Origin: Prevotella sp.
GTDB lineage: Bacteria; Bacteroidota; Bacteroidia; Bacteroidales; Bacteroidaceae
Direction: 5' to 3'
DNA length: 61,751 nucleotides
NCBI GenBank assembly: GCA_017483185.1
Contig: JAFULM010000036.1
Span: forward strand, 1 to 61,751
The translations under genes were made by a program, and so were the position numbers. Positions within the stretch are counted from its first letter, which is position 1, and every line of letters begins with the position of its first letter. This document shows, one piece after another, positions 1 to 61,751 of this stretch. The notes beneath the pieces are model-generated. The model was given only the letters and a program-made list of their open reading frames with translations, was not told the origin of the DNA and did no database searches.

Positions 1-78
1 AATGCTGGTAGAGGCAACAAATCCACCTCCGGAAGGGGAGGAAATAGACTAAGGGGGCTTGTCCACGCATACAAATAA
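1..78 (+). other. possible 3' end of a gene cut by the window edge
   Basis: One frame is open from base 1 to a TAA at 76-78 (25 codons, Gly/Arg/Ser rich). Another frame gives a 16-codon peptide from an ATG at 2 that contains ATNPP, recalling the start of the small protein at 16139. Neither can be confirmed from so little sequence. Confidence 0.2.
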
Positions 79-108
79 GTCCAACTTCTATGTTTCAAGA
101 GGTTGGAC
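79..108. terminator. weak stem-loop between convergent units
   Basis: GTCCAAC (79-85) pairs with GTTGGAC (102-108) around a 16-nt loop, just after the stop at 78 and just beyond the end of the minus-strand protease remnant. No good T-run follows on either strand, so a terminator role is only inferred. Confidence 0.3.
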
Positions 109-116
109 AAGATGTT

Positions 117-974
117 TTATGGTTTAGCGGACAGTAATAAAAAAAAACTATCATTACGACAAACTGCATCTAAATATGGTTGAATCGTTGTTTTAACATC
201 AATACCAAAATCAGGTCCTAAATTCTTCTTTGATTTACTACAGAGATTCGACAATTTATTATGAGTCAGTCCGCTCACGCCAAAATAGCTGAAACGAATT
301 GTTGGTAACCTTTTGTCTTCTAAAATGGTATTAATGTCTTTAAGATATTGGCCGTAACCAAAATGCCCACGTTCTTCATTTGCCTGCACCCTCACAAACA
401 AACCAAGAAGAACATTTTCATTGGCTTCATTCTCAACAAAAATACCGCCTCCCGAATAGCCCTCCACATAAAAGTTTGCAATGCCTTGTTCCATATTTAG
501 GAGAAATTGCTGTTCTCCTATACGTTCTTCTATTCTTGTAACATTACTTGACAATACTTCTTTGTGATTATTCGCTTTTGGAAAACCCAATAAAAGCATG
601 CTTTTGGTTTCTGCGCAATTGTTAACAATTTGTATTGTTGATAAGTTTGAATTTATAGAATCAACATCGACTTTGTTCAATACAATTATAGCAAAATCTG
701 CATCTTTCTTTGGTGAACATGCTACAGAATCGGAGAGGTTTCTAATAGTTATAGGTTCATAGCATTGATGAGTGTATGAGTAGACCTCTACATAGATACT
801 CTTTCAGAGAACTCCAAAAAGATCGCCATCTTCATATAGGTTATGAGCTGCTGTCAATGCATAGAGTCTTCCACCCAGGTATTCCTCGTAATACAAAACA
901 CCAGACCCTATAACATGGTCGCACATGTCTTTTAAGCGAACTATATTGCCTTTTTTATCAAATTGAAGTTCCAT
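117..974 (-). pseudogene. trypsin-like serine protease, interrupted by in-frame TGA
   Basis: Read through one stop, this is a 285-codon trypsin-like peptidase with the full triad. His lies in LTAAHN (codon ~44), Asp in KKDADFAII (codon ~91) and the nucleophile Ser in GYSGGGIF. The frame is unbroken from the ATG at 974 to the TAA at 117 except for a TGA at 804-806 (codon 57), which separates His from Asp and Ser. A single CGA-to-TGA change would explain it. It is the last gene of the methyltransferase/MORC/Z1 operon, 78 nt after its neighbour. Proteases of this fold sit in several phage-defence systems as effectors or processing enzymes; a role here is inferred. The stop could be real decay, a sequencing error or readthrough. 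An internal start at 680 would give a piece without the His. Confidence 0.7.
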
Positions 975-1052
975 ATATTGCAGCCTTTTATGTTCTTAAC
1001 TGTAAAACCTTCTGATTATCTCAATGGAATAAACCATCCATTCTGATACTAT

Positions 1053-2612
1053 TTATTCCAAAGAAATTTGCATATTAAGCCCTAGAGCTGTATTTATCTT
1101 TTGAATTTGCAAGTATTTTGTCACTGTATCTGAGCACGTGTTAGCGTAAAGTCCATTTCCTAATTCCTTGAATGCGTTTGCATATTTCGGATTAACCATT
1201 GTATCAATTAGAGGGGAACCGCCATTCTTTCCCATTGTAATATTGAGTGCTCGAACATTATCAACGCCTGCATACTTGATTACCTCGATTAGGGTATTCA
1301 CAACTTGTTTTTCGCAAATCTCTCTACCATCATCAAACACTATGCGAATCTTTTGTCTAACGGAACGTCTTCTTTCCGATGACATATGGATGCTATCCAA
1401 AGTGGGATAAGGGTTGTTCCAGTCTATTTTCTTAAATAGTGCCTGCCAATGGAACATTTCCATATTTGGGAATAAATCGCCATAGAAATCTTCTACTGTA
1501 GCATAGGCAGACATTGGACGCGGATATTCAGAATCTAAATCTTCACGTAATAGGTCTATTAAAGTAGGATTAGCAATGCAAGTCAGAATACCGTGAGCGT
1601 CAGTAAAAGGTGTTTCATAGTCAACCTCCTCTGCTTCAGCACTATTCTCATCTTCTGGAGTCAATCCCAGTTCCTCCTCTGTTGGCTCAGGCAATTCATC
1701 ACTACCATTTCCCGCGTCCTTTTCGTTTTCACTATATTCGTCTATCAGGAAGTCGATATATGCAGGCAGGGCATATGAAAATGTATTATCCACCTCGGCA
1801 TCCAACTGTTTTATTTCATCCAATGAAAGGAATTCATTGACAGCATTACGATATTCCTCCAGCGTGTCACAAGCGAGAAAAATCCTTCTGTTGTTAGAAA
1901 TGAGCGAAGTGCTAATAAGTTGCTTTATTGCACGCACATGCTCCTGTACCGTTGGTTGGTCGTAACCAGCAGCATTTAAGTATCTGGCAAAATCACCCAG
2001 ATGTTGTGTGTTCGTTAACTCGCGATAAGCTGCATTGGCTTCACTTCTGCGTTTCGATCCCATAGCAACATATTCAGATGTATCAGGGAAAAACATTTCA
2101 ATATTGGCAAGGAATAGACTGATGTATTCTTGAGGGAATAAAAGAACGGAACCATCATTCTTTAACTCACGTGTGATGAAGTCTCCCTGTTCAACCGCCT
2201 CCTTCTGCCATGAGAAACGAGAATAAAGAGAAGGACTTGACGCAGTACCAATACGTTGCTTAGCTACATGAGGATTCCATGCTGCAAATACTCGGTTGTC
2301 CGAATCATAACCAAGCAAGATAAACAAAGCCTCTGTCTCTTTTATCTGAAGCAATGTGTCAACACCAGTCAACTGGGCTCGTGAGACATCAGGGTTGCTA
2401 AAATAAGCAGATGAAAGATTCTTAATATAGATGTAATACTCTACGCCCTCGAACATTATATGACAAGGATTTTTCTGACCATCAATAAATTTGAAGGTAG
2501 CAGAGGCATTCATCTCTGATACAAATATGTTTAGCAACTCAGATGATGTAAGATTCTTACGCTGAATGGGCGTTTGCTGCTCTGGTTCCAGTATTTTATT
2601 TACTTCGTCCAT
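1053..2612 (-). CDS. unrecognised 519-residue protein of the MORC/Z1 restriction-type operon
   Basis: I cannot assign this protein to a named family. The ATG at 2612 (start MDEVNKILEPEQQ) is preferred because it lies 13 nt after the stop of the upstream gene; longer readings overlap that gene. Residues ~60-180 form a compact alpha/beta domain with the segments GVEYYIYIKN, FILLGYD and FAAWNPH, the look of a nuclease or modified-base-reading module. The middle is acidic (many Glu/Asp near residues 290-330). The last ~75 residues form a small separate domain with KNGGSPLID and GNGLYANT. It occupies the place held by AIPR-type or nuclease effectors in related MORC/Z1 operons, but no AIPR motif is visible. 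It may be a specificity or effector subunit; this is inference. Confidence 0.65.
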   Translation of the reverse strand: MDEVNKILEPEQQTPIQRKNLTSSELLNIFVSEMNASATFKFIDGQKNPCHIMFEGVEYYIYIKNLSSAYFSNPDVSRAQLTGVDTLLQIKETEALFILLGYDSDNRVFAAWNPHVAKQRIGTASSPSLYSRFSWQKEAVEQGDFITRELKNDGSVLLFPQEYISLFLANIEMFFPDTSEYVAMGSKRRSEANAAYRELTNTQHLGDFARYLNAAGYDQPTVQEHVRAIKQLISTSLISNNRRIFLACDTLEEYRNAVNEFLSLDEIKQLDAEVDNTFSYALPAYIDFLIDEYSENEKDAGNGSDELPEPTEEELGLTPEDENSAEAEEVDYETPFTDAHGILTCIANPTLIDLLREDLDSEYPRPMSAYATVEDFYGDLFPNMEMFHWQALFKKIDWNNPYPTLDSIHMSSERRRSVRQKIRIVFDDGREICEKQVVNTLIEVIKYAGVDNVRALNITMGKNGGSPLIDTMVNPKYANAFKELGNGLYANTCSDTVTKYLQIQKINTALGLNMQISLE

Positions 2613-2625
2613 ATTTACTATAGTT

Positions 2626-3636
2626 TTATTTGAACAAACTTTTATACAATGGGCTTTCACCACGTTTGAATTCTGAATCAGGTGATTGAATATCCAGAAT
2701 ACCTGAAAGATTGCTGTTGAACCCAACGCCTGTAACTCCAGGGTGAACACCATCCTTGTCAACACCAGGCACATCTTTGGAATCATAGTATCGAAGCGTA
2801 TCACATGCTTCAACGTAATCAAAGAAAACCTCATTGAGCCGATGCATGTCTGTACCAATGGTTTCTGCAATCACTCTCATCATGTGCATTCGTGCATCAA
2901 CAGAATTAACTCTACTACAAATCTTATCGTAAAGGTCTCGGACAGACAAGCCATCCTTGCTCTGTGCCGATTCTCTGACTATTGCAGAAGCCACGACAAC
3001 ACGAGAATGTGCGGAAGGACACAATTGATCCAAAGAGAAGTGATGAATGCGTGTTTCGCTGCTTGTGCTCTTAACTTCCACCTTGTCGCGTCCCATTGAA
3101 AAATCATACTTAGCCGTAGGCGACTCGTGCCATGCTTTTATCATTACCTCTGGCATGTAGCTTTGTTCGATTATCAGTAGTTCTGTCCATAATCCTTGAA
3201 TTTTCTTGCGTGGCGGACACGTCATAGCAGAAAAAATAGAGATTAGATTCTCAACCTCAATGGCGATTTCGCGCTTTGAAGGAATCTCTGGCATTCTGTC
3301 AAACATCATTATAACAATGTCGAAAAAGTCCTCCTGTAGTATCTGATCAACAGAACGGAGGGTTAAGATGGTGTAATGGTGCGGCGTTTTCGTATCATTG
3401 TCATCAACAAAAGTGCATGATAGATTATACTCAACGGACAGAATATCAAGTGTCGTATTTGGGATGGACGATACTGTATCGTTAGTACATACGAAGAACT
3501 TAGGGTACCCCTCCTTCGAGATTCCCAATTTGTGGTTAGTATCCATGATTGGAATAACCGCAAAGTTTTTGTCTTCTGTTGTGATTTTGGCCAGAGCTTT
3601 GAACTGCTCAAATAAAACTTTATTTTGCATAGTCAT
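2626..3636 (-). CDS. PD-(D/E)XK motif protein, DUF4420-like
   Basis: 336 residues. The central IQGLWTELLIIEQ, then KYDFSMGRDKVEVKSTSSET and HHFSLDQL, match the DUF4420 pattern: Asp of YDF and the ExK of VEVK make a PD-(D/E)XK nuclease core at about residues 180-200. It is therefore a probable DNA endonuclease subunit. It starts 8 nt after the Z1 gene and ends 13 nt before the unrecognised gene, so it is co-transcribed. A second ATG two codons in (3630) is equally possible. Families of this type accompany Z1 and MORC/MutL-like ATPases in the systems described by Aravind's group and in the Mza defence system. The nuclease role rests on motif and neighbours. Confidence 0.85.
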   Translation of the reverse strand: MTMQNKVLFEQFKALAKITTEDKNFAVIPIMDTNHKLGISKEGYPKFFVCTNDTVSSIPNTTLDILSVEYNLSCTFVDDNDTKTPHHYTILTLRSVDQILQEDFFDIVIMMFDRMPEIPSKREIAIEVENLISIFSAMTCPPRKKIQGLWTELLIIEQSYMPEVMIKAWHESPTAKYDFSMGRDKVEVKSTSSETRIHHFSLDQLCPSAHSRVVVASAIVRESAQSKDGLSVRDLYDKICSRVNSVDARMHMMRVIAETIGTDMHRLNEVFFDYVEACDTLRYYDSKDVPGVDKDGVHPGVTGVGFNSNLSGILDIQSPDSEFKRGESPLYKSLFK

Positions 3637-3644
3637 TCCTTATT

Positions 3645-5981
3645 TTAATCATCGTCTTCAACATCCTCGTCCTCTTGATTAGCTTGTTCTGAGAGGACAT
3701 AATTTGTTGCAAATGACTCTGGGTAGCTGATTGCAAGCGAGTAAGCATCATCGGGGTAATCTACTGGCTTTACTCCATCCAACTTAATGTGGTATAGTTG
3801 AATGGTAATAGAATCAGAGCCGACAATCGCCAAATCACCAGGGTAAACGTCTGCACCACTCGTAGATCGACCAGTCGCCAGAGGAACGGTTATCCTCAAA
3901 GCATTGTAATCAAAATTACGGGAACGAAGGTTTGCGCCAATTCGCTTGTATGCCATCTGGTAGAAATAAACGAACTGTAATGGTTCATCTTCTTTATCAG
4001 CCAAATAGCGTAAGTAGCGTATCGTCGCAGCCTTTCTAGTGGCATCCTTATAATTCCCAAACTGGAAATCATCAAGGAACTCTATTGCCTCATCAACGGG
4101 CATTCGAAAGCCACGATGACAGCGGTCATCTGTATGATAATCTTCTTCGATGTTAAAGTCTTCGATATGCCTTTCAATAAACGCCTCTGCCACTCGTCTG
4201 TTTTGCTCAATACGCTCTTTGCTCTCGTATGCTTGCATTTCCTTTACGCCCTTCAATTGGCTATTGACAATACTGATTGGCAACACATTTGCGCGTGTAG
4301 CTCTCATCTTTGGAGAAAGAAGTATCTTACGCTCAGCTGCTGCAAGGTTATCGCATGTAGCAAGAACAGAACGCAATTCTTCTTCGTGGTCAATGTAAGC
4401 CTTGTAGTCGTTCATTGTCCAACTTGGCAGATAAACGCGACAAGATTCGATGTAATCACGCTTATAACCAAAGAAACGGCAACGCTGCTGGATGGTGTCC
4501 GCATTAGCTGGTCCTGTAGAGTATCGAGGCATGTAGGTTGTTGCAAGGTTCTCAACGGTGAATCCACGATTGAGCATTTCAGCACCAACTAATACATGCA
4601 TGGCGTACTCATCCCATTCTATTTCTGTTTGGGCATCCTTATCGGTGTTCACAAGATAAACTTTCCAACTACACAGCACATTTTGAATCAGAGGGAGCAA
4701 CTCTTCAAATTCAGGTCGTTCCTCTACGTTATAGAACTCTATTGCAGCCGGGAACAATTCGCGCAGACGTTTAATCAAACTACGTTTGTCATCGTTGCCT
4801 TCATCTTTGCGTATTGACTTACGCCATGATTTCAACTGCGCGTCAATCCACTTCTTGAACTTCGAGTTGTACTTCTTCTCTGTAGCAGGGTGAACCATCA
4901 TCGAAAGATAGTTTACTCCATCTCTTCGTAGGTACTTAACCACAATTGCTACGGCAAGAATGTGCATAAGTAAAGCATCCTTCAAGGATTTTGGCATGCG
5001 GTCAAGCGGATTCTTTGTTTTATGGAAAACCTCCTCGTTTGGAATCTGCTGAATCAACCTGCCTCTATACAATTCATGGTTTGCTTCACGTCCGAAATAC
5101 AATTTGCCTCCAATGTAACCTTTCCCCGGAGTCAGCAGAGTGTGACTCTTAGGAGACAGCATGTCCTTCATACTGATAAGGATGTTGGCTTGTGGAGTAG
5201 CTGTGTATTGGATGTAAGTATTACCTGGAAGCGCATTACGCATCTTGATAATAGAATCATAGGTCGCTGACTTTTCTTCTTCCTCATCCTCTGCCTTCTT
5301 ACTATTTTTACGGCCATAGCTATTGAGAGAAGCCTGATCTGCCTCATCGTCAATGATAAGAACAGTTTCATCCTCCATGGCTTCAATAAAGTCGTTTGAC
5401 TTGAAGATGGAAGTCAAAGCGTCAATGTGCTTATGATGTTTGAGGATAGGTATGAGCAGAATGGTGTTGTCCATGTAGAGGTTGCCCACAATCTGGTCAA
5501 GGTCATCAATCTTTGGGTCTTTGTGTATCTTGAAGACTTCACGATTGTTGACTCCACTCTCCTTTATCAAGTCCTTCTTCAATCGTTTTGATGTCTGATC
5601 TAGAAGGTTTGTCTTAGAGCCTGCCAGATAAACAACCACTCGATAGTGATTGTCGAGAGCAAGTGCCGTAAGGCCTGTAAACGACATGGTCTTACCACTC
5701 TGCACATAACCGACAACAAGATGCGTTGTTTCTGGATTATGCACAGCATTATGAGGATTGCAATGCGCAAGAATGTGAGCAGTTTCTTCGCGTAAAGTTG
5801 CTGCTCCAACTGGTGTAATACCTTTCTTCTTGTATGAGCCATCAGGTTTAGGACCTATCATCTGCGAAAATACAAATGAGTTGAAATGCGCACCCAGTTC
5901 CACCTCGTTTAAGACAGAACTGTTTGTTGCGTCAACCGCATTCGCACCTGTTGGCGTGTCGTTTATAATAATATGCTGCAT
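3645..5981 (-). CDS. Z1 domain protein (helicase-like ATPase)
   Basis: 778 residues. VVGYVQSGKTMSF (residues ~107-119) is the altered Walker A of the Z1 family, and VLIIDDEADQASLN is the Walker B / DEAD-like motif. GAEMLNRGFTVENLATTYMPR and QQRCRFFGYKRDY, further on, resemble the superfamily-2 C-terminal motifs. Z1 proteins are predicted DNA translocases or endonuclease-coupled ATPases. The acidic tail (EDEDVEDDD) is notable. It begins 3 nt after the MORC ATPase stop and is followed after 8 nt by the nuclease-motif gene, so the three should be made together and may form one complex. Confidence 0.92.
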   Translation of the reverse strand: MQHIIINDTPTGANAVDATNSSVLNEVELGAHFNSFVFSQMIGPKPDGSYKKKGITPVGAATLREETAHILAHCNPHNAVHNPETTHLVVGYVQSGKTMSFTGLTALALDNHYRVVVYLAGSKTNLLDQTSKRLKKDLIKESGVNNREVFKIHKDPKIDDLDQIVGNLYMDNTILLIPILKHHKHIDALTSIFKSNDFIEAMEDETVLIIDDEADQASLNSYGRKNSKKAEDEEEEKSATYDSIIKMRNALPGNTYIQYTATPQANILISMKDMLSPKSHTLLTPGKGYIGGKLYFGREANHELYRGRLIQQIPNEEVFHKTKNPLDRMPKSLKDALLMHILAVAIVVKYLRRDGVNYLSMMVHPATEKKYNSKFKKWIDAQLKSWRKSIRKDEGNDDKRSLIKRLRELFPAAIEFYNVEERPEFEELLPLIQNVLCSWKVYLVNTDKDAQTEIEWDEYAMHVLVGAEMLNRGFTVENLATTYMPRYSTGPANADTIQQRCRFFGYKRDYIESCRVYLPSWTMNDYKAYIDHEEELRSVLATCDNLAAAERKILLSPKMRATRANVLPISIVNSQLKGVKEMQAYESKERIEQNRRVAEAFIERHIEDFNIEEDYHTDDRCHRGFRMPVDEAIEFLDDFQFGNYKDATRKAATIRYLRYLADKEDEPLQFVYFYQMAYKRIGANLRSRNFDYNALRITVPLATGRSTSGADVYPGDLAIVGSDSITIQLYHIKLDGVKPVDYPDDAYSLAISYPESFATNYVLSEQANQEDEDVEDDD

Positions 5982-5984
5982 ACT

Positions 5985-7535
5985 TTATACTTTGGTCTTT
6001 TTGATGTAAGCGTTGAATGAGTCGAAGAGTTCAGCCGTTGAGTCATTACCTTCTTCCTTAGCCATGAACTTTGCAAGAGCCATGGTTTTGAGGATGGCAA
6101 CAATGGCTTTCTCTGAGTTCTGGAAATGCTGGAAGAAAACATGGTTCATGTTTATTTTGCAAGTAACCACATTTTCGTCCTGCTGCATGGTATCAAGCCA
6201 TACAAGTTCACTTCCCTTATCAACCATCTCAACACGTAGTTTGTAATCCTTCCCATTGATGTTGTAAGTATCATCAAAGTGTCCCATTACAAGTGGTGTG
6301 TCCTCTACGGTTTCACTCACGATTGATGGTTGAGGAGTTGTGCCGGTGGTGTAGGTTGTCGTGGTGGTTGTAGTTACTGGCTGTGGCTTTGTAACCACTT
6401 CAACCTTCTCGTTCTTTTTCTTGTCGTTGTTGTGCGACTTTACCAGTTTGTTTACTTTCTTCTGGCGTTCGTCAAGACGATAATCTTCTGCCTGATTGTA
6501 AAGGTCAAACTCCTTGGTGTGTATTTCACCACGAAGCATCTCCATCAGAGCTTTAAGATTCTCTTTGTCCTGAAGATCATTCTTATTGAAGGATACTGCA
6601 AAGCCCTCCAACTCCAACTCTCCGAAGATACGCTTGTAACGGAATGTACCAGTAGAACCCGAAAGGCTCTTTGGAAAGTATCGTCCATCAGTTTCTGCGC
6701 CATAGACAACACGTCCACGACGCAACAGGACGAAACCGTTCTTCGTACTATTGATGTCCTTCAGGATTCCAATGAAACCCGTAGCTCGGTATTTGCCAAA
6801 CTTGAAATCAATATCCTTGCGCCAATAGATTGCAGGACCATTTGGGTTCTTTACCGATGGTGCTGTGAGTATTTCAGACTCTTCAAATGCCAATTTTATG
6901 CCATCAACATAGATGTCGGCCTCATTCATACGCAAAGATTTGCGATAAATACTGCTTAGTTCTGTTCTTATCTTATCCAAAGCCTTCTTGGTCGGTGCCT
7001 TAGGCGTTGGCGAAGTTATCCGAATAGAGGTGTAATGTTCTGCAGTCTCAGCTTCCTCTTCTTTGACTACAAGTTTGGTGAGACTGTCGGCTAGCACCTT
7101 ATTAAGGTCGAATGTGATTGAACGGGAAACCACTTCACCTAGTGCAGAAGTTTTCAGACTCCATTCGTTGCCAAGCCAAAGCGCAGCAGTCTTCAAGCCC
7201 ATACCAAACTCATTCAATCCCTCATTGTTTTCTGGGGTATTGGCAAGTTTGAATGCTTTGGTGTAGTTTGAAGCATCAATTCCGCCTGCATTATCTGTGA
7301 TTATGATTGCCGTTGCCTGATTGGTGTTTCCATCCCACTCAAAGTCAATATCAATTCGAAGCCGATACTCTGAATCAACCGCAAGAAGTTTCTCCTTCTT
7401 ATCACGTGACGACTGTAGGGCATTATCCACAAACTCAGCCAGCACATGTGAAGGTGTGTTGGGCAGATCGGGAATGCGTCCGTACATGTTTGCACCGATT
7501 GTTATGTCAACGGATGAAATGTTTTGATTTGTCAT
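5985..7535 (-). CDS. MORC/MutL-like GHKL ATPase
   Basis: 516 residues with the Bergerat fold near the N-terminus. The N box is AEFVDNALQSS (~33-43), the G1 box ITDNAGGID, and the G2 box EFGMGLKTAALWLG. An S5-like second domain follows, then a basic region and a Thr-rich linker (PQPVTTTTTTTYTTG) before a C-terminal domain. This is the bacterial group ancestral to eukaryotic MORC ATPases, known from restriction-modification-like operons, where ATP-driven dimer closure is thought to clamp or remodel DNA. Its start overlaps the stop of the upstream methyltransferase by 4 nt, which implies translational coupling. Confidence 0.93.
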   Translation of the reverse strand: MTNQNISSVDITIGANMYGRIPDLPNTPSHVLAEFVDNALQSSRDKKEKLLAVDSEYRLRIDIDFEWDGNTNQATAIIITDNAGGIDASNYTKAFKLANTPENNEGLNEFGMGLKTAALWLGNEWSLKTSALGEVVSRSITFDLNKVLADSLTKLVVKEEEAETAEHYTSIRITSPTPKAPTKKALDKIRTELSSIYRKSLRMNEADIYVDGIKLAFEESEILTAPSVKNPNGPAIYWRKDIDFKFGKYRATGFIGILKDINSTKNGFVLLRRGRVVYGAETDGRYFPKSLSGSTGTFRYKRIFGELELEGFAVSFNKNDLQDKENLKALMEMLRGEIHTKEFDLYNQAEDYRLDERQKKVNKLVKSHNNDKKKNEKVEVVTKPQPVTTTTTTTYTTGTTPQPSIVSETVEDTPLVMGHFDDTYNINGKDYKLRVEMVDKGSELVWLDTMQQDENVVTCKINMNHVFFQHFQNSEKAIVAILKTMALAKFMAKEEGNDSTAELFDSFNAYIKKTKV

Positions 7536-8881
7536 AAACTCAGAAGGTTTTTTGCAATATGTTTAACTATAGTTACATTCACTGCATTACCAAGAGCTGC
7601 ATATGAACGAGCTACCGACAATCGGAATCTCTCATCACCAAACTTGAGTTTCATCATTCCCTGCAATTTGGCTGCCTCTTTTCTGGTCATATATCGTCCT
7701 TTAGAGGGCTCTCCTGGTTTATAAGAACCTTTGGGTAAATCTATCCATAGAAAAATCGGAATTTGCGTGCCAACCAGATTCAATGCGGGAGAGAAAGTTG
7801 GTAATTTAACTCGTATACCAGATGCACGGAACTGTATAATTTTGTCCTCCAATATGGGTTTTGCATCATCACCACAATTCCATTCTAATTTAAGATGGCT
7901 GTTCTCTAAATGCTGAATCTTAGATATCCAAGGATCGAGCCATTCTTTGTTTTTTTTGTAGAATTCTCGATTCTGTTCTATGTATCTAATTTTCCAGTCT
8001 GGAAAAAACTCAGCCTTATCTGTTTGTGAATAGATTGGAAGACACCCTAAACACTGGGCCTTACCAACACCATCTATGGGCCTGCCTAAATGACCATGCT
8101 TCCCTTTCAATTCTTTTAAAGATTGAAACGCAGGTGCCTTCTTTTTAAATTCGTAGTCAGCGCCAAACTCCATCGCCCATATTGGGAAACGAGGAATCTT
8201 CTGACCATGAGCTATGGTTAAATCTATAAATTCCTGCCATAGTGCCAGTTGTTGACGTGTATCAGCTTTGAGTTTAATAAAATCAGAATCGTCTTCGTCA
8301 ATAATCTGCTTTATATTGCTAGGCCATGACTTTGGTGGAATAGGGAACCTGAAATTTTTCAGATTTCCCATTTCCCTATTTTCACATACTATGTATATAC
8401 GTCGGCGGTGTTGTGGTATTCCCCATTGATGAGGTGATAATATCGCAGGTTCAGCCACTTCATAGTTCAATTCTTTGTCAAGCATCCTATGGATGGTTTG
8501 CCATGTACTCCCCCCATCATGTCCTTTCAAGTTAGAAACATTTTCAAGAAAAACGTATCGCGGGCGATGATGTTCTATTATTTTGCAGATATATGTAAAC
8601 AAATTACCTCTGTTTTTCTCATCGTTAAATCCTTGTCGCTTACCAGCCTGACTGAATGGTTGACAAGGAAAACCAGCACAAAGTATATCGTGGGCAGGAA
8701 TGTCTTCTGGTCTAATGCTCGTTATATTTCCCTCTATCCTAGTACCAGGGAAATTAATAGCGTATAGTTTTCTTAAATCTTCACGTAATTCTGACGCAAA
8801 TACGCATTCATGCCCTAATTCACTAAGAGCGAAATGGAAGCCTCCTAAGCCGGCAAATAAATCTATGAACTTTAATGGCAT
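7532..8881 (-). CDS. DNA (cytosine-5) methyltransferase, first of a pair in the operon
   Basis: 449 residues. Motif I is FIDLFAGLGGFHFAL, motif IV GFPCQPFSQAGKRQGF (catalytic Cys in PCQ), motif VI FLENV and motif VIII QHRRRIYIV. Motifs IX-X near the C-terminus include RMLTxxE-like MTRKEAAKLQG and ALGNAVNV. The region between VIII and IX (~200-370) holds the target-recognition domain. It should protect host DNA against the nuclease parts of this operon. It starts 1 nt after the second methyltransferase ends. Two unlike C5 methyltransferases side by side often mean an asymmetric target, each modifying one strand; the target cannot be read from sequence. Confidence 0.93.
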   Translation of the reverse strand: MPLKFIDLFAGLGGFHFALSELGHECVFASELREDLRKLYAINFPGTRIEGNITSIRPEDIPAHDILCAGFPCQPFSQAGKRQGFNDEKNRGNLFTYICKIIEHHRPRYVFLENVSNLKGHDGGSTWQTIHRMLDKELNYEVAEPAILSPHQWGIPQHRRRIYIVCENREMGNLKNFRFPIPPKSWPSNIKQIIDEDDSDFIKLKADTRQQLALWQEFIDLTIAHGQKIPRFPIWAMEFGADYEFKKKAPAFQSLKELKGKHGHLGRPIDGVGKAQCLGCLPIYSQTDKAEFFPDWKIRYIEQNREFYKKNKEWLDPWISKIQHLENSHLKLEWNCGDDAKPILEDKIIQFRASGIRVKLPTFSPALNLVGTQIPIFLWIDLPKGSYKPGEPSKGRYMTRKEAAKLQGMMKLKFGDERFRLSVARSYAALGNAVNVTIVKHIAKNLLSL

Positions 8882-8882
8882 A

Positions 8883-10277
8883 TTATTTCTTATTAATCAA
8901 TTCTTCAATCGTTGTTAAATATGGTGCATAACGCTGTTTGAGCCTAATAGTATCTTTGTTGATTCCTACAGACTTCAGTTTGTATTTTGACGAAACATCA
9001 AAGCCAACACCGATGTATGTATCTCCTGATGGCTGGAATCCTAAGCGTATTATATAATCCTTTCCAAAATATTTAGGCTCAGAATCTGTCAGTTCGTACA
9101 ACTGCATCCGTCCATTAGAATGAAGCAGAAGCAATCTAGGGAGGGGTTGCAAATCCTCAACACTCATTGAACCTTTACGTCCATCAGCTCTGACGTAATA
9201 GAAGCCTTGGTGGGTGATGATTTTCCAATGGGGATAGCCCTTGTAGAAGCCTACCAGTACACGGTCTTCTGGCTTGATGTCACCACGCTGCTGTTTGCGT
9301 TCAGAGGTAACTTTCTCGATAGCCTCTTTGATAGAAGTTGCCAGAATCTCTGCCATCCTTACAGGCACAGCATTGCCTATCATCTTATAGGCATCAATGA
9401 TGTTGGGACAATCTATCTCAAAACTATCAGGGAAGGTTTGTATTCTGGCACATTCGCGCACAGTCAAACGCCTGTATTCACGATACCGTCCCTTGATAAA
9501 CGACCAATCCTCATGAGCATTATAAATCATGCTTGGCGAGGATGGATGCAGGGGTATGTTGTAACCTGTAGCATGGATAGTGAATGATGGCTTATCCCAA
9601 CTGCGGCGGCGATTTCCGCGATAATAATGTGGCCCAAACTTGCCGTTGTAATAGATGTTGCAATCAGTCATCACCTCGACCTCTTCACATGGAATGGGTG
9701 TTGCCGTAATGTCGCCTATGGCATCCTTTAGCGTCAATGGCTTATTAGTTGAAGGCAGAGGGAAATGGTAGTCAATTCCCAAGTCGTGACGGAAACCAAT
9801 TAGGAACACACGTTCACGATTCTGGGGAACCTCATAGTCAACGGCATCGAGCAAACGATATTTCACATCATAACCAATCTCGTCCAGTTGAGCAAGGAAG
9901 GTTTCAAAGACATCCTTGAACTTTTCATCGAGCAATCCCTTGACATTCTCAATTACAAAGAACTTGGGCATCTTTGCCCTAATCATGCCGATGTAGGTGA
10001 GAAACAACTGGCCTCGCTTATCATCAAGTCCCTGTTGCTTACCTGCTACGCTCCAAGACTGACAAGGAGGACCACCAATGAAACCGTCACAATCTGGCAC
10101 ATCTTTGGGGTCAACACTAATTATATCTTCTTTGCAGAGAATCGTATTAGGATGATTCTTTTCATAGGTCGCATGAACGCCTGGTTCGAACTCATTAGCC
10201 CAAACCACACGGAATCCAGCCTTTTCAAAACCAAGGTCAAGACCTCCGCAACCAGCAAAGAATGATATCACGTTCAT
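8883..10277 (-). CDS. DNA (cytosine-5) methyltransferase with C-terminal extension
   Basis: 464 residues. Motif I is ISFFAGCGGLDLGFEKAGF, motif IV GGPPCQSWSVAGKQQGL (catalytic Cys), motif VI FVIENVKGLL and motif VIII VPQNRERVFLIGF. The recognition loop is short, and motifs IX-X (RRLTVRECARIQTFPD, IGNAVPVRMAE) follow. The methyltransferase proper ends near residue 330. The remaining ~130 residues (from QQRGDIKPEDRV) are an added domain I do not recognise, containing GYPHWKIITHQGFYYVRADG and a second block GFQPSGDTYIGVGF. It is first of the seven closely packed genes, 57 nt downstream of the broken AlbA_2 gene, so it may share the regulator's promoter at ~12.05 kb. Confidence 0.93.
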   Translation of the reverse strand: MNVISFFAGCGGLDLGFEKAGFRVVWANEFEPGVHATYEKNHPNTILCKEDIISVDPKDVPDCDGFIGGPPCQSWSVAGKQQGLDDKRGQLFLTYIGMIRAKMPKFFVIENVKGLLDEKFKDVFETFLAQLDEIGYDVKYRLLDAVDYEVPQNRERVFLIGFRHDLGIDYHFPLPSTNKPLTLKDAIGDITATPIPCEEVEVMTDCNIYYNGKFGPHYYRGNRRRSWDKPSFTIHATGYNIPLHPSSPSMIYNAHEDWSFIKGRYREYRRLTVRECARIQTFPDSFEIDCPNIIDAYKMIGNAVPVRMAEILATSIKEAIEKVTSERKQQRGDIKPEDRVLVGFYKGYPHWKIITHQGFYYVRADGRKGSMSVEDLQPLPRLLLLHSNGRMQLYELTDSEPKYFGKDYIIRLGFQPSGDTYIGVGFDVSSKYKLKSVGINKDTIRLKQRYAPYLTTIEELINKK

Positions 10278-10334
10278 TACAATTATTCTTTCTTCTTATT
10301 CTTGTTTACTTCTCACCCTCAGTTCGATATATAG

Positions 10335-11803
10335 CTACACAATCTCAATAACGTAATTGTAAGGGATAATAACCTCCCATTTGCCAGAACGAGGGGAACC
10401 TGTTCGAGAGATATAGCCTTTCTGTTTCATTTTAGCAATTTCTCTCTCCAACGTGCGTTTCTTTACCGCCATCTTTACCGCCATTAGGTCGATAGAAATT
10501 GAAGCATCAACCCCAATCAAATCTATTATACTTTTCTGAATATCAGTCATTTCTATTAGCGCCACATCACCGCCAACTTTACCGCCAGTTTTACCGCCAT
10601 CCTCTTTGGTATAACTCTGTGAGACTCTCACATCAACCTTGAATGCCGTGATAAGATTGACGTTGAACTCTGCGGGTTGGTTGCCATTTTCCTTCAGGTC
10701 AGTCTGGACTTGGCCTACACCTCGATTGAACATATTGACATAGCCCAGCGTCTTCATGGCACTGGCTACAAGTGGATTGCGATAGTCGTTCACACTTGGG
10801 AAATTCTCAGGACGGGCATTTCCATACAAGCCACCAGCATTCAGAATCTCCAGATGGCTGGCAAACTCATAGAAGCGAAGTGGGGTATTACTCTGCATAT
10901 CGCGGTGCATACAGGCGTTGAGAAGAAGTTCTCGGATAGCCTGATAGGGTAGTTGCTGACCATTTCCTCGCGTAGAATAGAAACGAAAACGGGTTTCTTC
11001 TTGATGACAGACAACTCCAAAAGTGATTCCAGACGTGGTAGCAGTTCACAATAATTGCCTTCCAATTGCATTTCGTTCTCCACCTCACTGGTCACGTCTT
11101 CGCCCTTGAAACGAACATACTGCACATAAAGACCTGGCATAAAACGGCGTGGCTTGTAGCCAAATAGAACGACTGCTGCGTATGTGGGGCATTGATGTTC
11201 CGTGTCATACATACCCACAGCGGCCATCTGTTCCTCGATGGGACGAGTATCAGATTCTACTAACTCATTACCTAATAGCGGTATCAGATACTTTGTGCGC
11301 AGCAAGTCCGTATTGATATCATTCAGTTTGGCAGCCAAACAAGGCATGGTATCGAAGGTGGCCATGAATGACATCCTTCGTTCTGCAAGGATGCGCTCTT
11401 CTGCCTCCGTAGCTATGTCGCGACGAGGACCAATACGAATAAAGGTGCGTCCACGATAGCGCACAGGCGGCAGGTCAGACGGACTAACCTCAGCCACCAG
11501 CAAATCACCCTCGGGGAACTGGAAACGGTCAACGCTCATAACAGGTATAGGCAGGATGTTTCCGTTGCTGCGTATGGCTGCAATCTTCTTCAGTAAGTCA
11601 TCAGTTACCTTCAGACCCGACAACTCTCCGTTGTCGTAAGCACCCAATATCAGGTAGCCATTCTTTCGTGAATTTGGCAGATCGTTGGCAAAGGCACATA
11701 TAGCCTCCTGGAACTTATCCATGTCACCTGTTGACGTAGTTCGCTCCACACGATAGGTTTCCGTGCTATGCAGTAGTTCTTGTATCTCGTCTTTTGTTAT
11801 CAT
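10335..11803 (-). pseudogene. Schlafen/AlbA_2 ATP-binding protein, single-base frameshift
   Basis: The gene would encode ~489 residues. An N-terminal AlbA_2 (Schlafen-type) domain has VERTTSTGDMDKFQEAICAFAN, NGYLILGAYDNGE and TFIRIGPRRDIATEAEE. A RecG-like ATP-binding C-terminal region has YPYQAIRELLLNACMHRD and NPLVASAMKTLGYVNMFNRG, with a winged helix at the end. The frame shifts where the three-G run at 10947-10949 (CCC on the coding strand) should be four. Upstream codons give SNYPIRLSENFF; adding one C restores the conserved helix. Without it the product stops near 10841. Such proteins are thought to be regulators or nucleic-acid-binding defence accessories. The XRE gene starts the operon just 5 nt upstream. 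A sequencing error in the homopolymer, or slippage, are alternatives. Confidence 0.85.
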
Positions 11804-11808
11804 TTGGC

Positions 11809-12024
11809 TTATTTCTCTTGATTGAATTCTTCTTGTCTCACCAACTCCTGCACAGGTACTTCAAGTGCATTTGCTATTGTAATGAGGGCTTCAAGGCTGG
11901 GTTGGGTGGTATTGGTGACCCATTTGGACACTGTAGCAGGATCCTTGCCGAGTTTGTCGGACAGCCACTTATTGTTCAGGTCACGTTCAGCGAGAACGAC
12001 TCTTATACGATTTAACTTTGCCAT
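11809..12024 (-). CDS. small XRE-family helix-turn-helix regulator
   Basis: 71 residues from the ATG at 12024 (MAKLNRIRVVLAERDLNNK), chosen because the promoter motif ends ~24 nt upstream; longer readings lack homology to the fold. The HTH runs through NKWLSDKLGKDPATVSKWVTNTTQPSLEALITIANAL. It leads the minus-strand operon that carries the methyltransferases, so it could act like the controller proteins of restriction-modification systems that time methyltransferase before nuclease. That role is inferred from position and size. Confidence 0.85.
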   Translation of the reverse strand: MAKLNRIRVVLAERDLNNKWLSDKLGKDPATVSKWVTNTTQPSLEALITIANALEVPVQELVRQEEFNQEK

Positions 12025-12047
12025 GATAGATTTCTGTTGTTTGACGG

Positions 12048-12075
12048 CAAAGTTACAAAAATTAATCGAAACAAA
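12048..12075 (-). promoter_or_regulatory. Bacteroidota-type promoter for the regulator/defence operon
   Basis: On the minus strand TTTG (12075-12072) is followed after 16 nt by TAACTTTG (12055-12048), close to the TTTG/TAnnTTTG consensus. Spacing is shorter than the usual ~19 nt. The XRE start codon lies 24 nt further on. Confidence 0.55.
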
Positions 12076-12676
12076 TGCTAATATGCTCAAAAAAACTACA
12101 CAAATAAGCCAAAATTTGATTAAAAGACCAATCTTTTGATGAATACATAACAATAATCACGCTTATTATTATATATAATGTGTATCTGAAGTATCATTTG
12201 AAATAAACGACTTCCTTTTGATGTTCTTAGTAACAATCCCCATTCATGATGGAAGCAATGAAAGTTCGGAAACGGGTTCGGGAACATCCATTCTATAGGG
12301 AACAAGCGAAAAAAAGTATTTTACGATTTAAGTGCTTTTTTTGTGAGAAAACTACAAAAATCACACTTAAAAATGGGTTGGATATCGATTTGGGAATTAT
12401 TCTCTTTGTTTATCTAAGGGACGTAATGTAGAATGATCTGGATAAAAAGTGTCCAGATTGACAGAAATATAATGTTGTTTGATTACGGCTCATGACTTAT
12501 AATTTCCAATGACGGCAGATTTGGGTAATGAAAGGTATACACCGTCACCCTTTTTATACGTTCTTCTGCAAGTCATCCGCAATTCACGGATATTTAGTAA
12601 GACGTGTGTCACTTTTTCTATAGTACACATCAAATTGTCCATGGACGATTAAAAGTATCTGATTAGGATGGTTCTA
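12076..12676. other. gene-free spacer, nothing recognised
   Basis: AT-rich spacer between the two regulator units. A 61-codon plus-strand frame (12246-12431) has no family features or promoter and is not accepted. The 3' flank of the ImmA gene (from 12676 down) shows no clear terminator. Confidence 0.6.
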
Positions 12677-13507
12677 TTACGGATAGAATAACACAAAACC
12701 ATTATAACCATTGAAAAAATACTCATACCTTAACTCAATAGAACTCTCATTAACAGGGGCGAGAAACTTTCCATAACCAGTATTCTCACGTCTAACATAA
12801 GATTCCACAAACGGATATTTTACACTCTCTAAATTCTCTCCAAACTCGATGCTTCCGATATCAGACAAAAATGATTGAGAATGAAATAAATCTCTAAGAG
12901 TTGCCTTGGTAGGCGTAGGATCTTTCATCACAAGTAACGCACATCGTACTGGCGAAAACTCAACAAGTCTACGAAGAGTTGCATGAATTGAAGCACCAAA
13001 GAATGGAGAAACCTTTATTGCTGTCTGTATTGTCAACGGTTCATCTTTTACCATCTCAGCAAACTTATCTCCTTGGAACATTGTTTCAGAGGCAAAATAA
13101 CTTGCCTCTGCCTCAAACTGCTCCTTTGTCTTTGGGCTTAGCGTAAAATCATCGTCTGCATGCATGGAGGCTATCGCCACCTGCCATGGAAGATTATGTC
13201 CAACCTCATGTAATAGTGTAAACCTCTGTCTTTCTAAATTACACGACCTATCTAAATATATTATTCTAGCCTCTCGAACAAGAAGCCCTCGCAGTTGACC
13301 AAGCAGTTTTTTAAGAATAGAGGAATCTCTATTTATATATATAGGTGTAACTATAGATAAATCCTGTGGCGATACCTTTAGGTTTATAAAAGCAGCTAAT
13401 TTATCTGCGGGAGTTGGGAATGTATCAATACAACGACTTGACACAAGTAAATCATGTGACCACTTCTTGATGTCTTGTTTTGTTGATTCTTCTAAAACGA
13501 TAGCCAT
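12677..13507 (-). CDS. ImmA/IrrE-type zinc metallopeptidase
   Basis: 276 residues. FTLLHEVGHNL (HEVGH at residues 100-104) is the HExxH zinc motif, and EAEASYFASETMF (~130-142) supplies the third ligand region of the ImmA/IrrE (DUF955) family. Such peptidases cleave a partner XRE repressor, as ImmA does to ImmR in ICEBs1. The upstream gene here is exactly such a regulator, and its stop overlaps this start by one base (TAATG). The pair most likely senses a trigger and switches nearby promoters, possibly those of the ubiquitin-like operon. Confidence 0.9.
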   Translation of the reverse strand: MAIVLEESTKQDIKKWSHDLLVSSRCIDTFPTPADKLAAFINLKVSPQDLSIVTPIYINRDSSILKKLLGQLRGLLVREARIIYLDRSCNLERQRFTLLHEVGHNLPWQVAIASMHADDDFTLSPKTKEQFEAEASYFASETMFQGDKFAEMVKDEPLTIQTAIKVSPFFGASIHATLRRLVEFSPVRCALLVMKDPTPTKATLRDLFHSQSFLSDIGSIEFGENLESVKYPFVESYVRRENTGYGKFLAPVNESSIELRYEYFFNGYNGFVLFYP

Positions 13508-13851
13508 TATTTATCCCGTTGCCTTATAAAGTTGAGATAGTTTAAGAGTTCTTTTTCTTCTTCATCAGTCAATGCTGTACCAGCAGAAGCTGCTACAGAC
13601 TGAAGAATCTTGTGTTTAGGGGTGCTTTGCTCTTTCTTTTCGATAACACCACCAGCAGAAAGCAAAGTTTCCAACTCAACATCATATGTCTGAGAAAGTT
13701 TGTAGAGAGTATTTGCTGACGGATGAGCAATTTTGTCATTCTCTAACTGGCTCAGATACGCGTTTGAAATTCCTGTTTTTTCTTCAACAGCTCTTAACGT
13801 CAGTTTATTTAGCTCACGATATTGCTTTAATAGTTTGCCTAATGTTTCCAT
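13507..13851 (-). CDS. XRE-family repressor paired with ImmA-type peptidase
   Basis: 114 residues from the ATG at 13851 (METLGKLLKQYRELNKLTLRAV). The HTH continues through EEKTGISNAYLSQLENDKIAHPSANTL. A C-terminal segment (LTDEEEKELLNYLNFIRQR) is the expected target or partner surface for the peptidase. The start 20 codons upstream lies on top of the promoter and is rejected. It is divergently arranged from the multiubiquitin gene across a 194-nt control region, so it probably represses both its own promoter and the plus-strand one. Confidence 0.9.
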   Translation of the reverse strand: METLGKLLKQYRELNKLTLRAVEEKTGISNAYLSQLENDKIAHPSANTLYKLSQTYDVELETLLSAGGVIEKKEQSTPKHKILQSVAASAGTALTDEEEKELLNYLNFIRQRDK

Positions 13852-13880
13852 AAAAGGGAGTATATAACTAAATGACGGTG

Positions 13881-13911
13881 CAAATTTAGCAAGAAAATCT
13901 AAATTAAACAA
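13881..13911 (-). promoter_or_regulatory. promoter of the XRE/ImmA unit
   Basis: Minus strand: TTG (13911-13909), 20 nt, TAAATTTG (13888-13881), 30 nt before the start codon. The spacer contains TTTAGATTTTCTTGC (13903-13889), a motif repeated near the divergent promoter. Confidence 0.7.
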
Positions 13912-13948
13912 GAAAAATTTGATATTTTAAGAATTCCCATTAAATTTT

Positions 13949-13990
13949 CTTAGATTTGCTTGGTATATTTAGATTTTTATTGTACCTTTG
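13949..13990 (+). promoter_or_regulatory. promoter of the ubiquitin-like operon with repeated motif
   Basis: Plus strand: TTG (13960-13962), 20 nt, TACCTTTG (13983-13990), about 55 nt before the multiubiquitin start. CTTAGATTTGCTTGG (13949-13963) overlaps the -33 element and ATTTAGATTTTTATT follows. The TTAGATTTnCTTG core recurs in opposite orientation at 13889-13903, suggesting operators for the neighbouring XRE protein. Confidence 0.7.
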
Positions 13991-14045
13991 CAGCGGAATT
14001 AGGAGGATTTTGTCCGACTTAACAATATTTTTAAATTATATTATT

Positions 14046-14585
14046 ATGATAGTTAATAATTCAAAGTCCTTCGCTGAACAAGAAGGCAATCAGGGTAACG
14101 TAGGAGAACACAAGCCCAATGAAAACAAAAAGTCCTACAAGTTTAAAATCAATGGTGGAAAGCCCTACAATTGGCCTACACCTATTATTAATGAGGCCGA
14201 CATAAGGAGGATTGGACAAGTTCCAGAAAATGAAGATATATATCTGGATTTGCCTGGCAACTGGAGAGAGGCTCTTATTAATAGAGGTGAAGACGTTGAC
14301 CTGTCTTCTCCTGGTATGGATAAGTTCATTACTCGCAAGAAAGGTCATGAACACGAATGCACTATCTATGTGAACTCAGTGGCTTTCAAATATGACCAGC
14401 CTACTATCTCATACGAGAAAGTTGCTGCTCTCGCATATGGTAAGGACTACGATCCAAATCGTGTGTATTCAATGGCATATAGTAAAGGACCATCTGAGAA
14501 TGAAGAAGGATTAATGTCTAAAGGAAAAGTTGTTTATGTCACAAATGGAATGGAATTCGATGTTGCCATCTCTCATCAGTCTTAA
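14046..14585 (+). CDS. multiubiquitin (two beta-grasp domain) protein
   Basis: 179 residues from ATG 14046 (MIVNNSKSFAEQEGN). After a polar ~28-residue leader come two tandem ubiquitin-like domains. The first (~29-105) runs from KSYKFKINGGKPYNW to EDVDLSSPGMDKFITRK. The second (~108-179) runs from CTIYVNSVAFKYDQPTISYEKVAALAYG through VYSMAYSKGPSENEEG to VYVTNGMEFDVAISHQS. The second is typical of the Multi_ubiq family. There is no C-terminal Gly-Gly, as is usual in this group, so conjugation chemistry may differ from classical ubiquitin. It overlaps the next gene by ~26 nt, implying coupling. Related bacterial operons act in phage defence. Confidence 0.9.
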   Translation: MIVNNSKSFAEQEGNQGNVGEHKPNENKKSYKFKINGGKPYNWPTPIINEADIRRIGQVPENEDIYLDLPGNWREALINRGEDVDLSSPGMDKFITRKKGHEHECTIYVNSVAFKYDQPTISYEKVAALAYGKDYDPNRVYSMAYSKGPSENEEGLMSKGKVVYVTNGMEFDVAISHQS

Positions 14586-15744
14586 TGAGGATTTGCAGAA
14601 AATCCTGGATGAGGGAATTAGCTTTGACGTACGCAGCGGCAATTTTGTTGCCGACTGCGTACCTTACCTTACTGAATCGAAAGAGATAAAGGCAGGAATA
14701 CTTGTCTTTCCCATGAATATGGAGAATCAGAAGATTCTTAAGCCGAATGACCACACCGCATACTTCATCGGCGGTAAGCCATGTGAAATGGATGGTACTC
14801 CAATAAAAGGACTGGGTATATTGGAGATGCGACATCCTTTGTTTGATACCATTGTCAGTAATTATCGCTTTTCATGTTATCCAGATAAAGGCATGTACCC
14901 GACCTATTATGACAAGGTGATCAATTATTGGAGAGTAATAACTGCACCCGCAGTAAACACTGATCCTTTAGCATGTCAGGCACTCAAAAAAAATAAATTG
15001 ATTAAACCTGCAGATAGCAAACTTGTTTATTGGGACATCAATTCGTCTCGCGCACATATTGCTGGATTAACAGACATGTTCAAAGGTATGAAGGTCGCCA
15101 TTATCGGTTTGGGAGGTACGGGGTCATATATCCTTGACTTTATTGCCAAGTTGCCACTTGAAGAGATTCACCTTTTTGACTCTGACATTTTCAAGCAACA
15201 CAATGCTTTTAGGGCGCCTGGTGCTGCTCCATCACAAATACTGGAGAAAAACATTTCAAAAGTTCAGTACCTAACTGAAGTGTATAGGAACATGAATGAA
15301 GCTATAGTTCCGCACCCGGAAAACATCAATCCAAATAACAAGGATTTCTTGTTAGGAATGGACTTCATCTTCTTGTGCATCGACAAGGCTACCGTGAGAA
15401 ATGAAATAGCACATTTCCTGATTCAGAACAATAAAAAGTTTGTGAATTCTGGAATAGGAGTTTCTCTTAGAGAAGGTGGTCTTGCAGGTATTATCCGTGT
15501 CTCATATGGTGAGCCGGACAATTACCAATACCTTAACGATGCTTTTGATGCAACAAATGAAGTCGGGGAAAATGATCTCTATCGGGATAATATTCAGATA
15601 GCAGAGCTGAATGCGTTCGCTGCTATGGAATCGGTATTCAGATGGAAACAATCTTTGGGGTTCTATCAGAATTCAGCAATTACTTATGATTTAGAGTTTG
15701 TATTGAATAAGAACAAAATTATTTATGATGACCCGAAAATTTAA
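14560..15744 (+). CDS. ThiF/E1-like adenylyltransferase of the ubiquitin-like operon
   Basis: About 394 residues. The start at 14560 (MLPSLISLNEDLQ) is preferred; ATGs at 14530-14545 in the same frame are possible. The N-terminal ~170 residues (VRSGNFVADCVPYLTESKEIKAG, HTAYFIGGKPCEMDG, YPTYYDKVINYW) form the domain usually fused ahead of this ThiF group, which I believe is DUF6791. The adenylation domain follows: VAIIGLGGTGSYILDFIA (nucleotide-binding loop ~183-189), HLFDSDIFKQHNAFRAPGA and FLCIDKATVRNEI. The end matches the group (LYRDNIQIAELNAFAAM). It should adenylate the C-terminus of the multiubiquitin protein. I see no obvious E1 active-site Cys after the ATP domain, and no E2 gene lies beside it. 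Confidence 0.92.
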   Translation: MLPSLISLNEDLQKILDEGISFDVRSGNFVADCVPYLTESKEIKAGILVFPMNMENQKILKPNDHTAYFIGGKPCEMDGTPIKGLGILEMRHPLFDTIVSNYRFSCYPDKGMYPTYYDKVINYWRVITAPAVNTDPLACQALKKNKLIKPADSKLVYWDINSSRAHIAGLTDMFKGMKVAIIGLGGTGSYILDFIAKLPLEEIHLFDSDIFKQHNAFRAPGAAPSQILEKNISKVQYLTEVYRNMNEAIVPHPENINPNNKDFLLGMDFIFLCIDKATVRNEIAHFLIQNNKKFVNSGIGVSLREGGLAGIIRVSYGEPDNYQYLNDAFDATNEVGENDLYRDNIQIAELNAFAAMESVFRWKQSLGFYQNSAITYDLEFVLNKNKIIYDDPKI

Positions 15745-16129
15745 GTTGGAATTCGTTGACCATATACCGGCACATCTAAAAGAGGACATATTATATGTGT
15801 CTATGAAATATCATACAACTGCTCATTTATGTGCCTGCGGATGTGGAGAGAAGGTTGTAAACCCACTTAATCGAAAGTATGGTTGGATACTTACATTCGA
15901 TGGACAAAGATTAAGCCTGTCTCCATCAATCGGGAATTACCAATTCCCTTGCTGTTCGCACTATTATATTAAGGAGAATGAGGTCATATTTATAGAATCG
16001 GATGATGAGAAAACGCTCAACAATAGTTGGTTCTGCTGTGTAAAAGAATGGATTAAGAATCTATTTTCATATGTATATAACGGCTGCCTGAAACATGCAG
16101 CCAACTTAATCCCCGAAAAGGACGGGTAA
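15725..16129 (+). CDS. DUF6527 zinc-binding protein
   Basis: 134 residues, overlapping the E1-like gene by 20 nt. The order LEFVDHIPAHLKEDILYVSMKYHTT, LCACGCGEKVVNPL, WILTFDGQRLSLSPSIGNYQFPCCSHYYI is diagnostic of DUF6527. The Cys pairs CACGCG and CC plus His of SHYYI are predicted to bind zinc in a treble-clef-like fold. The family occurs beside multiubiquitin and ThiF genes. Its biochemical role is not established; an E3-like or target-binding function is a guess. The last ~35 residues add a Cys-containing helical tail. Confidence 0.88.
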   Translation: MMTRKFKLEFVDHIPAHLKEDILYVSMKYHTTAHLCACGCGEKVVNPLNRKYGWILTFDGQRLSLSPSIGNYQFPCCSHYYIKENEVIFIESDDEKTLNNSWFCCVKEWIKNLFSYVYNGCLKHAANLIPEKDG

Positions 16130-16138
16130 AGATTGGAT

Positions 16139-16309
16139 ATGGCAACAAATCCCCCAAGTGGCGATGGACACAGAAATGGAATGGTGCGCCAAAGGAGTCA
16201 AGTCTTTAATCCAAAAACAGGTATTTGGACTAAACGTGGTCCCAATGGACAGTTTATGGATGGCAAACAGGACGGAACTCCATTCAAAGGCGTGAGAAAA
16301 GAAAAATGA
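16139..16309 (+). CDS. 56-residue basic protein, last gene of the ubiquitin-like operon
   Basis: The frame starts 9 nt after the DUF6527 stop and is followed 10 nt later by a strong terminator, so it closes the operon. The protein opens MATNPPSGDGHRNGMV, has RSQVFNPKTGIWTKRG in the middle and ends PFKGVRKEK. It is rich in Gly, Lys and Arg, with no signal peptide or hydrophobic segment. I recall short proteins with the same opening and ending as conserved hypotheticals in other genomes but know no function. Many Lys residues would make it a possible conjugation partner or substrate; this is speculation. Confidence 0.8.
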   Translation: MATNPPSGDGHRNGMVRQRSQVFNPKTGIWTKRGPNGQFMDGKQDGTPFKGVRKEK

Positions 16310-16319
16310 TTTTAGGATG

Positions 16320-16353
16320 TGCCTCGCAGATGTTAATCAACGAGGCATTTTAT
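16320..16353 (+). terminator. rho-independent terminator of the ubiquitin-like operon
   Basis: TGCCTCG (16320-16326) pairs with CGAGGCA (16341-16347), followed by TTTTATTTT-like sequence, 10 nt after the small gene's stop. Confidence 0.85.
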
Positions 16354-16545
16354 TTTAAACATATCGAATTATGTGAACGGCGGAATTACATTGTGCCGTT
16401 TAGAATCATCATGAGACCAAGACATTATAGTTCCATAATATCCTCCATGAAATAGTCGAGATTATGCCGTCTAACATCATATGCATAGTCAATCCAAATT
16501 TAAAAATTTAAAAATTACAAGTTTATGGTTTTTTCTGTGTTTTCT

Positions 16546-16577
16546 TTTGGTTGTTTGGGGAGAAATTTATACCTTTG
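16546..16577 (+). promoter_or_regulatory. Bacteroidota-type promoter upstream of a small ORF
   Basis: TTTG (16546-16549), 20 nt, TACCTTTG (16570-16577). The transcript would run into a 30-codon ORF and a terminator at 16732-16763. About 115 nt of leader separates promoter and ORF, with near-repeats of TGATTATCAAT type. Confidence 0.55.
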
Positions 16578-16691
16578 CATTGATTTTGTAACATGTTGAT
16601 TATCAATGCTTATTTTTGATTTTGCGACATGTGTGCAACATCTGGTGCTAACGCATTGATAGTCAGTTAGAGTCGTTTTTGAGGAGGTCAA

Positions 16692-16784
16692 ATGATTCCG
16701 ATAAGGATACAGATAATAAACAATAAGCAAAAGCGTGCAGCTCTGGTGAGTTGCACGCTTTTTGCATTTATGGGTGGGGCATGA
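16692..16784 (+). CDS. possible 30-residue small protein or leader peptide
   Basis: ATG at 16692 is preceded by GAGGAGG, an unusually strong Shine-Dalgarno for this phylum. The peptide starts MIPIRIQIINNK, is basic, then hydrophobic (ALVSCTLFAFMGGA). The terminator stem at 16732-16759 lies inside the frame, which would suit a leader peptide or a chance ORF over an RNA. No homology is recognised. Confidence 0.35.
   Translation: MIPIRIQIINNKQKRAALVSCTLFAFMGGA
16732..16763. terminator. stem-loop terminator
   Basis: AGCGTGCA (16732-16739) pairs with TGCACGCT (16752-16759), then TTTTTG on the plus strand; the minus strand reads TTTTGCTTATTG, so both directions may stop here. Confidence 0.7.
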
Positions 16785-16927
16785 TTGCTATGGTGGCTTC
16801 TTTTCACACCACCCTATTACACAGCATTGACAGAAAATAAGTCTGCGCCTTAAATCAGACACAGACTCACCGCATTACGCCCATTCGGGCTATCATTATT
16901 CTCAATAGCATCTAAAGCCAGACACGA

Positions 16928-17110
16928 TCACTCCCCATCATCATCCCAAGACATTGAGCTCCCATGTGATTTTGACAAAGACTCTGTATCTTCCGTAAAA
17001 CATCCATGAAGGTCTTTTCCGGTCCTCATGGCAGGTTCTGTGGCAGCCAACAGGTGTTCGGGTTCCAACGGCGTAATGATTATTTCGGGTTTGACGTAAT
17101 TTCGTTCCAT
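16928..17110 (-). CDS. small hypothetical protein
   Basis: 60 residues from ATG 17110 (MERNYVKPEIIITPLEPEHLL). The opening 'YVKPEIxxxxLEPEHLLA' resembles the short 'KKPxxExV...LLAGS' peptides common in Prevotella-like genomes, some near peptide-export genes. The C-terminus is Ser-rich and acidic (SMSWDDDGE). A good -7 box (TATCTTTG, minus strand 17142-17135) lies 24 nt upstream. No partner gene is adjacent. Confidence 0.6.
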   Translation of the reverse strand: MERNYVKPEIIITPLEPEHLLAATEPAMRTGKDLHGCFTEDTESLSKSHGSSMSWDDDGE

Positions 17111-17134
17111 TTTCTTGATATTATTAAATATGTG

Positions 17135-17159
17135 CAAAGATAAATATTTTTGTCATGCC
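17135..17159 (-). promoter_or_regulatory. promoter of the small hypothetical gene
   Basis: Minus strand TATCTTTG at 17142-17135 with TTG about 16 nt upstream; spacing is a little short. Confidence 0.5.
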
Positions 17160-17219
17160 AACGATACTTTTATGTCACTTTCTTTCTAAAACGTGAAGAT
17201 TACGCTAATATTAACAAAT

Positions 17220-17280
17220 ACTGCTGTCCGATAAACATTTTTCATGGGTTCAAAAATGTTTACCGGACAGCAGTAAAAAA
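17220..17280. terminator. long stem-loop with A/T flanks
   Basis: ACTGCTGTCCG plus TAAACATTTTT pairs with AAAAATGTTTA plus CCGGACAGCAGT over ~23 bp with one or two mismatches and a 9-nt loop. A seven-A run follows, so on the minus strand it would be preceded by T's; function as terminator is uncertain. Confidence 0.45.
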
Positions 17281-17543
17281 ACTATTCTATTGCTTTAGTG
17301 CGCGACGAGTCTTCAGGATTTAATTCATGCTCATCCTGTAAAAATAATTCCGAATTTAAGGTCGTTTTTTCGGGGCACTTTTGAAAAAATTTCCGCCGTG
17401 CACCCAAATTTTCAAATCTCGCGAAGGCAAAAATCGCGGGATTTTTTTGTGACAAATCTTACCGTTTTTATAACACACTGCTGCACAACCATTTACAATC
17501 ACACCCGTCTCCATCACCTTGGGGAGGGCGGGGTGGAGCCTTC

Positions 17544-17736
17544 CCGTAAGGGCCTTACGGCGCTACAACGGGGCCCCCGCGGCATTGCAACGAGCGCCCC
17601 GTTGCAACATGACGGCGTGCCCGTTGCAGAGCCGGGAGGGCCCCGTTGGTCGGAGAAAGCCGTCTTTTTGCCCGAAAACGGACATCAAAAAGTCGCCGAG
17701 TTTTGCAAAAAAACGAGAGCTGCGGGGCCCTTACGG
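17544..17736. repeat. GC-rich dispersed repeat, divergent copy (family R1)
   Basis: The block opens with CCGTAAGGGCC and closes with GGGGCCCTTACGG, with several GTTGCA/TGCAAC motifs inside. It shares this layout with copies at 32252, 44041 and 53399 but lacks their conserved upstream block. Open frames across it are artefacts of GC content. Confidence 0.7.
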
Positions 17737-17865
17737 GGTCGGAGTGAGCGTGTTTCAGTCGCCAAAAGACATGCTAAATGGGGCGGAACAGTGCCCGAGA
17801 GGCCCGAAAACAGGCATAAACGGAGGAAAAACCGTGCGGAATTTTGTAAATTATTTTAGTTCGTC

Positions 17866-18278
17866 TGACATTTGGAGTATTTCAATCAATATCAGCGTGA
17901 CAACCCCATCGGGAAGTCTTTATGTGGGGTAATCTTAGTTCCCTCCTTCAAAAGCTACTCTCTGCACACATCTTTTGTCTTATTGGAAACAACGTGACAA
18001 GCTCATTTGGACGTCTTTAAGTGGGGTAATCTCACTTAAAGACTTCCAAATGAGCAAGCTTTGTAGTATAAACCCGGGATAAAGATGTGTGCAGAGAGTA
18101 GCTTTCGAAGGAAGGGTTAGGGGTGGTTAGACAATAACTCATTAATAATCATTGTTTTAGATAACAACAAATGACTAACCACCCCTACCCCTCCTTCGAA
18201 AGGAGGGGACTACAGTTACCCCACTTAAAGACTCACAGATGAGGTTGTTGCGTTGATATCAATTGATTGAAATATGCC
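17866..18278. repeat. palindromic MITE-like element with nested insertion (family R5)
   Basis: The ends form an imperfect inverted repeat of ~55 bp: ATTTCAATCAATATCAGCG / AAGTCTTTATGTGGGGTAA on the left and the complement on the right. The inner arms carry CCCTCCTT...AAGGAGGGG and GGTTAGGGGTGGTTAG with its complement. A second inverted repeat (AAAGCTACTCTCTGCACACA, 17950-18105) is inserted in the left TTCGAAGG palindrome. A copy without the insertion lies at 43580-43800. Confidence 0.7.
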
Positions 18279-18308
18279 AGACAGGCCACTATCTCTGCCT
18301 GCCGCTGC

Positions 18309-19520
18309 TCACAGCGAACTGAGTATGATGTGGTTGGCACGGTCGACCACCGACGTGTCGAGTGAGGCGAGATATATGCGCGTGGTGGTCTCCGAGTCGT
18401 GGCCCATCGCCTCGCTGATGGTGGCCAGGGGGATGTTTTTGCTCCGTGCGATGCTGGCCCATCCGTGACGCGCGACGTATGTGGTGAGCGGGATGTCGAG
18501 ATTGATGCGTCGGCCGATGCTCTTCAGTTTGATGTTGACAAAGTGTGCCACGTTCTTATACTGTCGCCGGCCGTCCCGTCCGATGTCCCTGATGATGGGC
18601 AGGATGTAGGGCGAGGCCGTCGTGTCATATTTGTCCACGATGTCCTGCATCGGTTTTTCCCACTTGATTGTCAGCAGCTGGTTGGTCTTTCGCCGCCGGT
18701 AGGAGAGGATGCCGTTGTGGAGGTCTTTCTTCTGGAGGAAAGCCATGTCGACGAAGGACATGCCACGGGTGTAGAATGAGAACATGAACATGTCGCGGGC
18801 GTAGTCCAGTGCGGGGCTATCCGTGAGATCCATGTCGCGTATGCGGCGTATCACGCGCAGTGGGACGGCTCGCTTGACGGTCTTGTCGACGCCGGTGTAG
18901 ACGTGGCGGAAGGGGTGGTTCTGGACGGTCAGTTCACGTTCGACGGCACGGTTGTAGATGGCTCTGAGGTTGCGCATATAGTAGGATGACGAGTTCGGAC
19001 ACAGTCCGCCGGCCCTCAGCCACACTTCATACGCCTGCATCAGGTCGGAGTCGAAGTCGGCCAAGGCGACGTCCCGACGGTCGTCGAGAAAACGGAGGAA
19101 ACTGCTTATTGTCGTCGCGTAGGCAGTGCTTATGCTGGTCCGTCCTATCCCCGACAGATGGGCGATGAGGGTGCGGGCGAAAGCGACAAAACCGACGTCG
19201 TTCCGTGCCGTCCCGAAGAGGGCGACAATGCCGTCGGCGTCGTAGTTGCGCCCGCTGCCCTCGATTCTGGTGACGATGGCCTGCAGCCGTGACAGGTCGT
19301 TTCGCAGATCGGTCTCCAGCGCCTCGAGATAGCGGTGACGGACGTTGTCGGTGGCGGATGTGACGTCAACTCTGCCCTGCGCGCAGTCCCATTCGTGAGT
19401 GAAGAGGCGGTAGCCGGTGTTGATCTGCCGTGCGATTCGTCTGTGGATGATTTGAAAAAACAGTGTCCCCTCCCGTCCCTTGACGGTGGACGGACGATAC
19501 TTAACTTTGATTGTAGCCAT
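18309..19520 (-). CDS. tyrosine recombinase, DNA-invertase type
   Basis: 403 residues. A SAM-like N-terminal DNA-binding region (~105-210) is followed by the catalytic domain with Arg252 (FYTRGMSFVDMAFL), Lys278 (RRRKTNQ), Arg351/His352 (YVARHGWAS), His374 (GHDSETTTRIY) and nucleophile Tyr383. The first His of the usual HxxR is a Tyr here. TRGMSFVDMA is typical of the Bacteroidales Tsr/Mpi-like recombinases that invert promoters and of element integrases. It lies downstream of, and in the same direction as, a pilus operon whose upstream region has two inverted-repeat-bounded segments, so it is the best candidate to flip them. It might instead be the integrase of the neighbouring island. Confidence 0.9.
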   Translation of the reverse strand: MATIKVKYRPSTVKGREGTLFFQIIHRRIARQINTGYRLFTHEWDCAQGRVDVTSATDNVRHRYLEALETDLRNDLSRLQAIVTRIEGSGRNYDADGIVALFGTARNDVGFVAFARTLIAHLSGIGRTSISTAYATTISSFLRFLDDRRDVALADFDSDLMQAYEVWLRAGGLCPNSSSYYMRNLRAIYNRAVERELTVQNHPFRHVYTGVDKTVKRAVPLRVIRRIRDMDLTDSPALDYARDMFMFSFYTRGMSFVDMAFLQKKDLHNGILSYRRRKTNQLLTIKWEKPMQDIVDKYDTTASPYILPIIRDIGRDGRRQYKNVAHFVNIKLKSIGRRINLDIPLTTYVARHGWASIARSKNIPLATISEAMGHDSETTTRIYLASLDTSVVDRANHIILSSL

Positions 19521-19710
19521 ATAAATACTAAATAAATGATTGTGTTAAGGGCCGCAATTTAGTTTATATGCAAATTCTAAAAGAGAAATTGACTGACAAA
19601 ATCGTCGGACAAGAACAAATATTTTTCTCCGGACGGGGGAGAAATGCATCCGGTAAGACGAATTTTAAAACGCAAAGACGGATTTAAAACAAAAAGACAA
19701 TTCGGAATTT

Positions 19711-19791
19711 AAAACGCAAAGACCGCAAAGACGCAAAGGTTTTACCGCAGTACTATGATATCATCTTTGCGTCTTTGCGGTCTTTGCGTTT
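19711..19791. repeat. ACGCAAAGACGC-type hairpin (family R3)
   Basis: AAACGCAAAGACCGCAAAG and its complement CTTTGCGGTCTTTGCGTTT flank a ~33-nt loop. The same arms recur at 35608 and 51905 with different loops. It sits between the recombinase and the fimbrial operon end and abuts the R2 palindrome. Confidence 0.8.
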
Positions 19792-19796
19792 ATATA

Positions 19797-19949
19797 TAAC
19801 ATCCGAAAGTAGGGTCGCGACCCGTCGCGACCGCCTCCATGCCACATAAGCAACCGTCTAACCGACCATATATATGTCAACCAAACAAATCAAATCAAGA
19901 GGCTCGGAGGCGGTTGCGACGAGTCGCGACCCTACTTTCGGATGTTATA
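19797..19949. repeat. GTCGCGAC long palindrome (family R2)
   Basis: ATCCGAAAGTAGGGTCGCGA with CCCGTCGCGACCGCCTCC pairs with the complement ending at 19949; arms are ~45 bp around a ~60-nt loop. It overlaps the last two codons' surroundings of the thioredoxin-like gene (stop near 19945). Further copies are at 33056, 44557 and 53635. Confidence 0.8.
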
Positions 19950-20934
19950 GACCGGAGGCTTCGTCGGCTATCCATCCGTAGAGGACGTCCATGCGCGGGT
20001 CTTTCAGGACGACGGTGTTGTCGCTGTCGAGCACATATATCGTCGGCATGGCGGGCAGAGCGTAGAGTTCCTTCTGCAATATGCCGCTCACGTCGTAGGC
20101 CACCGTCCAGTCCGCGGGCAGGTCGGATTTGGTCCGCTCCCACAATGCGCGGTCCTCCTCCGCGCAGACAGCCAGCACGCGAAGCGCACCTCCGGAGACG
20201 AGCATGCCAAGCATGTCATTGTCGCGGAGAGCCGTGATCTCCTCTTCGCAGTGTTCGCACGACGGGTCGTAGAAGAGCAGGAGTGTTCGGCGGGCGGCGG
20301 GCGCGCCGTGGAGCGTCTGCCGGCGGCCGTCGCGTGTGACATAAGAGAAGTCGGCCGCCACGGTGCCGGGGCTGTTTTTCCGGGCCGTAGCCAGTTGGGC
20401 GGCGGGTCTGAGACGGTCGTCTTCCGACAGTTCGTCTGTGGCGAGAAGTTCCTCAAGAAAGACAGTCCATGTGCGTTCGTCGCGCATCGGCGACTCCGGG
20501 TCGTTCAGATAGCGTTCGGCCACATAGCGGATCATCGCTAACGCGCTTTCGCTCGTCACGGCGGCGTCAAGCAGCCGGCGCATGGCCGCGTGTGAGCCAT
20601 CTGTCGTTCCGTAGTGATGGAGCTGGATGAAGTTGACGAAGTTTTGCTCCATGAACGCCGTGTCGCGGCAAAGACGTCCGTCAGCGAAGTCCATAGCATC
20701 CCAAAAGTGGGCCATGAGATAGTCGGCGCGCTCGGTCGGGTCGGTAATGCCGGAGGGCATGACCGGTAAAGGCAGTTCCCCACCCTCGCCTGTCACAACC
20801 CCGATTGTGTCGGTCGCTTTAGCAGACCACCCTCCGGCCGAGCCGTTGCAGGCCGTAATCACTACGGCCGCCACGGTCATCATGAAGCACATGAGTTTCA
20901 TCTCGTTCAGCTTTTTATGTTGTTTCTTCTGCAT
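19945..20934 (-). CDS. thioredoxin-like lipoprotein, DUF5106-type
   Basis: 329 residues. MKLMCFMMTVAAVVITAC is an SPII signal with lipobox Cys; the start could be at 20934 or 20901. An N-terminal helical DUF5106-like part (DPTERADYLMAHFWDAMDFAD) is followed by a thioredoxin-like domain with LLLFYDPSCEHCEEEI (CEHC) and a cis-Pro region ALPAMPTIYVLD. It should sit on the periplasmic face of a membrane and act in disulfide or redox chemistry. It is the last gene of the fimbrial operon, 27 nt after the DUF4906 gene; a link to pilin folding is inferred. Confidence 0.8.
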   Translation of the reverse strand: MQKKQHKKLNEMKLMCFMMTVAAVVITACNGSAGGWSAKATDTIGVVTGEGGELPLPVMPSGITDPTERADYLMAHFWDAMDFADGRLCRDTAFMEQNFVNFIQLHHYGTTDGSHAAMRRLLDAAVTSESALAMIRYVAERYLNDPESPMRDERTWTVFLEELLATDELSEDDRLRPAAQLATARKNSPGTVAADFSYVTRDGRRQTLHGAPAARRTLLLFYDPSCEHCEEEITALRDNDMLGMLVSGGALRVLAVCAEEDRALWERTKSDLPADWTVAYDVSGILQKELYALPAMPTIYVLDSDNTVVLKDPRMDVLYGWIADEASGL

Positions 20935-20961
20935 AGATCATATGTTTCTGATACACGGGCC

Positions 20962-23900
20962 TCATCGTCTGGCGTTGCTCTTGCGACGTACGGGCTGGCG
21001 CCGCGGTTTGGCCGCAGTCTTTTGTGAGACAATCGCCGAGTAGGACTTGTTGGCTTCCCCTTCGGTCAGGTCGCGCACGCACCGCAGACCGTTCAGCGTT
21101 TTGGCAGGGGCTGTAGCAATCTTATCGGACGCGTTGACCGTGACCATCCGGTAGTTCCAGCTCAGAGGAAGCGACGAGCTGCCCGGTGTGCCAAAGTTGG
21201 CCCAATGTTCCTGAGTGCATGTCGCATAAAGCGAACCGGAGAGCAAGCCCATTCGCATGATGATGATGATCTCCTTCTGGTTGGGCACACGCCATCCGGT
21301 CCTGCCGGTCTCGGTCACCAGCTTCTGGCAGAACGTGTTGTTGATGATTGCGTTCGAATAGCTTGCATATGAAGTACCGCTGTTTGACGGTGTCACCGTA
21401 TTCTGATTCAATTTCGGCACCTCTTCCGCACTGTTGTCGGAGAAGTTGTTTCCTCTGGGCGCGATTTCAAAACCGTAACGCGCCATACGGTTGTACGCAT
21501 CGCTGGACTTGTGCATTGGCAGCGGGGCTGTCTGCGGTTCACGCAGCGAGGCACCGTAATAGCGATGCACCTTCACGACGCCGCCATACGTCGTTGGATC
21601 GTGCTCTGTGAGATAGGCGGGGGTGACTTTCTCTCCTTTTGTAACGGTCGTGAGGTTTGTGCCGAGATTTCTTATGCAGCGCACCTGCCAGGGCGCGTGT
21701 GACCAGTCTTTTCCTTCATAAAACATGCTGCTGGACGCGCCCTCGTCAACCCAGATAATCTTGTTGTCACTTGAGGCAAAGTGATACAGCGTGTTGGCAT
21801 CGCCGCTACATCCGGCCGGAAGGGTCAGCTGGTCGTAATTCATGAGCGGTGTCCTAAGACTGTTGCGTCCGATGATGACACGCAGATATTTTCCTGCGGC
21901 CGGGACGTACCATTTCAGCTCCTCATTGTCGATTATGCCGTTCCCGTTTTCGTCCTTGTTGCGGTTCATACATGCGCTAAGTGCATGTATATACTGCGCA
22001 TTGGAACCGTTCTGGGGATCAAAATCCTTGTCGCCCGGACCATTATACTTTCCGGAAATACCCGTCAGTGAACCTGAGGCTATCTGGACGGTCTTTGGCA
22101 CGGAAGTGGTGCGCGCGGCAGTTGGAATGTGATAGGCGAGGGCGGTCTGCTTCGTATTGTTGATTGCGTTGATGTTCTGAAGGCTTGTCAAATCGACAAC
22201 AGTTTTCCATTCGACTTTGCTTTTTCCTCCACCATAGCCGAGATAGACATTGTAGCGTCCGTTGTCGGAATCCAAGCCCGTCACTTCAGAGGGCCATCTC
22301 AGATTCATTCCGAACACCTCGTTGTCGTGCTCAATCCCGAGGGCGGTGACCTTCTCGTCGCTGCCGATGCCGGACAGATTGTAGTATGTCTGTATGGATT
22401 CCTGCGACAGGGCGTATTTTGACTTATAGTATATGCAGCCTTTGTCGGATGACTCCTGCAGGTCGACATTGAACTGGGCGATGCGGTTGGGCTGGTTGAC
22501 ATAGCCTATCCACCTGTTGCCCTCCTCATTTCCGTAGCCGGTCTCTCCATATTCGGCCTCGTAGGTGTATTCTTTCACATAGACTGTAAAGCCCTGACCG
22601 CTCTTGCCGTTTGTCAGAGTGCTCTTCTGGTCGGCAAGGTCTTTCAGATAATAGAGTCTGCCATTATAGTCTGCCGGCTTCGGAAACGCGGCCAAAGCGG
22701 CTGTGCTGAGGTCGGAGGTCGCCGTGATGTTGTCGTTGCGCACAAACTGTACCCAGCCGTAATACTTCCAGTTCGGGTCTGTGTGTCTGTCGTCCGTATC
22801 GTGCGGCTCATTGATATTGTTAGGGTTGCCCTTTCCGAAATACTTGATTTCGTAGGGAACATTGTTCTCGTATGTGCGAATGAGGAAATTGAACTTGTCC
22901 AATTGTTCTTTTGTGAAATAGATGTTGAACACATTGAAGTGGCAGTCAAGATTGAAGAACGTTTCCGTAACGTCGTTGACTTCACCCTCCGCCCCGGGCT
23001 GGTTCTCGCCATTTCTGAAGGCCTCCACAATGACATTGTTCACACTCTTCACCTTTATATTATAAGTATATCGGGCATTGCGGTAGCAGTTGAAGTCATT
23101 GGCATCTTTACCGATATAGCCGAGATGTACGACGTATGTGACCAAAGCCGTACGGTTCGTCACGTCCGAGAAGTCACCGTCGACGCCGTCAATATTGTCG
23201 CCCGGCTTGTTCCTGTAAGTAATGTTGGCCCTGAAGCGGAGATATGTGGCATAGTTGTTCAACGTCAGTCTGCCGTCGGGACACAAGGCCGTATATATGC
23301 CTGTATCAAGATTGGAGTCATCTTTCTTCTCCAACTCGCGCTTTGCGTATGCTTTATCCCCCGTGGCGTCGGCTATATGCCCCGTGCGCTTGTTCTCATA
23401 CTGCCAGAAGCTGTATGAATAGAGCGTCTTGGTAATTTCTTTCCCATCGACGGTCTCTTTGGTTGTGGTGACATCCATCGACGCCGGGGTTATCGTGAGT
23501 GAGGTCCAATATGTCGGATGGCGTTCGGCGGGTGACGAAGGCAGTTCTGGTGACACGGCGTCGCCGGCATTTGCATATTCCAAGACGCGGTTGACGCTGG
23601 CGTCCGCTCCCTGTTCGCGGCCTTGAATCCAAGTGTATTCGGGAATATTGACGAGTTCCATGTCCAAAAGTTCCAGAGCGATGTCATTGCCGTCGGGCTG
23701 GATGTTGATTGTGTTCTGTGTCCAAAGGCGGCGCAAATGTATCCGTCCGGACAAGGTCTGATTGCCGGGCTGGATGATGACTGTCTCAGGATTGTCGTCA
23801 TTGGGTGTGCCGCTATGGCCGGATGCGCGATAAGAACCATGCATGACAAGGCCTTGAGACAGACCTGCCGTGGGAGCGTCGACAACGGCGTAGTCATGGA

Positions 23901-24381
23901 AGTTCTGCTTTACGGCAAGCGAACGGAACTTGTCCCACGTGTCCGCCTGGTCCAAATGTTCCTTGATGTTGACCTCTTCCCTGGAGTTGGCGCCTTTGAT
24001 CTTGATGGCCATGTTGTTCTGACAGTTTGCCACTGCCACTATATAGCTTTCCCCCGATTGGGTGTCGAGTTTTACGGAACCTGTCGTCGGTTCCGGATAA
24101 TCAAAGGTCTTGTCGTTGGTGATGAACGTATACCCCGTACGTTTGCCGCTATTGACATTATAGACACCTATCCACAAGTCATTGACACGATTTTCCAAAT
24201 CCGAACTTATGTCGGAACGGGTCAGCCGCTCCATTCCGCTCAAATCCACCTGAAGGCTGATCGTGGCTTGTTCTCCTTCGGGGACGGCTTCCATAGCGAA
24301 GTCATCATTGCAGCCAAACAGACAAGACAAAAGCAGCAATGCGCACCAAACCGCATGATTTTTCAACGACAGTATTCTCAT
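20962..24381 (-). CDS. DUF4906 fimbrial tip-like lipoprotein
   Basis: 1139 residues from ATG 24381 (MRILSLKNHAVWCALLLLSCLFGC), which gives a clean lipoprotein signal and an 11-nt gap; the ATG at 24438 would overlap the upstream gene. The body is a large beta-rich protein: an N-terminal fimbrillin-like domain (QATISLQVDLSGMERLTRS...VNDLWIGVYN), then DUF4906-like middle parts. Near the C-terminus is a region with GWRVPNQKEIIIIMRMG and LNGLRCVRDL of the kind seen in FISUMP/tip adhesins. In Mfa-type pili a large terminal gene in this place encodes the tip component. Adhesive function is inferred. Confidence 0.8.
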   Translation of the reverse strand: MRILSLKNHAVWCALLLLSCLFGCNDDFAMEAVPEGEQATISLQVDLSGMERLTRSDISSDLENRVNDLWIGVYNVNSGKRTGYTFITNDKTFDYPEPTTGSVKLDTQSGESYIVAVANCQNNMAIKIKGANSREEVNIKEHLDQADTWDKFRSLAVKQNFHDYAVVDAPTAGLSQGLVMHGSYRASGHSGTPNDDNPETVIIQPGNQTLSGRIHLRRLWTQNTINIQPDGNDIALELLDMELVNIPEYTWIQGREQGADASVNRVLEYANAGDAVSPELPSSPAERHPTYWTSLTITPASMDVTTTKETVDGKEITKTLYSYSFWQYENKRTGHIADATGDKAYAKRELEKKDDSNLDTGIYTALCPDGRLTLNNYATYLRFRANITYRNKPGDNIDGVDGDFSDVTNRTALVTYVVHLGYIGKDANDFNCYRNARYTYNIKVKSVNNVIVEAFRNGENQPGAEGEVNDVTETFFNLDCHFNVFNIYFTKEQLDKFNFLIRTYENNVPYEIKYFGKGNPNNINEPHDTDDRHTDPNWKYYGWVQFVRNDNITATSDLSTAALAAFPKPADYNGRLYYLKDLADQKSTLTNGKSGQGFTVYVKEYTYEAEYGETGYGNEEGNRWIGYVNQPNRIAQFNVDLQESSDKGCIYYKSKYALSQESIQTYYNLSGIGSDEKVTALGIEHDNEVFGMNLRWPSEVTGLDSDNGRYNVYLGYGGGKSKVEWKTVVDLTSLQNINAINNTKQTALAYHIPTAARTTSVPKTVQIASGSLTGISGKYNGPGDKDFDPQNGSNAQYIHALSACMNRNKDENGNGIIDNEELKWYVPAAGKYLRVIIGRNSLRTPLMNYDQLTLPAGCSGDANTLYHFASSDNKIIWVDEGASSSMFYEGKDWSHAPWQVRCIRNLGTNLTTVTKGEKVTPAYLTEHDPTTYGGVVKVHRYYGASLREPQTAPLPMHKSSDAYNRMARYGFEIAPRGNNFSDNSAEEVPKLNQNTVTPSNSGTSYASYSNAIINNTFCQKLVTETGRTGWRVPNQKEIIIIMRMGLLSGSLYATCTQEHWANFGTPGSSSLPLSWNYRMVTVNASDKIATAPAKTLNGLRCVRDLTEGEANKSYSAIVSQKTAAKPRRQPVRRKSNARR

Positions 24382-24392
24382 CACCTTGTTGT

Positions 24393-25574
24393 TTATTCGA
24401 ATGAAGGTATTTCTATTGTATATTCTAACCACGGACAAACCGTGTAAGTCAACGTTATTGTATTTCCCTGAATGAGCGCGACGTCCACCACAACGTGTGT
24501 ATTGCGGAACAACGCTCTCAGATTGTCAAACGCCTCGCCCGAGAATGTCTTCGTGTAAGTTTCGCCTCTCTGTGTATACTCGAACGTGATGTCCATCGTA
24601 TATGACTGTTCGCCGTATGGGTCAGCCGCGTTGATCAGGTTCTTGCTTTCGGGCAGATACAAGTAGAACTCTGCTTCTCCCGGCGTGCTGTTATTGTATT
24701 TTGGCACAGTGAAGGAAGCCGGAGTTATATCTCTTTTCGCTTGTACCGCCGTCCCGGGGATATCGTAGTCGTTGATCCATCCGCGCCAATCCGCCAATGT
24801 CTTGTCATCCGGATATTGCAGCGTCTCGTCCGACACCTTTTTCAGCCAGTCCACCCAATAGAGACTGGTCTTGCTGCCGTCGTTCTCCAGAAACAGAAGC
24901 GGCGTGCCGGGGTTCTGCTTGTGGGGCATCAGATACATACGGTCCGCTATGTTGCTCACCGTCAATCCGGTCACTTTCATGTCGTAGCTCCACAAGTTCT
25001 TGAAGCGGAACGTGAACTTGGTGGCAGCGCGTACCAGATAGTATTGACACTCTATACGGTTAGTGCCGGTGCCAATCTCTATCTCATATACCGAGCTCAT
25101 GGGGATGGGAGTGTCTTGGGCAAATACCGGCACGAAATGGAAATCGTCCACGGCGGCCTTAAACCCTGCCATTCCCGACGTATAGACGTCCAAATCGGGC
25201 AGGCCGTTCACGCTTTTCTCATTAGCCAGCAGATAGATGGTCTTCTTCTCGCGGTTCTTTACCTTAAATATCTGTGTGTTATATTCCGTCTGCCCACTTT
25301 CGAAATCAATGAACTTATTGTGTTCCACCGTACCGTCGGGATGCAAGATAACGATGCGCAGAGTTTTCATCTTTTCGTTGTCCGGCACGTCGGCCACTCC
25401 CGCACGTGTCATGCCGATGACGTCTGTATTCAATACGAGCGTGACCATATCTTCTTCCGTGAACACCGCTTCGTCGTCCATGAAGACCGTATCGCCACCA
25501 CGGCCACAAGCAGACAGCATCAAAAGACATGCTATCGAAGCCAATGACAATATGTGTCGTATTGTACAGTACAT
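24393..25574 (-). CDS. Mfa-like fimbrillin accessory lipoprotein
   Basis: 393 residues. The signal MYCTIRHILSLASIACLLMLSAC ends in a lipobox. The N-terminal domain (EEDMVTLVLNTDVIGMTRAG, KMKTLRIVILHPDGTVEHNKF, YLLANEKSVNGL) is the fimbrillin beta-sandwich with the TRAG-type cleavage segment. The C-terminus ends in an ITLTYTVCPW donor-like strand. It is placed after the anchor gene, as FimC/Mfa3-type accessory subunits are. Confidence 0.75.
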   Translation of the reverse strand: MYCTIRHILSLASIACLLMLSACGRGGDTVFMDDEAVFTEEDMVTLVLNTDVIGMTRAGVADVPDNEKMKTLRIVILHPDGTVEHNKFIDFESGQTEYNTQIFKVKNREKKTIYLLANEKSVNGLPDLDVYTSGMAGFKAAVDDFHFVPVFAQDTPIPMSSVYEIEIGTGTNRIECQYYLVRAATKFTFRFKNLWSYDMKVTGLTVSNIADRMYLMPHKQNPGTPLLFLENDGSKTSLYWVDWLKKVSDETLQYPDDKTLADWRGWINDYDIPGTAVQAKRDITPASFTVPKYNNSTPGEAEFYLYLPESKNLINAADPYGEQSYTMDITFEYTQRGETYTKTFSGEAFDNLRALFRNTHVVVDVALIQGNTITLTYTVCPWLEYTIEIPSFE

Positions 25575-25689
25575 TATCCCTACTCTGTTTATATACAGTT
25601 GTTGACAGTCAGACTTATTATGTCTCCGTCGTTATCGCTTATTATATATAGTTGCTATGAATGTTCGCTTTCGATTATTGATGTCACCG

Positions 25690-26766
25690 TCATCCGCCCA
25701 CGTCAACGTTGTTGACGACAAGTCGCCATGAGAGGATGTTTATCACAGTGCTTACCCACTTGTTGTCTTTATCAAGGATGAGCGTCATGTTATATTCGTC
25801 GGCTCTGTCCAAGTATTCCTGATCGCCCATTTCCTCAAGATGCTTGCCTTTGACCATCAAGGCATAGTCTATCACCGGCAGGGACACTACCGTTTTGCCG
25901 CTTTCGACGGCGCGTATCTTCAGCATGGGCTTGGCAAATTGCGTCCAGTCCCGTGCAAACAGACGGTTGGTCGTCATCTCTGCGACCACGGCCTTGACGT
26001 TGGTGATGGCGCGTGTCGTAGCGTCGGCATGTGTCTTGGCTTCGCTTTCGTCGGAACCGACACCGGCTTCCACCGGATAGACAGCCCACGGGCGATAGAC
26101 GACTGGAGCCTCCATGAGCATGGAGTTGTCATAAGCCAGCCATCCGTTGTTGTCCTCAATACTGAATTCAAAGTCGTCGGGATTGATGTCCTCGCCCGAC
26201 AGATGTTGCAACACGACGCGGAACACGTTGGTGTCCTTCGTCAGTCGCATAGTGTAGATATAGTCTTCACCATCGTCGCTGTCCGGCAGCACGACGTCCA
26301 TCATGCCGTGGAACAGCGGTTGCAGATCCTTGTCCGAACGGAAAGGCTGCTGTTGTGTTGCCGTCACGCCGCTGATGCGGCAGTTCAGGTCTTCTATGTC
26401 TTCCGCCTTGTCGGCGTCAGGCAGCGTGAAAGTCTCTCCTTCTCCCAGTCCGCACCAGGCCACCAGACGGTATTTGCCCGGAGCGAGAGACAAGGTCATG
26501 GCATAATCATCAGACGCGAGAGCCGCTCCCCGTTCGGATGACGTCCACACCAGCTTCCCCTCTTCGTCGAACGCATAGAGACTCACCGACTTCACCTCGT
26601 TGGCGAAGGCATCGGCAAACTTCAGGTTCATGTCGTAGCGGAACTTCAAGCGGTAAGTGACCGTGCAATCGCCCTCATCGTCATAGACAAGGCTGTCGCA
26701 CGACGTTATCAGAAACAGTGCTGTCAACACCATTATCATCTGTCTGATATTATGCAATATATTCAT
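25690..26766 (-). CDS. FimB/Mfa2-family fimbrial anchor
   Basis: 358 residues. SPII signal MNILHNIRQMIMVLTALFLITSC; then CTVTYRLKFRYDMNLKFADAFANEVKSVSLYAFD, the signature of the FimB/Mfa2 domain, and a C-terminal INILSWRLVVNNVDV. In type V pili this protein caps the pilus base and anchors it to the outer membrane, limiting length. It follows the major subunit gene after 157 nt that contain a stem-loop. Confidence 0.9.
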   Translation of the reverse strand: MNILHNIRQMIMVLTALFLITSCDSLVYDDEGDCTVTYRLKFRYDMNLKFADAFANEVKSVSLYAFDEEGKLVWTSSERGAALASDDYAMTLSLAPGKYRLVAWCGLGEGETFTLPDADKAEDIEDLNCRISGVTATQQQPFRSDKDLQPLFHGMMDVVLPDSDDGEDYIYTMRLTKDTNVFRVVLQHLSGEDINPDDFEFSIEDNNGWLAYDNSMLMEAPVVYRPWAVYPVEAGVGSDESEAKTHADATTRAITNVKAVVAEMTTNRLFARDWTQFAKPMLKIRAVESGKTVVSLPVIDYALMVKGKHLEEMGDQEYLDRADEYNMTLILDKDNKWVSTVINILSWRLVVNNVDVGG

Positions 26767-26825
26767 CTAAATACTTAAATGTTTGGTCTTCTTAATTGTA
26801 AGGACACGATGTGAGTGTCTCGGAG

Positions 26826-26873
26826 TCTGATGTGGAAACCGCAGCGCGATTGCCACGGTTTCCACTCATCAGA
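26826..26873 (-). promoter_or_regulatory. intercistronic stem-loop between major pilin and anchor
   Basis: TCTGATGTGGAAACCG (26826-26841) pairs with CGGTTTCCACTCATCAGA (26856-26873). No U-run follows in the direction of transcription, so an mRNA-stabilising or partial-termination role, giving more major than minor subunit, is likelier than full termination. Confidence 0.5.
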
Positions 26874-26923
26874 TTCTTCGCCTCATGTCCAAAGTTGAAA
26901 AGAGTTTCCTTTCGGAATGTTTC

Positions 26924-28696
26924 TTACCACTCCAGACTTACGTCCTGCTTGACGATACGCCAAGAGAGGATGTTGATCTGAGCGGCGATATACGTGTCGA
27001 CGTTCTCCGGATGCTGGGGAACGATGACCTCTGTTGGATCAAGCACCGGAGTACCCATTCCTTTGACAGACGTGAGGTTGATGTCATAGACATGGTTGCG
27101 GACCACGCCGTACTTACCCTTTGCATCGTCAGCGCCGAAGTGCTCGATGTCAGTATAGTAATAGGTCCTGCCTTCATGCCAAACCTTCGTACCAGGCAGT
27201 GATTTCAGCATGTTGTTTACGTCTGTCGTATTCAATGCGTTTCCTTCCTCATCATAATATGTCTTTGACTCTGCGGTAGAAGTCAGCTGCAAATAACTAA
27301 AGTATCTCGGACTTGTCTCGCTGGCATCATCGGCGGCACCGGCCTTAGTCGCAGTAACAAATTCTACATCAGATGCCGGTATTTGGGTTGTCTTGGCAGC
27401 ATCCGTATATATTTTACTTGGCAGGAATCCCAGAATAGTAGCCTTCGCTCCGTCCTCTTTATAATATGCACCACCAAAGTTAACCAGTCCCAATGCCGTA
27501 GCCACACCTCCGTCGACAGTCACCAGAGTAGCTGCGATGATAGCCTGAGTACGGTTAGTGATTGTTGTCTTCGGGTCGTAGACAGTCTTTGAACCGTCCG
27601 CAGCGCCGGCGTCACCGGCGTTCTCAAGGCAGTAGACACGTCCCGTCTTGAAGTCCTGACCAATTTCATTATATTTGAAATGCTTTATGGTCGTATTGGT
27701 GACACCGGCTGTGTTCTCTGCCCAGTAAGAACGGAGACCAGGACTATTCCAACCTGTGAACAGACCGTTCCATGCTGTTGTGCTACCCACCTTCTTGATC
27801 AGATATGATTCGGGAGCGGTGCCTGTGACATCCCATTTGTTGAAGATGACATACAGTTGTTTGTTCGTGCCATCGACATTGACGGTGACGTAGTTGGCGC
27901 CATCCTTCAGCTTCACCGCCTTAACGGTTTCACCTCCGAACGTCACGCTTTCCGTCTCAATGCTCTCGTTCCAGTTTATGTCCATTTTGACCTTGGCGAC
28001 CACGCGCTCGATATAGATGTTGACAGGGTTGGCTTCGGCTGCTTCCTTGGTGTTGCAGAGATTGCCCGGCTCAATGTTTACGGCCGTAACCTGTCCGTCG
28101 GCGCCGGCATAAGAAGAGCTTGTCATGAGAAAGTTGTCGCCGGTCGTAACTTCGTCTACGGTTTGGGAGATGTTGCTGTAATCACCGATTATGGCACAGA
28201 GGTCTGCAAGAGACTTGGGGGCGTCTCCAAGAGCGGCTACATCATGATTTGCGACAGCAACGATCTTCTTCACATTGATGTTGTCACCAGTCTTGGTGTT
28301 GATCACGATTGTCGCCTTGATAATCTTCTCCACATTCGGCATGTTGTCTCCCGCGGGAATGATGTCTTGAGCGTCGAAAAAATTCTTGTTGTTATTAACA
28401 GCGGCAGTCGCATTCACTGTAATGGGGGCGCCGTTGTCGTCGAAGAAGTAGAAACGGAGGTTGTTTATCTTGTTCTCGTCGTCAGTGCCTTTTTCATTGC
28501 CTCCGTCTGTAACTGCTTTTGTCCCTGCGGGATTAACAATCTGAACCGTCATAAAACGGCTGCCTTCTGTGATGTCACCGGTCTCTACACCCGGGCCGGA
28601 ACCTGTCTCGGCCACGTCATCATCACTGCTCGAGCATGCGTAGAACGATGTGCATGCGAAAGCGAGCAACGTCAGGAATAACTTGTTCTTTTTCAT
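26924..28696 (-). CDS. Mfa1-family major fimbrial subunit
   Basis: 590 residues. The lipoprotein signal MKKNKLFLTLLAFACTSFYAC is followed by an acidic linker and NPAGTKAVTDGG, where FimA/Mfa1 pilins are cut after a basic residue to free the donor groove. The protein continues with two transthyretin-like beta domains (KINNLRFYFFDDNGAPI, VYIERVVAKVKMDINW) and ends AAQINILSWRIVKQDVSLEW, the donor-strand end typical of Mfa1. It is exported as a lipoprotein, processed at the surface and polymerised by strand exchange. It is the third gene of the operon. No RgpB-like protease is in the window. Confidence 0.9.
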   Translation of the reverse strand: MKKNKLFLTLLAFACTSFYACSSSDDDVAETGSGPGVETGDITEGSRFMTVQIVNPAGTKAVTDGGNEKGTDDENKINNLRFYFFDDNGAPITVNATAAVNNNKNFFDAQDIIPAGDNMPNVEKIIKATIVINTKTGDNINVKKIVAVANHDVAALGDAPKSLADLCAIIGDYSNISQTVDEVTTGDNFLMTSSSYAGADGQVTAVNIEPGNLCNTKEAAEANPVNIYIERVVAKVKMDINWNESIETESVTFGGETVKAVKLKDGANYVTVNVDGTNKQLYVIFNKWDVTGTAPESYLIKKVGSTTAWNGLFTGWNSPGLRSYWAENTAGVTNTTIKHFKYNEIGQDFKTGRVYCLENAGDAGAADGSKTVYDPKTTITNRTQAIIAATLVTVDGGVATALGLVNFGGAYYKEDGAKATILGFLPSKIYTDAAKTTQIPASDVEFVTATKAGAADDASETSPRYFSYLQLTSTAESKTYYDEEGNALNTTDVNNMLKSLPGTKVWHEGRTYYYTDIEHFGADDAKGKYGVVRNHVYDINLTSVKGMGTPVLDPTEVIVPQHPENVDTYIAAQINILSWRIVKQDVSLEW

Positions 28697-28807
28697 AAAA
28701 AATGTTTTTACTGTTTATAAATATTTATTGTTTCCTTATTCTATTGTGAGTGGAAGTGGGTTTCCTATCCATTCCATTCTTCTTTTTCCTTTTCGCTTCC
28801 GCCGTCC

Positions 28808-30235
28808 TCAGTCGTTTCTCCTCCGTCCTTCGTCGAGCTGACGCAGTGTCACTGCGGCCTGATCCAGTCCGAGTGCGGCGGCCTCTGAAAGGAATTTGCG
28901 TGCAGCGGTCAGGTCGTCACGGCGTATGGCCAAGGCTCCGCGGGCATAGACAGCCTCGGCCGAACTGCCCGCACGGTCGAGATAGCGTGCGGCAGCCTCG
29001 AGGTCGTCACGTCGGATGGCGGCGTTGGCGGCATTGAGATTGGCGACGCTGTCCGTCGGGAACATGCGGACGGCGGTCTCAAAGACTTCGGTGAATTCGT
29101 CCGTGCCCGGCTCACACTCCTGTGCGACGAGGTAGAACTCGTTTTGCGCGAGCTTTTGCGGTTGCGTCTTCATCACGCGGCGTATCTCATCTATGTCGCT
29201 GTACGAGCGTATGGTGTAGGCGATGCGGTAGTCCGTGTGGCGCAACGCCGGATAGAAGTGTTGCAGCATGAAGCGATAGTCTTCCGGATATGTACGCTTA
29301 ATTTTCGCCTCCTTGGCGTCAGGCTCCATGTCGCTGTCTATCAGAGAGAGGATGGCCTCGCGGTTGGCGATGTTTGACCGGTCGACATATCGGCGCAGCC
29401 CGGCCCAGTCTTCCGGCTCCGAGTCGGTCGTGATGACGCCGTCGGCGAAGTGGTAGAGCTGCTGTATGTGAGCCTTGAGCGCTGCCGTACGTCCGCGGGC
29501 AAGGTCACGGTTGTGGGCATAAGGGCTTTCCGGCGAAGCGTAACCCTTGAGCCAGACGTTGGTGATGGTGATGTCGCGGTCGGAACGGACGGAGTCGATC
29601 GTGGCCTCTATCTTGCCGAGTTCGACGGTGTTGCGCCGGTAGTCGGGACGTATCTCCGTGCGGTTGACGGGGAAGTCGACGAACGCCGAGCCTTCGAGCG
29701 AGTCGCGCTTCTGGGCGTCGGCCTGCGGCCGGATGTAGACGAGGGCCGGGAAGAAGTCGCCGTAGTGGCGACCAAGGAGTCCGTCGGCCTCGTCGACGAT
29801 GGTGTTGCAGCAGCCATAGTCCTCGCGGTGGAGCGAGACGGAGGCTCCCTCCATCCACTTCTCGTAGGGCACGAGAGCGTGATAGGCGACGGTGTCGGGC
29901 ATGTCTTTGGCGCGATAGTCGGTACCGTCGGAGCCGGTGAGCCGGTTTTCGGCGTTGCGCTGATAGTAGTAGTAACGGCGACGGCCATAGACGGCCACGG
30001 AGGGCAGCTGCATGGAGTCACGTCCGGCGACGATGCGCGGCGTGAGCAGCATGGCACGGTTGGAGCTGACGTTGACCTCGGCCAGACGCAGGGTCATGTC
30101 GACGGACATATAGTCACCGTTGCGTTTGGTCTGCAGTCCGTCGACCCCGACGCCCCCGACGGTGGTCTGCGCCACAGCCGGCATGGCCGTAGCGGCCGCG
30201 GCTGCCATCAAGAGTATGATATGCTTTGTCTTCAT
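28808..30235 (-). CDS. DUF3868 protein with OmpA-like and repeat regions
   Basis: 475 residues, signal peptide MKTKHIILLMAAAAATAMPAVAQ. An N-terminal DUF3868 part (DYMSVDMTLRLAEVNVSSNRAMLLTPRIV) leads to a periplasmic OmpA/peptidoglycan-binding-like segment (ITNVWLKGYASPESPYAHNRDLARGR). C-terminal TPR-like helices follow (AANAAIRRDDLEAAARYLDRAG, ALAIRRDDLTAARKFLSEAA). DUF3575-DUF3868 pairs precede Mfa1 genes in many Bacteroidales and are thought to form an outer-membrane/cell-wall platform for the pilus. Confidence 0.85.
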   Translation of the reverse strand: MKTKHIILLMAAAAATAMPAVAQTTVGGVGVDGLQTKRNGDYMSVDMTLRLAEVNVSSNRAMLLTPRIVAGRDSMQLPSVAVYGRRRYYYYQRNAENRLTGSDGTDYRAKDMPDTVAYHALVPYEKWMEGASVSLHREDYGCCNTIVDEADGLLGRHYGDFFPALVYIRPQADAQKRDSLEGSAFVDFPVNRTEIRPDYRRNTVELGKIEATIDSVRSDRDITITNVWLKGYASPESPYAHNRDLARGRTAALKAHIQQLYHFADGVITTDSEPEDWAGLRRYVDRSNIANREAILSLIDSDMEPDAKEAKIKRTYPEDYRFMLQHFYPALRHTDYRIAYTIRSYSDIDEIRRVMKTQPQKLAQNEFYLVAQECEPGTDEFTEVFETAVRMFPTDSVANLNAANAAIRRDDLEAAARYLDRAGSSAEAVYARGALAIRRDDLTAARKFLSEAAALGLDQAAVTLRQLDEGRRRND

Positions 30236-30249
30236 CGCGTTTCTTCGTT

Positions 30250-30834
30250 TTAGAACAGATATACTAAGTTGATTGCGGCCTTGGTCGGTCCGACATAGTG
30301 GTGGCTGCGTCCTGTCTCGGTCTTCTTGCCGCAGCCGGCGCAGCGGAAGCGGTCATAACGGGTATAGGAATAGCCGAGGCCTATCTCACCTTCGAGATTC
30401 CAGTGACGACCGAGCACCCAGGCATAGCCGTAGGCGACGCCGGCGCCGACAAACCACCCCTGATAGCGGGTGTCGGCGAGCTTGCGCGCGTCGGTGCCGA
30501 AGAGGTTGACACGGCCGTCGAAACCGCCGATATTGAACTGTCCGCCGTGGGCGTGCAGACCGACAAAGTGGCCACCGAAGCGGTCGCAGAACCAATAGCG
30601 TGCCTCTGGCTGCAAGGCCCAATGTTTCCAACGCCGGTCGTGCGAAAGGTCCCATGCGTTCAGCTGTCCCGTGACATCCAGCGTCCAGCGTGGTGCAAGT
30701 CCGATCTCGACACCGACATTCGGATTGAGCAACACGTCGGAGAGGAGATTGCTCTTGACCGCAATATCCTGTGCACTGACAGAACCGAGGGCTCCCGCCA
30801 AGGTTGTCACCAGATATAAGATAATCCTTTTCAT
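30250..30834 (-). CDS. DUF3575 outer-membrane protein, first gene of the pilus operon
   Basis: 194 residues, signal MKRIILYLVTTLAGALGSVSA. The DUF3575 beta-barrel pattern is clear: IAVKSNLLSDVLLNPNVGVEIGLAPRWTLDV, RRWKHWALQPEARYWFC, FVGLHAHGGQFNIGG. It ends 14 nt before the DUF3868 gene. No TAnnTTTG box lies between this ATG and the first inverted repeat at 30879-30894, so transcription must come from further upstream, through the invertible region. Confidence 0.88.
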   Translation of the reverse strand: MKRIILYLVTTLAGALGSVSAQDIAVKSNLLSDVLLNPNVGVEIGLAPRWTLDVTGQLNAWDLSHDRRWKHWALQPEARYWFCDRFGGHFVGLHAHGGQFNIGGFDGRVNLFGTDARKLADTRYQGWFVGAGVAYGYAWVLGRHWNLEGEIGLGYSYTRYDRFRCAGCGKKTETGRSHHYVGPTKAAINLVYLF

Positions 30835-30878
30835 TTTATATAATATCCTGTATACTCTTTGTTTCGGCCTTAAGCACT

Positions 30879-31093
30879 TCTCTTACCAAGAGAAAGTCCG
30901 CAAAGCAAAATTGTCACTCATGACGTTGCCTGTCAGTGAGTTCTGACATACCTGAGTGTGTGCTCCTGTTGTGCGAATGTTACAGAATGACATCGCAAAC
31001 CATACGGCGAATCCGAACTGGTGCCCCAACAGGGTTGTCTGTAATAAGACACAACGGAAATCACAGTCGCCAAAAACTTCTCTTGGTAAGAGA
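30879..31093. repeat. putative invertible segment A
   Basis: Perfect 16-bp inverted repeats bound 215 bp: TCTCTTACCAAGAGAA (30879-30894) and TTCTCTTGGTAAGAGA (31078-31093). Each repeat is itself a near-palindrome, TTCTCTT and AAGAGA around a 3-nt core (ACC/GGT), the form expected of a tyrosine-recombinase crossover site. No convincing promoter is seen inside on either strand. The interior reads open on the minus strand for ~70 codons. Confidence 0.7.
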
Positions 31094-31132
31094 TGCACTC
31101 AGTCAACCGTCACTTCCGTCACACATATCTAT

Positions 31133-31225
31133 TCATTCATCATATCCACCTCCAAGCACCAGACCTCTGTCGTCATAACTCGGACGGTTGCTCTCGACCA
31201 CTTTCTTTCTAATCAACATTTTCAT
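31133..31225 (-). CDS. possible 30-residue small protein between the two invertible segments
   Basis: ATG at 31225, stop at 31133. The peptide starts MKMLIRKKVVESNRPSYDD and ends GGGYDE: a basic first half, an acidic/Gly second half. It lies on the leader of the pilus transcript driven by the promoter in segment B. No homologue is recalled with certainty; it may be a leader peptide. Confidence 0.4.
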   Translation of the reverse strand: MKMLIRKKVVESNRPSYDDRGLVLGGGYDE

Positions 31226-31264
31226 TAGCGAACACCGCGGCGTTTGTCACCGCTATCCGCCTCT

Positions 31265-31466
31265 TTCTCTTTATAAGAGAGAGTTTATTTTGGCAAAGAT
31301 AAAATAATTATAGATAACAACAGTATCGTTTGTTATTAAAAATTTACAAAAAAGAAAAAAAGTTGAGCGAAATCAATAAGTGTCAAACAAACATTCTATC
31401 CATTTCCGTCATAAAGTACTGCCGCCAAGATGGTTGTACGCCTCTGTCTCTCTCTTATAAAGAGAA
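31265..31466. repeat. putative invertible segment B carrying the pilus promoter
   Basis: Perfect 19-bp inverted repeats bound 202 bp: TTCTCTTTATAAGAGAGAG (31265-31283) and its complement (31448-31466). Half-sites TTCTCTT/AAGAGA equal those of segment A, but the core is TAT instead of GGT. A minus-strand promoter sits inside, just within the left repeat, and faces the pilus operon. Confidence 0.75.
31294..31320 (-). promoter_or_regulatory. promoter inside invertible segment B, now facing the pilus operon
   Basis: Minus strand TATCTTTG (31301-31294) matches the -7 consensus exactly; TTG (31320-31318) lies 16 nt upstream. Predicted transcription starts near 31288, before the left repeat, and proceeds leftward. 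Inversion would point it to gene-free DNA. Confidence 0.65.
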
Positions 31467-31582
31467 GTATCGAAACACGGAAAACTATTCAACGGTTTTT
31501 GTAACATCTTTACTTTTGTCAATAAACGACATGTAAAAAATATGTGATCGTTTAAGAAAATGTGCCTTTTCCCTTGCTGCGG

Positions 31583-31947
31583 CAGAGATGCGGTTGATGC
31601 GCGAAACAGCCAACAGACAAGCAGAAGAACACTGGGAAAACACTGGGAGGGCAGGCTTCCAGCCTGCCAAAATCCTCATCGTTCATATTGATAATATTAT
31701 TTTATTAAGTAAGTATTCATTATTACTTTATAATAAGTTTTCCGAACACAGAGACACGGAGACACAGAGGACAATAGAACTCTGTGTCTCCGTGTCTCTG
31801 TGTTCAAAATATAAACTAATTGTTGCAACATACTTATTGTTGGCAGGCTGGAAGCCTGCCCTCCCAGTGTTCTCCCAGTATTATTCCAGTGTTCTCCCGC
31901 TTGTCTGTTGGCTGTTTCGCGCATCAACCGCATCTCTGCCGCCAAGT
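31583..31947. repeat. inverted duplication of a gene fragment around an R4 element
   Basis: The stretch 31583-31677 (codes MRLMRETANRQAEEHW on the plus strand) recurs in reverse at 31843-31947 (same peptide on the minus strand, preceded by LHSKEQVTDMLNALHDLAAE). Both end in a GGCAGGCTGGAAGCCTGCC palindrome. Between them lies the R4 element (31705-31837). This looks like a degraded small gene duplicated in inverted form. Confidence 0.6.
31705..31837 (+). repeat. ACACAGAGACACGG element, copy 1 (family R4)
   Basis: Contains GAACACAGAGACACGGAGAC and its complement as a hairpin, flanked by TAAGTAAGTATTCATTATTAC on the left and CTAATTGTTGCAACATACTT on the right. The whole ~133 bp recurs in opposite orientation at 59202-59335. 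Confidence 0.8.
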
Positions 31948-32064
31948 CGTGAAGTGCATTTAACATGTCCGTAACTTGCTCTTTACTATGTAAACCTCCG
32001 TACATTTACCTCTTTTTGTTTCTTAGGTTTGACCTAAGCGGGGGGACAGAATAGTTACAAACAC

Positions 32065-32460
32065 GGAACGGAAATGTTAAAAACTCGGAATTATCACAAC
32101 AAAAAGCCTCGATTTTAACATAAATTCTGCAGCGAGTCGTCCCTCGGTCTCAAATATGCGAGTTTTGCGCGTGCATCTTTTTCTCCCTGAGTCACAATGT
32201 GTTACGGCAGGAATCGACAAAATGTGCAACTTTTTCACCGTTTTTCCCATACCGTAAGGGCCCCGCGGGGTTGCAACGGGGCGCTCGTTGCATCACGACG
32301 GCGTGCCCGTTGCAAGACAATAAGCATGCCGTTGCGACCCCGCGGGGCCCTTACGGCAAGGCCACGGAATTTTTTTCGTCGGAAAATGGCCGCCGAATGT
32401 TAAAATCGGAGCGTCACCGCCGTTTTTTTCGAGCGTTTTTCGTGTGTTAAATTTTTGATA
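32065..32460. repeat. GC-rich dispersed repeat, full copy (family R1)
   Basis: The left block has TTAAAA...CTCGGAATTAT and TATGCGAGTTTTGCGCGTGC. The core is CCGTAAGGGCC (32252) to GGGGCCCTTACGG (32344-32356) with GTTGCAACGGG, CGTTGCATCACGAC and CCGTTGCA motifs. The right block has TTTTTTTCGAGCG and CGTGTGTTAAATTT. Near-complete copies lie at 43866-44255 and 53218-53590. Confidence 0.75.
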
Positions 32461-32512
32461 TTATCATGACACAACATTTGTCTTTCATCTACGCAGCAGT
32501 GGGACACACCCC

Positions 32513-32552
32513 AAAAAAAGCGGCACCGTGTCTCAACGACCCGAGTACCGCT
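32513..32552 (-). terminator. rho-independent terminator ending a possible RNA gene
   Basis: Minus strand: AGCGGTAC ... GTGCCGCT stem (32552-32519) followed by TTTTTTT (32519-32513). Confidence 0.7.
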
Positions 32553-32919
32553 AAATAACGCTATTAATAACTAAAAACCTTCATCTCTATGCCTTCCTCT
32601 GCCGAAACGACAAGTCTGCTTGATTGTGTCCGGCCTGATCGGAAGTTTCTCTAAAACTAAAGTACGCGACCTCGATGAGTCGTGACATACCAATCATTCA
32701 AATCTGTCGCCGCTCTGTCGTCACGACACTCATACGCAGCGGGGTGTCTCCTGAATCAATCTTTTTTATTACCTTTGGACTTACCTATCATCTGTTTATC
32801 CTAAATTCAATCGTCGATTTTACACAAACCGATATCTGACTACAATTTTAATAATCTCTTTTTTACCTTTAGCTATATGCTTTCTCCTTTCGTCTCGCGG
32901 CGGCATCTTCCGTCGTTTG
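32513..32919 (-). ncRNA. candidate ~400-nt transcript (RNA gene or small-ORF mRNA)
   Basis: A full consensus promoter and a terminator on the same strand enclose ~400 nt without a long frame. Inside, GTCACGACACTCAT (32720-32733) pairs with ATGAGTCGTGAC (32675-32686), a 12-bp stem with a 2-nt bulge. A 28-codon basic ORF starts at 32906 and an 11-codon one (MIGKSKGNKKD) further down. It does not match RNase P, tmRNA or SRP RNA motifs I know; 6S-type structure cannot be excluded. Confidence 0.45.
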
Positions 32920-32925
32920 ACGATG

Positions 32926-32955
32926 CAAAGGTACGACGAATAGCAAAACCGGCAA
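32926..32955 (-). promoter_or_regulatory. consensus promoter of the candidate RNA
   Basis: Minus strand TTG (32955-32953), exactly 19 nt, TACCTTTG (32933-32926). Confidence 0.75.
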
Positions 32956-33055
32956 CAAAAATGTAGCTGTTATTCAAAAAAAACGGCAGAAAATTGATGC
33001 AAATCAAGCGTTGTGTGCGCACACAGTCGTTATTTTTCCGACATTTGGAATGAAT

Positions 33056-33165
33056 GGTAGGGTCGCGACCGCCTCGTGGTCAATATGTAACCGCCCATGT
33101 ATATAACCCAACGAACGATTAAATCAGTTGGCACCGAGGCGGTCGCGACGGGTCGCGACCCTACC
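33056..33165. repeat. GTCGCGAC palindrome with a 10-bp arm deletion (family R2)
   Basis: The left arm reads GGTAGGGTCGCGACCGCCTC while the right arm keeps GAGGCGGTCGCGACGGGTCG and CGACCCTACC. The left has lost one of two GTCGCGAC units plus the spacer, as by slippage between direct repeats. Downstream (33180-33300) is a Gly-palindrome CCCTCCCTTCGGGAGGG and GGGTGTTAGGTGG tandem repeats. Confidence 0.8.
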
Positions 33166-33304
33166 ATGCCACTCCAAATAAATGTGTACAGAGAATGTAT
33201 CCCGAAGGGAGGTACTTGAATGTCTTAACGCATATCAAGCTCCCTCCCTTCGGGAGGGTTGGGGTGGGTGTTAGGTGGCTGTTAGGGATGGGTGTTAGGT
33301 GGTA

Positions 33305-34105
33305 TTATGGGGCTGTTTGTGCCTCCCCTACCCAATTCGTCAGTTCGACAAACTCGGCGACGGAGAGTTGTTCCGGACGGCGGGTCATCATGGGGTGATC
33401 GAAGAAGTCCGACGGCACGTCATGACCGGCCAAGAGCGGACGCAGGCTGACGCGGAGCATCTTGCGACGCTGATTGAAGACGGTCTTGACGACGCGGCGG
33501 AAGAGCTGTTCGTCGCAGCCGAGCGAGGTCACTCCGTTGCGCGTCATGCGGATGACGGCACTCTTGACCTTGGGCGGGGGATTGAAGACATCTTCGTCGA
33601 CCGTAAACAGATATTCGACATCATACCACGCCTGAATGAGCACACTCAATATGCCGTAGGCCTTGCAGCCCGGTGCCGAGGCCATGCGCAGGGCCACCTC
33701 GCGCTGGATCATTCCCGTACAGCAGGGTATGAGGTCCTTGTTGTCGATCATCTTGAAGAAGATCTGGGACGATATGTCGTAGGGATAGTTGCCCGTCAGG
33801 ACAAATTGGCCGCCATCGAAGAGGCGCGTCAGGTCCATGCGGAGGAAGTCCTCACCTATTATATTATCACGCAGACGTGGGAAATGCTCGTTGAGATAGA
33901 CGACCGACTCACGGTCGATCTCGACGACGCGGACCTCACGCGGCTTCTCAATCAGATATTGCGTGAGCACACCCATGCCCGGGCCTACCTCGAGAACGGG
34001 CAGATCGGGACAGGCATCGACCGTATCGGCGATGCGGCGGGCTATGTCGAGATCGGTCAGGAAGTGCTGACCGAGATTCTTTTTGGGTCTGACTTGCTTA
34101 ATCAT
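33305..34105 (-). CDS. rsmA: 16S rRNA (adenine1518/1519-N6) dimethyltransferase
   Basis: 266 residues from ATG 34105 (MIKQVRPKKNLGQHFLTDLDIARRI); longer readings run through the promoter. VLEVGPGMGVLTQYL is the SAM-binding motif, VVEIDRE the acidic ribose site and LTGNYPYDISSQIFF the adenine-handling N-x-PY motif. The C-terminal KsgA helical domain (RKMLRVSLRPL) is complete. It dimethylates two adenines in helix 45 of 16S rRNA during small-subunit maturation. It diverges from the methionine-synthesis gene. The -7 box ends 5 bp before the ATG, so the mRNA is probably leaderless. Confidence 0.96.
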   Translation of the reverse strand: MIKQVRPKKNLGQHFLTDLDIARRIADTVDACPDLPVLEVGPGMGVLTQYLIEKPREVRVVEIDRESVVYLNEHFPRLRDNIIGEDFLRMDLTRLFDGGQFVLTGNYPYDISSQIFFKMIDNKDLIPCCTGMIQREVALRMASAPGCKAYGILSVLIQAWYDVEYLFTVDEDVFNPPPKVKSAVIRMTRNGVTSLGCDEQLFRRVVKTVFNQRRKMLRVSLRPLLAGHDVPSDFFDHPMMTRRPEQLSVAEFVELTNWVGEAQTAP

Positions 34106-34110
34106 AGGGG

Positions 34111-34118
34111 CAAAGGTA
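34111..34118 (-). promoter_or_regulatory. -7 box of rsmA
   Basis: TACCTTTG on the minus strand (34118-34111), 5 bp from the ATG at 34105. The -33 element is weak. Confidence 0.5.
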
Positions 34119-34279
34119 CGTAAAAAAAAGCAAATATGGACCGCACGGCAGGGCAAAAGCGTTTTTTGATGACACAATGATGGCGAATCGGACATTTTTC
34201 TGTAACTTTGCACGCCGACGGACCGAAACGGACGGGACGGCACGAAAGAACGAGAGAACAAAAAAAACAAGAAAACGAT

Positions 34280-35563
34280 ATGGACAAAAAACTGAGACCG
34301 GGGTCACTCTGCATACACGCAGGATGGCAACCGAAAAACGGTGAGCCGATAGAACTGCCCATCGTACAGAGCACCACTTTCAAGTATGACAACAGCGAGG
34401 AGATGGCCATGCTCTTCGACTTGAAGAAGGAAGGATATTTCTACACCCGACTGCAAAACCCGACCAACGACGCCGTGGCAGCAAAAATAGCCACGATGGA
34501 GGGCGGCGTGGGGGCCGTACTGACATCGAGCGGACAGGCGGCAAACTTCTACGCGGTGTTCAATATATGTGAAGCTGGCAGCCATATCGTCGCTTCAAGC
34601 GAGATATACGGCGGTACGTACAATCTCTTCGGTGTGACACTGAAGAAGCTCGGCATCGAGTGCACGTTCGTCAGCCCCGAAGCTCCGGAGGAAGAGATAC
34701 AGCAGGCTTTCCGCCCAAACACGCGGGCACTCTTCGGAGAGACCATATCCAACCCGGGATGCAAGGTGCTCGACATCGAGAAGTTTGCCCGTATAGCCCA
34801 CCGCAACGGTGTGCCGCTCATCGTCGACAACACGTTCGCCACGCCTGTCAACTGCCGGCCGTTCGAATGGGGAGCCGACATAGTCACCCACTCGACCACA
34901 AAATATATGGACGGTCACGCCACTCAGGTGGGCGGATGTGTCATCGACAGCGGCAACTTCCCGTGGGATGACCATGCGGAGAAGTATCCGGGACTGTGCA
35001 CACCGGATGAGTCATACCACGGACTGACATACACCAAGGCCTTCGGACGGATGGGATATGTCACCAAACTGGTGGCCCAGCTCATGCGCGACCTCGGCTC
35101 CATCCCCGCTCCGCAGAACTCGTTCCTGCTCAATCTCGGTCTGGAGACGCTCGCGCTGCGCATGCGTCAGCACTGCGCCAACGCTCAGCGGGTGGCCGAA
35201 TTCCTCGCCGCCGACAGCCGCGTGGCGTGGGTTCACTATTCGGGACTGCCCGGAGACGAGTGTCATGCACTTGCCGCAAAATATCTTCCGCAGGGCAGCT
35301 GCGGAGTGCTGGCGTTCGGTCTGAAGGGAGACCGCGACACCGCCATCCGCTTCATGGACTCTCTCGAGATGATCAACATCGTCACCCACGTGGCCGACGT
35401 GCGCACCTGTGTGCTCCATCCGGCCAGCCATACCCACCGCCAGCTCTCCGACGAACAGCTGCGTGAAGCCGGCGTGGCCCCCGACCTCATCCGCCTCTCG
35501 GTCGGAATAGAGGACATCGAGGACATACTCGACGACATCCGGCAGGCGCTGGACCGCATTTAG
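34280..35563 (+). CDS. metY: O-acetylhomoserine aminocarboxypropyltransferase/sulfhydrylase
   Basis: 427 residues from ATG 34280 (MDKKLRPGSLCIHAGWQPKNGEP). Family motifs: PIVQSTTFKYDN, GYFYTRLQNPTNDAVAAKIATMEGG, VLTSSGQAAN (PLP phosphate loop), VDNTFATP and HSTTKYMDGHATQVGG with the Schiff-base Lys. The C-terminal part has LIRLSVGIEDIEDI. It makes homocysteine from O-acetylhomoserine and sulfide (or related thiol) in the cytoplasm. A TAACTTTG -7 box at ~34204-34211 lies ~70 nt upstream. MetY is preferred over cystathionine gamma-synthase because of length and the long N-terminal segment. Confidence 0.9.
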   Translation: MDKKLRPGSLCIHAGWQPKNGEPIELPIVQSTTFKYDNSEEMAMLFDLKKEGYFYTRLQNPTNDAVAAKIATMEGGVGAVLTSSGQAANFYAVFNICEAGSHIVASSEIYGGTYNLFGVTLKKLGIECTFVSPEAPEEEIQQAFRPNTRALFGETISNPGCKVLDIEKFARIAHRNGVPLIVDNTFATPVNCRPFEWGADIVTHSTTKYMDGHATQVGGCVIDSGNFPWDDHAEKYPGLCTPDESYHGLTYTKAFGRMGYVTKLVAQLMRDLGSIPAPQNSFLLNLGLETLALRMRQHCANAQRVAEFLAADSRVAWVHYSGLPGDECHALAAKYLPQGSCGVLAFGLKGDRDTAIRFMDSLEMINIVTHVADVRTCVLHPASHTHRQLSDEQLREAGVAPDLIRLSVGIEDIEDILDDIRQALDRI

Positions 35564-35607
35564 AAGAAAAAGAGCCGGATCGGAAAAAGGAGAACCGGTA
35601 GAACTCA

Positions 35608-35720
35608 AACGCAAAGACGCGAAGACGCAAAGAACAAAATATATTCTTTGCGTCTTCGCGTCTTTGCGTTTAAATTGATTGCGCCTTTGCCTTTAAATTG
35701 ATTGCGCCTTTGCCTTTAAA
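35608..35720. repeat. ACGCAAAGACGC hairpin plus direct repeats (family R3)
   Basis: AAACGCAAAGACGCGAAGAC and its complement form a hairpin (35608-35672) between metY and rlpA. TTAAATTGATTGCGCCTTTG then occurs twice in tandem up to 35720. The hairpin may end both converging transcripts. Confidence 0.75.
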
Positions 35721-35731
35721 ATAAAACGGGG

Positions 35732-36274
35732 TTAACGGCGCATCGACGGATTGGGTTTCTGCGGCTTTGACTGCTTTTTCGGATGACCGGTCGGTATCTT
35801 ATGATTGGCCTCTTTTATTTCCTTCCACGACGGATGGAGCTCGTCGGTCAGTCCGGAAGACTCATAGTCGAACTCAGCGGCTATCTTCTCGTCGCTCGGC
35901 CGGAACGGAACGATGGTCTCGTCAACCTGTTCCACAAGAACTGTGGCCACGCCCTGAGCCAACATACCCAATGCCTTGGCCGCTCCCCAGGACAGGTCTA
36001 TGATGCGGCCACGGCTGAAAGGACCGCGATCTGTGACACGGACGATAACGATCTTGCCATTTGACGGATTGGTCACCTTCAGTCGCGTACCGAACGGATA
36101 GGTGCGATGGGCACATGTCATGCTGTCGTGATGCAGCCTTTCACCGCTGCTGGTGCGCGCCCCGGTGGCCTTTTTGGAATAATAAGAAGCCTTACCTTTC
36201 TGCCGTACTTGTGCCGGCAGAAAGGTAAAGCATAATGCTGATATTATGAAAATCAATATCGTTTTCAGATTCAC
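35732..36274 (-). CDS. rlpA: RlpA-type septal ring/lytic transglycosylase-like protein
   Basis: 180 residues, signal MNLKTILIFIISALCFTFLPAQ. The double-psi beta-barrel of RlpA is present: GKASYYSKKATGARTSSGERLHHDSMTCAHRTYPFGTRLKVTN, VRVTDRGPFSRGRIIDLSWGAAKALGM. The C-terminal tail is Lys/Pro-rich with no SPOR domain, so septal targeting by SPOR is absent. It acts on peptidoglycan in the periplasm. It lies 30 nt downstream of gdhA on the same strand and could be read with it. Confidence 0.88.
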   Translation of the reverse strand: MNLKTILIFIISALCFTFLPAQVRQKGKASYYSKKATGARTSSGERLHHDSMTCAHRTYPFGTRLKVTNPSNGKIVIVRVTDRGPFSRGRIIDLSWGAAKALGMLAQGVATVLVEQVDETIVPFRPSDEKIAAEFDYESSGLTDELHPSWKEIKEANHKIPTGHPKKQSKPQKPNPSMRR

Positions 36275-36304
36275 ATTCGTTTCATTGGTTAGTCACGGCG
36301 ACCA

Positions 36305-37642
36305 TCAGACGATGCCCTGAGCCATCATGGCGTTGGCCACCTTCATGAAGCCGGCGATGTTGGCGCCCTTCACGTAGTCGATGTAGCCGTCGGCCTGCTT
36401 GCCGTATTTGACGCACTGCTCGTGGATGCTGTGCATGATGTAGTGCAGTTTTTCGTCCACTTCGGCCTCACTCCAGTTCAACCGGATGGCATTTTGGGTC
36501 ATTTCAAGTCCTGATGTGGCTACGCCGCCGGCATTAACTGCCTTACCCGGTGCGAAGAGCATCTTGGCTGCGACAAACTTCTCGACAGCTTCGGCCGTGC
36601 AACCCATGTTGGACACCTCGGCGACACAAAGCGGTTTGTTAGCCAAAAGCATGTCGGCATCGGCGCCGTTGAGCTCGTTTTGCGTTGCGCAGGGCAGCGC
36701 GATGTCACACTTGACCTCCCACGGCTTCTTGCCGGGAACGAACTGTGAGCCGGGGAACTCATCCGCGTAGGGCTGACATACGTCGTTGCCGCTGGCGCGA
36801 AGCTCAAGCATATATGCTATCTTCTCGTCGTCGAGACCGGCCGGATCGTAGATATAGCCGTCGGGACCGCTGATGGTGATGACCTTGGCACCCAACTCCG
36901 TGGCTTTCTTTGCGGCACCCCAAGCGACATTGCCGAAACCGCTGATGGCGACGGTCTTGCCCTTGATGTCGATGCCGTGGGTCTGAAGCATCTGATTTAC
37001 GAAGTAGAGCGCGCCGTAGCCGGTGGCCTCCGGACGAATGCGCGAACCGCCCCACTCGAGTCCCTTGCCTGTCATCATGCCACTCCACTCGTGCTTCAGC
37101 TTCTTATACATGCCGAAGAGATAGCCTATCTCGCGTGCTCCGACACCGATATCGCCTGCGGGAATGTCCTCGTCGGGACCAATGACGCGATAGAGTTCGG
37201 TCATGAACGACTGACAGAAGCGCATCACCTCGTTGTCCGAACGACCACGGATGGAGAAGTCCGAACCGCCCTTGCCACCGCCCATAGGCAGTGTGGTGAG
37301 CGCATTCTTGAAGGTCTGCTCAAACCCGAGGAACTTCAATATGGACAGATTGACCGACGGATGGAAACGAAGTCCGCCCTTATACGGACCAATGGCGCTG
37401 TTGAACTGCACGCGATAACCGATGTTCACATGCACTTCTCCCTTGTCGTCGACCCAAGGCACGCGGAAAGTAAGAATCCGCTCGGGTTCTACAATACGTT
37501 CGATTAACTTTGCCTTTTCAAATTCAGGATGCTGGTTGTAGACATCTTTCACTGAAATAAGCACTTCTCTGACTGCCTGCAGATATTCTGCTTCGCCCGG
37601 ATGCTTCTGCTCCAGAGCCTGCATGATTTTCTCAACTTCCAT
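36305..37642 (-). CDS. gdhA: NADP-type glutamate dehydrogenase
   Basis: 445 residues, the usual length of the hexameric S50 class. Substrate-site motifs are RVQFNSAIGPYKGGLRFHPSVN, PMGGGKGGSDF (catalytic Lys) and DIPAGDIGVGAREIGYLFG. The Rossmann domain has VAISGFGNVAWGAAKKATELG. It links ammonium to glutamate in the cytoplasm and is a main nitrogen-assimilation enzyme in gut Bacteroidales. NADPH preference is inferred from family. A perfect promoter lies 60-90 nt upstream. Confidence 0.95.
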   Translation of the reverse strand: MEVEKIMQALEQKHPGEAEYLQAVREVLISVKDVYNQHPEFEKAKLIERIVEPERILTFRVPWVDDKGEVHVNIGYRVQFNSAIGPYKGGLRFHPSVNLSILKFLGFEQTFKNALTTLPMGGGKGGSDFSIRGRSDNEVMRFCQSFMTELYRVIGPDEDIPAGDIGVGAREIGYLFGMYKKLKHEWSGMMTGKGLEWGGSRIRPEATGYGALYFVNQMLQTHGIDIKGKTVAISGFGNVAWGAAKKATELGAKVITISGPDGYIYDPAGLDDEKIAYMLELRASGNDVCQPYADEFPGSQFVPGKKPWEVKCDIALPCATQNELNGADADMLLANKPLCVAEVSNMGCTAEAVEKFVAAKMLFAPGKAVNAGGVATSGLEMTQNAIRLNWSEAEVDEKLHYIMHSIHEQCVKYGKQADGYIDYVKGANIAGFMKVANAMMAQGIV

Positions 37643-37701
37643 AGTAAATGTATATATAAAGGTTGTACGTTTGTTATTAGCAGTATGTCATTAAGACAGC
37701 A

Positions 37702-37732
37702 CAAATATAAGAAAAAAGAGGGTAACGGCAAA
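37702..37732 (-). promoter_or_regulatory. consensus promoter of gdhA
   Basis: Minus strand TTTG (37732-37729), 19 nt, TATATTTG (37709-37702). Confidence 0.85.
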
Positions 37733-37812
37733 GCAAAACACGAAAAAATTTCGACGATTTGGTTACAAATTGTTAAACACGAGACGTTTTGCACCATTCC
37801 GTGCGCCCGCAA

Positions 37813-39642
37813 TCAGCGTCCGGCGACCTTCCGCACGCTGACCGTACCGTCAGCATGGTTTTCGCGCACGATGGATACTCCGGTGGCAGACTTTGCTGCG
37901 GTCTCCACGCCACCTATATTATAATAGGTACGTGATACTGTCCGTACATCACCGACCTTCGTTTTTGCCATACCCGATTCGATGGTCTCATATTCTGACT
38001 TGTCGATGGAGCCGTCGGCTACGCCGTTGAGGAACACCTCCAGATTGCTATAACCTTCCGGAGTCAGCGCCGCGCCGTCGGAAGCGTCGTTCGGGTTAAG
38101 TCCCTTCTTGCGTTCGTAGACATCCGGCAGTCCGTCACCGTCGGTATCCTCGATGAGCCGGTCGCCTTCGCGCAGCCCGAGATAGGGCCACAGTGTGGTC
38201 GTCTTAACCTCTCCCACGCCCTGTCCGGTGGTCTCGTGGAGAGCTTCAAACGTGTCATGCTCGGCGAGAGTGACATCAGCAGGTGAGTCTATGATGCCCA
38301 TTCCGCGGCTCAGATTGCCATTGGCGTCCCGACCGGCAAACTGCGGCTCTATCTCTCCGGCGGCCTCAGCGAGCAGACGTGTGTCCACTTCGTCCAAGCG
38401 GGGACGTGTCGCTCCGGCGCAATAGTACACCTCTGAAGACCTGTTGCGACCCACCACCTTCGTGTAGGCATCAACTGCCGGTTCAGCCGTAAGTCCGCTC
38501 TTGACGGTCTGTTCGGTGAGCGCATAGAGGTCATAATTGGCCTGATTGTTGCCCACACCGAGGTTGACAGCCTTGTCCGCACTGTTTGTCGTAAATCCGT
38601 ACCAGTTGTCGGCGTTCACCTTGTCGAGCGTAGCATCGGTCCAGCAGGAGTTCTTTGTCGTGGCATACGGATTGCCTTTCTCGAACATATTACCCTCTAC
38701 GAGCCACTGCCCCGTGCCCTGAGTGCTGTTGTCACCTTGGAAGAAGTAACGGTTCTTCTGCACGTTCTTCTGCGTATTGGGGCCCGGGCGGAAATAGTTG
38801 CCACGCACGTAGACTCGGTTATAGCTGTTTCCCTCATTGATGGCCGTATAACATTCGCCGCCATAGAGGGAATTTGACTTACCCCAGTTGAAGATCACGT
38901 TGTTGAAGAACTCCGAGTCGACAAACTGGTCGTGGTCTCCGCGGTTCTTGCTTTCCGAGCGCACACCGTTAAATCGCGGCATGCGGTTGTTGCAGTTGGT
39001 GATGAGCGTGTGGTGCATGGAGGTGTGCTCGCCGCCCCACTGCATGGCGTAGGAGCGTGCACCCTTGGCATTGCGCGAGTTGTAGAGGCCCTCGCCGATG
39101 ATACACCACTGGACGGTCGTGCTGTCGCAGTCGTACATCGTCATACACTCCTCCATCGACCACGTCATCGAGCAATGGTCGATGATGACGTTGCGCGTGT
39201 TCTCGATGTCGAGCGCCGTACGGCTCTTTGCCGCCAAATCGCCCGCACGGAAGCGCAGGTGGCGCAGGATCACGTTGGGCTTGCATACATATATATTATA
39301 GCCCGCAATGCAGATTCCGCCTCCGGGTGCCGTCTGCCCCGCGATGGTGACATTAGGATGTGCAAATTTGAGCACGCTGTTGAGATAGATCGTGCCGCTG
39401 GTCTTGAAGAGAATCGTGCGCGGAGTGTCGTCACCCGTGCGCAAAGCCCAGCGCAGTGTGCCTTCCACGAGATTATTGTCCGTACAGTCGTCGTTGCGTG
39501 TCACGTAGTAGACATTGCCGCCACGGCCTCCCGTGGCATAGCGTCCGAAACCCTCTGCTCCGGGGAAGGCCGGTGTCCGGTCCTGTCCCATGACAGTTGT
39601 AAAGGCTGCGGCAGAAAGCAATAAAGATAGTAGTCTTTTCAT
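37813..39642 (-). CDS. secreted pectate lyase (PL1-like)
   Basis: 609 residues from ATG 39642 (MKRLLSLLLSAAAFTTVMGQ, a clean signal peptide). The right-handed beta-helix begins with AFPGAEGFGRYATGGRGGNVYYVTR and GTLRWAL, with ITIAGQTAPGG-type TIAGQTAPGGG, VILRHLRFR and NVIIDHCSMTWSMEE around the active site. A calcium-binding DTDGDGLPDVYE segment follows, and the end YYNIGGVETA...TVSVRKV resembles the C-terminal signals of Prevotella secreted enzymes. It cleaves polygalacturonate-like pectin by beta-elimination outside the cell. No SusC/D genes are adjacent. Confidence 0.85.
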   Translation of the reverse strand: MKRLLSLLLSAAAFTTVMGQDRTPAFPGAEGFGRYATGGRGGNVYYVTRNDDCTDNNLVEGTLRWALRTGDDTPRTILFKTSGTIYLNSVLKFAHPNVTIAGQTAPGGGICIAGYNIYVCKPNVILRHLRFRAGDLAAKSRTALDIENTRNVIIDHCSMTWSMEECMTMYDCDSTTVQWCIIGEGLYNSRNAKGARSYAMQWGGEHTSMHHTLITNCNNRMPRFNGVRSESKNRGDHDQFVDSEFFNNVIFNWGKSNSLYGGECYTAINEGNSYNRVYVRGNYFRPGPNTQKNVQKNRYFFQGDNSTQGTGQWLVEGNMFEKGNPYATTKNSCWTDATLDKVNADNWYGFTTNSADKAVNLGVGNNQANYDLYALTEQTVKSGLTAEPAVDAYTKVVGRNRSSEVYYCAGATRPRLDEVDTRLLAEAAGEIEPQFAGRDANGNLSRGMGIIDSPADVTLAEHDTFEALHETTGQGVGEVKTTTLWPYLGLREGDRLIEDTDGDGLPDVYERKKGLNPNDASDGAALTPEGYSNLEVFLNGVADGSIDKSEYETIESGMAKTKVGDVRTVSRTYYNIGGVETAAKSATGVSIVRENHADGTVSVRKVAGR

Positions 39643-39927
39643 CTTGTTATGTAGATTATGTTTATCAGTCATTCCAAAAGGTGACGCCGGCAAACAGATT
39701 GCCGAATGACACTTATCTTATGCAAAGATAAACAAAATAAACAGAAAACGTCATTGCAGAAAGAAAATTCGTCAGCTTTTACTCATTTTCCACCGAAGAA
39801 GATACCATCGGATAGGGCAAACAGGTTCTGTGTATCAAACCATTTCTTCAAATTACATGAACAAAACTTGCAAAAGTTTGCAGTTTGAATCATCAAAATG
39901 TACGACTCTGCCATGAATACATACTGA

Positions 39928-39971
39928 AAAAGCGGGGGATGTGGCTATATGAGACATCCCCCGCTTTTTTA
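39928..39971. terminator. bidirectional rho-independent terminator
   Basis: AGCGGGGGATGT (39931-39942) and ACATCCCCCGCT (39954-39965) with T6 on the right and A5 on the left, just beyond the stop of the minus-strand lipoprotein gene. Confidence 0.9.
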
Positions 39972-39990
39972 TTCTATCTGCAGAACCTGT

Positions 39991-40872
39991 CTATTTCTTC
40001 TTCGTGGCGATGTGAAACTCCTCCACCTGCGAGCCAATCTCACTGCCGCCCTGCACGACACAGACCTTCAGGACTATCTCGCCATCCTTCAATCGGCTGT
40101 CGCCATAGACCGAAGCCGTATATCGCATGCCGTGCCCGGGCGCGATACGCTCGATTTTCACGGGAGCAGATATGCGGATATGGCTGTTTCCCGTGGTCTC
40201 TGCCACGACAGGATTGATGTCGAGAAGTGCCTCCGACGAACGGTTCATGATGTCAAATGACACCTTGCACTGCTCTCCGCGACAGATCATTCCGTCACCA
40301 TCGGCATCGACAAAACTGGCGTTGCGTATCTCGATGAGCCTGTTGAAGCGCACGCCGTTGGCCTCGGGCAACGTCCGGCTGAGCTGTTCGAGAGATACCG
40401 TGCGCGGCTGAACGGTGGTATAGACATCGCTGCCTGACGCAGGATAGCCATCCGACGGGGACGCATCAAACGTGATACGGTCGTCTCCGCTATTGGTCGG
40501 ATCAAAACCACTGCCGTCGTCATAACCTTGCGCACCATTGTCATAGTCTCGCGTCGGTTGGTCATAGTCTCTTGTCCTCTCCTTGGCGGAACGCCGCTGC
40601 GGACGGTCATATCCGCCACGCGGGTATCTGTCACGCTGCTCCGAGGCGTCGACGGCCGAACCGACTGACGCTCCAAGCACTGCGCCGCCCGCCATTCCGG
40701 TCAGCGTACCGATGTCGCTGCCACGCGGGCCGCCCAATATGCCTCCGAGAGCAGAACCGAATATGGAACCGAACATAGCGCCGGTAGCTGCGCCCTGCTC
40801 AGCATGAGTGTTGGTGCCACAGCTGCTCAGCACGAGCAGGACGCACAACAGATAAGCCGGATATTTCTTCAT
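39991..40872 (-). CDS. glycine-zipper (YMGG-like) lipoprotein
   Basis: 293 residues. SPII signal MKKYPAYLLCVLLVLSSC, then a glycine-zipper membrane segment (GAATGAMFGSIFGSALGGIL, GTLTGMAGGAVLGASVGSAV). A basic/Tyr-Asp linker (RDYDQPTRDYDNGAQGYDDG) follows, and then a C-terminal beta domain with LIEIRNASFVDADGDGMICRGEQCKVSFDIMNRS. It should be an envelope lipoprotein; a mechanical or scaffolding role is suggested by the zipper only. It is monocistronic. Confidence 0.8.
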   Translation of the reverse strand: MKKYPAYLLCVLLVLSSCGTNTHAEQGAATGAMFGSIFGSALGGILGGPRGSDIGTLTGMAGGAVLGASVGSAVDASEQRDRYPRGGYDRPQRRSAKERTRDYDQPTRDYDNGAQGYDDGSGFDPTNSGDDRITFDASPSDGYPASGSDVYTTVQPRTVSLEQLSRTLPEANGVRFNRLIEIRNASFVDADGDGMICRGEQCKVSFDIMNRSSEALLDINPVVAETTGNSHIRISAPVKIERIAPGHGMRYTASVYGDSRLKDGEIVLKVCVVQGGSEIGSQVEEFHIATKKK

Positions 40873-41029
40873 GTCATTCTATTTTTATGTTTACAATCAT
40901 TGCGGGTGGGCTGATGTCACGCACACCTAACATCTGCAAAGATAAGAAAATTAAACATAATGTCGATAGGAATATCCCGAAAAATGAATAGGGAAAGCCC
41001 TAACTGATGACAACTTATGGCAAATTTAT

Positions 41030-41060
41030 TTTGCATTATGGTCAAAATGGTGTATTTTTG
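41030..41060 (+). promoter_or_regulatory. perfect consensus promoter of the flippase/pepD unit
   Basis: TTTG (41030-41033), 19 nt, TATTTTTG (41053-41060). The ATG follows only 9 nt later, so the mRNA is leaderless or nearly so. Confidence 0.9.
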
Positions 41061-41069
41061 CATATCGTT

Positions 41070-42071
41070 ATGGAACTGAAAAAGACAGTACAAGGTATCA
41101 TCAAGATAATGATGCCGGTCATTCTTGGCGGTGCCATCCTGTATTGGATGTATCGCGGGTTCGACATCAGGAGCATCGGCCACTTCATGCGCCACGACAT
41201 GGACTGGACATGGATGCTGCTGTCCTTCCCTTTCGGCATCGGCGCACAGTTGTTCCGCGGTCTGCGGTGGCGCCAGACGCTCGAACCGGTGGGCGAACGG
41301 CCACGCACGATGACCTGCATCAATTCCGTCTTTCTGTCATACGCGGCCAGTCTCGTCATTCCGCGCATCGGTGAGTTCACCCGTTGCGGAGTTCTCAAAC
41401 GCTACGACGGGGTCTCGTTTGCCAAGGCGTTGGGCACGGTTGTGACCGAGCGCGCCATCGACTCGTTGGTCGTGGCAGCCGTAGCGGGAATGACACTGCT
41501 GCTTCAATTCAGAATCTTCGACATCTTTTTCGATCGCACGGGCACAAGTCTGGAGACCATCATGCGTGGTTTTTCGCCTGCCGGATATGCCGTGACGGCC
41601 ATCTGCGCCGTTGCCGCGGCTCTGCTTCTACATGTTCTTCTGAAGAAGCTGGCCATATATAATAAGGTGAAAATGACGTTGAACGGTATCCTCCAGGGCA
41701 TCATGTCGCTGCGCAAGGTGCGCAACATACCGTTCTTCATCGCGTCAACGATAGGCATCTGGGCCTGCTATTTCCTCCACTATTACCTCACTTTCTTCTG
41801 CTTCGACTTCACCGCCGGCCTCGGGATGGCCTGCGCGTTAGTGACATTTGTCGTCGGCAGCATCGCAGTCCTCGTCCCCACACCCAACGGTGCCGGGCCG
41901 TGGCATTTTGCAGTCAAGACGATGCTGATACTCTACGGCGTGTCGGAGAGCGACGCGCTCTACTTCGTGCTCATCGTCCACACCGTCCAAACGTTTCTTG
42001 TAATATTTCTTGGAATATGGGCATGGGCAGCTTTGGCATTTACGAAACGAACAAACGTATTAATACAATAA
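41070..42071 (+). CDS. lysylphosphatidylglycerol synthase TM region/UPF0104 flippase-like protein
   Basis: 333 residues from ATG 41070 (MELKKTVQGIIKIMMPVILGG). It has about eight membrane segments; family motifs are GIGAQLFRGLRWRQTL, SYAASLVIPRIGEFTRCGVLKRYDG and GSIAVLVPTPNGAGPWHF. The fold is that of the MprF flippase half without the synthase, so it may move a lipid across the inner membrane; the substrate is unknown. It is transcribed with pepD, 20 nt downstream. Confidence 0.85.
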   Translation: MELKKTVQGIIKIMMPVILGGAILYWMYRGFDIRSIGHFMRHDMDWTWMLLSFPFGIGAQLFRGLRWRQTLEPVGERPRTMTCINSVFLSYAASLVIPRIGEFTRCGVLKRYDGVSFAKALGTVVTERAIDSLVVAAVAGMTLLLQFRIFDIFFDRTGTSLETIMRGFSPAGYAVTAICAVAAALLLHVLLKKLAIYNKVKMTLNGILQGIMSLRKVRNIPFFIASTIGIWACYFLHYYLTFFCFDFTAGLGMACALVTFVVGSIAVLVPTPNGAGPWHFAVKTMLILYGVSESDALYFVLIVHTVQTFLVIFLGIWAWAALAFTKRTNVLIQ

Positions 42072-42091
42072 ACCTACAAAACCAATCGATT

Positions 42092-43552
42092 ATGGCTACA
42101 GAGATCAAGAACCTCAACCCCGAGTGCATCTGGCGCAACTTCCACGCGCTGACACAGGTGCCGCGTCCTTCGGGACATTTGGAGAAAGTGCAGCAATTTC
42201 TGCTCGACTTCGCAAAGGAAGCCGGCGTGGAAGCCTTCAAGGATGCTGCCGACAACATCGTCATGCGCAAACCCGCCACACCGGGCATGGAAGACCGCAA
42301 GGGCATCATCCTGCAGGCACACATGGACATGGTGCCGCAGAAAGCACCGGACAGCACGCATGACTTCGTCACCGACCCCATCCAGACATACGTCGAGGAC
42401 GGCTGGGTGAAAGCCAAGGGAACGACCCTCGGCGCTGACAACGGTCTGGGCGTGGCCGCAATCATGGCCATAATGGAAGACAAGACGTTGCGTCACGGTC
42501 CCGTCGAAGCACTCATCACGGCTGACGAGGAGACCGGTCTCTTCGGTGCGACAAATCTTCCCGAAGGCGAGCTCAACGGCGACATACTCATCAATCTCGA
42601 CTCCGAGACATGGGGCAAGTTTGTCATCGGAAGCGCCGGAGGTATCGACGTGAACGCCACGCTCGACTACAAGGAAGCCGAGACAGACCCCGAGGACGCT
42701 GCCGTGCGCGTGACGCTGCAGGGTCTCAAGGGCGGCCACTCCGGACTGGAGATACACGAGGGCCGCGGAAACGCCAACAAACTCATGGTACGCTTCGTCC
42801 GCGAGGCCATCGCCGAGTGTGAGGCACGCCTGGCGACATGGCACGGAGGCAACATGCGCAACGCCATCCCCTTCAAGGCCGAAGTCGTCCTGACACTGCC
42901 GAAGGAGAATGTCGACGCGCTGAAGGAGATGGTGAAGGAATGGGAACAGGACTTCATCGACGAGTATAAGGGCATCGAAAGCGGCATATCGTTCACCGCC
43001 GAAGACACCGAGACACCCAAGACGGAGGTTCCGGAGGAGATACAGGACAATCTGGTCAATGCCATCTACGCCTGCCACGACGGCGTCATCCGCATGATAC
43101 CGTCCTATCCCGACGTCGTCGAGACATCGAGCAACCTCGCCATCATCGACATCGAGGGCGGCCATGCAGCCATCAAACTCCTGCCCCGCAGCTCACGCGA
43201 GGACATGAAGGAGTATGTGACGACGATGATCGAGAGCTGTCTCTCTATGGCCGGCATGAAGGTGGAGACCTCCGGCAGCTACTGTGGTTGGGACCCCAAT
43301 CCCGACAGCGAGATACTCCACCTGCTGCTCCGCGTCTACAAGGAGCTCAACGGCGAGGACGGCATCATACAGGTTGACCACGCCGGACTGGAGTGTTCCA
43401 TCATTCTCGGCAAATATCCTCATCTCGACGTCGTGTCGATGGGCCCGACCATGCGTTCTCCCCACACGACGAGCGAGCGCGCACTGATCGAGACCGTCGC
43501 CCCGTTCTGGGCACTGCTGAAGAAGACGCTCGAAGAGGTGCCGGCTAAATAA
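42092..43552 (+). CDS. pepD: aminoacyl-histidine dipeptidase (Xaa-His dipeptidase), M20
   Basis: 486 residues from ATG 42092 (MATEIKNLNPECIWRNF). Metal ligands: LQAHMDMVPQK (HxD), GADNGLGVAAIMA, TADEETGLFGA (catalytic and bridging Glu pair). The dimerisation/lid domain (GLKGGHSGLEIHEGRGNA) and a late His (MGPTMRSPHTTSERA) are in place. It hydrolyses Xaa-His dipeptides in the cytoplasm. It is the second gene of the unit begun at 41070. Confidence 0.93.
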   Translation: MATEIKNLNPECIWRNFHALTQVPRPSGHLEKVQQFLLDFAKEAGVEAFKDAADNIVMRKPATPGMEDRKGIILQAHMDMVPQKAPDSTHDFVTDPIQTYVEDGWVKAKGTTLGADNGLGVAAIMAIMEDKTLRHGPVEALITADEETGLFGATNLPEGELNGDILINLDSETWGKFVIGSAGGIDVNATLDYKEAETDPEDAAVRVTLQGLKGGHSGLEIHEGRGNANKLMVRFVREAIAECEARLATWHGGNMRNAIPFKAEVVLTLPKENVDALKEMVKEWEQDFIDEYKGIESGISFTAEDTETPKTEVPEEIQDNLVNAIYACHDGVIRMIPSYPDVVETSSNLAIIDIEGGHAAIKLLPRSSREDMKEYVTTMIESCLSMAGMKVETSGSYCGWDPNPDSEILHLLLRVYKELNGEDGIIQVDHAGLECSIILGKYPHLDVVSMGPTMRSPHTTSERALIETVAPFWALLKKTLEEVPAK

Positions 43553-43579
43553 GGTTCATCCGCCGTTTTAGGGTAACAT

Positions 43580-43800
43580 GAGTGTATATCAAAATACGAA
43601 CTCATCTGGAAGCCTTTAAGTGGGGCAACCGCAGTCCCCTCCTTTCGAAGGAGGGGTTAGGGGTAGTTAGACAACAAGTCACTGATAATAATTGTTTTAG
43701 ATGACGGAGGATGACTAACCACCCCCTAACCCCTCCTTCGAAAGGAGGGGACTGCGGTTACCACACTTAAAGACTTCCTGATGAGTTCATATTTTGATTA
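43580..43800. repeat. palindromic MITE-like element, uninterrupted copy (family R5)
   Basis: The ends TCAAAATACGAACTCATC / GATGAGTTCATATTTTGA are inverted. Inside are AGCCTTTAAGTGGGG, CCCCTCCTTTCGAAGGAGG and GGGTTAGGGGTAGTTAG with their complements. The 17866 copy shares the inner arms. Confidence 0.75.
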
Positions 43801-43865
43801 TAGTCTTTTGATACGCCCTACTATGTTACGCCAAACGGCGGATGAACATTGTTTTTCCTCAATGT

Positions 43866-44255
43866 GTTAAAATTCGGATTATTTCTTACAAACACCCCCG
43901 ATTTTAACACGACTTTTTGAAATTATTCGCCCGAGGTCGCAAATTCTTCAAATTTTCGCGTGCATCTTTTACCGCCTGAACGACAGCGTGTTACAACAGA
44001 AATTACGAAAGTGTGCAATGATTTAGGCCAAAAAGTTTTGCCGTAAGGGCCTTACGGCATTGCAACGGGGCCCTCGTTGCATCGCAACGAGCACGCCGTT
44101 GCACAACAATAAGCATGCCGTTGCGGACCAACGGGGCCCTTACGGCTCGGCCGCGGAACTTTTTTCGTCGGAAAACGGGGCCGAAATCATGAAATCACGA
44201 CCTTATCGCCGTTTTTTTCGAGCGATTTTCGTGTGTTAAATTTGTGATATTATCA
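43866..44255. repeat. GC-rich dispersed repeat, full copy (family R1)
   Basis: Core from CCGTAAGGGCC (44041) to GGGGCCCTTACGG (44133-44145). The flanks GTTAAAATTCGGATTATT, TTTTCGCGTGCATCTTTTA and TTTTTTTCGAGCGA match the other copies. From 44256 to 44556 I see no further feature. Confidence 0.75.
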
Positions 44256-44556
44256 TTACATTACTCCATTCTTTTTCATTCTCCAAACATGCCGCAAGGG
44301 CCTCCCGGCACGTCGCCGAGGCTTCATCCACCCGGGCGTTTAACCCTTCTTAACACATCTCGCTGCTCATCGCAACCCATGTCACCCCGTTTTCGGCGCA
44401 TTTTCGGACGGCCATCAAAAACAGCCCAAGATTTTTCAAACATATCACGATGACAATCAGACACTTATGTCGTTATTACATGACGGGCTTATCGTCGGCC
44501 ATTGGTCCCAACGCCCCATAAACGAACTACCACCCTGCTTTTAATATGTTTAAACC

Positions 44557-44682
44557 CAAGTAGGGTCGCGACCCGTCGCGACCGCCTCCGTGTCAACCGG
44601 CACGCCCCGTTCGAAAGAGCAATGTACAAAGGTGATTATACATAAGCCCCGAGGCGGTCGCGACGGGTCGCGACCCTACTTG
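44557..44682. repeat. GTCGCGAC long palindrome (family R2)
   Basis: CAAGTAGGGTCGCGACCCGT and CGCGACCGCCTC pair with the complement ending CCCTACTTG at 44682; the loop of ~65 nt is unrelated to the other copies. Confidence 0.8.
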
Positions 44683-44764
44683 CGGTTATGTGGAGAGTGT
44701 ATATAAATACATTTTCGACATAAAAAGAAAGCGCCAACAGGACGGTGTTTTCCAACTTTTTTCT

Positions 44765-44772
44765 TACCTTTG
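44765..44772 (+). promoter_or_regulatory. -7 box of corA
   Basis: TACCTTTG; the -33 region is weak (TTTT). Predicted start near 44779 leaves a ~136-nt leader. Confidence 0.65.
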
Positions 44773-44778
44773 CACCGC

Positions 44779-44914
44779 AAAAGTAAAATCAAAACAGCAT
44801 TTATGGACGATTATCACGCGGAGAACTTAACATTTTAGGTGCCGTGGATAGCTCCCGATGAGCTAATCCGCCGCGCCTGTTTTGACTCACCGAAAAAACG
44901 GAGGATTAGCAATT
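44779..44914 (+). promoter_or_regulatory. corA leader with two exclusive pairings (candidate magnesium switch)
   Basis: GGATAGCTC (44846-44854) pairs with GAGCTAATCC (44860-44869) to make hairpin 1. The same 3' strand, GCTAATCCGCC (44862-44872), is complementary at 10 of 11 positions to GGAGGATTAGC (44900-44910), which contains the corA Shine-Dalgarno (GGAGG, 44900-44904). The two pairings cannot coexist. An 11-codon ORF ends at 44838, 8 nt before hairpin 1, so a ribosome at its stop would cover the hairpin's 5' strand. Confidence 0.6.
44803..44838 (+). CDS. upstream ORF in the corA leader (11-residue peptide)
   Basis: ATG 44803, TAG 44836-44838; peptide MDDYHAENLTF. The acidic start (Asp-Asp after Met) is of the type known to destabilise ribosomes when magnesium is low (as in mgtL-type leaders). 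It starts ~24 nt into the predicted transcript. Translation is inferred, not shown. Confidence 0.5.
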   Translation: MDDYHAENLTF

Positions 44915-45841
44915 ATGAAGACTTACTGGAACACAACCGGAGGGCTGACCGCCCTTGAGGAGTGGCAGCCCAACTGCTGGATACAAGTGACATGTCCCAC
45001 CGAGGAAGATCAGGAAGAACTGGAGAAACGCTTCAAGATACCCGACTACTTCTTTTCCGACATCAGCGATACCGACGAGCGCGCGCGTTATGAATATGAC
45101 GACGGCTGGATGCTCATCATCCTGCGCATCCCCTACGTCAAGGAGATACGCTCGCGGACACCCTACACCACCCTGCCGCTGGGCATCATCCACAAGCGCG
45201 ACGTGACCATCACGGTCTGCTACTATGAGACCAACATGATGATCGACTTCGTCAGCTACCAGCAGAAGCGTGGCGAGGGATTCACGGACCATGTGGACAT
45301 GATCTTCCGCCTGTTCCTCTCCTCGGCCGTATGGTATCTGAAGCGGCTCAAGCAGATCAACAGCCTCATCGAAAAAGCCAAGCGCAACCTCGACCGCGAG
45401 GTCAACAACGAGTCGCTCATCGGACTCAGCCGGCTGCAGGACTCGCTCACATACTTCATCACGTCCATCCGCGGCAACGAGACCCTGCTGTCGAAGCTGA
45501 AGTTCAAGCTGCAGATAGACGAGCTGGACGCCGACCTCATCGAAGACGTCAACATCGAGATCACACAGGCCCGGGAGACGACCAACATCTACTCGAACAT
45601 TCTCGAGTCGACAATGGACACCTATTCGAGCATCATCAACAACAATATGAATACGGTCATGCGTACGCTCACCTCCGTATCCATCCTCATGATGTTCCCC
45701 ACGCTCATCGCCAGCCTCTTCGGCATGAACCTCATCAACGGCATGGAGACAAGCCGCTACGGCTTCATCATCGCTCTGGTGCTTTCGGTCGGCATATCCG
45801 CCATATTCTGGTGGATTTTCCGTCACAAAAGGCTCATTTGA
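44915..45841 (+). CDS. corA: CorA-type magnesium/divalent cation channel
   Basis: 308 residues from ATG 44915 (MKTYWNTTGGLTALEEW), preceded by GGAGG. The cytoplasmic funnel is mostly helical (SSAVWYLKRLKQINSLIEKAKRNL...ETTNIYSNILEST). TM1 is TSVSILMMFPTLIASLFGMNL with the GMN selectivity motif at its end; TM2 is YGFIIALVLSVGISAIFWWIF. The basic tail is HKRLI. It works as an inner-membrane pentamer. The unusual leader suggests translational control by its own ion. Confidence 0.93.
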   Translation: MKTYWNTTGGLTALEEWQPNCWIQVTCPTEEDQEELEKRFKIPDYFFSDISDTDERARYEYDDGWMLIILRIPYVKEIRSRTPYTTLPLGIIHKRDVTITVCYYETNMMIDFVSYQQKRGEGFTDHVDMIFRLFLSSAVWYLKRLKQINSLIEKAKRNLDREVNNESLIGLSRLQDSLTYFITSIRGNETLLSKLKFKLQIDELDADLIEDVNIEITQARETTNIYSNILESTMDTYSSIINNNMNTVMRTLTSVSILMMFPTLIASLFGMNLINGMETSRYGFIIALVLSVGISAIFWWIFRHKRLI

Positions 45842-45894
45842 CCGCAAAAGTGAAAAAAAACGCCTGAAGTTTAGGCAAATAAAATAATTTTCCG

Positions 45895-45902
45895 TAAGTT
45901 TG
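45895..45902 (+). promoter_or_regulatory. -7 box before the DUF349 gene
   Basis: TAAGTTTG, about 158 nt upstream of the start codon; -33 not clear. Confidence 0.4.
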
Positions 45903-46059
45903 TGGCTGAATTGATACACAAACGACAGCCGTCCGACACACAAGGAACGGCTGCAAACGGCAATGTCGGAACACGTCCGGCGGACAACACCGCCACCGCG
46001 TGACGACACAGCCGTTGAGAAAGAATATCCAAAAGAATCATCGACTAAAAAGGTTTGAA

Positions 46060-47931
46060 ATGATGGACTCTCAAGAAAATGCCCTCGAAATGGGCAAGAC
46101 AGAAGACGTGAAAAACGTAGTGGAAGCCGCCGAGACCGTTGCCGAAACGACAACCGACACCGCGGCCGCCCAAGTGGAAAATGATTCCGAAACGACAGAG
46201 GCTCCCGCTGAAGAGACTTTCCGAAAGAACTACACGACAAGAAAGGAAGTGCTCGAAAGAGTCAGGGAGATTGCCCACGGCGAAGAGGAACCCCGCAAGG
46301 ATGAGATCGAACTGCTGAAGACGGCTTTCTACAAAATGCTCTCCGCCGAGCGCGAGGCAGCACAGAAAGCATACATCGACGGCGGCGGAGATCCGGAGAG
46401 CTATCAGGTCGTACCCGATGCCGATGAGGAGACCTTCAAGGCCGAAATGAGCATCGTCAAGGAGAAGCGCACACGCATCTTCAAAGAGCAGGAGGCCGAG
46501 AAAGAGGCTAACCTCCAGCGCAAACTGGACATCATAGAGAAAATCAAGGCGATGGTGACCTCACCCGAAGAGGCCAACAAGTCTTATCCGGAATTCAAGA
46601 CTCTGCAGCAGGAGTGGAAGGAGATAAAGAACATACCGCCGGCACGCGCCAACGAGGTATGGCGCAGCTATCAGCTATACGTCGAGCAGTTCTACGACCT
46701 GCTCAAACTGAACAGCGAGGCTCGCGAATACGACTTCAAGAAAAATCTGGAACTGAAAACAAAACTCTGCGAGGCCGCCGAGAAACTGGCCGAAGAGGAA
46801 GACCTCATCAGCGCATTCCATCAACTGCAGAAACTCCATCAGGAATATCGCGAAATCGGTCCGGTGAGCAAAGAGCTGAGAGAGGAGATATGGGCCCGCT
46901 TCAAGGCCGCATCGACCGTCATCAACAAGCGCCACCAGCAGCATTTTGAGGATTTGCGCGCCAAAGAGGAGGAAAACCTCGCACGCAAGACGGCTCTCTG
47001 CGAAAAGGTGGAAGCCATCGCAGCCGAAGAAAACAAGGGTTCAAACGACTGGGAGCGCCATACCAAGGAAATCATCGAGGTTCAGACGGAATGGAAGACA
47101 ATCGGATTTGCTCCGCAGAAGATGAACGTCAAGATCTTCGAACGTTTCCGCGCCACCTGCGACGACTTCTTCGGACGCAAGGCCGAATACTTCAAGACGC
47201 TCAAAGAGACATTCAAAGATAACGCAGAGCGCAAACGCGCACTTGTCGAAAAGGCAAAGGCTCTGCAGGACAGTACGGACTGGAAGTCGACATCTGACAA
47301 GATGATCGCTCTGCAGAAAGAGTGGAAAACCATCGGCATCGTACCCAAGAAACAGGGCGACCAGCTGTGGGAAGAGTTCCTCGGAGCATGCAACCACTTC
47401 TTTGAAGCACGCAACGCAGCCAACGCCGGACAACGCAGCGAGGAGCACGCCAACCTGGACAAGAAACGCGAGGTCATCGGCAAGCTGAAAGCGCTGATTG
47501 AAAACGCCGCCGAAGCGACACAAGAAGCCGTGCAGGGTCTCATCGAGGAGTACAACTCGATCGGTCATGTGCCATACAAAGAGAAAGACAAGCTCTACGA
47601 AGAATATCACGCAACCTTGGACAAGATCTACAAGGAACTGAACATCAACGTCGCACGCCGTCGTCTGTCCAACTTCAAGAACAAGCTGAAGAACGTGGCC
47701 GAGCAGGGCGAAAACGCGCTTGACAACGAGCGCGCCCGTCTGATGCGCCAGTTTGAGACCATCCGCAGCGAGGTTCAGACATACGAAAACAACCTCGGCT
47801 TCCTCAACGCTTCGAGCAAGAAGGGCAACAGTCTCATTGACGAGATGAACCGCAAGGTGCAGAAGCTGAAGGACGAAATGAACCTTGTTCGTGAGAAAAT
47901 CAAGGCCATCGACGCCGAAAACAAGGAATAA
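46060..47931 (+). CDS. DUF349 repeat protein
   Basis: 623 residues from ATG 46060 (MMDSQENALEMGKTEDV); the second Met is equally likely. After an acidic low-complexity N-terminus (VVEAAETVAETTTDTAAAQ) come four or more DUF349 helical repeats, each with a W-K-x-I-G/P motif: LQQEWKEIKNIPP, LHQEYREIGPVSK, VQTEWKTIGFAPQ, LQKEWKTIGIVPK, EEYNSIGHVPYK. A coiled-coil end follows (KVQKLKDEMNLVREKIKAID). Function is unknown; the protein is soluble and highly charged. A strong terminator lies 32 nt downstream. Confidence 0.9.
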   Translation: MMDSQENALEMGKTEDVKNVVEAAETVAETTTDTAAAQVENDSETTEAPAEETFRKNYTTRKEVLERVREIAHGEEEPRKDEIELLKTAFYKMLSAEREAAQKAYIDGGGDPESYQVVPDADEETFKAEMSIVKEKRTRIFKEQEAEKEANLQRKLDIIEKIKAMVTSPEEANKSYPEFKTLQQEWKEIKNIPPARANEVWRSYQLYVEQFYDLLKLNSEAREYDFKKNLELKTKLCEAAEKLAEEEDLISAFHQLQKLHQEYREIGPVSKELREEIWARFKAASTVINKRHQQHFEDLRAKEEENLARKTALCEKVEAIAAEENKGSNDWERHTKEIIEVQTEWKTIGFAPQKMNVKIFERFRATCDDFFGRKAEYFKTLKETFKDNAERKRALVEKAKALQDSTDWKSTSDKMIALQKEWKTIGIVPKKQGDQLWEEFLGACNHFFEARNAANAGQRSEEHANLDKKREVIGKLKALIENAAEATQEAVQGLIEEYNSIGHVPYKEKDKLYEEYHATLDKIYKELNINVARRRLSNFKNKLKNVAEQGENALDNERARLMRQFETIRSEVQTYENNLGFLNASSKKGNSLIDEMNRKVQKLKDEMNLVREKIKAIDAENKE

Positions 47932-47963
47932 CATCCCCCGAAGCGTTATACATAAACATAACC

Positions 47964-48011
47964 AACCGTCTGCGTAGCAACTCCGGCACACGCAGACGGT
48001 TGATTTTTTAT
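47964..48011 (+). terminator. rho-independent terminator
   Basis: AACCGTCTGCGT (47964-47975) pairs with ACGCAGACGGTT (47990-48001), then GATTTTTTAT. Confidence 0.9.
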
Positions 48012-48126
48012 ATGAAACCTCAACACCCTCCCCATCTTCCCACCAGCGATTTCCATCATTATCCCATACATTCCCTATCCAAAACAGAGAAAAATTTGTC
48101 TGAAACTAAAAAAAATCGGCAAAAGT

Positions 48127-48157
48127 TTTGTTGGCTTCAAAAAATGTAGTACCTTTG
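48127..48157 (+). promoter_or_regulatory. perfect consensus promoter of tRNA-Gln
   Basis: TTTG (48127-48130), 19 nt, TACCTTTG (48150-48157). Confidence 0.9.
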
Positions 48158-48197
48158 CACTCGCAATCGGGAAGCAAACCGAAAGCAACTGAAAAAT

Positions 48198-48268
48198 TGG
48201 GATATGGTGTAATGGTAACACTACAGATTCTGGTCCTGTCATTCTTGGTTCGAGTCCGAGTATCCCAA
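48198..48268 (+). tRNA. tRNA-Gln(CTG)
   Basis: 71 nt. Acceptor TGGGATA/TATCCCA, anticodon loop TTCTGGT giving anticodon CTG (reads CAG), T-arm CTTGG-TTCGAGT-CCGAG. No CCA is encoded. A hairpin (48274-48309) follows. Confidence 0.9.
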
Positions 48269-48273
48269 CAAAG

Positions 48274-48309
48274 AAACGGCGAATAGAGCAAAAGCTCCGT
48301 TCGCCGTTT
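48274..48309 (+). terminator. stem-loop after tRNA-Gln
   Basis: AAACGGCGAA (48274-48283) pairs with TTCGCCGTTT (48300-48309); few T's follow. Confidence 0.6.
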
Positions 48310-48357
48310 CAGTTATAAGCGCAACAGACCGGAAATTGCTAATAAATCCCAATTTAT

Positions 48358-48388
48358 TTTGCCGTTAGTCTGAATTACATTACCTTTG
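48358..48388 (+). promoter_or_regulatory. perfect consensus promoter of rsfS-ftsH-cdsA
   Basis: TTTG (48358-48361), 19 nt, TACCTTTG (48381-48388), 31 nt before the rsfS start. Confidence 0.9.
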
Positions 48389-48419
48389 CGGGAGTTTATT
48401 ACACACATAATATATATTA

Positions 48420-48779
48420 ATGGAACAAACAAACAATCTGGTTCAAGCCATCATAAACGGGATACAAGAGAAAAAGGGCAGCAATATAGTAATAGCGGAT
48501 TTGAGCAACATCGACGGAGCCGTCTGTCGGAACTTCGTGATTTGCCAAGGTTCATCGCCGGCACAAGTCGAAGCCGTGGCAGACTCCGTCAGCGAATACG
48601 TACGCATCAATGCCGGCGAAAAACCGGTCCGGACGGTCGGTCTGACCAATGCCCAATGGGTGGCGATGGACTACGGAGACGTCATGGTCCACATATTCCT
48701 GCCGGACGTCCGCGAATACTATGACCTCGAACACCTTTGGGAGGACGCCGCCATCACACACATTCAGGATCTCGACTAA
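48420..48779 (+). CDS. rsfS: ribosomal silencing factor RsfS
   Basis: 119 residues, full family length. Motifs: IVIADLSNIDGAVCRNFVICQGSSPAQVEAVADSV, WVAMDYGDVMVHIFLPDVREYYDLEHLWEDA. It binds uL14 on the large subunit and blocks subunit joining under starvation. First gene of a unit with ftsH (83 nt downstream) and cdsA. Confidence 0.95.
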   Translation: MEQTNNLVQAIINGIQEKKGSNIVIADLSNIDGAVCRNFVICQGSSPAQVEAVADSVSEYVRINAGEKPVRTVGLTNAQWVAMDYGDVMVHIFLPDVREYYDLEHLWEDAAITHIQDLD

Positions 48780-48862
48780 GCCAATCCCAGACATCGGTTT
48801 GGCCTTCATATCCCGTCGGCCGCACGGTTGACGGACACATCACTCACTTTAACGACAAGAGT

Positions 48863-50938
48863 ATGGACAACAACAATCAGAACGATCCCAAGATGAATAT
48901 GCCGAAGTTCAACATGAACTGGATATATATCATCGCCGGAATAGTACTGTTAGGAATATATTTCACACAGGGAGGAGCTGACAACTCCAGCATCAGGACA
49001 GAAACATCATACCAGCAATTCCAGACTATGGTCAACAAAGGCTATGCCTCTAAGATTGTGGTCAACAAGGAACAGAACACGCTGCTGATGTATGTCAAAC
49101 CCGAACACATACGAGAAGTGTTCAAGCAAGGAGTGGAACAGACCGGCAAGGAGCCATCCGTCTCGGTGCAGTTCGGTTCCGTCGATCAGGTGGAACAGTT
49201 CGTCAACAATGCCCGTCAGCAAAAGAAGTTCTCCGGAGATTATAGTTACGACAACAAGAAGGAAAGCAACTTCATCAACATGATGATCTACAATCTCCTG
49301 CCGCTCGTCATCATCATCGCCATCTGGATATTCATCATGCGGCGCATGGGAGGCGGTGCCGGCGGCGCGGGAGGCGTATTCAACGTCGGCAAGAGCAAAG
49401 CCAAGATGTATGAGAACGGCGGAGAGATAAAGGTGACGTTCAAGGACGTCGCCGGTCAGGCAGGTGCAAAGCAGGAAGTGGAAGAGATTGTCGAGTTCCT
49501 GAAGAACCCGCAGAAGTACACCGAACTGGGCGGAAAGATTCCCAAGGGAGCCCTTCTCGTCGGCCCTCCGGGCACGGGAAAGACCCTGCTGGCCAAAGCC
49601 GTGGCCGGTGAGGCGGGCGTTCCGTTCTTCTCGATGAGCGGCAGTGACTTTGTGGAGATGTTCGTGGGTGTCGGCGCAAGCCGTGTCCGCGACCTGTTCC
49701 GGCAGGCCAAGGAGAAGTCGCCGTGCATCATCTTCATCGACGAAATAGACGCCGTGGGCCGCGCCCGCAGCAAGAATCCGGCAATGGGAGGCAACGACGA
49801 GCGCGAGAACACGCTCAACGCGCTGCTCACGGAGATGGACGGATTCGGTACCAACAGCGGTGTGATCATCCTCGCCGCCACAAACCGCGCCGACATGCTC
49901 GACTCGGCACTGATGCGCGCGGGCCGTTTCGACCGCCAGATACATGTCGACCTGCCCGATCTCAACGAGCGCAAAGCCATATTCAGGGTCCACCTGAAGC
50001 CCATCAAGACCGACGAGACGCTCGATGTCGACTATCTCGCCCGCCAGACACCGGGCTTCTCCGGTGCCGACATAGCCAATGTGTGCAACGAGGCCGCCCT
50101 CATCGCCGCCCGCCACGACAGCAAGACGGTCGGCAAACAGGACTTCCTCAACGCCGTCGACCGCATCATCGGCGGTCTGGAGAAGAAGACAAAGATCATG
50201 ACCGACAGCGAGAAGCGCACCATCGCGATACATGAAGCCGGCCACGCGACCATTTCGTGGTTTACGGAACACGCCAACCCGCTCGTCAAGGTGAGCATCG
50301 TGCCGCGCGGACGGGCTCTCGGTGCAGCATGGTATCTGCCCGAGGAGCGCGCCATCACGACCAAGGAGGAGATGCTCGACGAGATGTGCGCGACGCTCGG
50401 AGGCCGTGCCGCCGAAGAACTCTTCACCGGAAAGATCTCCACCGGAGCCATGAACGACCTCGAACGCGTGACAAAGAGCGCCTACGGCATGATTGCCTTT
50501 GCCGGCATGAGCGACAAGTTGCCGAACATCTGCTACTATAACAACAACGAATACAACTTCCAACGGCCCTACTCCGAGACCACGGCCAAGATCATGGACG
50601 ACGAGGTTCTCCGGATGATCAACGAGCAGTATGACCGCGCCAAGCGCATACTGAGCGAGCACAGCGAGGGCCACGCCAAGTTGGCCGAGCTGTTGGTGAG
50701 CCGCGAAGTCATCTTCGCCGAAGACGTGGAGGCTATCTTCGGAAAGCGCCCGTGGACGAGCCGTGCCGAAGAACTGCTCGAAGCTCAGCAGCGTGCCGAG
50801 GCCGAAGCGATGGCGGAGCGCCGCGCCGAGGAACTGGCAAGACAGGCAGCCGAGCAAAACGGTGAGGCAGCCGAGACCGGTAGCGACACGACAGTAGAGC
50901 CGGCAGACGCAGACAACACTCCGGAGAATACCAAATAA
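48863..50938 (+). CDS. ftsH: ATP-dependent zinc metalloprotease FtsH
   Basis: 691 residues from ATG 48863 ([20 protein letters not shown]). Two N-terminal membrane segments ([15 protein letters not shown] and [19 protein letters not shown]) flank a periplasmic domain. The AAA+ domain has Walker [17 protein letters not shown], Walker [13 protein letters not shown], pore loop [11 protein letters not shown] and the arginine-finger region [11 protein letters not shown]. The peptidase has [11 protein letters not shown]. The tail is Ala/Glu-rich. It degrades membrane and regulatory proteins. Confidence 0.97.
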
Positions 50939-51029
50939 CAACATAGAAAATGCAATACAGTACTCCGGAGAGTACAAAATAATACGACAAACAGAATGTT
51001 GTCACACAACAAATAAAAAGTATCAGCGT

Positions 51030-51878
51030 ATGAAAAACTTCATAGTGCGCGCCATCACCGGTGTCCTTTTCGTGGCTGCCATCGTGGTCTGTTTCCTCAA
51101 CCATGCAGCCATGACGCTGCTCTTCGCCCTCATCACGGGTCTGACCGTATGGGAGTTTACCGGTCTGGTAAACATGCGCGACGGCGTGGACACCAACCGT
51201 TTCATCTCGACCGTCGCCGGAGTCTATCTCTTTTTTGCCATGACCGGATTCTGCAGCAGCCTCACGCCGTCGACAGTGTTCATCCCCTACCTTGTGACCA
51301 TCATCTATCTGCTTGTCGCAGAGCTTTACGCAAAGAACCCCGACCCCATCAACGACTGGGCATACACGATGATGGCGCAGCTCTACATCGCCCTTCCGTT
51401 CTCGCTGCTCAACGTCCTTGCGTTCCGCGCGACACCCGAAGGCGTCGTCTACACCTATCTGATGCCGCTCAGCGTGTTCGTCTTCCTGTGGCTGAACGAC
51501 ACCGGCGCCTACTGTTGCGGTTCGCTGTTGGGCCGCCACAAGCTCTTTCCACGCGTCAGCCCGGGCAAGAGTTGGGAAGGCTCCATCGGCGGGGCAGTGG
51601 TCGTCATGGGTGCAGCCGCGGCGATATGGCATTTCACCGAGACCTACGGTGTCAACGATCTGTCGCTGAACATGTATGAATGGATGGGCCTCGGACTCGT
51701 CGTCGTCATCTTCGGAACATGGGGTGATCTCGTCGAAAGCCTCTTCAAGCGCACCCTCGGCATCAAGGACAGCGGCACGATACTGCCCGGCCACGGTGGC
51801 ATGCTCGACCGTTTCGACTCCTCGCTGCTCGCCATTCCGGCCGCAGTGGTCTATCTCTACACGCTGACACTGTTCTAA
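51030..51878 (+). CDS. cdsA: phosphatidate cytidylyltransferase
   Basis: 282 residues, polytopic. The family signature is near the C-terminus: SPGKSWEGSIGG, DLVESLFKRTLGIKDSGTILPGHGGMLDRFDSSLLAIP (SxxKRxxGxKD...PGHGGxxDRxD). It makes CDP-diacylglycerol from phosphatidate and CTP in the inner membrane. It lies 91 nt after ftsH; that gap holds a partial duplication of the ftsH 3' end. Confidence 0.95.
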   Translation: MKNFIVRAITGVLFVAAIVVCFLNHAAMTLLFALITGLTVWEFTGLVNMRDGVDTNRFISTVAGVYLFFAMTGFCSSLTPSTVFIPYLVTIIYLLVAELYAKNPDPINDWAYTMMAQLYIALPFSLLNVLAFRATPEGVVYTYLMPLSVFVFLWLNDTGAYCCGSLLGRHKLFPRVSPGKSWEGSIGGAVVVMGAAAAIWHFTETYGVNDLSLNMYEWMGLGLVVVIFGTWGDLVESLFKRTLGIKDSGTILPGHGGMLDRFDSSLLAIPAAVVYLYTLTLF

Positions 51879-51904
51879 ATAAAGAACAAGAACAACATAA
51901 TATC

Positions 51905-51972
51905 ATAACGCAAAGACGCGAAAACGCAGAGAACAGATATGAAGTCTCTGCGTTTTCGCGTCTTTGCGTTAT
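51905..51972. repeat. ACGCAAAGACGC hairpin (family R3)
   Basis: ATAACGCAAAGACGCGAAAA and its complement form a ~28-bp stem with a ~12-nt loop between the convergent cdsA and YitT genes; it could stop both transcripts. Confidence 0.8.
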
Positions 51973-52016
51973 GCCTTATCCTATCAGGAAAGCGTCTTCA
52001 ACGTTTCTCCCGCACC

Positions 52017-53027
52017 CTATTCCGGATGCACCTCGTCGGCCGAAGGCAGCTGCTTCCAGCCTTCTCCGAACGTATCGTATGCGTCCGTGACGACGACAAA
52101 GGCCCGCGGGTCTGCCTCCTTGATTTTGCTTTTCACGGCCGTGACCTCCTTATGGCTCACGACGAGAAAGAGCATCTCCTTCTCCGCGCCGGTATACAGT
52201 CCGCTGCTCTTGATACATGTGGCTGTGCGGTCGAGGTCTTTCATGATGAACCGATGCAGCTCGACCATCTTTGTGTCACTGATGACAAAGAGCAGTTTGT
52301 CGTCCTTCGCACCGTTGATGACGTATGCCAGCACGCGGGCGGAGATGAATATGGCTATCAGCGAATAGAACGAGAGCAGCCACGAGGGACTCGACGTGTC
52401 GTCCGAACTGCCCACACCGAAACCGATGACCACCAGTCCGAAGCCCACGACGCAGGCATCCACAATCATTATGCCTATCGAGAAGCGTATGTGTCCGAAC
52501 TTCTGGAGTATCATCGCCACGATGTCGCTGCCGCCGGTGGTCGCCTGATTGCGCACCACGATGCCCTGGCCGACACCGATCAGCGTCGCTCCGACGATGC
52601 TCGTGAGCATCAGGTGGTCCGTCATGTCCATACATCCGCCCAGCAGTTGGGTCGGGTCAAGCCGGTGGAGAGCCTCACTCGTCGGATAGACCACAGCCGA
52701 AAGGACGTTCATTATGAGCGGGGTGGTCATCGCCGCGACTATCGTGCGCGAACCGAGTTTGGACCCAAGCAGACAGACGGACAGGATGAGCAGCGGGATG
52801 TCAAACATATAGCCGAACGTACCCACCTGCATCGACGGAAAAAGATTGTGCAAAACGATGCTCGCGCCATAGACACCGCCCGGCACGATGTTATAGGGGT
52901 TGATGAAAAACACAAATCCGGCGGCCAGGATGGTACATCCGATGAATATGCCCACCCACGACATCCACCAGTCCAAATGTGCGGCAGGGCTGCAAAAGTG
53001 TTTCACTCTATTTGCAAAACTTTCCAT
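52017..53027 (-). CDS. YitT family membrane protein
   Basis: 336 residues. Five or six N-terminal membrane segments with the family pattern FFINPYNIVPGGVYGASIVLHNLF and GVGQGIVVRNQATTGGSDIVAMIL. A C-terminal cytoplasmic DUF2179 domain follows (DLDRTATCIKSSGLYTGAEKEMLFLVVSHKEV...DPRAFVVVTDAYDTFGEG). The family's transport substrate is not established. A TATATTTG -7 box (minus strand 53058-53051) precedes it. Confidence 0.88.
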   Translation of the reverse strand: MESFANRVKHFCSPAAHLDWWMSWVGIFIGCTILAAGFVFFINPYNIVPGGVYGASIVLHNLFPSMQVGTFGYMFDIPLLILSVCLLGSKLGSRTIVAAMTTPLIMNVLSAVVYPTSEALHRLDPTQLLGGCMDMTDHLMLTSIVGATLIGVGQGIVVRNQATTGGSDIVAMILQKFGHIRFSIGIMIVDACVVGFGLVVIGFGVGSSDDTSSPSWLLSFYSLIAIFISARVLAYVINGAKDDKLLFVISDTKMVELHRFIMKDLDRTATCIKSSGLYTGAEKEMLFLVVSHKEVTAVKSKIKEADPRAFVVVTDAYDTFGEGWKQLPSADEVHPE

Positions 53028-53050
53028 AGTGTATTCAAATTAATATGCAG

Positions 53051-53058
53051 CAAATATA
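53051..53058 (-). promoter_or_regulatory. -7 box of the YitT gene
   Basis: TATATTTG on the minus strand, 23 nt before the start codon; TTG lies 16 nt upstream. Confidence 0.55.
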
Positions 53059-53217
53059 CAAAACTTTGGCCTTACAACGGCCGTTTTGCCCTATTTTTTT
53101 GCTCATGCGCAGCAAAAAAAGCGAAAGAATGTCTCTACGGCGGTATCTCGCCATGTTTCGCGCGATGATAATAACGGATAATGGTCCATCCGGAGATACG
53201 ATGAGCCACTGCCGGAC

Positions 53218-53590
53218 GGTAATTGTTAAATTCAGAATAATTCTTACAAACGCCCTCCATTTTAACACGGATTTTCCACCAAGTCGTCCCTCGGCTTCAA
53301 ATATGCGAGTTTTGCGCGTGCATCTTTTTTCTCCTGACGGCCAGCATGTTACGACTAAAATCACGGAAGTGTGCAACTTTTTCACCGATTTTTCCACGCC
53401 GTAAGGGCCTTACGGCTCTGCAACGGGGCCGCCGTTGCATCACGACGGGGCTGCCGCTGCACGACAACAAGCACGCCGTTGCAGACCAACGGGGCCCTTA
53501 CGGCTCGGAGGCCGACCGGATTTTGAACGACGGAAGCAGTTTTTCGGTCGGATTACAACGTTTTTATACAATTTTTTGCACGTTGCGAAA
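53218..53590. repeat. GC-rich dispersed repeat, full copy (family R1)
   Basis: Core from CCGTAAGGGCC (53399) to GGGGCCCTTACGG (53491-53503). The left block shares TCGTCCCTCGG, TATGCGAGTTTTGCGCGTGC and GTGTGCAACTTTTTCACCG with the 32-kb copy almost base for base. Confidence 0.75.
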
Positions 53591-53634
53591 TGTTAATATT
53601 AACAATCTTTTTCTGACAAAATTACATCCAGTCG

Positions 53635-53751
53635 TAGGGTCGCGACCCGTCGCGACCGCCACCTTGGCACACGATTCAATCCGTTCGACAGGATGATATA
53701 TGTGGTTGGTCAGGTGGACCAAGAGGCGGTCGCGACGGGTCGCGACCCTAC
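53635..53751. repeat. GTCGCGAC long palindrome (family R2)
   Basis: TAGGGTCGCGACCCGTCGCG and ACCGCC pair with the complement ending at 53751. It lies ~130 nt after the R1 copy, the closest pairing of the two families in the window. Confidence 0.8.
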
Positions 53752-53931
53752 TTTTGGTGTGTATTATCGTCGTATTTTCCACGTAAGACAATCGTAATGT
53801 CACTTTAATCAGGCTACGGCCAACAATGACATGCAAAGACGGTGCGGTCTCGATTTTTTTCGCTATCTTTGTAGGGTTCAACTGAGAACCGTGTTTTCCC
53901 ACAAAGCAATCACTTAAAACAACCTGACATA

Positions 53932-55965
53932 ATGAAACGAACCATCATCCTTTTTGCCGCAGCACTGGCCTTCGGCCATGCCGGAGCCCAAAGCCATGAC
54001 TTCGGCTATCCCTACAAGCCCGTGGCGTTCACTTCCGTCAAGATTGCGCCATCCACTTTCTGGGGAAACCGCATCAAGGCCGCACGCGAGACAACCGTTC
54101 CGCTGGCCTTCAGCAAATGCGAGAGCGAGGGACGTTATGCCAACTTCGTCAAGGCCGCCCACCCGAGCGAGACCTACGACGTCGGCAAGTTCATGGGCTT
54201 CTCGTTCGACGATACTGACGTCTACAAGACCATAGAGGGCGCGAGCTATCTGCTCCAGACCTATCCCGACAAGCGGTTGGAGGCATATATCGACAGTGTG
54301 CTCGACATCGTCGGCGCCGCACAGGAGAAGGACGGCTATCTCTATACCGCCCGCACCATCAATCCCGCCAAACCCCATCCCTGGGCCGGCAACCGCAGAT
54401 GGGTCAAGGAGGAGGACCTCAGCCACGAGCTCTACAACCTCGGACACATGGCCGACGCGGCCTGCGCCCACTATCAGGCCACGGGCAGCCGCAAGTTTCT
54501 CGACATCGTCAAGCGCTATGCCGACTGCGTCATCCGCGAGGTCGGCCCGGCCGAAGGACAGGCACACGTCGTCCCCGGCCATCAGATAGCCGAGATGGCG
54601 CTGGCCCGGATGTATGTTCTCACGGGTGACAAGCGTTATCTCGACGAGGCGAAATTTTTCCTCGACATGCGCGGCAAGACAAAACGCAAGAACGCATACA
54701 GCCAGAGCCACAAGCCGGTGACGGAGCAGACCGAGGCCGTGGGCCACGCCGTGCGGGCGGGATACATGTATGCGGGCATGGCCGACGTGGCCGCGCTCAC
54801 GGGCGACAGTTCCTATATCAAAGCGATCGACACCATCTGCGAGAATATCATCGGCAAGAAGTATTATCTCACGGGCGGTGTCGGCGCACGCCACGCGGGC
54901 GAGTCGTTCGGCGCCAACTATGAACTGCCGAATCTGACGGCCTACAACGAGACCTGCGCGGCCATCTCGATGGTCTATCTCTTTCAGCGCATGTTCCTCC
55001 TGAAAGGCGAGAGCCGATACATCGACTGTCTCGAACGCACATTATATAACGGTGTCATCAGCGGCATGTCCGTCGACGGCGGACGCTTCTTCTATCCCAA
55101 CCCATTAGCTTCCGACGGCCGTTACGCCTTCAACGCCGATGGCAACACCACGCGACAGCCGTGGTTCGGCTGCGCCTGCTGCCCGAGCAATCTGAGCCGC
55201 TTCATCCCCTCGCTGCCCGGCTACGTCTATGCCGTACGTGACAACAGCCTCTATGTCAATCTCTTCGCCGCCTGCACGGCCACGATGGCGGTCGGCGGAC
55301 GCGACGTGACGCTCACGCAAGAGACGGCTTATCCGTGGAACGGCGACATCACGATACACATCGACCGCAACCGCGGCAAGGAATTCACGATGAAGATCCG
55401 CATCCCCGGATGGGTGCGCGGTCAGGTCGTGCCCGGCGATCTCTACAGCTATGACGACGGAGCGACGCCGAAATACAGTGTCACCGTCAACGGCACGGAG
55501 GTCAACGACGCGCTGACCTCCGACGGCTACATGTCCATCAGCCGCCGATGGAAACGTGGCGACGTCGTCCGCATCCACCTCGACATGCTCCCGCGCGTCG
55601 TCAAGGCCAACGCAAAGGTTGCCGACGACCGCGGCAAGATAGCCGTCGAGCGCGGCCCGCTGGTCTACTGCGCCGAACAGGCGGACAACGACGGTTTCAA
55701 CAGTCACCACGTCCTGCTCAGCCGCCATCCGAAGTTTTCTGTCGCTGAAGGCTACAAAATCATGAACACGGAGAGCGACGGACGACCCTTCAGCGTGACG
55801 GCCATCACGGTGGACAACGCTCAGGAGGCTTCTATCGACGCCGACGGCACGCTACGGGCCAAGGACGTGCGGCTCACGCTCATCCCCTATTACGCATGGA
55901 ACCACCGCGGCGCCGGACGCATGGACGTCTGGATGGCACGGGATTTTGACGGTCTGGGAGAGTAA
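53932..55965 (+). CDS. GH127-like beta-L-arabinofuranosidase, secreted
   Basis: 677 residues, signal MKRTIILFAAALAFGHAGAQ. An (alpha/alpha)6 barrel carries GYLYTARTINP, WVKEEDLSHELYNLGHM and VPGHQIAEMALARMY. The catalytic/zinc set of GH127 is present: Glu340 and Cys342 in AYNETCA, and the Cys pair in FGCACCPSN (416-417). Two beta domains complete it. It should release beta-L-arabinofuranose from plant glycans in the periplasm. A TATCTTTG box at ~53864 is the likely promoter of the four-gene operon. Confidence 0.9.
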   Translation: MKRTIILFAAALAFGHAGAQSHDFGYPYKPVAFTSVKIAPSTFWGNRIKAARETTVPLAFSKCESEGRYANFVKAAHPSETYDVGKFMGFSFDDTDVYKTIEGASYLLQTYPDKRLEAYIDSVLDIVGAAQEKDGYLYTARTINPAKPHPWAGNRRWVKEEDLSHELYNLGHMADAACAHYQATGSRKFLDIVKRYADCVIREVGPAEGQAHVVPGHQIAEMALARMYVLTGDKRYLDEAKFFLDMRGKTKRKNAYSQSHKPVTEQTEAVGHAVRAGYMYAGMADVAALTGDSSYIKAIDTICENIIGKKYYLTGGVGARHAGESFGANYELPNLTAYNETCAAISMVYLFQRMFLLKGESRYIDCLERTLYNGVISGMSVDGGRFFYPNPLASDGRYAFNADGNTTRQPWFGCACCPSNLSRFIPSLPGYVYAVRDNSLYVNLFAACTATMAVGGRDVTLTQETAYPWNGDITIHIDRNRGKEFTMKIRIPGWVRGQVVPGDLYSYDDGATPKYSVTVNGTEVNDALTSDGYMSISRRWKRGDVVRIHLDMLPRVVKANAKVADDRGKIAVERGPLVYCAEQADNDGFNSHHVLLSRHPKFSVAEGYKIMNTESDGRPFSVTAITVDNAQEASIDADGTLRAKDVRLTLIPYYAWNHRGAGRMDVWMARDFDGLGE

Positions 55966-55997
55966 GCATGAATTCCACGCACTACAATTACAATATT

Positions 55998-57260
55998 ATG
56001 AACATGAGAAAGATACTTATCATCATCGCCATGCTGGCCGTAACGGCCGGCATCGGAGCAAAGAAGAAGGTGCAGCAGCAGAGCGACCGCGAATATTGGT
56101 GCACTCTGGCTTACAGGATGGCACAGCCCGTGCTGGAGAACATGGCCCGCGGCGAACTGCAGAAGAACATGCAGACGGAGTTCAGCCCGTCCTTCGACAA
56201 GCGCGACCGAAGCGTGGTCTATATGGAGACGTTCGGCCGTCTCATGGCCGGAATAGCCCCGTGGATAGCCCTTCCGGACGACGAGACGGCTGAGGGAAAA
56301 CAGCGCCGCCAGCTGCGCGAATGGGCGTTGGCTTCATACAAAAATGCCGTCGACCCGTCGTCACCCGACTATCTCTGTTGGGGACGCGCCGGACAGAATC
56401 TCGTCGACGCAGCATACATCGCCGAGAGTTTCCTCCGCGCCTATGACCAACTGTGGACGCCGCTCGACAAGGAGACCAAAGAACGCTACATAAAGGAATT
56501 CACCCGACTGCGCAAGATTGACCCGCCGTACACCAACTGGTTCCTCTTCTCCTCCATCATCGAGAGCTTCATGGCCAAGGCGGGCGCCGGATACGACCAG
56601 TTTCGCGTCAACACGGCATGCCGCAAGGTGGAGGAATGGTATGTCGGAGACGGCTGGTATGCCGACGGACCTGACTTCGCGTTCGACTACTACTCCAGCT
56701 ATGTCTTCCACGCGATGTATCTCGAGACGCTCCGGGCTATGGTTGACGCCAAGGCCAACACGCGGCTGGACTACCGGAAATACTATGACCGCGCGCTCAA
56801 ACGTGCGCAGAAGTATGCCATCATCCTCGAACGTTTCATCTCGCCCGAAGGCACTTTCCCTGTCATAGGCCGCAGCACGCCCTACCGCATGGCCGCCATG
56901 CAGCCGCTGGCGCTGATGGCATGGTACGAAAAACTGCCGCAAGACCTGACCAACGGACAGGTGCGAGCGGCTCTGACAAAGGTTCTCCACCGCATGTTCG
57001 ACACGCAGAACAACTTCAACGAGAGCGGCTTTCTGACCATCGGATTCTGCGGTCATCAGCCCGAGACGGCCGACTGGTACACCAACAACGGCTCGCTCTA
57101 TATGACTTCATTAGCCTTCATGCCTCTCGGACTGCCCGCCGACAATCCCTTCTGGACCGACGCGCCGCAGCCGTGGACGCAGGTCAAGGCGTGGGGCGGA
57201 CAGCCGTTCCCGAAGGACCACCGCTGGGGTGACGACATTAAGACAAAAGACAAGTGGTGA
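55998..57260 (+). CDS. DUF2264 (GH154-like) glycoside hydrolase
   Basis: 420 residues. The start at 55998 (MNMRKILIIIAMLAVTAGIGA) is chosen for its signal peptide; 55968 or 56004 are possible. The DUF2264 pattern is clear: SVVYMETFGRLMAGIAPWIALP, WGRAGQNLVDAAYIAESFLRA, TNWFLFSSIIESFM, DGWYADGPDFAFDYYSSYVFH, GRSTPYRMAAMQPLA. Characterised members act on glucuronic-acid-containing side chains. It starts 32 nt after the GH127 gene. Confidence 0.85.
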   Translation: MNMRKILIIIAMLAVTAGIGAKKKVQQQSDREYWCTLAYRMAQPVLENMARGELQKNMQTEFSPSFDKRDRSVVYMETFGRLMAGIAPWIALPDDETAEGKQRRQLREWALASYKNAVDPSSPDYLCWGRAGQNLVDAAYIAESFLRAYDQLWTPLDKETKERYIKEFTRLRKIDPPYTNWFLFSSIIESFMAKAGAGYDQFRVNTACRKVEEWYVGDGWYADGPDFAFDYYSSYVFHAMYLETLRAMVDAKANTRLDYRKYYDRALKRAQKYAIILERFISPEGTFPVIGRSTPYRMAAMQPLALMAWYEKLPQDLTNGQVRAALTKVLHRMFDTQNNFNESGFLTIGFCGHQPETADWYTNNGSLYMTSLAFMPLGLPADNPFWTDAPQPWTQVKAWGGQPFPKDHRWGDDIKTKDKW

Positions 57261-57305
57261 CGGACGGCATAATAAGACTACCGCAAAACATCTTCTGAAC
57301 TATAT

Positions 57306-59162
57306 ATGAACATCAAGGACATCATCATCGGTGCCGTCTGCCTCATCTGCTGCCACACCGCGGGGATGGCGCAGACGGCGTCTGATTTGCCAAAAGCGAT
57401 GGTAGAGCCGGGCCGTTTCGCCCCTCTGCCGAAAGCGGACGACCGTTTTTGGCATGACTCCGTGCCGGAGGCGATGCGCCAGAGCTATATCGGCTACGGC
57501 GAACAATTTCTCGGACGACCGTGGACGACGCTGCCGCTGACCTCATTCGCCGAGTTCAAAACCAACGGAAACCGTACCCGCTACGAAGCCGCCAGCTTCG
57601 CGAAGCGCCGCCAGCTGGCCGCCCTCGTCATGGCGGAGATTGTCGAAGGTAAGGGACGGTTCACCGCCGACATCATCAACGGGCTGGGCAGCTTCTGCGA
57701 GGAGACGTGGTGGGGCATACCGGCCCACTATGGCAAGCGCTTTCCCGTCGCCTCCGACCAGACCGTCGACCTCTTCAACGCAGAGACGGCAGGGCTTATA
57801 GCATGGACGAGATATATGCTGGAGACGCAGCTCGAAGCGTTCGCGCCGGGCTTCTGCCGCCACATCGACGACGAAATCACGCGCCGGATGCTCCGTCCCG
57901 CCGTCGCCAAGAACTACTGGTGGAAGAAGGCTGGCATGAACTGGAACCCGTGGATATGTTCCAACTGGCTCACCTGCGTGCTCATCTGCGAGCGGGACAG
58001 CACCCGCAGGACGGAGGCCGTAGGCCAAATTGTCAAGGCGATGGAGGCGTTCACTGACGCCTATCCCGCCGACGGAGGATGCGACGAAGGCACCGGCTAC
58101 TGGGACCGCGCGGCGGCTTCGCTCTACGAGTGCATCCGTCTGCTGCGTCTGGCGACAGACGGCAAGGCCGACATGATGACGCCGAAGGTACGCGAGATGA
58201 TTGCCTATATATATAAGATGTATATCGGCGGAGGCTATTGCGTCAATTTCGCCGATGCCCACGACAACCGCATGCAGGCGCAACCGGACATCATTCTGCC
58301 CATCGCACTGGACACACAGGACCCCGTCATGCTCGGATTCGCCGCCCACATAGCCCGCGAAACAAATCTATTCACCGACCCCGCACCGCTCTACGACCGC
58401 AGCGGAAACTTCCCCGCGCTCAGCCGCGAACTGTTCATGCTCCGTGACATCAAGGCGGCAATGGCCGTGACGCCGCGCGAGCCGCAGACAAAGGACACGT
58501 GGCTGCCCGATCTTCAGGTCATGACGGCGCGCCGCGGCAATCTTTTCGTGGCCATGAAGGGCGGAACGAACGGCGAGAGCCACAACCACAACGACGTCGG
58601 CAACTTCATCGTCTATGCCGACAACAGTCCCCTCATCATCGACGCGGGTGTCGGCGAATATACGTCGGCGACGTTCGGAAAAGACCGTTATTCAATTTGG
58701 ACGATGCAGTCGGCCTATCACAATCTGCCGCTCATCAACGGCGTGATGCAGAAGGAGGGCCGCCAATATGCCGCAAAGGTCGTCAGCCGCAAGGCCGGGA
58801 CATTGACATTGGACATCGCCGGGGCTTATCCGGAAGATGCGGCCGTGGCTCAATGGAAGCGGACGGTAAGCGTAAAGGCGGGAGGAGTGGAAGTGACGGA
58901 GGACTACCGGCTGAGAGAATGGCGCGAACCGACACGTCTGATGTTCGTCACAACCGTCCCGCCGGAAGCAAACGGCGGCCGCATCACAATCGGAAATCAC
59001 GCCATCACGTTTGATGCACGCCGGTTGTCGGCATCCGTCGAGGATATCAGCGACAAGCAGGACAGTGTCATTCGCAATATGTGGGGACCGCAGATGTATC
59101 GCATCGTGCTCACCACGACAGGCCAATCGACCGCCGGCAAAATCACATACACAATCAAATAG
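57306..59162 (+). CDS. heparinase II/III-type polysaccharide lyase, secreted
   Basis: 618 residues, signal MNIKDIIIGAVCLICCHTAGMAQ. The N-terminal alpha-barrel has KKAGMNWNPWICSNWLTCVL and ADGGCDEGTGYWDRAAASLYE; the C-terminal beta-sandwich has GESHNHNDVGNFIVYADNSPLIIDAGVGEYT with the conserved His-Asn-His-Asn-Asp. Beta-elimination of uronic-acid glycans is expected. In arabinogalactan loci a related lyase family (PL27) removes Rha from GlcA caps; that match is only suggested by context. 45 nt follow the previous gene. Confidence 0.88.
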   Translation: MNIKDIIIGAVCLICCHTAGMAQTASDLPKAMVEPGRFAPLPKADDRFWHDSVPEAMRQSYIGYGEQFLGRPWTTLPLTSFAEFKTNGNRTRYEAASFAKRRQLAALVMAEIVEGKGRFTADIINGLGSFCEETWWGIPAHYGKRFPVASDQTVDLFNAETAGLIAWTRYMLETQLEAFAPGFCRHIDDEITRRMLRPAVAKNYWWKKAGMNWNPWICSNWLTCVLICERDSTRRTEAVGQIVKAMEAFTDAYPADGGCDEGTGYWDRAAASLYECIRLLRLATDGKADMMTPKVREMIAYIYKMYIGGGYCVNFADAHDNRMQAQPDIILPIALDTQDPVMLGFAAHIARETNLFTDPAPLYDRSGNFPALSRELFMLRDIKAAMAVTPREPQTKDTWLPDLQVMTARRGNLFVAMKGGTNGESHNHNDVGNFIVYADNSPLIIDAGVGEYTSATFGKDRYSIWTMQSAYHNLPLINGVMQKEGRQYAAKVVSRKAGTLTLDIAGAYPEDAAVAQWKRTVSVKAGGVEVTEDYRLREWREPTRLMFVTTVPPEANGGRITIGNHAITFDARRLSASVEDISDKQDSVIRNMWGPQMYRIVLTTTGQSTAGKITYTIK

Positions 59163-59201
59163 GGGCTATGATAGAGCCTGACGACTTCTCTAAGACAATC
59201 A

Positions 59202-59335
59202 AATAAGTATGTTGCAACAATTAGTTTATACTTTGAACACAGAGACACGGAGACACAGAGGACAATATTACTCTGTGTCTCCGTGTCTCTGTGTTCAAAA
59301 ACTTATTATAAAGTAATAATGAATACTTACCTTAA
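59202..59335 (-). repeat. ACACAGAGACACGG element, copy 2, inverted (family R4)
   Basis: Same ~133 bp as 31705-31837 in the opposite orientation, including the outer AAGTATGTTGCAACAATTAG and GTAATAATGAATACTTA. It lies between the lyase and GH35 genes and ends 17 nt before the GH35 start, so it may alter expression of the last gene. Confidence 0.8.
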
Positions 59336-59352
59336 CAAATAACGATACAGAT

Positions 59353-61686
59353 ATGAAACGATTACTAATCTCACTTTTGCTCATGCTGACCGTCTCGCTG
59401 TCAGCCTCAGCAAAGAAAACGGCCGGTACATTCGCCGTCGGCGACAAGACGTTCCTGCTCAACGGCAAGCCTTTCGTCATCAAGGCGGCCGAAGTCCACT
59501 ATCCGCGCATCCCGCGCTCCTATTGGGAGCACCGCATCAGGATGTGCAAGGCGCTGGGCATGAACACGCTCTGCCTATATGTCTTCTGGAACATCCACGA
59601 GCAGCAGGAGGGCGTCTTTGACTTCACGGGCCAGAACGACGTGGCCGAGTTCTGCCGTCTGGCGCAGAAGAACGGCATGTATGTCATCGTGCGCCCCGGT
59701 CCATACGTCTGCGCCGAATGGGAGATGGGCGGTCTGCCGTGGTGGCTGCTGAAGAAGAAGGACATCCGGTTGCGCGAACAGGACCCTTATTTCATGGAGC
59801 GCGTGCGCCTGTTCGAGCAGAAAGTCGGCGAGCAACTCGCCCCGCTTACCATACAGCGCGGCGGTCCGATCATCATGGTGCAGGTGGAAAACGAATACGG
59901 TTCCTACGGTGAGGACAAGCCGTACGTCAGCGCCATACGTGACATCGTGCGCGAATCGGGCTTCAGCGACGTGACGCTCTTCCAGTGTGACTGGGCGAGC
60001 AACTTCACAAAGAACGGACTCGACGACCTCGTCTGGACGATGAACTTCGGCACGGGAGCCGACATCGACAGCCAGTTCAAGCGCTTGAAGGAACTGCGTC
60101 CCACCTCGCCGCTGATGTGCTCGGAGTTCTGGAGCGGATGGTTCGACAAGTGGGGAGCACGCCACGAGACGCGTCCGGCCGAGAAGATGACTGCCGGAAT
60201 AGACAAGATGCTGTCAAAAGGCATATCCTTTTCGCTCTACATGACCCACGGCGGAACATCGTTCGGCCACTGGGCGGGTGCCAACTCGCCCGGCTTCGCG
60301 CCCGACGTGACGAGCTATGACTACGACGCGCCCATCAACGAGTACGGTCAGGCGACGCCGAAATACTACGAATTGCGCAAGGTCATGGAAAAATATGCCG
60401 ACGGAAAACTGCCCGCCGTGCCCGCCGCACCGATGCCGCTGATAAGCGTGCCTGAGTTCCGGCTGGAGCGCGTGATGAGCCTCAACGACCTCGTGACGGC
60501 CGAGCGGGAGAGCCGCGACGTGGTCACGATGGAGGAGATGAACACGGGTTGGGGCATGGTGAAATATACCACGACGCTGCCCGACGTTCCTGTGAAGAGC
60601 CTGCTGACGCTGAACGACTGCCACGACTTCGCACAGGTGTTCGTCAACGGCGACTATATCGGCAAGATTGACCGCGTGAAAAACGAGAAGTCGCTCATGA
60701 TGCCGCCGGTTAAGAAGGGCGACGCACTGGTGATATTGGTCGAGGCGATGGGCCGCATCAACTTCGGACGCGCCATCAAGGACTATAAGGGCATCACCCG
60801 CGACGTGACCATTCAAGCCGACGTCGACGGCAACGAGGTTACATGGAACCTGAAAGACTGGCTCATACAGGCCACGGCCGATGACTATGACGCCATAAAG
60901 AAGGCTATGGCGCAGGGACATAAAGATGTGAAACGCCGCGAGACAATAACGAGTAAGGGCGGATATTTCCGCGGCAAATTCACACTGAAGAAGCCCGGCG
61001 ACACATTCATCAACACCGAAGCCTTCGGCAAGGGGCAGGTGTGGATCAACGGCCACGCCATCGGCCGCTTCTGGAACATCGGCCCGCAGCAGACTCTCTA
61101 CGTGCCGGGCTGCTGGCTGAAGAAAGGCGACAACGAAGTGATTGTCCTCGACATTGTCGGCCCGAAAGAGGGAGGCGTGGCTTTCTGTCAGGACCATCCG
61201 GAACTGGACAAGCTGAACCGCGAGAAGGCCGTCAAGCACAACAACCCGAAAGACCGGCCTGACCTCAGCACTATAAAGCCCGCACTCACCACACAGTTTG
61301 CCACCGGCAACGGATGGCAGCGTGTCGCTTTTGCCGCTCAGGCCAAGGGCCGCTATGTGGCAATAGAGTGTCAGAGCGTCCATTCGGGCAACGCCGTCTC
61401 CATCGCCGAAATCTATCTGACCGGCGCCGACGGCAAGCGCCTGAGCCGCGAACAGTGGTCGGTCAAGTATGCCGACAGCGAAAACGAACGCGGCAACAAC
61501 ACCGGCGACAAGGCGTTCGACCTTCAGGAATCGACCTATTGGCAGACGGCAAAGGGCGCCGCCCTACCCCATCTTCTCGTCATCGACCTCGGAGCCACGG
61601 AGACCGTGACGGGCATCGAATATCTGCCACGCGCCGAACAGGGAGCGCCCGAGAGCGTAAAGGATTGCAGGGTATTCGTATTTTAG
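59353..61686 (+). CDS. GH35 beta-galactosidase, secreted
   Basis: 777 residues, signal MKRLLISLLLMLTVSLSASA. The TIM barrel has KAAEVHYPRIPRSYWEHRIRMCKALGMNTLCLYVFWN, VRPGPYVCAEWEMGGLPWWLL, acid/base Glu181 in QVENEYGSYG and nucleophile Glu258 in CSEFWSGWFDKWG. Galactose-binding-like domains follow (GQVWINGHAIGRFWNIGPQQTLYVPGCWLK), and a C-terminal discoidin-type domain (YVAIECQSVHSG...YWQTAKGAALPHLLVIDLG). It removes terminal beta-galactose. Complete within the window. Confidence 0.94.
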   Translation: MKRLLISLLLMLTVSLSASAKKTAGTFAVGDKTFLLNGKPFVIKAAEVHYPRIPRSYWEHRIRMCKALGMNTLCLYVFWNIHEQQEGVFDFTGQNDVAEFCRLAQKNGMYVIVRPGPYVCAEWEMGGLPWWLLKKKDIRLREQDPYFMERVRLFEQKVGEQLAPLTIQRGGPIIMVQVENEYGSYGEDKPYVSAIRDIVRESGFSDVTLFQCDWASNFTKNGLDDLVWTMNFGTGADIDSQFKRLKELRPTSPLMCSEFWSGWFDKWGARHETRPAEKMTAGIDKMLSKGISFSLYMTHGGTSFGHWAGANSPGFAPDVTSYDYDAPINEYGQATPKYYELRKVMEKYADGKLPAVPAAPMPLISVPEFRLERVMSLNDLVTAERESRDVVTMEEMNTGWGMVKYTTTLPDVPVKSLLTLNDCHDFAQVFVNGDYIGKIDRVKNEKSLMMPPVKKGDALVILVEAMGRINFGRAIKDYKGITRDVTIQADVDGNEVTWNLKDWLIQATADDYDAIKKAMAQGHKDVKRRETITSKGGYFRGKFTLKKPGDTFINTEAFGKGQVWINGHAIGRFWNIGPQQTLYVPGCWLKKGDNEVIVLDIVGPKEGGVAFCQDHPELDKLNREKAVKHNNPKDRPDLSTIKPALTTQFATGNGWQRVAFAAQAKGRYVAIECQSVHSGNAVSIAEIYLTGADGKRLSREQWSVKYADSENERGNNTGDKAFDLQESTYWQTAKGAALPHLLVIDLGATETVTGIEYLPRAEQGAPESVKDCRVFVF

Positions 61687-61699
61687 GAGTTATCGCGGA

Positions 61700-61751
61700 C
61701 AAAGCCCGCTAAGGAGTTAAAGGAGTTAAAGGGAGTTAAGGAGTTAAAGGG
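61700..61751 (+). repeat. AAGGAGTTAA tandem repeats
   Basis: Four or five units of GGAGTTAAA/GGAGTTAA run to the window edge right after the GH35 stop; the array continues beyond the window. Confidence 0.7.

Follow-up and report, generated by a model that had tools for sequence, protein, structure and literature searches.

In Bacteroides fragilis, the single tyrosine recombinase BF2766/Tsr19 flips two invertible promoters (IVp-I and IVp-II), giving four states, and a larger number of repeats between the promoter and the gene goes with lower expression (PMC4747536). Doubled repeats have also been described for the switches of this species (PMC3090145). IP-ARG-2 of the Bacteroidales comprises a pair of neighbouring invertible regions whose inverted repeats are similar, with different promoters and one proposed invertase (PMC8748976). 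The recombinase RecV of C. difficile flips a number of elements located ahead of different genes (PMC7241687), and a switch read through Rho has been reported in C. difficile (PMC7446863). Fimbrillin genes near invertons have been reported as well (PMC11892184).

The locus described here lies in the window, i.e., the whole stretch of 61,751 nucleotides of Prevotella sp. DNA that was analyzed. Like the BF2766/Tsr19 switches, it has a TAnnTTTG box and more than one repeat between the promoter and the gene (PMC4747536, PMC3090145); unlike here, the two B. fragilis promoters lie far apart and drive different operons, and the extra repeats are part of one switch. Two adjacent regions with like repeats, here called segments A and B, are shared with IP-ARG-2. 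However, IP-ARG-2 is reported with promoters in both regions, lies directly behind the invertase gene, and has other cargo (PMC8748976), whereas no promoter was recognized in A and the recombinase gene is 11.4 kb off. RecV of C. difficile is a possible parallel for A, should A act in the leader, though it belongs to another phylum and is another enzyme. The view that a tandem switch ahead of a Mfa-type operon would be unusual is weakened by the tandem invertible promoters already in print (PMC8748976), and it keeps some ground in that two pairs with different cores were found at no other locus scanned for sites and promoters.

Two mirrored site pairs ahead of a pilus operon

A repeat search of the window returned segments A and B with the coordinates and letters given in the original prediction. 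The four sites form two inverted pairs, A (30879-31093) and B (31265-31466), upstream of a Mfa1-type pilus operon (Table 1). The arms are 16 nt each in A and 19 nt each in B, both pairs being 100% complementary, and all four contain the exact 15-mer TCTCTT-NNN-AAGAGA with the plus-strand cores ACC, GGT, TAT, and ATA. As the operon is encoded on the minus strand and reads leftward, A is the segment nearer to the genes and B the distal one, which corrects the layout proposed before. The near arm of A covers the positions 45-60 bp ahead of the first start codon (30834), and the whole of A falls within the leader of ~430 nt that runs from B to the first gene.

Table 1. Positions of the sites, promoter boxes, and genes in the window.
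Feature	Position	Strand	Details
Tyrosine recombinase, proposed enzyme for A and B	18309..19520	minus	403 aa; PF13102, PF00589, PF17293; full-length frame
Two more ORFs in the same direction	20962..25574	minus	393 aa (24393-25574), 1158 aa (20962-24438)
Mfa2-type anchor protein	25690..26766	minus	PF08842, E 3.3e-61
Mfa1 family fimbria major subunit	26924..28696	minus	NF038041, 170 bits, cut-off 130; PF15495
DUF3868 protein	28808..30235	minus	PF12984
DUF3575 protein, first operon gene	30250..30834	minus	PF12099, E 1.1e-72
Segment A, gene-proximal site	30879..30894	.	TCTCTT-ACC-AAGAGA(A)
Segment A, interior	30895..31077	.	GC 0.47
CAATTTTG, one letter off the TAnnTTTG -7 box	30906..30913	minus	20 bp from the gene-proximal site of A, facing the operon
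Segment A, distal site	31078..31093	.	(T)TCTCTT-GGT-AAGAGA, mirrors the gene-proximal site of A
Segment B, gene-proximal site	31265..31283	.	TCTCTT-TAT-AAGAGA with flank
TATCTTTG, Bacteroidota -7 promoter box in B	31294..31301	minus	21 bp from site, facing the pilus operon
Segment B, distal site	31448..31466	.	TCTCTT-ATA-AAGAGA with flank

The major subunit and the anchor mark the operon as a Mfa1-type (type V) pilus operon. No match was obtained for the 393-aa and 1158-aa ORFs in Pfam at E <= 0.001. Since no TAnnTTTG box was found on the coding strand in the operon intergenic gaps tested, transcription from upstream is the simplest reading.

The box in B is directed at the operon, i.e., the B promoter is ON as assembled. 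It reads outward near one end of the segment, and its profile score of 15.0 bits was reached by none of 2000 shuffles. Among 37 other invertons, TAnnTTTG stood 20-24 bp from a site in 30, compared with 0.7% in shuffles. This set leaves out A and B themselves, duplicates, and pairs spaced by less than 120 bp; exact mirrors with at most two mismatches to the consensus were required, so that mirror symmetry is there by construction, and some pairs have a site in common (L031, L072). The sites of B are short and quasi-palindromic, with mirrored cores, and form an inverted pair spaced within roughly 150-500 bp. Judged by its sequence, B is a standard Bacteroidales Tsr-type promoter inverton, and A has the mirrored site pair of this type of element.

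The 2.47-Mb assembly to which the window belongs (75% complete) contains seven exact TCTCTT-NNN-AAGAGA sites, four of them within these 588 bp, and one match to the reversed control pattern. The exact two-site pattern with unconstrained cores was present in 9 of 393 genomes of the order, our own included, with no control matches. Chance palindromes were therefore rejected as the origin of the sites. The three remaining exact sites of the genome are each found no more than 141 bp from where a contig ends (C29, 7-21; C42, 127-141; C51, 74 bp before the end). An identical stretch of 89 letters, present on both C42 and C51, includes a TACCTTTG box and stops exactly at the site end; beyond it, the two contigs diverge into two different glycosyltransferase genes. 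This is likely one inverton caught in both orientations by short-read assembly, or it may be two loci sharing one promoter sequence; in either case, the break is evidence on the site family, not on A or B. Elsewhere in the genome, an inverton-like stretch (C4:70147-70347; L023 4148-4347) has the broken sites TCTCTC-TAT-AAGAGA and TCTCTT-ATA-GAAAGA, with a TATTTTTG box between them facing the next gene. Long inverted repeats (71 nt, 93%; 55 nt, 76%) occur in the window at 31579-31942 and 32247-32361, and similar DNA on contigs C4, C14, and C19 makes them part of a dispersed repeat family.

Among 48 DUF3575 relatives, 13 likewise carried a TCTCTT-type pair ahead of the gene, as exact mirrors in 10 and with one arm mismatch in 3. 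The 48 relatives came from named genomes, mostly Bacteroidales, and for 11 of them the sequence available upstream was shorter than 500 bp. The contig ended within 351 bp upstream of the DUF3575 match in 9/48 and within 80 bp after it in 3/48; inverting DNA could cause the upstream breaks, and so could other repeats. The promoter box at the site faces away from the gene in L030, L032, and L040, faces it in L031, L050, and L072, and stands at either end in L033, L038, and L063. Three sites with one core each lie upstream of DUF3575 in L031, L032, and L072, which would allow two inversion sizes with the same promoter. B. faecalis (L029) has a layout comparable to that of the window, in which an inverton at -431/-235 is accompanied by a single third site, of the different core CGC, at -68.

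The four sites in the window thus look like recombination sites, as the same sites bound ~200-bp promoter invertons in other Bacteroidales. The invertible-segment anatomy that had been proposed is supported; the inversion of A and of B itself is inferred.

The recombinase and its relatives

The recombinase gene is situated beyond the pilus genes, 11.4 kb from the A and B sites, and follows a gene for a DUF5106/AhpC-TSA protein, located 3' of the pilus genes, after 424 bp. In this gap, no TAnnTTTG promoter of its own was found, and a single terminator-like hairpin was not above the shuffled mean. Repeats of the GTCGCGACC type occur in the gap (19521-19944) and again upstream of the switch region (33054-33167). 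A 2.6-kb search upstream of B for a recombinase remnant gave short matches only (best E 0.041). The positions of Arg, Lys, Arg-His, His, and Tyr, which we take to be the catalytic residues, agree in 18 aligned sequences, namely the window enzyme and 17 relatives.

The window enzyme is 59-63% identical to the recombinases encoded directly upstream of TCTCTT-type invertons in seven recombinase-inverton-DUF3575 cassettes (L029, L032, L033, L034, L040, L044, and L072) from Bacteroides, Xylanibacter, Sanguibacteroides, Butyricimonas, and a Muribaculaceae MAG. These cassettes resemble the window in half-sites, recombinase, and first operon gene, but they have one inverton, a recombinase directly upstream, and no second pair with another core; the extra site seen in some of them has the same core in L032 and L072 and is partial in L033. 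In contrast, the identity is only 32-34% to the recombinases of three Rikenellaceae loci with another half-site (L035, L036, and L039). Upstream of DUF3575, these three loci carry doubled repeats with a TCGCTATG-TTTAGCGAA-type half-site.

In a tree of 48 proteins, from which L093 (short) and L083 (internal stop) had been dropped, the window enzyme was placed in a nine-row clade (100/99) with those seven and L078, and L079 was its sister (98/92). A TCTCTT-type inverton lies just downstream of the recombinase gene in all nine relatives, with exact mirror pairs in six and an arm mismatch in three (L029, L044, and L079). Seven of the nine had been fetched via DUF3575, so their selection is tied to the pilus context. 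The recombinase search supplied L078 and L079; the former also adjoins DUF3575, and the stretch of L079 examined contained no such gene. The presence of an exact pair nearby changed 9 times on the 48-row tree, compared with a mean of 12.3 in shuffles (10 of 500 as low), i.e., the clustering is only modest.

A second tree of 28 chosen rows added the closest enzymes, those of genomes G520 (75% identical) and G689 (73%), which joined the window enzyme as a 100/99 group within the same clade, now of 11 rows (100/99). Eight of the ten other clade members examined adjoin a TCTCTT-type inverton. The exceptions are G520 and G689, in which the recombinase is encoded on another contig than the switch, without a site nearby. 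Each of these two genomes has one inverton (gap 151-181 pattern) upstream of DUF3575, at -457/-622 and -466/-631, respectively, where B lies in the window. As the enzyme gene and the switch are apart in these relatives too, the gene has probably moved away from the switch in this small group and works at a distance.

When 60 genomes of the genus were searched, an exact pair within 1 kb was present in 7. All 7 belong to the 16 genomes in which the recombinase search gave a match at E <= 1e-60 (hypergeometric 3e-5, relatedness ignored); 9 of the 16 had no exact pair, several of these having only a partial match. The proposal of one recombinase for these sites is supported in the sense that a single tyrosine recombinase clade accompanies TCTCTT-type sites, and its membership of this site-linked clade makes the window enzyme the putative cognate recombinase of B. 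It is the likely enzyme of the locus, and we infer that it acts on both A and B.

Core sequences and exchange between A and B

The original prediction held that the differing cores bar exchange between A and B. The scan of the order genomes, which covered our own genome, gave 20 two-site matches; the cores of 19 were taken from it and those of the 20th, on contig C27 of genome G063, from a scan of that genome. Mirrored cores were found in 18 of the 20; the exceptions were the neighbouring A-right and B-left sites and the G063 pair. A looser pattern, restricted to gaps of 151-181, gave 24 matches in 17 of 25 recombinase-bearing genus genomes (own genome again included), 23 of them mirrored, and the sole unmirrored match was again that of the A/B neighbours. 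Partners thus have matching cores, in support of the core rule: different cores should stop exchange between A and B and let the two segments flip separately. In the G063 pair (C27:16318-16522), two exact sites have the same core, AAT/AAT, in the same direction, and this pair should delete rather than invert. The G063 genome has 19 exact sites.

Private cores enforced genome-wide were not supported. Cores coincided in 3 of 32 comparisons within genomes versus 52 of 1003 between genomes, and 92% of the shuffles gave as few or fewer. This comparison covered 46 invertons in 18 core classes, collected by hand, with unpaired sites and the G063 C27 pair excluded. The core of B also occurs at the C42 and C51 sites of the same genome. 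As coincidence within genomes is not below that between genomes and the B core is common to C42 and C51, the difference between the cores of A and B needs no special cause. The extra sites in L031, L032, and L072 retain the core of their partner, in contrast to A versus B. It is unlikely that A and B are recent duplicates of each other, as their cores differ and so does their interior GC (0.47 vs 0.31).

The nature of segment A

In the scans made, the interior of A gave no sigma-70-like, TAnnTTTG, or terminator-like match on either strand. Its GC content exceeds that of all 37 other invertons (0.19-0.45). The best full-profile score in A was -8.5 bits (p 0.16 against shuffles), lower than that of any of the 37 others under leave-one-out scoring (-7.2 to 26.7), i.e., A lacks the internal promoter of a Tsr-type promoter inverton. 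The near box CAATTTTG is weak evidence, as an equally good box appears in about 6% of A shuffles and the full promoter profile is unmet. The C/G make-up is near symmetric, and the predicted folding energies of the leader with A in its two orientations are nearly equal (-153.7 and -152.9 kcal/mol). With no recognisable promoter or terminator found, A presents intact sites and no visible cargo. The four promoter-region states of the original prediction are only partly supported, as a promoter was recognisable in B and not in A.

The exact mirrored sites suggest that A is, or was until recently, invertible. The decayed sites at C4:70147-70347 look broken, and the perfect sites of A therefore argue for recent use. 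The near site of A is at -59 from the gene. Of the 13 pair-bearing relatives, five (L030, L032, L034, L040, and L072) have their gene-proximal site at -49 to -69 and eight at -112 to -312, some of these distances being counted from the match start instead of the start codon. No A-type site is present in the G520 and G689 leaders of similar length (442 and 451 nt). These two leaders and the eight relatives with the near site further out weigh against the history proposed for A below. A search for A-like DNA in 398 genus genomes, in which two first-look candidates were scored per genome, gave a single match reaching into A, 23 letters in G027 that overlap the site.

We consider it probable that A and B are two separate cassettes of one family, on both of which the Tsr-like tyrosine recombinase would act from its distance of 11.4 kb. 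B would be the promoter switch, and A is most likely a promoter inverton that has lost its function or much of its strength and has stayed behind in the leader. The phase-variation promoter of B would drive the Mfa1-type operon as assembled, and a flip would turn the operon off; A would add a further pair of sites, independent of B and nearer to the first gene, and the differing cores should allow both segments to flip without exchange. The evidence for a decayed promoter in A is the one near -7 box, with its chance rate of about 6%.

The main rival to this former- or weak-promoter reading is that A is a working, promoter-free invertible 5' leader that tunes how much of the B transcript reaches the operon (by attenuation, RNA folding, or translation), so that B and A would act in series, as on/off and high/low. 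The position of A entirely between the B promoter and the first gene fits this, as do its perfectly mirrored sites of exact consensus, compared with the broken sites elsewhere in the same genome, and precedents exist in B. fragilis, where expression is lower with repeats lying between the promoter and the gene (PMC4747536), and in the Rho-read switch reported for C. difficile (PMC7446863). The absence of a terminator-like site on either strand of A, the near equality of the two predicted folding energies, and the near-symmetric C/G content speak against it, and we regard it as doubtful, if credible. The Rho-read C. difficile switch reportedly lies in the leader; in A, no orientation-dependent terminator was found in a scan for intrinsic ones on both strands. 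In its strongest form, one recombinase would serve two insulated serial switches, B as the promoter and A as the promoter-free leader, with the 3-bp cores as the sole insulation and off, low, and high output; we give this version little credence. It is similarly unlikely that A holds a second promoter outside the TAnnTTTG profile, dependent on another sigma factor or an activator, which would make both segments promoter switches. The near box has the canonical offset and direction, and the adjacent regions of IP-ARG-2 carry different promoters (PMC8748976), but A has no sigma-70-like or TAnnTTTG match on either strand and the most GC-rich interior of those compared.

The remaining alternative concerns the enzyme. 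Another recombinase, absent from the incomplete assembly or encoded elsewhere, could act on the sites, and the window's recombinase would then be a bystander. A second enzyme could be missing from an assembly of 75% completeness; PF00589 matches occur at eight other places of the genome, of which one scored below the cut-off, and the distance of 11.4 kb sets the window recombinase apart from the clade members other than G520 and G689. On the other hand, the only match to the window enzyme in its own genome at E <= 1e-60 is itself, its clade is associated with TCTCTT-type sites, and the Rikenellaceae loci with different half-sites have enzymes of only 32-34% identity. We consider it very unlikely that another enzyme is responsible and retain the window recombinase as the proposed enzyme.

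The half-site letters had no match in the open-licence literature, which is weak evidence. To our knowledge, the pairing of the TCTCTT-type half-site with a recombinase clade at pilus operons is new to this literature, as is a tandem with one member without a recognisable promoter. Together, the site code TCTCTT-N3-AAGAGA, with its free but mirrored core, and the recombinase clade make the switch and its enzyme matchable from sequence. As a relic, A would represent a promoter inverton whose sites have outlasted it. Should A work, a single operon would have two orientation bits under one enzyme, separated by three base pairs, and the locus would be a simple natural case for testing core-dependent insulation.
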